This document shows, piece by piece, positions 1 through 33,871 of a DNA stretch of 33,871 bases; positions within the stretch are counted from its first letter, which is position 1; every line of letters starts with the position of its first letter. The notes beneath the pieces were generated by a model, which was not told the origin of the DNA, did no database searches, and was given only the letters and a program-made list of their open reading frames with translations. This stretch comes from Synechococcales cyanobacterium bin31.maxbin.ball.101. Lineage in GTDB: Bacteria; Cyanobacteriota; Cyanobacteriia; Leptolyngbyales; Leptolyngbyaceae. Both the position numbers and the translations under genes were made by a program. The stretch covers positions 1 to 33,871 of the forward strand of contig JAAFJU010000040.1 in the NCBI GenBank assembly GCA_013298165.1. The letters are read 5' to 3'.

Positions 1-1
1 C

Positions 2-163
2 GATCAATGGAGTGATCAAGTGTTTCAAGCGGCTGTCGGACAGGCAGCCTTTGACCAAGCAGGCGCGATCGCCCTCGCCTCCAGAATCCCCGCCGGAAGC
101 GCCGCCTACAGCCAAGCCCAAACCCAGATCGCCGCCTGGAAAAAACAAATTGGTCAACGCTAA
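2..163 (+). CDS. C-terminal end of an unidentified protein (partial)
   Basis: An open frame enters from the left edge and ends at TAA 161-163, giving 53 residues. It contains the pattern IP-x-GS-x-x-Y-x-x-AQ-x-x-I-x-x-W and ends WKKQIGQR. This alanine- and glutamine-rich helical pattern resembles repeat units in some large cyanobacterial proteins, but the fragment is too short to name a family. The competing ATG frame at 12-212 gives a proline/serine-rich product typical of a shadow frame. The Uma2-family gene follows 68 bp downstream on the same strand. Confidence 0.55.
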   Translation, partial: DQWSDQVFQAAVGQAAFDQAGAIALASRIPAGSAAYSQAQTQIAAWKKQIGQR

Positions 164-231
164 AAGCGCAGCCCCGATCGTGCGTTATGATCGAGGGTAT
201 TGCGGTCTGTGATGATCTTTGAGGCGCTGAT

Positions 232-1104
232 ATGATTTCATCTTCAGAATTACGATCGACGCATCAAAGCGACGTTCAATCGTTGCCAACGATGCATGAT
301 CTCCCTAGTGAAAATCCATTGGAGCCTGGTTTGCCGGACGAATTTCATGGTCTTCAGCCTCAACTTCTCGCTGAGAGCTTAACCTTAACCGACTACAACG
401 CCAATCAAATCTTTCAGTCGTTTGATCTAAATTTGTACTATGACCCTGAGCATACGGGCTGGTATAAGCGCCCAGATTGGTTTTTAGTGGTGGGGACGAC
501 ACGATTGTACCGAGGGGTTTCGTCGCGATCGAGTTACGTGATCTGGGACGAGATGATCCCGCCTGCGATCGTCATTGAATTTTTGTCTCCCAGCACCGAA
601 GGGGATGATTTAGGCCGATTTGCAGCCAAACTTCCTGGTGCCGTCTCTAAACCAGGACGACCACCTGGTAAGTTCGTCGTCTATGAGCAAATCCTACAAG
701 TCCCGCACTATATTGTCTTTGATGAAACGACGGGACAATTGCGATATTTTCGTTTAATCGATGGCCGATACCAAGAACAAACCATCACCTCAAATCCACC
801 GAGTCTGTGGATTCCAGAATTGAAGATTGGATTAGGGTTATGGACAGGTTCTTATCGTCACATGAACCAGAGATGGCTACGCTGGTGCGATCGTGACGGC
901 AATTGGCTCCTCACAGAAACTGAACGAGAGCGTGGCGCTAAAGAATGGGAACGATCGGAAAAAGAACGAGAACGCACAGAAAAAGAACGGGAACGCACAG
1001 AAAAAGAACGAGAACGTAGCGCTAAGGAAAAGGAGCGCGCCGAAAAAGAAAAACTGATGAACTATCTCCGATCGATCGGCATCGATCCCAACAACTTACC
1101 TTGA
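232..1104 (+). CDS. Uma2 family (DUF820) putative endonuclease
   Basis: A 290-residue protein of the Uma2/DUF820 family, which has a PD-(D/E)xK nuclease-like fold and is strongly expanded in cyanobacteria. Its biological role is largely unknown. Visible family features are the PDW segment with Asp82, the strand VIEFLSPST with Glu116, and the segment YEQILQVPHYIVFD at about 151-164. The C-terminal 60 residues are a charged Lys/Glu/Arg coiled coil built on the heptad EKERERT, followed by the tail LRSIGIDPNNLP, a layout common in these proteins. The N-terminal 45 residues look non-conserved. ATG 232 follows a GAGG ribosome site. The gene is convergent with the antiporter gene downstream. Confidence 0.85.
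   Translation: MISSSELRSTHQSDVQSLPTMHDLPSENPLEPGLPDEFHGLQPQLLAESLTLTDYNANQIFQSFDLNLYYDPEHTGWYKRPDWFLVVGTTRLYRGVSSRSSYVIWDEMIPPAIVIEFLSPSTEGDDLGRFAAKLPGAVSKPGRPPGKFVVYEQILQVPHYIVFDETTGQLRYFRLIDGRYQEQTITSNPPSLWIPELKIGLGLWTGSYRHMNQRWLRWCDRDGNWLLTETERERGAKEWERSEKERERTEKERERTEKERERSAKEKERAEKEKLMNYLRSIGIDPNNLP
958..1020 (+). repeat. Three tandem 21-bp copies in the Uma2-family gene
   Basis: Three consecutive 21-bp units start at 958, 979 and 1000 and differ at only a few positions. Each encodes one EKERER-type heptad of the C-terminal coiled coil. The unit is a multiple of three, so copy-number changes would keep the frame and only lengthen or shorten the coil. Confidence 0.85.
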
Positions 1105-1122
1105 AACCCTCTCCATCTCCGG

Positions 1123-1149
1123 CTCCCCCAGAATTGGGGGCCGGGGGGC
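1123..1149. repeat. 27-bp dispersed palindromic repeat, copy 1
   Basis: This contains the palindrome CCCCCAGAATTGGGGG followed by a CCGGGGGGC tail. It lies between the convergent Uma2-family and antiporter genes. The reverse complement matches 14688-14714 at 26 of 27 positions. The GC-rich stem could also act as a bidirectional terminator here, but there is no clear T-run. Confidence 0.75.
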
Positions 1150-1183
1150 GGTTCGCCAGGCTCTATTGAATGTCCATCAAACC

Positions 1184-3067
1184 CTAAAACCCAGGAGCCT
1201 CTTCCACCAAAAGTTTTGGCTGGGCGGTGCCGGAGAGAAGCTTCATGAGTTGGGGTTTGGGTTCGTGGAGGAGGTAGGTGAGCCGATCGCCCGCTTGCCA
1301 GTCCCAGTCTCCCGGCACCACCTGAAGACTGTTCTGCTGCAGACTATTGCGCCGCTCGACCAATAACGGCATCATCCGCTCTTGATCCACCGATCGCCCC
1401 AATTCCAAAATCAACGCCGCATCCAAATCCACCTGTCCCAACCGCACCGCATTATCTTGCAAATACTGATTCCAAAGTTTTAAATTAGACTGCGACGAAA
1501 ACGCAGGCTGAATCGTCGTTTGAATTGTGCTAGCTTCAGCCGCCCTCGGAAAGACGGCCAACACTCGGGGCGGCGAGAACTCATCGATCGATCGCTGTGC
1601 CAAAACCGCATTCACTTCAGCATTGTCTGTAATCGCTAAGAACGTCCCTGCATTCGCTAATCCTGCCTGCTCCAAAACCGTTGCATCCCAAGCCGTACTG
1701 TTTAAAATTCGCAACTGCTCCGGCGATCGTAATTCAATTTCTGACAGCGATCGTAGATCCGATTCGTCCGGTTCCGTGTCAATGATCGCAATGGTTTCCC
1801 CCCGCTCTAAAAACAATCGAGTAATCAAGACACTCACGGGGTTCAACCCCACAATCACCAACCCCTTCCGATCGGCCGCATTCAACCGCAAGACATTCGC
1901 CACAACCTGCGCCGTCGAAGCCTGTAAAAACACCGTCAAAATAATCGTCAAAAACACCAACGCCTTAATCGAATCACCCCCATTAATCCCCTGATCCGTC
2001 AGCACGATCGCAAACAACGAAGCCACCGACGCCGACACAATCCCACGGGGCGCAATCCAAGCCAGGAAAATCTTCTGCCGCCAACCCAAACCACTCTGCC
2101 AAGTACAGAGCAAAATGCTCACAGGTCGAACAATGAACATAATCGCCAACACCGTCCAAATCCCCTCCCAGCCCAAGGCCAGCAAGGACGGAATGGATAA
2201 GTCCGCCGATAATAAAATAAACAAAACCGACACCGAAAGCGTCGTCAATTGACCTTTAAACCGTTTCAATAGGCGCTCTTCGGGGAGTTCAGACGATCGC
2301 AGCATGATCCCTGCCGTCACCATCGCCATCAACCCCGCCTCACTGCGCAACAACTGCGCCGACCCAAACAATCCCCACACCGCTGCCAACACCACCAACG
2401 TTTTGAGATCCTCACTCAAAAACGTCGCCCGCTTTAAAAACCATCCCAAACTCCAACCACCCGTAATCCCGATCGCCGCTCCCACTCCCACCCGCAACGC
2501 CAAATCCGCAATCAATGCGATCGGATCCAAATTCCCATTCAAAACCACGTTCAGCACCACCACCGCCAAAATCGCGCCGACGGGATCATTCAACACCCCT
2601 TCACTTTCCAGTAGGGTTGAAACCGATCGATCGACCTTCACCTGCTGCAACAGCGACGTCACCACCGTCGGACCCGTCACCACCACCAACGCCGCATAGA
2701 GAAAGGCGATCGGCCAGGGAAACTCACTCAAATAATGGGCCGCCATTCCGCCCCCAAGCAGCGTGACCATCGTGCCGATCGTCACCAGATTGCGCAAACT
2801 TTTCGACACCCGGCCCAGGTCCCGCAACTGCAAATTAAACCCACCCTCAAACAAGATGATCGCCACCAACAGCGCCACAATGCTCTCCAGTCCATCCCCC
2901 AGCATCGCAGGATGCAACCACCCCAGCCCACTCGGACCCAGCAACACCCCAAACACCAACAGAAAAACAATTCCCGGCAGCACCAACCAAGCCGCCAGCA
3001 CCTGCGCACTAATTCCCGCCAGCACCGTCAAGATGATTTGAAGCGTTAAGGCAAAGGAAGAAGACAT
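1184..3067 (-). CDS. Na+/H+ (cation:proton) antiporter with C-terminal TrkA-N-like domain
   Basis: An integral membrane antiporter of about 627 residues in the CPA family, expected to exchange Na+ or K+ for H+. The N-terminal 400 residues contain about 12 hydrophobic segments. The conserved core ESEGVLNDPVGA holds the Asp of the NhaP-type ion site, and IAPRGIVSASVAS is the conserved late helix. From about residue 405 the segment RKGLVIVGLNPVS begins a cytoplasmic Rossmann-like, TrkA-N/RCK-type domain, although the nucleotide-binding glycine motif is degenerate (GLNPVS). ATG 3067 is preferred over an in-frame GTG at 3082. It lies 82 bp downstream of mltA on the same strand, with a repeat between them. 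Confidence 0.85.
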   Translation of the reverse strand: MSSSFALTLQIILTVLAGISAQVLAAWLVLPGIVFLLVFGVLLGPSGLGWLHPAMLGDGLESIVALLVAIILFEGGFNLQLRDLGRVSKSLRNLVTIGTMVTLLGGGMAAHYLSEFPWPIAFLYAALVVVTGPTVVTSLLQQVKVDRSVSTLLESEGVLNDPVGAILAVVVLNVVLNGNLDPIALIADLALRVGVGAAIGITGGWSLGWFLKRATFLSEDLKTLVVLAAVWGLFGSAQLLRSEAGLMAMVTAGIMLRSSELPEERLLKRFKGQLTTLSVSVLFILLSADLSIPSLLALGWEGIWTVLAIMFIVRPVSILLCTWQSGLGWRQKIFLAWIAPRGIVSASVASLFAIVLTDQGINGGDSIKALVFLTIILTVFLQASTAQVVANVLRLNAADRKGLVIVGLNPVSVLITRLFLERGETIAIIDTEPDESDLRSLSEIELRSPEQLRILNSTAWDATVLEQAGLANAGTFLAITDNAEVNAVLAQRSIDEFSPPRVLAVFPRAAEASTIQTTIQPAFSSQSNLKLWNQYLQDNAVRLGQVDLDAALILELGRSVDQERMMPLLVERRNSLQQNSLQVVPGDWDWQAGDRLTYLLHEPKPQLMKLLSGTAQPKLLVEEAPGF

Positions 3068-3121
3068 TATTAGATTGGGCACCTAAGATCATTCAGTAAA
3101 AACTACACAACAAAAAATCGA

Positions 3122-3143
3122 GGACTGAGCGGAGTCGAAGTCC
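3122..3143. repeat. REP-like palindrome (TTCGACTCCGCTCA family), locus 1
   Basis: A single arm containing GAGCGGAGTCGAA with flanking GGACT/AGTCC that can self-pair. It lies between mltA and the antiporter gene. The same core recurs at 9493-9547, 12946-13034 and 29583-29656. Confidence 0.75.
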
Positions 3144-3149
3144 GGCTAA

Positions 3150-4364
3150 TTATTTCTTGAGTATTAGATAGTACAGCTTCCCCGTCGATCGCACCAACCC
3201 CGCCTTCGCCTTCGCCTGATCGCCCGTCCCCATAAAGACATCCACTCGCCCCGGACCCACGATCGCCCCACCCGTATCCTGATCCAAAACAAACTGCCCC
3301 ACCCGCTCCGGCTGAAGTTGATCGTTGGGCAGTTCTGTGTCGATTAGGGCCAAAGCGCCGGGTGGCATGAGCTTCTTATCGGTTGCGATGCTGCGGTTCG
3401 CGGTGACGGGCAGGCCGATGCTTCCGGTGGCTAATGCGCCTTGGGTATTGCGGAAAAAGACAAAGCGATTGTTACGCGGCAAATATTCATCGAGTTCAGC
3501 GGGATTGTCTTGCAAATATTGGGTGAGTCTTGGCAGGGTGAGTTCATCGAGTTTGAACTTGCCATCTTTGACCATTTCTTTGCCAATGCCGACGTAGGGA
3601 TAATCCGTGTTGCCATCAAAGCCGATCGCCATCGTCTGCCCGTCGGTCAAGGTCAATCGCGCCGACCCTTGAACTTGTACGAGAAAGGCTTGGAGCCGAT
3701 CGGTCATCCAGACGAGTTCACTGTTGCGGAGCTTGCCCTTAGACGCTTGGAGTCCGTCTTTGCCCTCTAGGTCTGCCCGCGTAGGATGGGGCCGAGACCA
3801 GCGATCGAAGTCACTGGGTTTGCGGTAGAGGGGATAGCGATATTCGGCGGTGGGCTTGAGGCTAGCGGCGTAGACAGGCTCAAAGTAGCCCGTAAACCCA
3901 ACGCTCCCCTGACCGTCTTTGCCCGAAGCTTGATAGAAGAAAAATTCGGTTTGAACCTGTTTTCGCAGCGCTTCCGGTGTTTTGGCAGTTTGAACCAGGA
4001 TTTTAAAACGCTTGAGGCTGCGCTGGACGCGATCGATCGTGATTCCAGAAATGGCATAGCGACGATAGGCTCGATCGGCGGCGTCACTGCTGAGATAGCC
4101 GAGGCTGCGATCGATCGATCGCACCAGAGCCTTGCGTTCGGCGGGCGATCGAAACATTAAGGCATCTAGCCCTAAATCTTCGGGTGCCGTTTTCAGTCGT
4201 TGAAGGGCGGGGACGGGGCGGCTGGGTTTTGTGCTGGGGACGGGTGTGGGTGTGCTTTGGGCTTGGACGATCGGCAATGTTGCTAGTCTTGAGGCCCAGA
4301 CCATCGCTGACCCGAGAAGAACACAACAGAGACTGCCGAAGATTTTTTGATGATTCCGCTGCAT
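3150..4364 (-). CDS. mltA: Membrane-bound lytic murein transglycosylase A (MltA)
   Basis: MltA cleaves the beta-1,4 bond between MurNAc and GlcNAc in peptidoglycan and produces 1,6-anhydro-muropeptides. The predicted protein has about 404 residues. It starts with a signal-like segment (basic MQRNHQK, hydrophobic core, VQAQS at about 33-37), followed by a Pro/Ser/Thr linker. The MltA domain starts around YFEPVYAASL. The C-terminal 3D barrel ends in DTGGAIVGPGRVDVFMGTG, carrying the conserved catalytic Asp region. ATG 4364 has a good GAGGG ribosome site. An in-frame ATG at 4391 would add nine residues. It is co-directional with the antiporter gene. Its products are typical substrates for an AmpG permease, and one is encoded at 14.8 kb. 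Confidence 0.9.
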   Translation of the reverse strand: MQRNHQKIFGSLCCVLLGSAMVWASRLATLPIVQAQSTPTPVPSTKPSRPVPALQRLKTAPEDLGLDALMFRSPAERKALVRSIDRSLGYLSSDAADRAYRRYAISGITIDRVQRSLKRFKILVQTAKTPEALRKQVQTEFFFYQASGKDGQGSVGFTGYFEPVYAASLKPTAEYRYPLYRKPSDFDRWSRPHPTRADLEGKDGLQASKGKLRNSELVWMTDRLQAFLVQVQGSARLTLTDGQTMAIGFDGNTDYPYVGIGKEMVKDGKFKLDELTLPRLTQYLQDNPAELDEYLPRNNRFVFFRNTQGALATGSIGLPVTANRSIATDKKLMPPGALALIDTELPNDQLQPERVGQFVLDQDTGGAIVGPGRVDVFMGTGDQAKAKAGLVRSTGKLYYLILKK

Positions 4365-4401
4365 ACCGCCCTCATTTTCCACGTTAACCATATTAGTTCA
4401 A

Positions 4402-4425
4402 CCCTCCCCCAAATTTAGGAGAGGG
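4402..4425. repeat. Imperfect palindrome upstream of mltA
   Basis: A CCCTCCCCC arm and a GGAGAGGG arm flank AAATTTA. It lies just upstream of mltA and downstream of the small gene ending at 4452. It resembles short GC-rich palindromes scattered in cyanobacterial genomes, and could instead end transcription of the 4452-4706 gene. Confidence 0.45.
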
Positions 4426-4451
4426 CCAATTGTGGATCTCAATCCGGGGAA

Positions 4452-4706
4452 CTAACCATAGCGATCGACGCTACCGGAGAAGATCGGTTCCACCCGAATC
4501 CCCAAAATCGACGCAGGACGGATCACCATATATTCCCCTTGAATATTTTTAATGGGAACTTGAACAAAATCGGTGGATGCGGCTTTGGATTGAACTTCGG
4601 CGGTATACCACCGCTGGAAATCTTGCAGGGCTGGAAAACGGACTTCTTCACGATGGCCGCCATCGATCAGCAGATGGACCGCATATTCGCTTGGGGTTCT
4701 AGGCAT
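4452..4706 (-). CDS. Small conserved cyanobacterial protein, unknown function
   Basis: An 84-residue protein starting MPRTPSEYAVHLLIDGG. It has no signal peptide or membrane segment. Mixed charged and hydrophobic residues suggest a small soluble alpha/beta fold, including FQRWYTAEV and a strand-rich second half (FVQVPIKNI, YMVIRPASILGIRVEPI). I recognise the general style of a conserved cyanobacterial small protein but cannot name a family. ATG 4706 is preferred over a TTG 15 bases upstream. It is transcribed away from the histidine kinase gene. The shared intergenic region holds two CRP-like palindromes, so it may share that control. Confidence 0.65.
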   Translation of the reverse strand: MPRTPSEYAVHLLIDGGHREEVRFPALQDFQRWYTAEVQSKAASTDFVQVPIKNIQGEYMVIRPASILGIRVEPIFSGSVDRYG

Positions 4707-4794
4707 AGCAATAAATTTCAATAAATTGATTCAGCTTATTATGGTCCGTCTTTTTAGGAAGTTAGCAGAGATTTTTAAAACTCATCTTCAACCC

Positions 4795-4810
4795 CGTGAC
4801 CTAGATCACT
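4795..4810. promoter_or_regulatory. CRP-like site 1 (GTGA-N6-TCAC)
   Basis: The sequence CGTGACCTAGATCACT has perfect inner half-sites GTGA and TCAC with a 6-bp spacer CCTAGA. Known SYCRP1-type (cAMP receptor protein) sites in cyanobacteria follow TGTGA-N6-TCACA, so the two outermost bases deviate. It lies 89 bp upstream of the start at 4706. Confidence 0.5.
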
Positions 4811-4978
4811 CTCAAAAAAGACACAAATCACGCCTCTTCCTCTGCGCCACCTCTGCTAGATCCCCTCCGCCATCTGACTGGAAGCCGATCGGTCTCAAAG
4901 GGAAACCGTAATTTTACGGATTGGGATTGATTTTCGAGTGATTAGCTAGGGATTAAGGGGGCTAAATCACGTTTTCTA

Positions 4979-4994
4979 TGTGATCCCAATCACA
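4979..4994. promoter_or_regulatory. CRP-like site 2 (perfect TGTGA-N6-TCACA)
   Basis: TGTGATCCCAATCACA is an exact match to the CRP-family consensus, centred about 65 bp upstream of the histidine kinase ATG. The position suits activation from upstream of a promoter. Which gene it controls is inference. Confidence 0.6.
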
Positions 4995-5051
4995 GATAGG
5001 GTTGGCGCTTTTACCGCTGACCCAGCAGGATAAGCCACTCGTTCGACCTCC

Positions 5052-6026
5052 ATGCCTTCTCTATTGCTCACATTTTGTGTTGCCCTTTTTGCCATGCTGC
5101 AAGCTGACTTTGTTGACCCACTGTCCCAGTCTGATACCCGATCGGAGACCCAAGCAGAGATCGAATCAGAGATCCAGCCGGAGCCTCAACCGGAGGAAAT
5201 CTCAGCGCAATTGATCGAAATTGAAAAGATGGCCAGCTTAGGCAAGCTCTTAACAGGGGTAGCCCACGAGATTCATAACCCGATGAATTTTATCTATGGC
5301 AACCTGGGCTATGCCGATCGCTACACCCAAGATCTGATGGTGTTACTCAACCTCTATCGCAAGGCATATCCAGAGCCAACACCTGAGATTGCTGAGCAGA
5401 TGACCAAAATGGATTTGGATTTTGTCTTGGAAGACTTGCCCAAAATCCAGGCTTCGATGCAAATGGGGGCCGATCGGTTAAAGGAGATTTTGCAATCATT
5501 GCGGCTGGTGTCTCACAGTGAAGGCAATGGAGAACAGAGTACCGATTTGGAAGCTTGTCTAGAGAGTACGCTGGTGATTTTGAATCATCGGATGAAGGCC
5601 GTGGGCGATCGTCCAATGATTCAGATCGAAAAAGCCTATGGCCAACTGCCGCCGATTCTATGCAATACGGGGCGTATGAATCAGGCGTTGATGAACTTAT
5701 TGAGTAATGCGATCGATGCTTTGGATCAGCGCTGGATAGAAAGTCAGGAAACTGGAGCAGGGTTTGAACCATTGATTCGTATTACAACGCACGTCAATTC
5801 AGACGACTCAATCTCTATCACCATTCAGGACAATGGTTGTGGCATGAGCGATGAGACACAGAAACAAATGCTGATGCCTTTTTTTACAACGAAAGCGCCG
5901 ACCCAGGGAACCGGGATTGGATTGTCAATTACCCAGCAAATCATTGTTCAAGAACATGGGGGAGAATTGGTTTGTCGCAGTGCGATCGGTCAAGGGACAG
6001 CCTTTACGCTGCGGCTTCCAATGTGA
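5052..6026 (+). CDS. Sensor histidine kinase without a recognisable sensor domain
   Basis: A 324-residue kinase. After a short hydrophobic N-terminus (residues 3-22) and an acidic Gln/Glu/Pro-rich linker, the H box MASLGKLLTGVAHEIHNPMN places the phospho-accepting His at about residue 72. The HATPase domain shows the N box (MNQALMNLLSNAIDAL), the G1 box DNGCGM and the G2 box GTGIGL. The IYGNL segment after the H box with its long insert is typical of cyanobacterial kinases that normally carry GAF, PAS or CHASE inputs. Here the H box starts almost at once, so no input module is visible. No response regulator lies nearby. The potassium channel gene follows 94-97 bp downstream. Confidence 0.88.
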   Translation: MPSLLLTFCVALFAMLQADFVDPLSQSDTRSETQAEIESEIQPEPQPEEISAQLIEIEKMASLGKLLTGVAHEIHNPMNFIYGNLGYADRYTQDLMVLLNLYRKAYPEPTPEIAEQMTKMDLDFVLEDLPKIQASMQMGADRLKEILQSLRLVSHSEGNGEQSTDLEACLESTLVILNHRMKAVGDRPMIQIEKAYGQLPPILCNTGRMNQALMNLLSNAIDALDQRWIESQETGAGFEPLIRITTHVNSDDSISITIQDNGCGMSDETQKQMLMPFFTTKAPTQGTGIGLSITQQIIVQEHGGELVCRSAIGQGTAFTLRLPM

Positions 6027-6123
6027 TGAGAAATGATCCCTGTCATGAGGTGCGCTTTGACCTGTGATTTGCGGGCAGCATCAACCTGTTTTGGTGTAAG
6101 GTGTAAGCTCATTTGTTCCTTTG

Positions 6124-7029
6124 ATGATCCCTATGAAGGCTCCAAAGCGTCGCTATCGCCCAATTCGCATTGCCCGTAAGAATGGAAAACTCGATATTGA
6201 TGCAGGCAGCTTATTAAAACAGTATTGGCGGGATCCCTACCACCTCATGCTGTCTGTGACTTGGAAAATGTTTTTCCTGTCGATCGGCCTGGGCTACCTT
6301 TGCTTAAATGCAGTTTTTGCGTTGCTCTATCTGTTGGGCGGGGATTCGCTGGTCGGCGCGAGACCGGGAAACTTTGAGGATGCGTTTTTCTTTAGTGTGC
6401 AAACCTTTGCCTCGATCGGCTACGGGGTCATGTCTCCCAAAACAACCTATGCCCATGGGATTGTGACCTTAGAAGCGATCATGAGTTTGTTAACGATCGC
6501 CATTGTCACCGGACTCAGTTTCGCAAGATTTTCCCGTCCGTCTGCAAGGGTGATTTTTAGTCAGAATGCCTTGATTACCACCTACAACGGATCCCCAACG
6601 CTAATCATCCGCACCGCCAATGCCCGTCATAATCACATCGTTGAAGCCCATGCCCAGCTTTACTTTACAAGGGATGAAGAGACGATCGAAGGCAATCGGA
6701 TTCGGCGCTTTTATTCACTCCCCTTGTCCCGATCGCATACGCCGAGTTTTTCACTAAGTTGGAATATTATGCATTCCATTGATGAGAGCAGCCCGCTCTA
6801 TCGCATGACGTTGGAGCGGTTTCAAGAATCCAACGGTCAATTGATTCTTTCGATTACCGGGGTCGATGAAACGGTGAATTATAATATCCACGTCCGCAAC
6901 ACCTATGGAATGAATGAAGTGCTCTGGGATCATCAATTTGTGGACATTATTTTCACCGATGAAGTGGGCGATCGGTACATTGATTACACCCACTTTCACA
7001 AGACCCGACCCCACTCCACCAATCCCTAG
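6124..7029 (+). CDS. Inward-rectifier (Kir/KirBac-type) potassium channel
   Basis: A protein of about 301 residues with the Kir layout. It has an amphipathic slide region (YWRDPYHLMLSVTWK), TM1 at about 49-71, and a pore helix with selectivity filter TFASIGYGVMSP, where GYG is intact and the usual TIGYG reads SIGYG. TM2 lies at about 112-135, followed by a cytoplasmic beta-sandwich IRK domain (ALITTYNGSPTLIIRTAN onward). It is expected in the plasma membrane conducting K+. The first codons read TTG ATG ATC CCT ATG with no strong ribosome site, so the start could be 6121, 6124 or 6133. It lies downstream of the histidine kinase on the same strand; a functional link is possible but unproven. 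Confidence 0.9.
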   Translation: MIPMKAPKRRYRPIRIARKNGKLDIDAGSLLKQYWRDPYHLMLSVTWKMFFLSIGLGYLCLNAVFALLYLLGGDSLVGARPGNFEDAFFFSVQTFASIGYGVMSPKTTYAHGIVTLEAIMSLLTIAIVTGLSFARFSRPSARVIFSQNALITTYNGSPTLIIRTANARHNHIVEAHAQLYFTRDEETIEGNRIRRFYSLPLSRSHTPSFSLSWNIMHSIDESSPLYRMTLERFQESNGQLILSITGVDETVNYNIHVRNTYGMNEVLWDHQFVDIIFTDEVGDRYIDYTHFHKTRPHSTNP

Positions 7030-7032
7030 TGG

Positions 7033-8109
7033 TTAATAGCCATCGATCGACCAATGGGGCGCATCTGCGGGGAGTTTGTAAACCTCATAGGTTTCGCCAA
7101 CAGCCCAGAGATCTTCGTTTTCCCAGCCTTCACCAGGACCGTCGATTTCTACAATGTCACCATTGCCATCTTTAACTTTCAACGTCTTGGTCCATTCAAT
7201 TTCGCAGTCGATCGCATAGCCAATGGTATGGTTCGATCGGAGTGCGGGTTTGAAGGCAATGTCGTAGGCTTCCACCATTTCTTTGGCCATTTTGACCGAT
7301 AGTTCAGGCGTATAGTGAACCCAGTCAATATTAACTCCGGGCATCGCAGGAACCGATTGAGGTGGCAAGCCTTCTGCCGCAACCCGATAAGAGTAATGCA
7401 TCAGGTGAACGCGCTCGGGAGGTCTCAGGGTGTTGTTGATCGTGACTTTTGCACCTGCGGCTTGGACCGCTTTGATAAAGGCTTGAGCTTTTTGCCGGAA
7501 GGGAGAGGCGAGGTCCTCAAGGGAAGCACTGGCACGCTTGAATTCGACCCATTCTTTCCCGCTAAGCCGGACCCGGAGTCGCCGGGAAAATTCTGTCAAA
7601 ATATCGAGACCGGGTTCAAAATCACTACCAATCTTAGTCTTGGTGGCGACGGAGAGTTGCTGAGCAAGGGCCGATCGGAACTTGGTATCGAGACGTTTGT
7701 AGACTTCCACCATGCCTCGGGTACTGTTAGCCCCGAAGGCTCCATCAGCTTGGAGAATGGGCTGGAGCTTGCCGATCGCCGTGAGCGATCGTTGCAAGTC
7801 TTTCACTTCTTCAGTGCCGTAGTTCAAGGCTTGTAACAGCCGCCCTGCGGTGAGATTGGCCACATAAAAAATAAAATTTTGTTGCAGGGCGACTTGATAG
7901 GTGGCGACATCTACAATGCCCGTTACGGTTAATTTATTTTGCGTCTGATAGGTGCGCGTTGCGGCATCCGTGGCCTTGCCAAAATCTCCATCGGGAGTGC
8001 CGACCGGAAATTTTTGATCCCGCAAAAACCGCTGCCAAGCCAGGGCTGTATCCCCTTTTGCTCCGATTTTGATGGGCGTTAGTCCCAAGACGCTTGCATT
8101 GAATGCCAT
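7033..8109 (-). CDS. M15-type peptidoglycan peptidase with N-terminal PG-binding domains
   Basis: A 358-residue protein. Residues about 9-75 form a peptidoglycan-binding_1 repeat (IGAKGDTALAWQRFL, PDGDFGKATDAATRTYQ). A second, more divergent one lies at about 95-140 (VKDLQRSLTAIG, ADGAFGANSTRGMVEVY). The C-terminal third resembles M15 metallopeptidases (VanY or phage endolysin type): SNHTIGYAID gives zinc ligands His294 and Asp301, and PHWS gives His352. The residue three before the last His, normally Glu, is Asp349. There is no signal peptide. ATG 8109 follows a strong GGAGTGGAG ribosome site. It is divergent from the GH25 lysozyme gene, with 154 bp between them. Confidence 0.75.
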   Translation of the reverse strand: MAFNASVLGLTPIKIGAKGDTALAWQRFLRDQKFPVGTPDGDFGKATDAATRTYQTQNKLTVTGIVDVATYQVALQQNFIFYVANLTAGRLLQALNYGTEEVKDLQRSLTAIGKLQPILQADGAFGANSTRGMVEVYKRLDTKFRSALAQQLSVATKTKIGSDFEPGLDILTEFSRRLRVRLSGKEWVEFKRASASLEDLASPFRQKAQAFIKAVQAAGAKVTINNTLRPPERVHLMHYSYRVAAEGLPPQSVPAMPGVNIDWVHYTPELSVKMAKEMVEAYDIAFKPALRSNHTIGYAIDCEIEWTKTLKVKDGNGDIVEIDGPGEGWENEDLWAVGETYEVYKLPADAPHWSIDGY

Positions 8110-8201
8110 AACTCCACTCCGATCGCAATAAAATAGTTGATAAGCACAACCTCTGTTATACCTCGAACCTATAAAAACTGAACCCTTTGGGAATCGCTGT
8201 G

Positions 8202-8207
8202 TAGAAT
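8202..8207 (+). promoter_or_regulatory. Candidate -10 box of the GH25 gene
   Basis: TAGAAT lies 57 bp before the lysozyme start. The -35 region is weak, so this is tentative. Confidence 0.3.
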
Positions 8208-8263
8208 AGGCTTAAACCAATCCTCATGTAAACTCACGCAAAACCATAGCTGGAGAGAATCCG

Positions 8264-9388
8264 ATGTTAAAGGGCATTGATGTTTCTGAATACCAAGGTG
8301 ACATCAACTGGAAAGCGGTGGCTGACAGTGGTGTGGTCTATTGTTTTGTGAAGGCAACGGAAGGGGTGGAAAGCCGAGATCCGATGTTTGCCAAAAACTG
8401 GGCAGGCATGAGAAGTGTGGGGATCATCCGCAGTGCCTACCACTTTTTTATTGCGAAGAAAGATCCAAAAGTCCAAGCGAATAATTTTTTAGGTTTGACC
8501 CGATCGCTCTGGGACACGAATGATCTCCCACCTGTTTTGGACTTAGAAAAAAGCTATGGATTGGGTGCGAATGAAGTGATTGATAAAGCGGGAATTTGGC
8601 TCGATACGGTGGAAGCTTCGATCGGACGTCGTCCTCTGCTCTATACCTTCCCCAACTTCTGGCACGAGACCCTGGGGAATTCCCCACGTCTCGGGGCCAA
8701 CTACCGCCTCTGGATCGCCCACTACGAAACCAACAATCCCTGGGTTCCCGGTGGCTGGAAGTCTTGGAGCTTCCATCAATACAGTGAGTCTGGGACGGTT
8801 CCAGGCATTTCTGGTCCCTGTGACATGAATAATTTCAATGGGGATTTGGATACATTGCAGTTTTTGCTCAACTCAAAAGCGCCACTGCGAGTGGGAAGTG
8901 CGGGCAAGATCGTCGCTGAACTCCAGACATTGCTCAATGCTAAGGGGGCCAATATTGGGATTGCTGACGGTAAGTTTGGCCCTCGCACGGGACAAGCGGT
9001 CGCGAACTTCCAGAAATCCGTCGGTCTACTCGCTGACGGCATCGTGGGCACCAAGACCTGGTCCGCCCTCCAGTCCAATACCAAACCTGCACCGCCTTCA
9101 GCTTCAACATTAGTCAACGTGTGCAAGAGCTACAAAGCGCTTCCTCATCAAGAAAAAGCGCTGACCTGGCTCAACCAAAGTATTCCTGCGTCTGCTATGA
9201 CGACCTTTGCCATTCAGTGGCGGCAAGTGACAGCCACCTCACCCATGGCGACCACACCGCTTCTCCTGAGCAATGTCTGCAAGAGCTATAAGGGCCTTGC
9301 CCACCAAGACAAAGCCCTCCAAGACCTGCAAAAACAGATCCCACCTGCAACCCTCGACCAATTTGTGAAGCTTTGGCGCAATGCTTAG
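8264..9388 (+). CDS. GH25 lysozyme with PG-binding domain and two novel C-terminal repeats
   Basis: A 374-residue muramidase. Residues 1-200 are a glycoside hydrolase family 25 domain: GIDVSEYQGDINW (Asp6), FVKATEG, PPVLDLE (Asp93, Glu95 as the catalytic pair) and HQYSESG. A peptidoglycan-binding_1 domain follows at about 207-270 (VGSAGKIVAELQTLL, ADGKFGPRTGQAVANFQ). After a Pro/Ser linker come two copies of a 38-residue module, at about 285-322 and 337-374, each with NVCKSYK, HQ-x-KAL, a short IP segment and a final QWR or LWR. I cannot assign this module to a family. There is no signal peptide, so export is unexplained. GGAGA precedes ATG 8264. It is divergent from the M15 peptidase gene. 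Confidence 0.85.
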   Translation: MLKGIDVSEYQGDINWKAVADSGVVYCFVKATEGVESRDPMFAKNWAGMRSVGIIRSAYHFFIAKKDPKVQANNFLGLTRSLWDTNDLPPVLDLEKSYGLGANEVIDKAGIWLDTVEASIGRRPLLYTFPNFWHETLGNSPRLGANYRLWIAHYETNNPWVPGGWKSWSFHQYSESGTVPGISGPCDMNNFNGDLDTLQFLLNSKAPLRVGSAGKIVAELQTLLNAKGANIGIADGKFGPRTGQAVANFQKSVGLLADGIVGTKTWSALQSNTKPAPPSASTLVNVCKSYKALPHQEKALTWLNQSIPASAMTTFAIQWRQVTATSPMATTPLLLSNVCKSYKGLAHQDKALQDLQKQIPPATLDQFVKLWRNA

Positions 9389-9492
9389 TGATTCTAAGCT
9401 TGGGCTTCTGGCGCTTCTGGATTATCAGTAGCAAGTTGTTCTACATCCGACAATGCCATTCCGGTCAGACGAGCGATCGTTTCATGGGTTCA

Positions 9493-9547
9493 GGGTTCGA
9501 CTCCGCTCACCCTACAAGTCATTGAGGGGTGAGCGGAGTCGAACCCC
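9493..9547. repeat. REP-like inverted pair (TTCGACTCCGCTCA family), locus 2
   Basis: Arm GGGTTCGACTCCGCTCACCC (9493-9512) is followed 14 bases later by its exact 20-bp reverse complement (9527-9546). It lies between the convergent GH25 and tyrS genes. This is the most regular copy in the window and has the layout of a REPIN, two REP arms facing each other. Confidence 0.85.
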
Positions 9548-9577
9548 GGCGATGTATGCAGAATGCAGTTAAGGCAG

Positions 9578-10786
9578 TTAAGGCACAAATCGCACGAATT
9601 TATTTTTGCCAAACTGCAAGACTTGACCGACTAATTCCTCTGGGGTTTCAAAGGTTTGGTTGGGATCTGCGACTTTTTCACCGTTGAGCTTGACGCCGCC
9701 GCCTTGGATTTGTCGTCTGGCGTCGGAACTGGTTTTGCACAGGCCCGAGGCGCTGGTGATGAAGAAGATCTTGGCGGGAAATTCGATCGCTTTCACCGAA
9801 AACTCTGGCACCGAGTCCGCCTGAGTCGATCCGCCGATCAAGTTGGCCGCATCCGCTTGAGCCTGTTGCGCCGCCGCTTGACCGTGGTATTGACTGACGA
9901 CATCTAATGCCAAAATCTTTTGCTGCTCGCGAGGATTTTCTGGCAGGCTCTTGAAGTCCAGTGTGGTCAACAAGGTGACGTAGTTTTCCAATAAGGCATC
10001 GGGCGTTTTTTCCAGCTTGGAATACATCGTCAGGGCGTCTTCATTCAGTCCGACGTAGTTCCCCAGAGATTTCGACATTTTCTGGGTCCCGTCCGTCCCG
10101 ATCAAAATCGGCATTAAGAGACCAAACTGAGGCTTCATACCAAAATGTCGCTGCAAGTCCCGGCCCACCGCAATATTGAACTTTTGGTCCGTGCCGCCGA
10201 GTTCCACATCCGACTCGATCGCCACCGAATCATAGCCCTGCATCAACGGGTACAAAAACTCATGGAGAAAAATCGGGTTGCCTTTGTCGTAGCGATCGTT
10301 AAACCCCTCCTTCGCCAACATCTGACCGACGGTCATGGTGCCCAAAAGCTCCAAAATCTTCGTCAAATCCATGCCCGCTAACCACTCGGAGTTATAGCGA
10401 ATTTCCAAGCGCCCCGGCGTATCGAAATCCAGAATGGGTCGCACTTGATCTAAGTAGGTTTCCGCATTGGCTTTGACCTGCTCAACGGTCAACTGCTTCC
10501 GCACATCAGACTTCCCAGTAGGATCGCCAATGCGCGCCGTGAAGTCGCCAATGATCAACACCGCCGTATGACCCGCATCTTGAAACGATCGCATTTTCCG
10601 CACCGGAATACTGTGACCCAAATGAATATCGGATCCAGTTGGATCAATTCCCAGTTTAATTCTCAGGGGTTGATCACTTTGAAGAATTTGCTGTTCCAGA
10701 TTTTCATCGGGGCTGTTGACCTCGCCGGAGGGAAAGATTTCGCTGGTGCCTCGGTGGAGCCAGGAGAAGGTGCTTTGAGAGGTCAT
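9578..10786 (-). CDS. tyrS: Tyrosyl-tRNA synthetase
   Basis: A 402-residue class I synthetase that charges tRNA-Tyr with tyrosine in the cytoplasm. The HIGH-type motif reads HLGH at residues 55-58, and the KMSKS motif is intact at 236-240. A C-terminal S4 RNA-binding domain runs from about residue 335 ([20 protein letters not shown]). The length is normal for the bacterial TyrZ-like subtype. ATG 10786 begins [10 protein letters not shown]. It is divergent from the PBP gene, with 230 bp between them, and convergent with the GH25 gene across a REP-like element. Confidence 0.97.
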
Positions 10787-11016
10787 GGGTCTGCTTTTAA
10801 GGTGAGGGCGGATTTAAGGGAAAGACCATTATAATCAGTGAGTGGTCTGAGTCACCGTAATTTGCCCAGACCCCGCGCGATAAAATTTTTGTCAAGGCTT
10901 AAAGGTTCGTCTATCCTACTAGAACGATCGATTAACGCCTTGATTTACGGCCAAATCCTCATCCTGCATCCCTCAATTTTCAGTTATTACCCCCGTCATT
11001 ACAAGAGAGAGTTGCC

Positions 11017-12906
11017 GTGTCCTCGAATACGTACCCCCGCCAAAAACCTGAAAACGAATCGACCGCGCAGTTCGTCGGCGGTGCGGGTAAAGTCGCAGGC
11101 GCAACCTTGATTGGGGTACTAATGTTGGGCAGTTCTGTGGTGGCTGGGGCGCTGGTGGGACTAGCGATTAGTTTTCAGAATTTGCCGGATGTGCGCATCT
11201 TACGCAACTACACCCCCAGCGAAACAAGTCACATTTATGACGTAAAGGGAAAGCATCTGACCAGTCTCCATGGGGAAGCCAACCGCGAAGTGGTTCCATT
11301 AGATGAGATTTCGCCCCACTTAAAACGATCGGTGATGGCGATCGAAGATAGCTATTTTTACTCGCACAAAGGGGTCAACGTCACTTCAACTGCCCGTGCG
11401 CTGCGAGCGAATTTCAACAAGGGCGAGACCAGTGAAGGCGGTTCGACCGTCACCATGCAATTAGTGAAAAACCTCTTCCTCACACCCGAGCGAGCGGTGA
11501 CGCGGAAAGTAGCGGAAGCAGTGCTGGCCCTGCGGGTGGAGCAGGTCTTTAAAAAGAATGAAATCCTGGAGCTATACCTCAATCAAATTTATTGGGGTCA
11601 TAACAACTACGGCGCAGAAACCGCCTCTCAGAGCTACTTTGGCAAGTCAGTGCGAGACTTGAACTTAGCCGAATCGGCCATGATGGCAGGCATCATTCAG
11701 GCTCCTGAGGAACTGACTCCGTTTTACAATATGAAGGCGGCGACGGAGCGTCAGCATGTGGTCTTGCAGCGGATGCGGGATCTGAAGTGGATTACACCTG
11801 AGGAAGAAAAGCAGGCCCGCAATTACAAAATTAAGTTGGGCAAAATCACATCTTTCCAGGGCAGTGAGATTCCCTATGTGACCGAGGCGATCGTTAAAGA
11901 GTTAACGAAAAAGTTCGGGCGGGATGCCATTCTGAAAGGCGGTTTACGGATTCAGAGTTCGATCGATACAAAAATGCAGCGCACCGCAGAAGACACGGTG
12001 AATCGCAGCTATCGCACAGGTGCAGACCAAATGGCATTGGTGGCCGTTGATCCTCGTACGCACTATGTCAAAGCCATGGTCGGCGGTTTGGATTACAAGA
12101 AAAGCCAATACAACCGCGCCACCCAAGCCCTCCGTCAGCCCGGTTCTGCATTCAAACCCTTTGTTTACTATGCCGCGTTTGCTTCAGGGAAGTATGAACC
12201 CGGTTCGACCATTGTGGATTCGCCTGTGGGCTATCCCGATGGTGATGAGATGTATTATCCCCAGAACTACGATCGGAGTTTTGCAGGCGCAATGAGTATG
12301 CGACGCGCTTTGGAGCAGTCTAGAAACATTCCTGCGGTTAAGCTGGGTCAGGAAGTGGGCTTGAATAAAGTGATTGAAATTTGTCGGAGTCTTGGGATTA
12401 AGAGTCCGATCGAGCCTGTGATTTCGTTGCCGTTGGGGGCGGTGGATGTGACGCCGCTGGAGATGGCGACGGCCTATGCGACGTTGGCGAATAATGGCTG
12501 GCATAGTGATCCCACGCTGATTATTCAGGCGACGGATAGTAAGGGTGGACTGGTGCTGGATAATCGTCCCAAACTTCGCTTAGTTTTGGATCCTTGGGCT
12601 GCGGCTGCGACCAATGAAATTATGCAAGGTGTGATTAATCAAGGAACGGCGACTTCGGCGCAGATTGGTCGTCCGGCGGCTGGGAAAACGGGTACGACAT
12701 CTTCTGAAAAGGATATTTGGTTTGTCGGGTCGGTGCCGCAGCTTTCGACGGCGGTGTGGGTCGGGAATGATGACAATACACCACTCGGATCGGGGGCGAC
12801 GGGAGGTACGGTCGTGGCTCCGATTTGGCGAGATTTTATGTCGCAAGCGGTGCGCGATTTGCCTGTGGAAAGTTTCCGTCCACCTTCGGACTTTCAGAAG
12901 CCTTAG
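11017..12906 (+). CDS. Class A penicillin-binding protein (PBP1A family)
   Basis: A 629-residue bifunctional peptidoglycan synthase. It has a membrane anchor at about 29-52. The GT51 transglycosylase domain has the catalytic Glu in MAIEDSYFYSHKGV and the motifs GGSTVTMQLVKNLFL and ELYLNQIYWG. The transpeptidase domain has SxxK in GSAFKPF, SxN as SRN in EQSRNIP, and the KTGTT box. It polymerises and cross-links glycan strands on the periplasmic side. The start is GTG 11017, preceded by AAGAGAGA. A repeat-rich spacer separates it from the D-Ala-D-Ala dipeptidase gene on the same strand. Confidence 0.95.
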   Translation: MSSNTYPRQKPENESTAQFVGGAGKVAGATLIGVLMLGSSVVAGALVGLAISFQNLPDVRILRNYTPSETSHIYDVKGKHLTSLHGEANREVVPLDEISPHLKRSVMAIEDSYFYSHKGVNVTSTARALRANFNKGETSEGGSTVTMQLVKNLFLTPERAVTRKVAEAVLALRVEQVFKKNEILELYLNQIYWGHNNYGAETASQSYFGKSVRDLNLAESAMMAGIIQAPEELTPFYNMKAATERQHVVLQRMRDLKWITPEEEKQARNYKIKLGKITSFQGSEIPYVTEAIVKELTKKFGRDAILKGGLRIQSSIDTKMQRTAEDTVNRSYRTGADQMALVAVDPRTHYVKAMVGGLDYKKSQYNRATQALRQPGSAFKPFVYYAAFASGKYEPGSTIVDSPVGYPDGDEMYYPQNYDRSFAGAMSMRRALEQSRNIPAVKLGQEVGLNKVIEICRSLGIKSPIEPVISLPLGAVDVTPLEMATAYATLANNGWHSDPTLIIQATDSKGGLVLDNRPKLRLVLDPWAAAATNEIMQGVINQGTATSAQIGRPAAGKTGTTSSEKDIWFVGSVPQLSTAVWVGNDDNTPLGSGATGGTVVAPIWRDFMSQAVRDLPVESFRPPSDFQKP

Positions 12907-12945
12907 TTGGAGAAACCGGGCTTTGCTGACGCAACGCTTCGCGAA

Positions 12946-13034
12946 CGACTCCGCTCACCCCTCGATCTTGGTAATAACACCGGGGTTCGACTCCGCTCAC
13001 CCCTCAACTGTTACGTGGGCTGAGCGGAGTCGTA
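12946..13034. repeat. REP-like cluster (TTCGACTCCGCTCA family), locus 3
   Basis: Three copies of the CGACTCCGCTCA core fall within 90 bp: two direct (12946-12961 and 12980-13003) and one inverted (13017-13034). They lie between the PBP gene and the dipeptidase gene. The frame of the dipeptidase stays open through this repeat and back into the PBP gene, which could mislead start prediction. Confidence 0.8.
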
Positions 13035-13093
13035 GTTTACGTCCGCAAGGACTAGCCCGAACCCAACCCGAGTTTAAATACAAGCCTTCATTA

Positions 13094-13795
13094 ATGAAAC
13101 CTTACCAACGAGTGCCGATCGTCCCCACCCATGAGCCGATCGTCCCAATCCCCACGCCCGAGTTTGATCTCACCACACCCCATCCCTACGCAAAACTCGG
13201 TGCGCCTTATGGCGATAAATCGCCGTTTTATGTGCGATCGGGCGTTCTAACCCAGCTTCGATCGGCTCAAGCTACCTTGCAACAGATCAAACCCGGTTGG
13301 CGGATTCAGATTTTTGATGCTTATCGTCCGGTGGCAGTGCAGCAGTTTATGGTGGATTACACATTGCAAGAGGTTTTGACCCAAAAAGGCTTGGAGAAAA
13401 CCGCCACTGAAGAAGAGCGATCGCAGGCACTACAAGAGGTTTACCAGTTTTGGGCAATGCCGAATTTAAATCCTCTCACGCCGCCACCCCACAGTACGGG
13501 AGCGGCGATCGATATTACGTTGGTGGACGAGTTCGGGGCTGCGATCGATATGGGTTCGGAGATTGATGAAATTTCACCCCGATCGTTTCCCGATCACTTT
13601 GTCGGCCTCGCTGAATTTGAGACGTTCGACCAAAACCGTCAGTTGTTGAAATTCGTGATGCAAAGTGCAGGATTTGCTCAGCACTACCATGAGTGGTGGC
13701 ATTTTTCCTGGGGCGATCAGCTCTGGGCTTGGATTTCGATGCGATCGGCGGCCCAACAAACGGAACTTGTGGCAAAGTATGGCCGTGTTGAATGA
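13094..13795 (+). CDS. D-alanyl-D-alanine dipeptidase (VanX/DdpX family, M15D)
   Basis: A 233-residue zinc dipeptidase that hydrolyses D-Ala-D-Ala. It shows the VanX signature: DAYRPVAVQQFMV supplies the conserved Arg, HSTGAAIDITL the His and Asp zinc ligands, and EWWHFSWG the catalytic Glu and third zinc-ligand His. There is no signal peptide, so a cytoplasmic role in recycling D-Ala is likely. The start is taken as ATG 13094 (MKPYQRVPIVP). The frame is open back to 12665, but that part overlaps the PBP gene and encodes REP sequence. It lies 60 bp before rpsO. In cyanobacteria a housekeeping recycling role is more likely than vancomycin resistance. Confidence 0.9.
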   Translation: MKPYQRVPIVPTHEPIVPIPTPEFDLTTPHPYAKLGAPYGDKSPFYVRSGVLTQLRSAQATLQQIKPGWRIQIFDAYRPVAVQQFMVDYTLQEVLTQKGLEKTATEEERSQALQEVYQFWAMPNLNPLTPPPHSTGAAIDITLVDEFGAAIDMGSEIDEISPRSFPDHFVGLAEFETFDQNRQLLKFVMQSAGFAQHYHEWWHFSWGDQLWAWISMRSAAQQTELVAKYGRVE

Positions 13796-13813
13796 TGTCG
13801 ATCGACAGTTCAG

Positions 13814-13822
13814 TGGTAGAAT
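13814..13822 (+). promoter_or_regulatory. Candidate extended -10 promoter of rpsO
   Basis: TGGTAGAAT fits an extended -10 element (TGn plus TAGAAT) and lies 34 bp before the rpsO start. No good -35 is visible. The same nine bases occur at 16931 and 24361. Confidence 0.45.
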
Positions 13823-13855
13823 CTTTAACTGGCACATTATTATCAGGAAACTGAC

Positions 13856-14125
13856 ATGTCACTGGTTCAAGAAGACAAACAGAAGATCATTACCGACTTC
13901 CAAAAACACGAAACCGACACCGGATCCGTGGAAGTGCAAGTCGCAATGCTCACTGAGCGCATCAGCCGCCTCAGCACCCACCTCAAAACCAACAAAAAAG
14001 ACCACGGGTCTCGGATTGGTCTGTTGAAAATGATCAGCTTGCGGAAGCGCCTTCTGGGTTACGTTCAGAAAGTAGACTACGCCCGCTACAAGACTTTGAT
14101 TGGTCGCTTGGGTCTTCGTGGTTAA
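13856..14125 (+). CDS. rpsO: 30S ribosomal protein S15
   Basis: An 89-residue protein that binds 16S rRNA in the platform of the small subunit. Its sequence is typical throughout: [38 protein letters not shown] and [12 protein letters not shown]. The length is exact for the family. ATG 13856 follows an AGGAAA ribosome site and a candidate extended -10 element. The PAM68-like gene follows 58 bp downstream and may be co-transcribed. Confidence 0.98.
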
Positions 14126-14183
14126 TCCCGAAATATCCAGAATTTACACCCTACTGCGCTGTTGCTATTGAGTATTGACGATT

Positions 14184-14681
14184 ATGTCAGCGGAATCCAA
14201 AGAGCCACAATCAACCTCCAAGCCTTCTCAAGCTGAAAAGGGAAAATCTCAGTCCTTACCCTTCGAGCCGACTTCTAATAAAAAGAAGAAAGCCGAAGTA
14301 CAGCCTGGAGCCTTTATTAACGATCGATCGTCAGGGATTCCTGAGGTCGTGAGTCAACGGATGGGACGACGGATGGCTGTTTTTTCGGGAGTGCCAAGCT
14401 TTTTGGGAATGGCGACGTTTGTCGTCAGTTACTATCTCGTTTCGCAACAACATTATGATCTCCCGAATTCCGCTGTGTTGCTGGTCAGTCTCGGGTTCTT
14501 CGGGTTAGGAGTGGTGGGTTTATCCTACGGTCTTCTGTCCGCCTCCTGGGATCCAGAACAAGTCGGTTCACTTTTAGGCGGTGAGCAGTTTGGGTTAAAT
14601 TTTTCGCGCGCTTCGGATGCGTTTAAAGAGGCCCGTCGCAAGGCACTCAAGGACGCAGAACGCGCTAAGAAGAATAAGTAA
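14184..14681 (+). CDS. PAM68-like protein (DUF3464)
   Basis: A 165-residue protein of the PAM68/DUF3464 family, membrane proteins linked to photosystem II assembly in plants and cyanobacteria. The N-terminal 60 residues are hydrophilic and Lys/Ser-rich. The conserved part starts at IPEVVSQRMGRRMAVFSGVPSFLGM. Two membrane helices follow (FLGMATFVVSYYLV and AVLLVSLGFFGLGVVGLSYGLL), and then SASWDPEQVGSLLG, the family hallmark. ATG 14184 is preferred over TTG 14175. It lies just downstream of rpsO. Confidence 0.92.
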   Translation: MSAESKEPQSTSKPSQAEKGKSQSLPFEPTSNKKKKAEVQPGAFINDRSSGIPEVVSQRMGRRMAVFSGVPSFLGMATFVVSYYLVSQQHYDLPNSAVLLVSLGFFGLGVVGLSYGLLSASWDPEQVGSLLGGEQFGLNFSRASDAFKEARRKALKDAERAKKNK

Positions 14682-14687
14682 TCGGAA

Positions 14688-14714
14688 GCCCCCCAGCCCC
14701 CAATTCTGGGGGAG
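14688..14714. repeat. 27-bp dispersed palindromic repeat, copy 2
   Basis: This contains CCCCCAATTCTGGGGG and matches the reverse complement of 1123-1149 at 26 of 27 positions. It lies seven bases after the PAM68-like stop codon, upstream of the likely terminator. Confidence 0.75.
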
Positions 14715-14729
14715 TAAGATTGATTAGAA

Positions 14730-14766
14730 CCTGTACTTAGAATCCCTTTCTAGTACGGGTTTTTCT
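14730..14766 (+). terminator. Likely terminator after the PAM68-like gene
   Basis: CCTGTACT pairs with AGTACGGG (one G-T pair) around a loop of about 14 bases, followed by a T-run (GGGTTTTTC). It lies between the PAM68-like gene and the AmpG-like gene. Confidence 0.7.
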
Positions 14767-14815
14767 TTATGCAGCGATCGGATAACCAACTAATGGATAA
14801 TAGCAATCTGTTGCT

Positions 14816-16159
14816 TTGAGAACTGCGATCGTGAAATCAAACAATTCGCTTCTGACTGTCTTTGCAAGCCGTAAGATGGCTGCGATTCTATTGCTGGGTT
14901 TTGCTTCAGGCCTGCCCTACGCCTTGGCAGATGATGCCTTCCGAGCCTGGATGACGAAATCGGGCTTTGATCTTAAACAAATTGGTTGGCTGAGTCTCGT
15001 CAGTTTGCCTTACTCCTTGAAGTTTTTATGGTCGCCGCTGATCGATCGGTTTCGGTTGCCCATACTGGGACGGCGTCGCGGCTGGATCATAGCAACGCAG
15101 GTAGGATTAGTCGGCGTGATTTTACTATTGGCCGCGCAGATGGCCAGCATGGCAGGCATGGATGCCACGGCGAAGGCGAGTGCATTGAGTACCGTTGCGA
15201 TCGTAGCCATCTTCATGGCCTTCCTCAGCGCCACCCAAGATATCGCCGTTGATGCCTACCGAACCGATGTTTTAGAACCTTTGGAAGTCGGGGCCGGGGC
15301 ATCGGTCTTAGTCCTAGGCTATCGGATTGCCATGCTGCTCACGGGCTGGCTAGCGTTTAATTTGGCGGACAAAATGGGCTGGGCGTCGGTCTATGGCTTG
15401 ATGGCGGTCTTCTTGGGTGTGGGCATTGTGGGAACCCTGTTTGCCCCTAATCCACCCCCTGCCAATGAAATAGAACCTCCGACGCTAGTGGATGCCGTTG
15501 TTCAACCCTTTCTGGAATTCTTTCGGCGGTTAGGTTGGCAAAGAGCAATTTTAGCGTTGGTGTTCATCATCCTGTTCCGATTGGGCGATGCGATGGTGGC
15601 GAAGATGGCAGTTCCATTCCTGGGTGTGAAGGGATTAGGGTTTAGTGATGGTGATATTGGCAATATTCGACAGGGCATGGGATTGATTGCGACGATCGTT
15701 GGAACCTTAAGCGGCGGTGCGGCGTTGAGTCAGTTAGGAATCAACCGATCGCTTTGGGTATTTGGAGGACTACAGGCGATTAGTAACTTAGGCTATTGGA
15801 TTTTGGCGCTAGTCGGGAAAGACTATACGACGCTGGTATTGGCAATTAATGTAGAGAATTTCTGTAGTGGATTGGGCACGGCGGGATTTGTGGGGTTTCT
15901 CATGAGCTTGTGTAATCCGAAGTTTTCAGCGACCCAGTTTGCATTGTTGTCGAGTTTGATGGCAGTGGGACGCGATTTGATTGCAGGTCCAAGTGCGGGT
16001 GAGTTTGCACAGCGGTTGGTTACAGGATTTAACGTTGTTGGAACCAAGCCAGATTTGGCGGGATGGGGAAACTTTTTCCTACTGACATTAATAGCAGCGA
16101 TACCTGGAGTTCTGTTATTGCCGTTCTTTGCACCTTGGAACGAGCGATCGGAAAACTAA
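14816..16159 (+). CDS. AmpG-like MFS permease
   Basis: A 447-residue inner-membrane transporter of the major facilitator superfamily with about 12 hydrophobic helices. The opening LLLGFASGLPYALADDAFRAWM and SLPYSLKFLWSPLIDRF, and SATQDIAVDAYRTDVL, are the signature of the AmpG family, which imports anhydro-muropeptides for cell-wall recycling. The start is uncertain: TTG 14816, GTG 14831 and ATG 14876 are all in frame, and no ribosome site decides. Its expected substrates are products of lytic transglycosylases such as the MltA encoded at 3.2 kb. Transport specificity is inferred from family only. Confidence 0.85.
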   Translation: MRTAIVKSNNSLLTVFASRKMAAILLLGFASGLPYALADDAFRAWMTKSGFDLKQIGWLSLVSLPYSLKFLWSPLIDRFRLPILGRRRGWIIATQVGLVGVILLLAAQMASMAGMDATAKASALSTVAIVAIFMAFLSATQDIAVDAYRTDVLEPLEVGAGASVLVLGYRIAMLLTGWLAFNLADKMGWASVYGLMAVFLGVGIVGTLFAPNPPPANEIEPPTLVDAVVQPFLEFFRRLGWQRAILALVFIILFRLGDAMVAKMAVPFLGVKGLGFSDGDIGNIRQGMGLIATIVGTLSGGAALSQLGINRSLWVFGGLQAISNLGYWILALVGKDYTTLVLAINVENFCSGLGTAGFVGFLMSLCNPKFSATQFALLSSLMAVGRDLIAGPSAGEFAQRLVTGFNVVGTKPDLAGWGNFFLLTLIAAIPGVLLLPFFAPWNERSEN

Positions 16160-16201
16160 AGCTTGAAGCTTTAAATCCTTACCAGAGTGTTTGTGATTTG
16201 C

Positions 16202-16207
16202 TATTCT
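16202..16207 (+). promoter_or_regulatory. Candidate -10 box
   Basis: TATTCT lies 33 bp upstream of ATG 16240. Its position argues for 16240 over GTG 16219 as the start of the hydroxylase-like gene. It is tentative. Confidence 0.25.
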
Positions 16208-16239
16208 AGACCATTGCTGTGAACAAAACGAACTCTCCC

Positions 16240-16920
16240 ATGAACGATCGCAATCCACCCAAGCCGGGTACAACAGCCTATCTCCTAGAAGAAGTCCGCC
16301 GGGGCTGGCATTGGGTGGTCTTTGTGACGAAGGTACTGGGGCGCGTGGGGGGCTTTAAGGAATGGGGCCAAGCGATTCGGCGAATTGCGGGGCTGCTCAC
16401 GTCACGGGCGCAGGGCAATGTGACGAAGCTGGATGGCCGATCGTTCTATGCCGCATCCGAGTTTCCCTTTGCGGGCGTTCTGGAAACCAACTGGGAAAAG
16501 GTGCTGCAAGAGGTAACGGCTTTGCAGGGTGAACATTTCATTCCTTGGAGTGAGAAGTACTTGTATAAAGAGGGCTGGAGTACCTTTGGACTCTACGCCT
16601 ACGGGTTAAAAATTGCGAAAAATTGCGACCTTTGCCCCGAGACCGATCGGCTCCTCTCTCAAATCCCAAATCTGATGACAGCAGGGTTTTCCGCCTTAGC
16701 GCCGGGAACGCACATTGCACCTCACACAGGCTATCCCGATGGCGTCTTGCGCTGTCATTTGGGGTTGGTGATTCCGCCGGATTGTGGGATTCGGGTGGGC
16801 GATGAAACACAGTCTTGGCAGGATGGGAAATGCTTGATCTTCGATGATACGGCGGAGCATGAGGCTTGGAATCGGAGCGATCGGACCCGCGTGGTCATGC
16901 TGTTGGATTTTAAGCCGTAG
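16240..16920 (+). CDS. Aspartyl/asparaginyl beta-hydroxylase-like protein
   Basis: A protein of about 226 residues in the aspartyl/asparaginyl beta-hydroxylase (LpxO-like) family of Fe(II)/2-oxoglutarate dioxygenases. The core is visible: GTHIAPHTGYPDGVLRCHLGL supplies an iron-binding His and the RxH pair, and CLIFDDTAEHEAWN supplies the second His. The following RVVMLLDF is typical. The substrate is unknown. A GTG at 16219 would add seven residues. It stands alone between the AmpG-like gene and the DUF3153 gene, with its own candidate -10. Confidence 0.85.
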   Translation: MNDRNPPKPGTTAYLLEEVRRGWHWVVFVTKVLGRVGGFKEWGQAIRRIAGLLTSRAQGNVTKLDGRSFYAASEFPFAGVLETNWEKVLQEVTALQGEHFIPWSEKYLYKEGWSTFGLYAYGLKIAKNCDLCPETDRLLSQIPNLMTAGFSALAPGTHIAPHTGYPDGVLRCHLGLVIPPDCGIRVGDETQSWQDGKCLIFDDTAEHEAWNRSDRTRVVMLLDFKP

Positions 16921-16930
16921 GACAGTTTTT

Positions 16931-16939
16931 TGGTAGAAT
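16931..16939 (+). promoter_or_regulatory. Candidate extended -10 promoter
   Basis: TGGTAGAAT lies 11 bp after the hydroxylase-like stop codon and 74 bp before ATG 17013. It has the same extended -10 form as at 13814 and 24361. Confidence 0.4.
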
Positions 16940-17012
16940 TATCCAAGCATTCGAAATGACACATGGGGTTTCGGGTGATGGTTCCCATTGTGTGTGATGC
17001 AGCGAGAGGCTT

Positions 17013-17687
17013 ATGACAGGATCAGCGCAATTTGGAAAAATAATGGGAACAAGAGCGTGGCGAGTAGTTCGTAGTCTAGCGTTGATCTTCTGCTGTATCT
17101 TAATGACGGGTTGCGTGGACTATCAATTGGGCGTGACGCTCGATAGCCCGCATTCAGGTGAAATAACACAGCATATTCAACTCACCAACCAAAGCAACCC
17201 CACGGCGCAAGACCTGTTAAAACGCATTCGACAGCAGACTCGATCGGTTGATGGCCACTACAAAGCGCTATCCCAGAAAGAAGTGGTCGTGACCATTCCG
17301 TTTCACAACGCAACGGAACTGGAAGAGAAGTTTAATCGTTTTTTTGCCGCTAACTCAGAGCAGGATCAGGGATCGAATTCGCTGCCAACGATCGTCTCTA
17401 ATTTGCAGGTGATCCAGAGCAACGCCTTATTGTTTGAGCGCGATCGGTTGATTTTTGATATTGATTTGAGTGCCTTGGGGTTAGAAGGAGCGGAAAGTTT
17501 GGTGGATCCCGGTAAGCTGTTCAATTTAGGATTGACGGTGAATGGAACTGCTTGGACTCTGAAAGCTGGACAGAAAAATCATATTGATACAGATTTTTGG
17601 CTACCGATGCCGTTAGGCTGGGGGGCGATCGCAATTGTTGCTCTGGTGGCAGGTGGAACGGTTCTGCGTCGGCGATCGGCGATCTAG
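17013..17687 (+). CDS. DUF3153-type lipoprotein
   Basis: A 224-residue protein. A signal peptide ends in a lipobox (CILMTGC), so Cys at about residue 34 is probably acylated. The following VDYQLGVTLDSPHSGEITQHIQL is the start of the cyanobacterial DUF3153 domain, of unknown function. A C-terminal hydrophobic segment (GAIAIVALVAGGTVL) followed by RRRSAI suggests a second membrane anchor with a cytoplasmic tail. ATG 17043 is an alternative start. The AI-2E/PerM gene begins 15 bp downstream, so the two are probably one operon. Confidence 0.82.
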   Translation: MTGSAQFGKIMGTRAWRVVRSLALIFCCILMTGCVDYQLGVTLDSPHSGEITQHIQLTNQSNPTAQDLLKRIRQQTRSVDGHYKALSQKEVVVTIPFHNATELEEKFNRFFAANSEQDQGSNSLPTIVSNLQVIQSNALLFERDRLIFDIDLSALGLEGAESLVDPGKLFNLGLTVNGTAWTLKAGQKNHIDTDFWLPMPLGWGAIAIVALVAGGTVLRRRSAI

Positions 17688-17702
17688 TAGGAGTATGGAA
17701 GC

Positions 17703-18824
17703 ATGAGTCGATCGACCCGTGATCTCAAGCGGCTGTTGTACTTTGGATTATTGTTTCCCCTGGTTGCCCTGAATGTGTGGATGCTGGGGGTCGTGCTGAC
17801 GTACTTTCAGCAGTTGGTGACGCTGTTGATTGTGTCGGCGATTTTGGCGTTTTTGCTGGACTATCCGGTGCGGGCCTTTGAAAAAATTCGGATCCCACGG
17901 GCGATCGGCATCATTATTGTCCTGCTGTTGACGGTCGCTTTATTGAGCGTTGTGGCCGTCACGGTGATCCCGATGTTGGTCAATCAAAGTGCGCAATTGT
18001 TCGGGAATATTCCGGGGTGGTTAGAGGCGGCGAAGTCCCATGGTGTGGCGTTAGAGGCTTGGGCGAAGCAGCTTAATTTACCGATCGATTTACAGGGGTT
18101 TAGTGGGCGCTTGAGTGGACAGATCGAAAGCCAGAGTCAGGAATTAGCGAAGCAGGCATTGGGATTTGCGATCGGCACGTTATCCAGCTTTGTGGATACG
18201 ATGCTGGTGATTGTGATGGCGTTTTATATGCTGCTCTATGGCGGTCAGCTTTGGGACGGCATGATTGCGGTTTTGCCGAAACCCTTTGGACCTGCGCTGA
18301 GTCAGGCGTTGAGATTGAATTTTCACAATTTCTTTTTGAGTCAATTCGTGTTGGCGTTGTTTATGACGGTGACATTGATTCCAGTGTTTGTGATTTTGAA
18401 AGTTCCCTATGCGTTGTTGTTTGCGCTTTTGATTGGGATTGCAGAACTCATTCCGTTTATTGGCGCGGCCTTGGGAATTGGGTCTGTATTTTTGTTGGTG
18501 ATGTTGCAGGATTTTTGGTTGTCTTGGTGGGTGGGCGTTTCGGCGACAATGCTTCAGCAAATTCGGGATAATCTGATTGCGCCGAAGATGATGGGCGACT
18601 TTACGGGGCTGAATCCCATTTGGATTTTTGTGGCGTTGCTGTTGGGATTGAAGATTGCGGGGGTGTTGGGGGTATTTATTGCGGTGCCTGTGGCGGGGAC
18701 GGTGAAGGCGACGATCGATGCCCTCCTACAACATAACCAGGAACAATTAGCACTTTCAGGGGCCACGCCAGAGTCCACTTTCACAGATCAGCATAAGAAT
18801 CCCAACGCGCAGGATATAGATTGA
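17703..18824 (+). CDS. AI-2E family transporter (PerM-like)
   Basis: A 373-residue membrane protein of the AI-2E/PerM family with about eight hydrophobic segments. Conserved parts include ILAFLLDYPVRAFEK near the N-terminus, the soluble middle region, and AELIPFIGAALGIG with IRDNLIAPKMMG near the C-terminus. Family members export varied small molecules or ions. The original AI-2 role does not apply generally, and the substrate here is unknown. A GGAG ribosome site precedes ATG 17703. It is coupled with the DUF3153 lipoprotein gene 15 bp upstream. Confidence 0.92.
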   Translation: MSRSTRDLKRLLYFGLLFPLVALNVWMLGVVLTYFQQLVTLLIVSAILAFLLDYPVRAFEKIRIPRAIGIIIVLLLTVALLSVVAVTVIPMLVNQSAQLFGNIPGWLEAAKSHGVALEAWAKQLNLPIDLQGFSGRLSGQIESQSQELAKQALGFAIGTLSSFVDTMLVIVMAFYMLLYGGQLWDGMIAVLPKPFGPALSQALRLNFHNFFLSQFVLALFMTVTLIPVFVILKVPYALLFALLIGIAELIPFIGAALGIGSVFLLVMLQDFWLSWWVGVSATMLQQIRDNLIAPKMMGDFTGLNPIWIFVALLLGLKIAGVLGVFIAVPVAGTVKATIDALLQHNQEQLALSGATPESTFTDQHKNPNAQDID

Positions 18825-18869
18825 CCAGTTCTTCGTTCAATTCCGATCGAAGCTATAGGGAGGTCTATT

Positions 18870-19397
18870 ATGTCTTTAGAGGATGTGTGGCGGCGGAAGA
18901 GCGATCGGGCTTTAGAGAAAGCGGCTAAAGAATTGACACAGTACAATGAAGCGACAGAAACGGTGATCCGGGCAGAACTTCATCGACGGGGAATGCCGAT
19001 GCCTTTACCCTTTCTCAGGATTGCCTATGACCTCGCTGTTGCGGATCAGGGGACGGCTGACTATATTCAAGATCAAGTCCTGGCCATCCATCAAAGTCCT
19101 TGTCCGCGATGTAATCAACCCGGTCCAGTGGATATCCACACGTCCCACTGGATCTGGTCTATTGTATTCATGACGCAATGGAGAAGCCAGCCTCAACTCT
19201 CTTGCCGTTCCTGCGGTCGAGCTGAGCAGGCTAAAGCAATTTTTCTCTCTGGCTTGATTGGATGGTGGGGATTCCCTTGGGGACTATTGATCACACCAGT
19301 CCAGATCATTAAAAATATTTCTGGGATGATAGACGGACCGAAGGATACTGAACCCTCCAAGGAGCTATACCTCTTTTTCTATAAGCGGTTGCAGTAA
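18870..19397 (+). CDS. Putative zinc-ribbon membrane-associated protein
   Basis: A 175-residue protein. The N-terminal 40 residues (VWRRKSDRALEKAAKELTQY, then VIRAELHRRGM) match a short helical motif found before zinc ribbons in several bacterial proteins. Paired cysteines CPRC (78-81) and CRSC (112-115) make a likely zinc ribbon. A hydrophobic stretch follows (IFLSGLIGWWGFPWGLLITPVQII), probably one or two membrane segments. The function is unknown. A strong GGGAGG ribosome site precedes ATG 18870. It is convergent with the broken HigA-like gene eight bases after its stop. Confidence 0.75.
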   Translation: MSLEDVWRRKSDRALEKAAKELTQYNEATETVIRAELHRRGMPMPLPFLRIAYDLAVADQGTADYIQDQVLAIHQSPCPRCNQPGPVDIHTSHWIWSIVFMTQWRSQPQLSCRSCGRAEQAKAIFLSGLIGWWGFPWGLLITPVQIIKNISGMIDGPKDTEPSKELYLFFYKRLQ

Positions 19398-19405
19398 GCC
19401 GTAGT

Positions 19406-19804
19406 TTAAATAAACAAACTGGGCGACACCTTAAACCGATCGCCCAACGCTTTTGCCTGAGCTTTGCTGATGGCACGTTTACCATTCACGGTTTCAGACA
19501 CAACACCACTCGATCCCAAGACACCCACCAAATCAACTTGTCGAGTCCCACTATGTTCCATGAGATGCTGAAGAATCTCGTGGGGCAGAGAGTCGGGCAT
19601 CGGAAACTGTTGTTCTTCGTAAGTGTCAATCAGCGCGACCAGTAGGTCATACAACTTATCTTCTTCCGGAGTCAGTTCTTCCTTGAAGTGAAGCTGTTCG
19701 ACTTATTGCAGTATTCGATCGTATTCCGCTTCAGTCTCAATGACCTTGGGAATCGCATCTGCCAGTAAACTGATGTAAGTCATTGGATTAAAAGTAAGCA
19801 TCAT
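19406..19804 (-). pseudogene. HigA-like antitoxin gene interrupted by an in-frame TAA
   Basis: Reading from ATG 19804 gives MMLTFNPMTYISLLADAIPK and then codon 34 is TAA (19703-19705). The same frame continues directly with VEQLHFKEELTPEEDKLYDL and the helix-turn-helix region (HEILQHLMEHSGTRQVDLVG, VVSETVNGKRAISKAQAKAL, FKVSPSLFI). Together these match the standard layout of HigA-type antitoxins, about 132 residues. One base change (for example CAA to TAA) would explain the stop. The downstream part is still open from TTG 19654 and keeps the DNA-binding domain, so a shortened repressor is possible. No HigB toxin is visible next to it. Confidence 0.8.
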
Positions 19805-20037
19805 TTTTTCACTGAATCCGTATGATTGGATATATCGGATTAGTAAGCTCCTAACCCAGAATGCTGCATCCTGAACAAAACGATCGCACCCGTTCAGCCA
19901 TATTTATTCTTTAAATAATAAAGGTAATCTCTACAGTCTTCAATCTTGCCATAGGCCATACAACCCTACTAAGCTACCAATCTCATCGCACGACATAATA
20001 GAGATTCTGAGCGGATAAGCCGCAGAAAGGGCAAGTC

Positions 20038-20067
20038 TTGTTAAGATTTAATAAGAAATCTTAACAA
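20038..20067. promoter_or_regulatory. Perfect 12-bp inverted repeat upstream of nrdJ
   Basis: TTGTTAAGATTT and AAATCTTAACAA flank a 6-bp spacer AATAAG, about 150 bp before the nrdJ ATG. It could be an operator or a hairpin. It does not fit the NrdR box I know (ACACWATATATWGTGT). Confidence 0.55.
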
Positions 20068-20170
20068 AAACCCTGTTCAAATCCGGTTAGGAGGAGTATC
20101 ATCTTCTTCTACCACCATTACTACTACATACAGCGTCCTCATTTCCCGAAAAGTTCGTGGGTACGTCACA

Positions 20171-20193
20171 TGTGGTTTTCAAAAAACCTCACA
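20171..20193 (+). promoter_or_regulatory. Small hairpin just upstream of the nrdJ start
   Basis: TGTGGTTTT and AAAACCTCACA can pair with one bulge, ending 20 bases before the nrdJ ATG. It may affect initiation. The evidence is structural only. Confidence 0.3.
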
Positions 20194-20213
20194 ACCTATA
20201 AATCTCCTGTCCT

Positions 20214-22526
20214 ATGGTCCAAGATATTCAGCGCACCCGTCCCGTCGAAACCACCTCAGCGCAAGCCAATGGCCAGTTTCCCGCGTCGGCTCCAGCCGCA
20301 AACCCCGTCTTCTATCGCACCTACAGCCGCAAGCTCACGGGCACCCGTCGCGAATCCTGGGACGAAGTCATCACCCGGACGCTCGGCGGCTTGGCAGAAT
20401 TGGGCAAGTTCACGCCCCAGGAAAAAGCGATCGTCAACAAAATGCAGCAGGAACTGAAATGCCTGCCATCGGGACGCTGGCTCTGGGTCGGGGGAACTGA
20501 ATGGATTAAGCGCCCCGAGAACTTCAACGGGTCTTACAACTGCACCAGCACCAATGTCATCGATTGGCAGGCATTTGGGTTGATGATGGACTTGGCCATG
20601 ATGGGCTGCGGAACTGGGGCGATCCTAGAACCGAAGTATACCGATCGTCTCCCTGCTATTCGCAACAAAGTGGTTGTGAAAATGGGTTCAGGAATTGGCT
20701 CCGTGCCCGCGTTCCAACGACTAGAAAGCACGAAGGTGAATTTCAACGGCAACAATGTTGAAATCATCGCTGGCGATAGTCGTCGCGGATGGGTGGATTC
20801 TTACCAAGCACTACTAGAACTTTCGACCGACGATCGCTTCACGGGTGACGTGACGGTGACGATCGACCTCGGCAACATTCGTCCCGCAGGTGAGAAGCTG
20901 AAGGGCTTTGGCGGCGTTGCGAATCCCATTAAATTGCCCAACCTGTACGATCGCTGTGCGCAGATCTTGAACAAGGCGATCGGACGCAAGTTAACGCCTG
21001 TGGAATGCTGCATTCTCATTGACGAAGCCGCTGCCTGTGTCGTAGCTGGGAACATTCGCCGATCGGCTGGAATGCGTCAAGGAAACAGCGCTGATGCAAA
21101 CTTTGCAACGGCAAAAGATAACCTGTGGCAACAGGGTGAAGATGGCAACTGGCGCATCGATCCTGAGCGTGACGCGCTTCGGATGGCAAACCACACGCGG
21201 GTTTACCACCACAAACCGACCAAACAAGAAGTCGTGGATGCGGTTCGTAAACAGTTCTATTCGGGTGAAGGCGCGATTCAGTATGCATCTGAAGCGATCG
21301 CCCGATCGAGCGCTGACTTACTCAAAACCCGCGATCAACAGATCGAATTCATCACGGCTTACGAATCTGGCAAAGGCGCTGAGTTCTTACTGGCGCTCAA
21401 TCCTGGAATGCCCGCTTCAGAAGTCGAGCATCGCCTTGGACGCTATGGTCTCAATCCTTGCGGTGAAATCATCGGTGAAGACTTCCACTGCAACCTTTCC
21501 GAGATTCACTTGAATCAAATTGATCCAAAGGATCTGAAAGCGCAGGAAGATGCATTCACAGCGGGAGCATTAACGGTAGCGGCATTGCTGAATCACCAAT
21601 TCACCGAACCCCGTTACCAAAAATCGCGATTGCTAGATCCGATCGTCGGCGTCTCCTTCACTGGACTCTTCGACTTCTTCGTCCAAGCCTTCGGTACCGA
21701 ATGGCTCAACTGGTGGGAAGCGGGACGCCCGGACACCATGCGCGGTTTGGAGTTCAAAGCCAAAGAGCAAGAATTCTTGTCTCGCTGGAAAACGATCGTC
21801 CACACCGTCGTCGCCGACTACTGCACGAAGCACGGCATCAAGCCCCCCAACCGCTGCACCACCGTCCAACCCGCCGGAACCAAGAGCCTCCTCACAGGAG
21901 CATCCTCCGGCTGGCACCCGCCCAAAGCCCAACGCTTCATCCGTCGCATCACCTTCGGGAAAAACGACCCCGTTGCCTTGGCTTGCCTCGACTACGGCTA
22001 CAACATCGTCCCGTCGCAATCTGACAAAGACGACGACGGCAACCTATTGAACGATCCGTTCGATCCCCGTTGTACCGAATGGCTCGTGGAAATCCCCGTC
22101 GAAGTGCCTTGGGCAAACATTCCCGGCGCTGACGAAGTGTCGATCGAAATGTTCTCGGCTGTGGCGCAGTTTGATTTCTACATGCAAGTGCAGAAGTATT
22201 ACACCGCCCATAACACCTCTGCAACGATCGAACTCCGCGAGGACGAAATCGACGCATTGGCTGATGTCATCTACGATTCTGTCGCGACCAATGGTGGCTA
22301 CATGAGTGCAGCATTGCTCGCACGATTCGACGCACCGTTCCCTCGCTTACCGTTTGAGAAGATCGATCGGGCAACCTACCTGAAACTTTCGGCAGAAGTG
22401 ATGGAGCGACGGACGATCGATGATTTCTACGGCGCGTTGGCGAAGTATGACTCCGGCGAAGTGATCGCGGAAGGTCCAGCGGGTTGCGATTCAGACAAGT
22501 GCTTGTTTGAAGCCTCGAAGAAGTAA
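20214..22526 (+). CDS. nrdJ: Adenosylcobalamin-dependent ribonucleoside-triphosphate reductase (class II)
   Basis: A 770-residue enzyme that reduces ribonucleotides to deoxyribonucleotides using a B12-derived thiyl radical. Visible features are the N-terminal RTYSRKLTGTRRESWDE, the NGSYNCTSTNVIDW segment with an active-site Cys, the loop NPCGEIIGED (active-site Cys at about residue 416) and VQPAGTKSLLTGASSGWHP. The C-terminus GCDSDKCLFEASKK carries a Cys pair likely used for re-reduction. Cyanobacterial copies often carry inteins, but this one is uninterrupted. ATG 20214 begins MVQDIQRTRP. A terminator follows at 22547. Confidence 0.95.
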   Translation: MVQDIQRTRPVETTSAQANGQFPASAPAANPVFYRTYSRKLTGTRRESWDEVITRTLGGLAELGKFTPQEKAIVNKMQQELKCLPSGRWLWVGGTEWIKRPENFNGSYNCTSTNVIDWQAFGLMMDLAMMGCGTGAILEPKYTDRLPAIRNKVVVKMGSGIGSVPAFQRLESTKVNFNGNNVEIIAGDSRRGWVDSYQALLELSTDDRFTGDVTVTIDLGNIRPAGEKLKGFGGVANPIKLPNLYDRCAQILNKAIGRKLTPVECCILIDEAAACVVAGNIRRSAGMRQGNSADANFATAKDNLWQQGEDGNWRIDPERDALRMANHTRVYHHKPTKQEVVDAVRKQFYSGEGAIQYASEAIARSSADLLKTRDQQIEFITAYESGKGAEFLLALNPGMPASEVEHRLGRYGLNPCGEIIGEDFHCNLSEIHLNQIDPKDLKAQEDAFTAGALTVAALLNHQFTEPRYQKSRLLDPIVGVSFTGLFDFFVQAFGTEWLNWWEAGRPDTMRGLEFKAKEQEFLSRWKTIVHTVVADYCTKHGIKPPNRCTTVQPAGTKSLLTGASSGWHPPKAQRFIRRITFGKNDPVALACLDYGYNIVPSQSDKDDDGNLLNDPFDPRCTEWLVEIPVEVPWANIPGADEVSIEMFSAVAQFDFYMQVQKYYTAHNTSATIELREDEIDALADVIYDSVATNGGYMSAALLARFDAPFPRLPFEKIDRATYLKLSAEVMERRTIDDFYGALAKYDSGEVIAEGPAGCDSDKCLFEASKK

Positions 22527-22546
22527 CGCTGATTTAAGTTGAACCG

Positions 22547-22580
22547 AACCGGGTTGTCCGTTGTGATGACCCGGTTTTTT
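22547..22580 (+). terminator. Rho-independent terminator of nrdJ
   Basis: AACCGGGT pairs with ACCCGGTT around a 14-base loop, followed by a run of six T. The T-run directly abuts the AAGGAG ribosome site of the next gene. Confidence 0.8.
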
Positions 22581-22592
22581 AAGGAGAAATTT

Positions 22593-22910
22593 ATGGGTGA
22601 TGCGATCGACGGAATCATCAAGATTGAACGAGTCGTGGCGGAGTTCTACATTGAATGTCCTGCTTTGCCATCCCGATCGTTCCGCGTCAAAATCCGAGAA
22701 ACAACGAAAGGTCGTTATGTCGGCTATCCGAATGTTGCGATTAAGTCTTCAGATGACACACCAGAATGGTCCTCCGGTTTGGGCGAAACCATTAATGAAG
22801 CGTTGGAAGATACGTTGCGATCGTTTATGGCTTCGTTGGAAGGGATTCAGGGCGATCGGACGTTGTTGAGAGAGAACGATTTAGAATGGTCTGCCTGTGA
22901 AGATTTTTAA
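22593..22910 (+). CDS. Small hypothetical protein
   Basis: A 105-residue acidic soluble protein, MGDAIDGIIKIERVVAEFYI and onward. No family is recognised. The segment GRYVGYPNVAIKS followed by GETINEALEDTLRSFMASLE looks like a beta-hairpin plus helix, reminiscent of HicB-like partial RNase H folds, but the match is weak. A clean AAGGAG site lies eight bases before ATG 22593. The in-frame extension upstream to 22539 crosses the nrdJ terminator and is rejected. Because the terminator touches its ribosome site, it probably relies on read-through or on a promoter inside nrdJ. It is convergent with the gene ending at 22926. Confidence 0.7.
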   Translation: MGDAIDGIIKIERVVAEFYIECPALPSRSFRVKIRETTKGRYVGYPNVAIKSSDDTPEWSSGLGETINEALEDTLRSFMASLEGIQGDRTLLRENDLEWSACEDF

Positions 22911-22925
22911 GGTGAATCAGTGAAG

Positions 22926-23165
22926 TCATAGCATGAAGGCAAAGTCAGGGGGAATCTCGCCAATGTACTCGAAAGCAACCGGACGATCAGTGTATTTGGG
23001 AAGCAGCTTGTAGAGGTCGTTAGCGTTTTGGGCATGGGCAAGAACTTCGCCGCGCAGCACAACCAGATTTTCATCGATATCCGTATAGGCAATCAAAAGC
23101 CATTCATCGTGATATCGCTGTTTCATTTGGTCAAGACTGAGAATTTCTGGCAATGGCATGTTCAT
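22926..23165 (-). CDS. Small conserved cyanobacterial protein
   Basis: A 79-residue protein, MNMPLPEILSLDQMKQRYHD onward, with EWLLIAYTDIDENLVVLRGE as the most distinctive part and a C-terminus EYIGEIPPDFAFML. It resembles small cyanobacterial orphan proteins of about 80 residues that often sit near aspartyl protease-like or toxin-antitoxin genes. The function is unknown. The start at 23165 is supported by AAGGG upstream. The frame stays open to 23306 but without a better ribosome site. A decayed second copy of its EWLL-ENL segment lies at 24281-24345. Confidence 0.7.
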   Translation of the reverse strand: MNMPLPEILSLDQMKQRYHDEWLLIAYTDIDENLVVLRGEVLAHAQNANDLYKLLPKYTDRPVAFEYIGEIPPDFAFML

Positions 23166-23258
23166 AAATTCGCATCCCTTCAGCATTGTCCTGATTTTAG
23201 CGCACGGCTCATCCGATCGTGCGAGCCATATTTCCCAGCCGAGTCGATTGAGCAAAGC

Positions 23259-23264
23259 TATACT
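23259..23264 (+). promoter_or_regulatory. Candidate -10 box of the HicB-like gene
   Basis: TATACT lies 31 bp before ATG 23295. No clear -35 is seen. Confidence 0.3.
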
Positions 23265-23294
23265 AGATCTTGTAGACCGTAAAAGGTAATGGCG

Positions 23295-23492
23295 ATGCGT
23301 TATCAAGTCACAATTTATCGATCGGAAGAGGGCATCACGATCGGAGTTCCAGCGTTGCCCGGTTGCTGGTCAGAAGGGGATACTGAAGAAGAAGCACTGA
23401 TTAACATCCAAGATGCCATTCAAGAATACTTAGCGGCTTTAAACGATCGGCTGCAAGGGATCGAAACTCGTGAAATTGAGATTGCAGCTTAA
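23295..23492 (+). CDS. HicB-like antitoxin-type protein (orphan)
   Basis: A 65-residue protein with the HicB/UPF0150 pattern: YQVTIYRSEEGITIGVPALPGC, then SEGDTEEEALINIQDAIQEYL. These folds neutralise HicA mRNA interferases, but no HicA-like gene is visible on either side, so this is an orphan. ATG 23295 is preferred because AAAAGG lies eight bases upstream; ATG 23289 would sit too close to it. After its TAA the same frame stays open for 37 more codons (see the next feature). Confidence 0.8.
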   Translation: MRYQVTIYRSEEGITIGVPALPGCWSEGDTEEEALINIQDAIQEYLAALNDRLQGIETREIEIAA

Positions 23493-23606
23493 TCGGACTT
23501 CTCCAAACTCGGTCGATCGCAGCAAACCCAAATCGAAATCGAAAGAGAAGCCGCTGAACTGGATTATTTGAAAAGTGATGCTTACCAATATCTTCAGCGA
23601 GAATGA
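23493..23606 (+). pseudogene. Possible coding remnant directly after the HicB-like gene
   Basis: In the frame of the HicB-like gene, 37 sense codons follow its TAA and end at TGA 23604-23606. The product (SDFSKLGRSQQTQIEIEREA, then AELDYLKSDAYQYLQRE) is protein-like: charged, helix-forming and without the bias of a shadow frame. It has no start codon of its own at the 5' end. It may be the tail of a lost gene or a lost C-terminal extension. No family is recognised. Confidence 0.35.
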
Positions 23607-23661
23607 TCGACCGTACGAAATGCTCGTCGAGAGAGAAGTTCTGAACGGTTCTCACATTCGT

Positions 23662-23667
23662 TATAAT
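23662..23667 (+). promoter_or_regulatory. Candidate -10 box of the toxin-antitoxin pair
   Basis: A perfect TATAAT lies 27 bp before the antitoxin ATG. The -35 region is weak. Confidence 0.45.
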
Positions 23668-23693
23668 CAGACAGTCCACCACAAGGCTTAACT

Positions 23694-23936
23694 ATGCGTG
23701 CGATCGAAGCCACAGGCATTCTCAACACCCAAGGGCAACTCCAACTCGATATGCCGCGCCCCCAAGCAAAGCCTAGCCGAGTTCGGATTATCATGTTGGT
23801 CTCCGAAGACGAAGACCTGAATCCAGGAGAGTGGGAAACCGCGATCACAACCAACCCTAGCTTTGCCTTCTTGGATGATCCTGAAGAAGATATTTACACC
23901 CTGGAAGATGGAAAGCCAGTCAGCTATGAAGGGTAA
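23694..23936 (+). CDS. Putative antitoxin of the PemK-type pair
   Basis: An 80-residue protein. The N-terminus MRAIEATGILNTQGQLQLDM resembles the short beta-hairpin opening of many cyanobacterial antitoxins. The second half is acidic (SEDEDLNPGEWE, LDDPEEDIYTLEDGKP), as expected for the toxin-wrapping part. It overlaps the toxin start by 11 bases, the tight coupling usual for type II pairs. No ribbon-helix-helix or AbrB motif is obvious. The family assignment rests on context and general form. Confidence 0.75.
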   Translation: MRAIEATGILNTQGQLQLDMPRPQAKPSRVRIIMLVSEDEDLNPGEWETAITTNPSFAFLDDPEEDIYTLEDGKPVSYEG

Positions 23937-24264
23937 GATTGTTCTCATCCAATTTCCCTTTGACGACCTCTCTTCTAGTAAAGTTCGTCCAGCTTATTGT
24001 CTGACGCGATCGATCGGCAGTTATCAACACATCATCTTTGCGCTCATCACCAGTCGCATTCCACGGACTCCACTCACCACTGATATTCTGCTCCAGCCCC
24101 AACATCCTGACTTCTCACAAAGTGGACTTCAGAAACCATCCACAATTTGTCTCGACCATTTGATCACACTTCGACAATCGATGATTCGTCGTGAACTAGG
24201 AGATCTTAGCCTCATCACCCAAACAGAAATATCAACTCTTCTGTGCCAATTATTAGTGCATTAA
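23926..24264 (+). CDS. PemK/MazF-type toxin
   Basis: A 112-residue protein: MKGKIVLIQFPFDDLSSSKV, then RPAYCLT, HIIFALITSRIP and a C-terminal helix. This is the PemK/MazF mRNA-interferase layout: first beta strand with a pro-phe-asp turn, the S-x-K-x-RPA segment, and a strand with ITS. ATG 23926 is preferred over an in-frame ATG at 23863 deep inside the antitoxin. The start overlaps the antitoxin end, supporting co-translation. Activity is inferred from family. Confidence 0.82.
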   Translation: MKGKIVLIQFPFDDLSSSKVRPAYCLTRSIGSYQHIIFALITSRIPRTPLTTDILLQPQHPDFSQSGLQKPSTICLDHLITLRQSMIRRELGDLSLITQTEISTLLCQLLVH

Positions 24265-24280
24265 GATCAATGCAATCATC

Positions 24281-24345
24281 GATTTCGCCTTGCAGAACTA
24301 CCCAATTTTCATCGATATCCCTACAGGCCATCAAAAGCCATTCAT
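24281..24345 (-). pseudogene. Fragment of a second copy of the 22926-23165 gene
   Basis: This 65-bp stretch is closely similar to 23042-23106, including the uninterrupted shared block ATTTTCATCGATATCC. Read on the minus strand it gives EWLLMACRDIDENWVVLQGE against EWLLIAYTDIDENLVVLRGE in the intact gene. Similarity stops abruptly on both sides. It is a decayed paralogue fragment between the toxin gene and lipA. Confidence 0.75.
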
Positions 24346-24360
24346 AGACCGTTCAGCCTC

Positions 24361-24369
24361 TGGTAGAAT
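24361..24369 (+). promoter_or_regulatory. Candidate extended -10 promoter of lipA
   Basis: TGGTAGAAT lies 38 bp before the lipA GTG. A TTCATA hexamer 17 bp upstream is a weak -35. The promoter is adjacent to the paralogue fragment. Confidence 0.45.
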
Positions 24370-24407
24370 GGATGACAGAAAACCCCTGATTCATTGAGAT
24401 TGCCGCC

Positions 24408-25319
24408 GTGACTGTAAAACCCGATTGGCTGCGTGTGAAGGCTCCACAGTGGGAGCGCATTGGCACGGTCACGGAAACCCTCCGTGATCTCAGCCTCAAC
24501 ACGGTCTGCGAAGAAGCCTCCTGCCCAAACATCGGCGAATGCTTCAATAGCGGAACGGCCACGTTTTTGATCATGGGTCCGGCTTGTACGCGGGCTTGTC
24601 CGTACTGCGACATCGACTTTGAAAAGAAACCCCAAGCCCTTGACCCGACAGAGCCTGTGCGCCTCGGGGAAGCCGTTCATCGCATGAAGCTCAATCATGT
24701 GGTGATTACCTCGGTCAATCGCGATGACCTGCCTGATGGTGGCGCTTCGCAGTTTGTTCGATGTATTGAAGAAATTCGCAAGCTCTCACCCCGCACCACG
24801 ATCGAACTCCTCATCCCCGATCTCTGCGGCAACTGGGACGCCCTCGCCACCATTCTAGAAGCCCAACCCGACGTCCTCAACCACAACACCGAAACCATTG
24901 AAAAGTTCTATCGTCGCGTTCGTCCCCAAGGTGAATACCGTCGATCGCTAGAAGTCCTCAAACAAAGCCGATCGATCGCCCCCTGGGTCTACACCAAATC
25001 TGGCATCATGGTCGGCCTAGGCGAAACCGATGAAGAAGTGCGGGAAACGCTGCGAGATTTGCGCGCCGTGGACTGTGACATTGTGACGATCGGACAATAC
25101 CTGCAGCCGACGCAGAAGCATTTAGGCGTGAAAGAATTTGTCACCCCCGACCAGTTTGGTGCTTGGCGAGAGTATGGGGAATCCATTGGTTTCTTGCAGG
25201 TTGTGTCGTCGCCATTGACCCGCAGTTCCTACCATGCAGGCCAAGTCCGATCGCTCATGGAACGCTACCCCCGGACTAAACCCCAACTGATCACCCCTTC
25301 TCAGGCTGTATTGCGATGA
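24408..25319 (+). CDS. lipA: Lipoyl synthase
   Basis: A 303-residue radical SAM enzyme that inserts two sulfur atoms into the octanoyl chain on lipoyl domains. Both iron-sulfur sites are intact: the auxiliary cluster CX4CX5C at Cys34, Cys39 and Cys45, and the radical SAM CX3CX2C at Cys60, Cys64 and Cys67. The C-terminal RSSYHAG supplies the conserved serine ligand. The start is GTG 24408. Its TGA overlaps the gpsA ATG (ATGA), so the two genes are translationally coupled. Cyanobacteria often have two lipA paralogues, and which one this is cannot be told from the sequence alone. Confidence 0.96.
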
Positions 25320-26257
25320 ACGTGACGGTTATTGGGGGTGGGGCTTGGGGTTCGACGTTGGCCGCACTGATTCGAGAAAATCACCATGACGTGGCGCAAT
25401 GGTCCAGACGATCGCCCCTCTCTCTAGAGACAGCCCTAGCCCATTCCTCGGTGTGGGTCTGTGCCGTGTCGATGAAGGGCATCCGGGAGGTCGTTGAGCA
25501 GGCGCAGGCGTTTGGGCAGAGGGACGGCCTTGTGATTGTCTCTGCCACCAAAGGCTTGGAAGCGTCCCTAGAGAATCGGTTGGAGCGTTTACCTCGGCGA
25601 CCGTCAGAGATTTGGTGCGGTGGGTTTCCCCAGGCGGCGATCGCAGTGCTATCCGGTCCCAATCTTTCAAAGGAGATCCAACAGGGTTTACCTGCCGCCA
25701 CCGTTGTAGCCAGTCGAGATCAAGCCGCCGCGCAACAGGTCCAGGCATTGTTTAACTCACAGCGGTTTCGGGTTTATACCAATGGCGATCCGATCGGCGT
25801 CGAACTCGCCGGGGCCTTGAAAAATGTCATGGCGATCGCCACCGGAGCCTGTGATGGTCTCAATCTCGGAACCAATGCCCAGTCTGCCTTAATTACACGC
25901 GGACTCGCCGAAATGATCCGCATTGCAGGCTATTGGGGCGCACAGGCAGAGACCTTATATGGTTTGGCGGGCATGGGCGATCTGATGGCGACCTGTAGCA
26001 GTCCCTTAAGTCGGAACTATCAAGTGGGCTACCGTCTGGCCCAAGGGGAAACGATCGAGCAAGTCCTGTCCACCTTAGAAGGAACCGCAGAAGGCATTAA
26101 TACCTGCATGGTCCTCATGGCCTTGGCCAACCATGCCGATATTGACCTGCCCATTACGCAACAGGTGCATCGACTTTTACAAGGACAAGTGACCCCGATC
26201 GATGCGCTCAATATTTTGATGTCGCGGGTGAGCAAACCGGAACAAGTCAAAGGATAG
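25316..26257 (+). CDS. gpsA: Glycerol-3-phosphate dehydrogenase [NAD(P)+]
   Basis: A 313-residue cytoplasmic enzyme that reduces dihydroxyacetone phosphate to sn-glycerol-3-phosphate, the backbone of membrane lipids. The N-terminal dinucleotide site GGGAWGS (7-13) is clear. Other family segments are [38 protein letters not shown] with the catalytic Lys, [14 protein letters not shown] and [12 protein letters not shown]. It is coupled to lipA by a 4-base overlap, linking lipoate and lipid precursor synthesis. It is slightly shorter than some homologues but has all core motifs. Confidence 0.96.
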
Positions 26258-26453
26258 ATTCAAAAAATTGCGTTTTATGTAGCAACACCGGGCGGTTTGC
26301 TTTCTTTTCGTGACTAATAAAGGGGCAGCGAGTTTTTTGTCTTCAAAGAAACGATTTGATGAAGAGATTTCCTCGAAGCGCGCATAAGTTACGGACTTTT
26401 CAGGAATGTCAGAGAGAGAAGTAGAAGTCACTGCTAACCCGATCGCTCCTTTG

Positions 26454-26474
26454 AGTCTTTCCCGAAGACTTTTT
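26454..26474 (+). terminator. Terminator-like hairpin between gpsA and sigC
   Basis: AGTCTT pairs with AAGACT around a 5-base loop TCCCG and is followed by TTTT. It could end the lipA-gpsA transcript or attenuate one reading into sigC. The stem is short. Confidence 0.45.
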
Positions 26475-26542
26475 CAAAAGATCCGAAGGCACAATGCTGT
26501 TGATTCATGGACGATCGCGGGCAGTCTAGATACATACCTCAA

Positions 26543-26581
26543 ATGAGATAACCCGTCAAGGCGGGGGTTGTGATTTCTCAT
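26543..26581 (+). promoter_or_regulatory. Bulged hairpin in the sigC leader
   Basis: The outer stem is ATGAGA/TCTCAT and the inner stem AACCC/GGGTT, separated by small bulges. It ends 42 bases before the sigC ATG. A regulatory role is inference. Confidence 0.35.
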
Positions 26582-26623
26582 ATTTAGGAATCATTCACCT
26601 ACCGTTGATATCTGAGTTTTCCT

Positions 26624-27937
26624 ATGGATGACCTTTCTGTGCTTACTCCCATTTTTGAATCCGCAGATGCCTCGGAGGTGGAATTCGAGCCGTCGCTGCT
26701 TGATCTTCAGGACCCTGACCTTCAAGAACCGATTTTTCAAGAAGTTGACCTTCATGAGCCGGATCTTCATGAGCCAGATCTGAAAGAGATTTCTTTAGAA
26801 ATTGATGATCTCGATCTAGAGGAAGCGATCGAACTTCCCAGCAACGCAGGTCGCAGAACCACTGATTTGGTGCGGATGTATCTGCAAGAAATCGGGCGTG
26901 TTCAGCTTCTTGGACGGGATGAAGAGGTGACTGAGGCTCAGCGTGTGCAGCGCTATATGGCCATGCTAGAGCATCGCAATACTGAATCGAGTTTAAACAA
27001 CCGATCGATCGCACTGTACGTCAAGTTGATTGATAATCGCGATCGGTTGACGGCTATTTTGGGCCATCGTCCGTCCTTGGAGCGTTGGGCCTCTGAATGC
27101 AGTCTGACGGTGCCAGAACTCAAGCCTGCAATGGCTGAAGGGAAACAAGCCTGGGCGGCGATCGCCAATCTATCAGTGACAGAACTGGAACAGATTCAAT
27201 CGGAAGGTCTCAGTGCGAAGGAGCATATGATCAAGGCGAATCTTCGTCTGGTCGTCTCCGTCGCGAAAAAATACCAAAACCGAGGTTTGGAGCTGTTGGA
27301 CTTGATCCAAGAGGGCACCTTGGGCTTGGAACGAGCGGTAGAGAAGTTTGACCCGACAAAAGGATATCGCTTTAGTACCTATGCGTACTGGTGGATTCGT
27401 CAGGGGATTACCCGAGCGATCGCGACCCAAAGTCGGACGATTCGGCTTCCGGTTCATGTGACGGAAAAGCTGAACAAAATCAAGAAAGCACAGCGTAAGA
27501 TTTCGCAAGAGCAAGGTCGGACGGCATCGATCGAAGATATTTCGAAAGAGCTGGATATGACCGTGGCGCAGGTGAGGGAAGTCCTGCTGAAGGTGCCCCG
27601 ATCGGTGTCGTTGGAAACGAAGGTCGGAAAGGAAAAAGACACAGAACTCGGCGATTTGCTGGAGACGGAAGAGCTTTCGCCGGAAGATCTGTTGATGCGG
27701 GAGTCGTTGCGCAAGGATTTGATGACCTTGATGGCGGACTTGACCGATCGGGAGCGGGATGTGATTCAGATGCGGTTTGGGTTAGACAATGGTCAGCCCT
27801 ATTCTCTCGCTGAGATTGGCCGCGCCTTGGAGCTTTCCCGTGAGCGCGTCCGTCAGATCGAAGCCAAAGCGCTTCAAAAGCTCCGTCAACCCAAACGCCG
27901 GAATCAAGTTCGGGATTATTTGGAATCGCTAAATTAA
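26624..27937 (+). CDS. sigC: Group 2 RNA polymerase sigma factor, SigC type
   Basis: A 437-residue sigma-70 family protein. Region 1.2 (TTDLVRMYLQEIGRVQLLGRDEE, 79-101) with the long insert up to residue 190 follows the SigC pattern of cyanobacteria. Region 2 spans about 198-268 (KEHMIKANLRLVVSVAKKYQ, YAYWWIRQGITRA), region 3 about 280-335, and region 4 about 374-422 with the helix-turn-helix YSLAEIGRALELSRERVRQI. SigC directs carbon/nitrogen and stationary-phase genes in model cyanobacteria. The first 70 residues are very acidic and repetitive (DLHEPDLHEPDLKE), unlike typical sigma N-termini. A strong terminator follows. Confidence 0.92.
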   Translation: MDDLSVLTPIFESADASEVEFEPSLLDLQDPDLQEPIFQEVDLHEPDLHEPDLKEISLEIDDLDLEEAIELPSNAGRRTTDLVRMYLQEIGRVQLLGRDEEVTEAQRVQRYMAMLEHRNTESSLNNRSIALYVKLIDNRDRLTAILGHRPSLERWASECSLTVPELKPAMAEGKQAWAAIANLSVTELEQIQSEGLSAKEHMIKANLRLVVSVAKKYQNRGLELLDLIQEGTLGLERAVEKFDPTKGYRFSTYAYWWIRQGITRAIATQSRTIRLPVHVTEKLNKIKKAQRKISQEQGRTASIEDISKELDMTVAQVREVLLKVPRSVSLETKVGKEKDTELGDLLETEELSPEDLLMRESLRKDLMTLMADLTDRERDVIQMRFGLDNGQPYSLAEIGRALELSRERVRQIEAKALQKLRQPKRRNQVRDYLESLN

Positions 27938-27955
27938 GTAGTTTTGAACTGATAC

Positions 27956-28001
27956 AAAAAGAAGGGAGACGATCGTAATACCGATCGTCTCCCTTCTTTT
28001 T
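27956..28001. terminator. Perfect 20-bp bidirectional terminator
   Basis: The left arm (27956-27975, starting AAAAAGAAGGGAGACG) and right arm (27982-28001, ending CCCTTCTTTTT) are exact reverse complements around the loop TAATAC. T-runs lie on both strands, so it can stop sigC transcription (plus) and the TPR gene (minus). Confidence 0.92.
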
Positions 28002-28052
28002 GGAAATTACTCCAATATTCATTCCGAGGCGGTCTATCAACGAAGCCGATCG

Positions 28053-28985
28053 CTACGGCTTAGCAGGTGCAGACTCTTCAGACTTGGTTTCAGGTTTTGC
28101 CTCAGGTTTTGCGTCAGCAGGCTTTTCAGTCGGTGGCCGCTGGGCATCGGGCGAAACACCACCCGCCGACGGACTAGCCGATGGGCTTGGAGTTGGACCT
28201 GCCGCTAGACGACTGATTTGGTCTTTGACTTCCGGTGGCGCAACCAGCAAGGCTTTATCGAACAACGCCTTCGCCTCATCCTTTTTACCCTGCTCTTGCA
28301 GCGTCAACCCTTTGCCTAAATAAGCTTGGAAATCCGTCGGTTTCGTCTTAATAGCATTATCAAACATCCGTACCGCCTCATCAAACCGCTTCTGATTGGC
28401 AAAGGCACGGCCCAATAGCACTTCCACCGCCGTTACATCCACAGCACCGGGCGTTGCTTGATTCAGTTTTGGCGCATCTCGCAGGGTGTCTTGGAGCAAA
28501 CCGATCGCCGCTTCAGGACGCTTTTGCTCAACCAACAATTGCGACAACTGGCCCAAAACCTGTAAATCCCCAGGCTGCGTCTTCAGCGCATCGCGATACA
28601 CCTGAATCGCGCCTTCGTTATCCTTCAAATACTGCTTCGTCCGCGCCAACAAAATGGCATAGTCCGGAACTGTAGGATTAAGCTTGACCAATTTCTCTAA
28701 GGGCGCGATCGTCCCCGCAATGTCATTTAGCCCGCGTTTTGCATCCACAATCCCCCGGAGCGCATTGGGATTTTCAGGTTCGCGCTGAAGGACCGACTCG
28801 TAGCCCCGCACCTGATCTTCAAACTGCTTCCGCTGAGCATCGGGAGAAGCGGCAGCATTCACATTGCTCGGCACATCCTTCGGTGTATTCAGATAGGGAA
28901 AAATAGACACCCCGATTAATGCGATCGAAGCAAACGCTAGGACAATTCTGGGGAGCCATCGGTTGCGTTTCGTTTCTTCTGCCAT
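28053..28985 (-). CDS. Membrane-anchored tetratricopeptide repeat protein
   Basis: A 310-residue protein, starting MAEETKRNRWLPRIVLAFAS. One N-terminal membrane helix (about 11-26) places the rest outside or at the membrane face. At least five TPR-like units follow (FEDQVRGYESVLQREPENPNA, GTIAPLEKLVKLNPTVPDY, GAIQVYRDALKTQPGDLQV, RFDEAVRMFDNAIKTKPTDF, KKDEAKALFDKALLVAPP). The C-terminal 50 residues are low-complexity Pro/Ala/Lys/Glu. The frame extends to 29078, but ATG 28985 matches the conserved basic-plus-helix start. A conserved cyanobacterial family; the partner is unknown. Confidence 0.85.
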   Translation of the reverse strand: MAEETKRNRWLPRIVLAFASIALIGVSIFPYLNTPKDVPSNVNAAASPDAQRKQFEDQVRGYESVLQREPENPNALRGIVDAKRGLNDIAGTIAPLEKLVKLNPTVPDYAILLARTKQYLKDNEGAIQVYRDALKTQPGDLQVLGQLSQLLVEQKRPEAAIGLLQDTLRDAPKLNQATPGAVDVTAVEVLLGRAFANQKRFDEAVRMFDNAIKTKPTDFQAYLGKGLTLQEQGKKDEAKALFDKALLVAPPEVKDQISRLAAGPTPSPSASPSAGGVSPDAQRPPTEKPADAKPEAKPETKSEESAPAKP

Positions 28986-29040
28986 GGGGAAATACCAATC
29001 TCTGGGGTTTAATTGCCCAGAGATTGTAGCGCAAACCGTC

Positions 29041-29075
29041 GAATTCGATCGATCGCTTATGGACCGATCGAATTC
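29041..29075. repeat. Inverted repeat between two minus-strand genes
   Basis: GAATTCGATCG (29041-29051) and CGATCGAATTC (29065-29075) form an 11-bp perfect stem. No T-run follows on either strand, so termination is doubtful. Confidence 0.5.
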
Positions 29076-29097
29076 CAAGCCGGATCCAGGTTTAGGT

Positions 29098-29433
29098 CTA
29101 GCCCATTGCCGGACGTTGCAGGCTGTTGGGTCCCATCTCTTCCGAGGCCATTTTGACTTCAGGTTTGGGTTCTACTTCGCGAATCTCAATGTGATTGAGC
29201 AAGGTCGAAACAAACGCAAACAGCAAGAATGGCAGCGACAATACAAGGATCAATCCCACCACCGCCAGCGCAAAAATCGGACGACTTGCACCCATCAAAC
29301 CCATCGCCGCCGCCAGACTGAGAAAAATCACCGAAAGCCAAACGATAATTTGTCCATAAACATCGCCAAAGGACAGCGTGCAGACCAACCGATAACGACG
29401 CAGAACGTCCAATCCTTGAATACGGCTATTCAT
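29098..29433 (-). CDS. Small two-helix membrane protein, unknown function
   Basis: A 111-residue protein, starting MNSRIQGLDVLRRYRLVCTL. Two hydrophobic helices are visible (IIVWLSVIFLSLAAAMGLMG and IFALAVVGLILVLSLPFLLF). A short Glu/Lys/Pro-rich C-terminal tail follows. No family is recognised. An in-frame ATG at 29445 would add four residues. It sits 112 bp upstream of the TPR gene on the same strand and may be co-transcribed with it. Confidence 0.7.
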   Translation of the reverse strand: MNSRIQGLDVLRRYRLVCTLSFGDVYGQIIVWLSVIFLSLAAAMGLMGASRPIFALAVVGLILVLSLPFLLFAFVSTLLNHIEIREVEPKPEVKMASEEMGPNSLQRPAMG

Positions 29434-29582
29434 ATAAGACCTCAATTTGGATGAGTTTAAGTGAGTATTAAGCGGTTCAGATGACTCAGCTTAGAAGATT
29501 GCCCTGAGTTTGTGGGATTTCTCAATCTATCGGTATGGTTCTTAAAGCTTTGCAACAACTCCTAGTCGCATCTTGTAGCCGC

Positions 29583-29656
29583 GTTTCGACTCCGCTCAAC
29601 GCTCGATCCTGGTCTTCGCAGTCTGAGTCTTCGCGGGCTGAGCGGAGTCGAAGCCC
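29583..29656. repeat. REP-like inverted pair (TTCGACTCCGCTCA family), locus 4
   Basis: The left arm (29583-29600, GTTTCGACTCCGCTCAAC) and inverted right arm (29635-29656, with core GAGCGGAGTCGAAGCCC) are about 34 bp apart. The element overlaps the 3' end of the nucleoside hydrolase gene. The gene's TGA lies within the left arm. Confidence 0.8.
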
Positions 29657-30576
29657 AAACCCAACCGATCGCACAACAACTGATAAAACCGATCGCTATC
29701 AATCGTCGCCACCACCTGAACATTTTTGGGTTTCCCCGAAGCATGATACCAATCCACAATCGTCCGTCCGATCGCCGCCTCACTCTGAAGCTCAACTTCC
29801 ACAAAACAGTGACGAACAGTAAAAATAGTCGGGTCAATTAAATAAGCAATCACACAGGGATCATGCAGCGGCGCACCCGCAAACCCATATTGCTGAATAT
29901 CATGATGGCTGTAATCCTCCAGCAGCTTCGCCACCAACGCCCCGATCGGCTCCCCAATCTGCCGAATCGTTGCTAACCGATCCGGCGTTGCGATCGCCTG
30001 ATGGGTAATATCCAACCCCATCATCACGATCGACACCCCCGAATTCAGAACCATCTGCGCCGCATGAGGATCACAGTAGATATTAAACTCTGCCGAAGAA
30101 GTCACATTCCCATGGGTCGTCGCCCCACCCATCATCACCACTTGGTCAATGTTTTTCACAATCTCCGGACATTTCGCCAACGCCACAGCCAGATTGGTCA
30201 AAGGTCCCAGTGTGGCAATTTTCATAGGAGCTTCCGCCGCCAACAGCGTTTCGATCATAAAATCCACGCCATGTTGGGTTTGAAGCGCGATCGTCGGTTC
30301 TGGAAACGAAACCTGGCCCAACCCCGTCGCACCATGGACATATTCTGCGGTGGTCAACGATCGGAGTAAAGGCCGATCGCATCCCGCATACACCGGAACA
30401 TCCCGCACCTGCGCCAACTCACAGATCTTCCGCGCATTCGTCTGGGTATGCACCAGCGGCACGTTTCCACCCACGGCCACAATCCCGCGCACCCGTAACT
30501 CTGGAGACCCAAACGCTAGGAGCAGCGCGATCGCATCATCGACCCCTGGATCGCAGTCGATTAGAAGATTTTGCAT
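29596..30576 (-). CDS. Nucleoside hydrolase
   Basis: A 326-residue enzyme that splits ribonucleosides into base and ribose. The calcium-binding signature DCDPGVDDA is at residues 7-15. Other family parts are KIATLGPLTNLAVAL, MMGGATTHGNVTSSAEFNIY, MMGLDITHQA and APLHDPCVIAYL with the late Asp. The last 19 residues (GFDSAQPAKTQTAKTRIER) are encoded by a REP-like repeat, so the ancestral protein probably ended near LCDRLGL. ATG 30576 has a GGAAG site; a TTG at 30627 would only add repeat-derived residues. It is divergent from pyrR, 131 bp apart. Confidence 0.93.
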   Translation of the reverse strand: MQNLLIDCDPGVDDAIALLLAFGSPELRVRGIVAVGGNVPLVHTQTNARKICELAQVRDVPVYAGCDRPLLRSLTTAEYVHGATGLGQVSFPEPTIALQTQHGVDFMIETLLAAEAPMKIATLGPLTNLAVALAKCPEIVKNIDQVVMMGGATTHGNVTSSAEFNIYCDPHAAQMVLNSGVSIVMMGLDITHQAIATPDRLATIRQIGEPIGALVAKLLEDYSHHDIQQYGFAGAPLHDPCVIAYLIDPTIFTVRHCFVEVELQSEAAIGRTIVDWYHASGKPKNVQVVATIDSDRFYQLLCDRLGLGFDSAQPAKTQTAKTRIER

Positions 30577-30595
30577 AGGACCGCGCTTCCCTGTT

Positions 30596-30631
30596 GCTAA
30601 GTTTTGCGAATTCGCTAAGTTTTTCAAATTT
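30596..30631. repeat. 18-bp direct repeat in the nucleoside hydrolase/pyrR spacer
   Basis: GCTAAGTTTTGCGAATTC (30596-30613) is followed directly by a copy matching at 15 of 18 positions (30614-30631). It lies 19-54 bp upstream of the nucleoside hydrolase ATG, where tandem binding sites would suit. Confidence 0.6.
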
Positions 30632-30707
30632 ACGATTAGGCTGAATAATCGGAACTACCCGTTTAGGATAGTGTTTCCTTGCTCTTTCGACAATTTGAGA
30701 TAACCAA

Positions 30708-31250
30708 ATGCCTATGGCTTCTGACGCGATCGAAATCCTCACCCCCGACGAATCCCGCCGCACCATCACCCGTCTCGCCTCCCAAATTGTCGAACGGGCC
30801 GGAGATCTCAACAACCTCGTCCTCATCGGCATCCACACCCGAGGCGTCCCCCTCGCCCAACGTCTATCCGGTCAAATCCAGCATCTCGAAGGCATGACCG
30901 TCCCCTTTGGCGCATTGGACATCACCTTTTACCGCGACGACCTCGATCGCATCGGTGCCCGCACCCCCGAAAAAACCAACCTTCCCTTTGATCTGGCCGG
31001 AAAGCAGGTGGTCTTAGTGGATGATGTGATTTATAAAGGACGTACGGTGCGTGCAGCGCTGGATGCGATGAACGATTACGGTAGACCGAGTATTATTCGT
31101 TTAGCCGTGTTAATCGATCGGGGCCATCGAGAAGTCCCCATTCAGCCGGACTTCGTCGGGAAAGTCTTACCGACCTCTAAAGAAGAAATTGTCAGGGTCT
31201 ACCTTTCTGAAATGCATGGGCGCGACGGCGTGGAACTGCTAAAAAGCTAA
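30708..31250 (+). CDS. pyrR: Bifunctional pyrimidine regulator / uracil phosphoribosyltransferase PyrR
   Basis: A 180-residue protein of the PyrR family. In Gram-positive bacteria it binds pyr mRNA leaders, and it also makes UMP from uracil and PRPP. The PRPP loop [13 protein letters not shown] is at 101-113. [19 protein letters not shown] and [18 protein letters not shown] are typical. The length is normal. No PyrR-type RNA leader or pyr biosynthesis gene is visible here, so in this organism the phosphoribosyltransferase role may dominate. The divergent nucleoside hydrolase could supply uracil. Start ATG 30708; ATG 30714 is also possible. Confidence 0.95.
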
Positions 31251-31311
31251 GTTTCGCACCCCAGTTTCCCAACCACTCAATACCGCTAGACCCCAAACGG
31301 AGATTGCCCGG

Positions 31312-32439
31312 ATGTCAGAATCTTTAATCGCGACTAAAACGCCCTTAGCTGGAGCGTCATTATCGGATGAGACCCAAACTCGTAAAGCCGATCATCTCCA
31401 AGTGTGCCTTGAGGATCAAGTCCAAAGCCAAATCACAACGGGATTAGAACAGTATCGTTTTGATCATGATTGCTTACCAGAATTGGACTGGGCTGACTTG
31501 TCGATCGGAACCCAATTTCTCAACAAAGCCCTCAGCGCACCCTTTTTAATTTCCTCCATGACAGGCGGCACCGACCTCGCCAAAACCATTAATTTCCGCC
31601 TAGCCGAAATCGCCCAAACCTACGGACTCGCCATGGGCGTGGGATCTCAGCGCGTCGCGATCGAACGCCCCGATCTCTCCGAAAGTTTCAAAATCCGCAA
31701 ACTCGCCCCCGATGCCTTGCTCTTTGCCAATATCGGAGCCGTCCAACTGAATTACAGCTATGGATTGGATGAATGCAAAAAAGCGATCGACCTGCTCGAA
31801 GCTGATGCCCTGATTCTCCACCTCAATCCTCTCCAAGAAGCGGTGCAAACCCGAGGCGATCGGAACTTCAAAAATCTCTTCGACCAGATTGAAATCCTTT
31901 GTGAAAATCTCTCGATTCCAGTCATTGGGAAAGAAGTCGGCAATGGCATCTCCGGTAAGATGGCCCAACGATTGATTAACTGTGGCGTACGGGCGATCGA
32001 TGTGGCGGGAGCTGGGGGAACTTCTTGGGCCAAAGTGGAAGGAGGGCGTGCGATCGATGCCCGCCAAAAACGCCTCGGCGAAACCTTCGGGAACTGGGGC
32101 ATTCCCACCGCTGACTGCATTCTGCAAGTGCGCCAAGTATCCAAGACGATTCCGCTGATTGCATCCGGTGGCATCCGCAATGGTCTCGAAGCAGCAAAAT
32201 GTTTGGCCTTAGGCGCAGATCTGGTCGGGCTAGCCTTGCCCTTCTTAAAAGCCGCTAATGAATCAGAACTAGCCCTTCAAACGCTGACGGAGATTTTGAT
32301 TGATGAATTGAAGACCGTTCTATTTTGTACGGGGAATCGGGACTTGGAGAGCTTCCTGCGATCGGACGCCCTCATCCATCCACCTGCAAAACGATCGCTC
32401 ACTCCGCCACCACATCAAAGGCATACCTATAGCCTTTAA
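31312..32439 (+). CDS. fni: Isopentenyl-diphosphate delta-isomerase, type 2
   Basis: A 375-residue FMN- and NADPH-dependent enzyme interconverting IPP and DMAPP for carotenoid and phytol synthesis. Family motifs are [10 protein letters not shown] at the start, [83 protein letters not shown] and [22 protein letters not shown]. It is about 25-30 residues longer than usual at the C-terminus. That extension ([19 protein letters not shown]) overlaps the end of the convergent SH3 gene by 41 bases. It lies 61 bp after pyrR. Confidence 0.95.
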
Positions 32440-33241
32440 AGTTGGAATCTAGGACGATTTTGTAATCGCCAGATTGGTCGAGCTTACCGGACCAAGGGGC
32501 AGCACTATCTGCGGTGGCAACGAGTTCTCGGCCTTGAGGGGAAAGAATCATGGGTCTTGGACCGCGTTGCGATCGGAGGCGAATCGTCTGGCCCTTAAGC
32601 AAGTACATCTGGTAGCTATGGCTTCCGGTCCCGATAAATTCATCGGCGATCGTCACCCTCGTGTTTCCTTTAGCAAACTTAACCCGTTCTTCCTTCTGGT
32701 TACAGCCGCTGAGGGCGATCGTCTTGGATACCCAGCCTTTGGTGGGGGTCGAAATTTTAAGCCAGCCATCATTATTGTCAACGACGGTGACAAAGGTTCC
32801 GTTTTTCAAGGTTCCCACGACGGATGCACTGTCGGTATTAGGCTGCGATCGGACGTTGGCGGGCGGATTGGGATCGTCAATTTTGGCCATGGTGGTTTCG
32901 CAGCGCTCCACCTTGTTCAGATCGTCATTGTCTGAGGGCTTTTCTACCCGATCTGTAGGAGTGTCAGGGGTATCGACGCGAGTTATGTTGTCGGGTGCTT
33001 TTGTCTGATCGGTCGCTTTGTCGATCGAGAGGTCTGTTGGATCTTTAGTGGTCTGGGTGGAGAGCTTATCCGTTTTAGGCACCGCCGTCGCCGTAACGAC
33101 CGTCGTCTCTCGCTGAGATCCAGGCTGTGCTGTAGGCTGCATGAGACCTGCCGCCGTACCACCGATCGCCGCTACAGTGACAAGGCTACCAATGATGACG
33201 CGAGGCTGCGAAAACAAGGCTTTGAGATTGTTCGGTTCCAT
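32399..33241 (-). CDS. SH3-domain protein with C-terminal beta-sandwich
   Basis: A 280-residue protein. A membrane helix or uncleaved signal ([20 protein letters not shown], 15-34) is followed by a Thr/Asp/Lys-rich linker. A bacterial SH3 domain follows at about 125-178 ([20 protein letters not shown], then [15 protein letters not shown]). The last 95 residues ([35 protein letters not shown]) resemble pre-peptidase-type beta-sandwiches. It probably acts at the cell surface. Its end overlaps fni by 41 bases antisense. The next gene encodes a related SH3 segment, suggesting tandem duplication. Confidence 0.85.
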
Positions 33242-33338
33242 GATTGAGGTCCTGAAAGTCTTTCTTAACAGGAGACTACAGAGATGAGACCCAAACTTCG
33301 GAAAATAGCGGAAATAATTTCCAAATTAACGGCGTCGC

Positions 33339-33366
33339 TTTATTCGGCAGACTTTATTCGGCAGAC
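33339..33366. repeat. Tandem 14-bp duplication over a stop codon
   Basis: TTTATTCGGCAGAC occurs twice head to tail (33339-33352 and 33353-33366). The right copy holds the TAA of the minus-strand gene, and the left copy is the untranslated duplicate. Confidence 0.8.
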
Positions 33367-33871
33367 TGTGTTGATCGATGCGCGATCGCCAGTTTGACCA
33401 GAGGAGCCATTTTCGATCGCCAGTAGCGAATATCAGGAATCTTGGAGACGAGTTCTAAGACGGCTTTAGGACGATCATTTTTGAGGGCTGTCTCAGCTTG
33501 CTGATAAAAATTAGAAGCAGAAGCCCACTGGGTCGGCATGGTTTTAAGTAAAGACGAGGCTTCTTCGTGGGAGAGATCGTCGAGAGGAACTTGCCGAAGA
33601 TTGTTCATCGCTCCCGTCAAATCACCGTTATGAAACTTCTCTCGGGCTGCCAGCACTAAGGTGTCTCCCGGCATCACAGCAGGTCCCGCGAGGGTGGGTT
33701 CAGCGACGAGCTTGACAACTTTAGAACCGGATTCAAAGGTGACGGGGATGTAGGGATTCACCGACTGAGAGGTTTTACGATCGGGATTGCAGGTGGTAAC
33801 GGTGAGGGGTTCATAGACCCAGCCTCTGACAGGCGCTGAAATCTGAAGCCAGCCCTTATTTTCATTGATGA
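33354..33871 (-). CDS. SH3-domain protein (partial, 5' end outside the window)
   Basis: The frame is open from the right edge to TAA at 33354, about 171 residues. It begins in an SH3-like segment (NENKGWLQISAPVRGWVYEP, then TCN) closely resembling [13 protein letters not shown] in the neighbouring gene. A further 125-residue helical part follows (EKFHNGDLTGAMNNLRQVPL, FYQQAETALKNDRPKAVLEL), likely TPR-like or helical repeat. An internal GTG at 33761 is not the true start. The two genes are 112 bp apart and co-directional. Confidence 0.75.
   Translation of the reverse strand, partial: INENKGWLQISAPVRGWVYEPLTVTTCNPDRKTSQSVNPYIPVTFESGSKVVKLVAEPTLAGPAVMPGDTLVLAAREKFHNGDLTGAMNNLRQVPLDDLSHEEASSLLKTMPTQWASASNFYQQAETALKNDRPKAVLELVSKIPDIRYWRSKMAPLVKLAIAHRSTQSAE

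Follow-up and report, generated by a model that had tools for sequence, protein, structure and literature searches.

A Family of Predicted Three-Helix Modules, Probably Wall-Binding, in Peptidoglycan Hydrolases of Cyanobacteria and Their Phages

Introduction

One gene in the window (the whole stretch of 33,871 nucleotides of cyanobacterial DNA that was analysed) raises the question of what a repeated C-terminal tail is, and what it does, behind the catalytic and peptidoglycan-binding domains of a lysozyme. The answer favoured here, and considered highly probable, is that the repeat is an undescribed, mobile wall-binding module of cyanobacterial and cyanophage peptidoglycan hydrolases, for which we infer binding, the ligand, the contacts and the role of copy number.

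The lysozyme gene and its repeated tail

The gene, its parts and its divergent neighbour are as follows.

8264..9388, plus strand: whole gene, GH25 plus PG_binding_1 plus two module copies (374 aa, ATG start)
8276..8809, plus strand: GH25 muramidase domain, residues 5-182 (Pfam PF01183, E 2.6e-48)
8906..9070, plus strand: PG_binding_1 domain, residues 215-269 (Pfam PF01471, E 4.4e-15)
9071..9103, plus strand: Pro/Ser/Ala-rich linker, residues 270-280 (from sequence; pLDDT of the full-length model below 50 up to residue 280)
9104..9229, plus strand: module copy 1, residues 281-322 (predicted helices 282-289, 294-306, 309-320)
9230..9259, plus strand: inter-module linker, residues 323-332, predicted ordered (pLDDT 86 and 89 for blocks 321-330 and 331-340)
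9260..9385, plus strand: module copy 2, residues 333-374 (predicted helices 335-341, 346-357, 361-372)
7033..8109, minus strand: divergent, module-free neighbour with PG_binding_1 stretches (Pfam) and an M15/VanY-like C-terminus (by eye)

The two Pfam matches bear out the preliminary description, which had placed a GH25 lysozyme and a PG-binding domain ahead of the tail. The PF01183 match scores 165.1 bits, against a cut-off of 27, and covers profile positions 1-180 of 180. Inspection of the sequence finds LDLE at residues 92-95, a D-x-E motif that we take to be catalytic. Judged by its sequence, the catalytic domain of ORF 8264-9388 is an ordinary GH25 domain with predicted muramidase activity; in a structural comparison with 4krt, which uses a low-confidence part of the model, it gives a VIA Z of 9.0 and an rmsd of 4.2 over 163 residues. 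The reading frame is open for just 16 codons 5' of the ATG, so that a signal peptide has no room. Past residue 276 of the 374-aa protein, no Pfam family scores over its cut-off.

The two C-terminal copies said to follow the PG-binding domain are real: they are identical at 20 of 42 residues without gaps, and their BLOSUM62 local score of 101 lies far above that of 5,000 shuffles of copy 2 (mean 19.4, maximum 49). The motifs NVCKSYK, HQ-x-KAL and QWR/LWR are present as claimed. The proposed length of 38 residues describes the strict core; counting the conserved residues that lead into it brings the module to about 42, and the copies are spaced 52 residues from start to start. At the DNA level 64 of 126 bases match and the same codon is used at 8 of the 20 conserved residues, drift which indicates that the duplication is not recent; a DNA repeat search recovers a 48-nt part at 77% identity with a spacing of 156 nt. 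A search for a second credible module copy in the gene's own genome found none (next best E 0.08); a TPR protein there that was caught by the repeat model (L005) was dropped as a false positive.

The divergent gene at 7033-8109 is kept beside the GH25 gene in two related loci (L038 and L039; 82-83% identity), and Pfam names no M15/VanY domain in its C-terminus. A dispersed repeat with the core GTTCGACTCCGCTCACCC lies at window positions 9493-9546, just downstream of the GH25 gene, where it forms a palindrome with 25-nt arms that are 92% complementary, and again at 12943-13002, where the open frame 12665-13795 crosses it. (At up to 1 mismatch the core occurs at 39 + 39 places in the own genome; its reversed control occurs at 0.)

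A repeat missing from the libraries searched

The preliminary description could match the tail to no known wall-binding repeat and named a profile match of the copies to a known domain family as the finding that would refute it. Such a match was sought in Pfam, NCBIfam, PHROGs and the PDB, and no credible one was found; two whole-endolysin PHROGs, discussed in the last section, overlap some copies. When 43 units were scanned singly, the best E value for each library (Pfam-A 0.0032, PHROGs 0.014, NCBIfam 0.05) fell among scattered unrelated names, and the best E of the module profile against PDB sequences was 0.69. The weak Pfam names CC_STIL, zf-CCCH_8 and HolB_lid were rejected as weak and mutually inconsistent, as was Bcr-Abl_Oligo, which appeared in one carrier at E 1.6e-4, below its cut-off. 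In the titles and abstract openings of the open-access papers searched, no description of the module was found. The repeat is a family missing from the protein-family libraries searched, with no credible match in any of these four collections.

Structure prediction, which had been proposed as a check, yields a tandem of three-helix bundles. The full-length AlphaFold model is poor except in the tail (pLDDT 81-92 for blocks 281-370), and a model of the tandem by itself reaches a pLDDT of 89.5 and a pTM of 0.80, with helices at 8-15, 20-32 and 35-46 and at 61-67, 72-83 and 87-98. Each copy is predicted to be a small three-helix bundle. Foldseek found no match for the tandem model in the PDB or the viral library at E 0.001 or better, and VIA found no meaningful match (Z at most 4.1); a structure search with the full-length model retrieved solely GH25 and other barrels.

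Distribution in cyanobacteria and their phages

Of 386 genomes of the window's phylum, a single-sequence search finds relatives in 28 and a profile of the 43 units finds the module in 39, about a tenth; both counts include the own genome, and the latter includes one genome (G196) whose match, 17 residues in a 69-aa frame, is discounted. All four loci matched in genome_contigs carry cyanobacterial titles (close relatives only), and the plasmid collection gave matches in Tolypothrix and Microchaete plasmids (one Rhizobium plasmid match, at E 0.5, was taken as chance).

Every isolate phage record matched is a cyanophage: 2 of 2, 14 of 14 with a composed consensus query, 17 of 17 with a phage-type unit and 21 of 21 with a long-type unit. 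(It should be noted that the four queries overlap in phages and that some rows are weak; with the phage-type and long-type queries several reach E values of up to 0.8, mostly in annotated endolysins or lysozymes.) In the same collection, a CW_7 query matched 178 records, and phages of Streptococcus, Streptomyces, Microbacterium and Arthrobacter account for at least 151. The window sequence gave 7 pattern matches in viral_contigs, of which 0 were confirmed. Module-only queries of IMG/VR, from scans that gave the best 80 of 112 and the best 80 of 87 relatives, led to 222 fetched loci; 221 have a module ORF, with 181 distinct ORF sequences, in a set that holds at least one contig twice and three loci that, judging from length and identity, look like deposits of P60, S-B28 and S-CBS1. 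The rate of 221 in 222 is largely a consequence of fetching by module; the partner domains described below are not. Host assignment of these contigs rests on two flank comparisons, in which 50 of 58 and 63 of 69 records bear cyanophage names, no record covering more than 13% of the query. The host marker psbA was found in 0 of 50 viral contigs (50 out of 86). A possible confinement to cyanobacteria is suggested by the searches of phages, plasmids and close relatives; the profile search covered the window's phylum. Within the collections searched, the module is widespread in cyanobacteria and their phages.

One family with two subtypes

The module consensus is roughly I-x-L-x-D-V-x-K-Y-Y-x-G-L-P-H-Q-x-x-A-L-x-W-L-Q-x-Q-I-x-x-x-x-L-x-E-F-A-x-x-W-R. 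Cyanobacterial and phage short-type alignments match each other in hhalign over 42 columns with a probability of 99.5 and an E of 4.1e-23, and their profile score of 91.7 compares with at most 15.5 in 100 column shuffles. The host and phage copies of the module are homologous. A short subtype of about 42 residues can be told from a long one of about 47, in which the loop before the last helix is enlarged; the longer model scores best in 110 of the 221 viral ORFs. The long-type alignments are small, built from 9 distinct viral and 6 cyanobacterial units; with each other and with either short set they match at probabilities of 92.7-99.2.

Three residues stand out in the short-type units, 71 of them viral and 107 cyanobacterial: Gln16 (100% of viral, 89% of cyanobacterial units), Phe35 (100% and 93%) and Arg40 (100% and 75%), the last behind an aromatic position 39. 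Among the distinct viral regions, HQ occurs in all 57 of the long type and in 72 of the 75 of the short type, and the terminal Arg that ends helix 3 in all 75 short-type and none of the 57 long-type regions. Because this Arg is absent from the long type and present in only 75% of the cyanobacterial units, it is not a universal contact, and Gln is the general feature. Conservation runs against a simple Gln plus Arg site for the whole family.

Partner domains in cyanobacterial carriers

The domains joined to the module were tallied in 60 distinct cyanobacterial proteins, which are not mutually independent. (These are 64 ORFs, identical sequences counted once, less the fragments L026 1-507, L062 and L083, which duplicate other entries, and less L099, a TPR protein dropped as a false positive of the repeat model; L093-L096 lie outside the 64-ORF list, and L093 and L095 were inspected by eye.) Pfam finds PG_binding_1 in 46 of the 60, GH25 in 21, C39_2 in 13, GH19 in 7 and Trypsin_2 in 3, with Amidase_2 in 2 and Amidase_3, M15_3 and VanY in 1 each. 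By seed searches of each protein, 39 have a hydrolase-type domain (GH25, C39-like, GH19, amidase or M15, with L090 included for its Pfam VanY), 15 have PG_binding_1 only and 6 have neither. From 1 to 5 module copies are present per protein, and their place varies: GH25 proteins have them at the C-terminus, whereas Amidase_2 proteins have them between PG_binding_1 domains. In two genomes, of about 2.6 Mb and 2.8 Mb, an ORF looks by eye like a phage-type lysozyme followed by a single module and a C39-like peptidase.

The six carriers with neither domain comprise three proteins with Trypsin_2 and Pilin_GH and three without a seeded domain (L024, L028, L091). The former (L012, L013 and L080) have a hydrophobic N-terminus and two module copies; they are probably exported and apparently non-muralytic. 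Within L028, positions 1378-1974 encode a protein of 199 residues that has two divergent modules and in which no partner domain was recognised. Six cyanobacterial genomes (L084-L089) have pairs of neighbouring genes, each starting with a long-type module and a C39-like peptidase, with a GH19-like end added to one gene of the two, a layout like that of cyanophage endolysins.

The muralytic carriers have no recognisable signal peptide, as judged by a crude hydrophobicity window on stop-to-stop frames. This test flagged 1 of 76 viral ORFs and 5 cyanobacterial ones: the three trypsin proteins, and two in which the stretch lies at the likely start codon or ahead of it.

Partner domains in phage endolysins

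The endolysin of P60 starts with one module copy, and elsewhere in phages the module is N-terminal or lies between GH73 and C39, or between YkuD and a GH19-like domain. S-EIV1 and S-CBS1 have GH73 and then C39, S-SRP01 has GH73 alone, S-CRES1 has the order GH73-module-C39, and in B23 YkuD precedes the module and a GH19-like domain lies behind it. The GH19-like partners give weak Pfam GH19 matches in S-B28 and B23, below the cut-off, and the carriers in P60, S-B28, KBS-S-2A and B23 match PHROG endolysin and chitinase families.

In 77 viral proteins (76 plus S-CBS1, L075, added by hand), Pfam finds Glucosaminidase in 47, C39_2 in 31, M15_3 in 28, Phage_lysozyme in 9 and GH19 and YkuD in 1 each. 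A seeded hydrolase domain is present in 216 of the 221 viral module ORFs, and the remaining 5 do not exceed 120 aa. The domains are GH73 with C39 in 91, GH73 with M15 in 67, GH19-like in 30, C39 in 18, GH73 in 8 and M15 in 2 (this tally has no seed for Phage_lysozyme). Each of the 221 has one module copy.

What the module may do

Taken together, these findings show the module fused to unrelated wall-cutting domains at varying positions. The loci were retrieved by searching for the module and not for hydrolases, and most of the partner domains still prove to be ones that bind peptidoglycan or act on it, which supports wall binding; we infer that role because of the partner domains, the free position and the distribution of the module. 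The suggestion of a possible new wall-binding module, made from the window alone, gains support from its attachment to many unrelated cyanobacterial and cyanophage peptidoglycan hydrolases. The module is probably how these enzymes hold onto the cyanobacterial wall. It would tether the catalytic domain joined to it to the cyanobacterial sacculus, and in the window gene the tethered GH25 muramidase would then cut glycan strands. Two copies may raise avidity; the phage endolysins are seen with one. The likeliest ligand contact would be the near-invariant Gln that opens helix 2, assisted in the short subtype by the aromatic-Arg pair that ends helix 3, although both could be structural instead of contacts.

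Several observations count against wall binding: 21 of the 60 cyanobacterial carriers have no recognised hydrolase domain, the Arg is not a universal contact, the module is present in about a tenth of the sampled genomes (39 of 386), and the muralytic carriers have no recognisable signal peptide by the crude test. The last of these would also fit a module for protein-protein docking, or for dimerisation, that takes hydrolases to a partner (a holin, the export apparatus or the divisome) and not to the wall, since such a partner might serve export; the repeat is helical, moreover, and is found in host and phage enzymes alike. Single copies at either end or in the middle, beside unrelated catalytic domains in different phages, and the frequent union with PG_binding_1 in cyanobacteria (46 of 60) make docking improbable.

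A ligand-free structural spacer or autoinhibitory tail would agree with a module that is often terminal, flanked by linkers, and present in 1 to 5 copies in cyanobacterial proteins as against 1 in all 221 viral ORFs; however, the polar Gln16 is kept in host and phage copies, the prediction is compact and ordered, and separate Pro-rich linkers already space the domains, all of which leaves this reading very unlikely. Nor is the tail likely to belong, as a divergent member that escapes sequence search, to one of the known wall-binding families (CW_7, PG_binding_1, SLH or LysM), even though it has the size and predicted three-helix arrangement of CW_7 and is placed behind GH25 as in Cpl-7: none of these four families is named by Pfam for any of the 43 units at E up to 1, an hhalign comparison with 12 CW_7 units gives a probability of 0.4 and a score of 8.9, under the best of 100 column shuffles (12-15), and the Foldseek search of the tandem described above gave no PDB match.

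The preferred reading, a wall-binding module, can be carried one step further. Cyanobacterial peptidoglycan has polysaccharide linked to it, and the module may, as a tentative and somewhat doubtful extension, recognise a cyanobacteria-specific wall feature such as this polysaccharide, serving as a dedicated wall key that has been shared and exchanged by host and phage enzymes. (A search of open-access papers on peptidoglycan-linked polysaccharide as the possible ligand found nothing.) If so, the signal-less carriers with a module and C39 (with or without GH19), and those with lysozyme, module and C39, would be domesticated cyanophage endolysins. A module shared by unrelated endolysins and host enzymes offers a testable answer to how the cyanobacterial wall is found. 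Several of the cyanophage endolysins described here have annotations that call them hypothetical proteins or name just the catalytic part; a module profile could re-annotate many proteins, and the module itself is a candidate probe for labelling cyanobacterial sacculi.

Comparison with known systems

The window gene shares its catalytic domain with GH25 lysozymes in general, and the module tail lies outside that domain. Like the module, PG_binding_1 (PF01471) is an accessory helical domain of wall hydrolases, and it occurs in the same proteins in 46 of 60 cases; it is, however, a separate domain that adjoins the module, for residues 215-269 of the window protein do match PF01471 whereas 0 of the 43 module units do so at E up to 1. 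For GH19 endolysins, one paper gives LysM and PG_binding_1 as the only domains found with at least ten (PMC8547705). The profiles phrog_10051 and phrog_28234 reach the module region in some cyanophage endolysins, covering residues 4-59 in KBS-S-2A (E 1e-6) and 1-53 in S-CBS1 (E 3.6e-5), but these are whole-endolysin families and are not retrieved by single module units.

The closest parallel is with CW_7 (PF08230). Cpl-7 is a GH25 enzyme, with CW_7 repeats behind its GH25 domain. The module resembles CW_7 in size, in its predicted three-helix arrangement, in occurring in tandem and in this placement; a three-helix bundle of about 40 residues, in tandem, is what the model predicts here (pLDDT 89.5). 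According to a published study, the CW_7 units are three-helix bundles, 37-43 residues long and repeated in tandem, which recognise a muropeptide; a conserved Arg and Gln are implicated there by docking and by mutants (PMC5705596). The W-G-N / A-G-Y-D / V-Q pattern of CW_7 is missing from the module, and 0 of 43 units match PF08230 at E up to 1 in a Pfam scan that did match two CW_7 sequences as a positive control. CW_7 entries are not among the Foldseek and VIA rows, an absence that does not exclude a shared topology. The phage matches of CW_7 are mainly in phages of Gram-positive hosts, whereas those of the module are in cyanophages. With no homology detectable between their sequences, CW_7 is the nearest analogue of the module.
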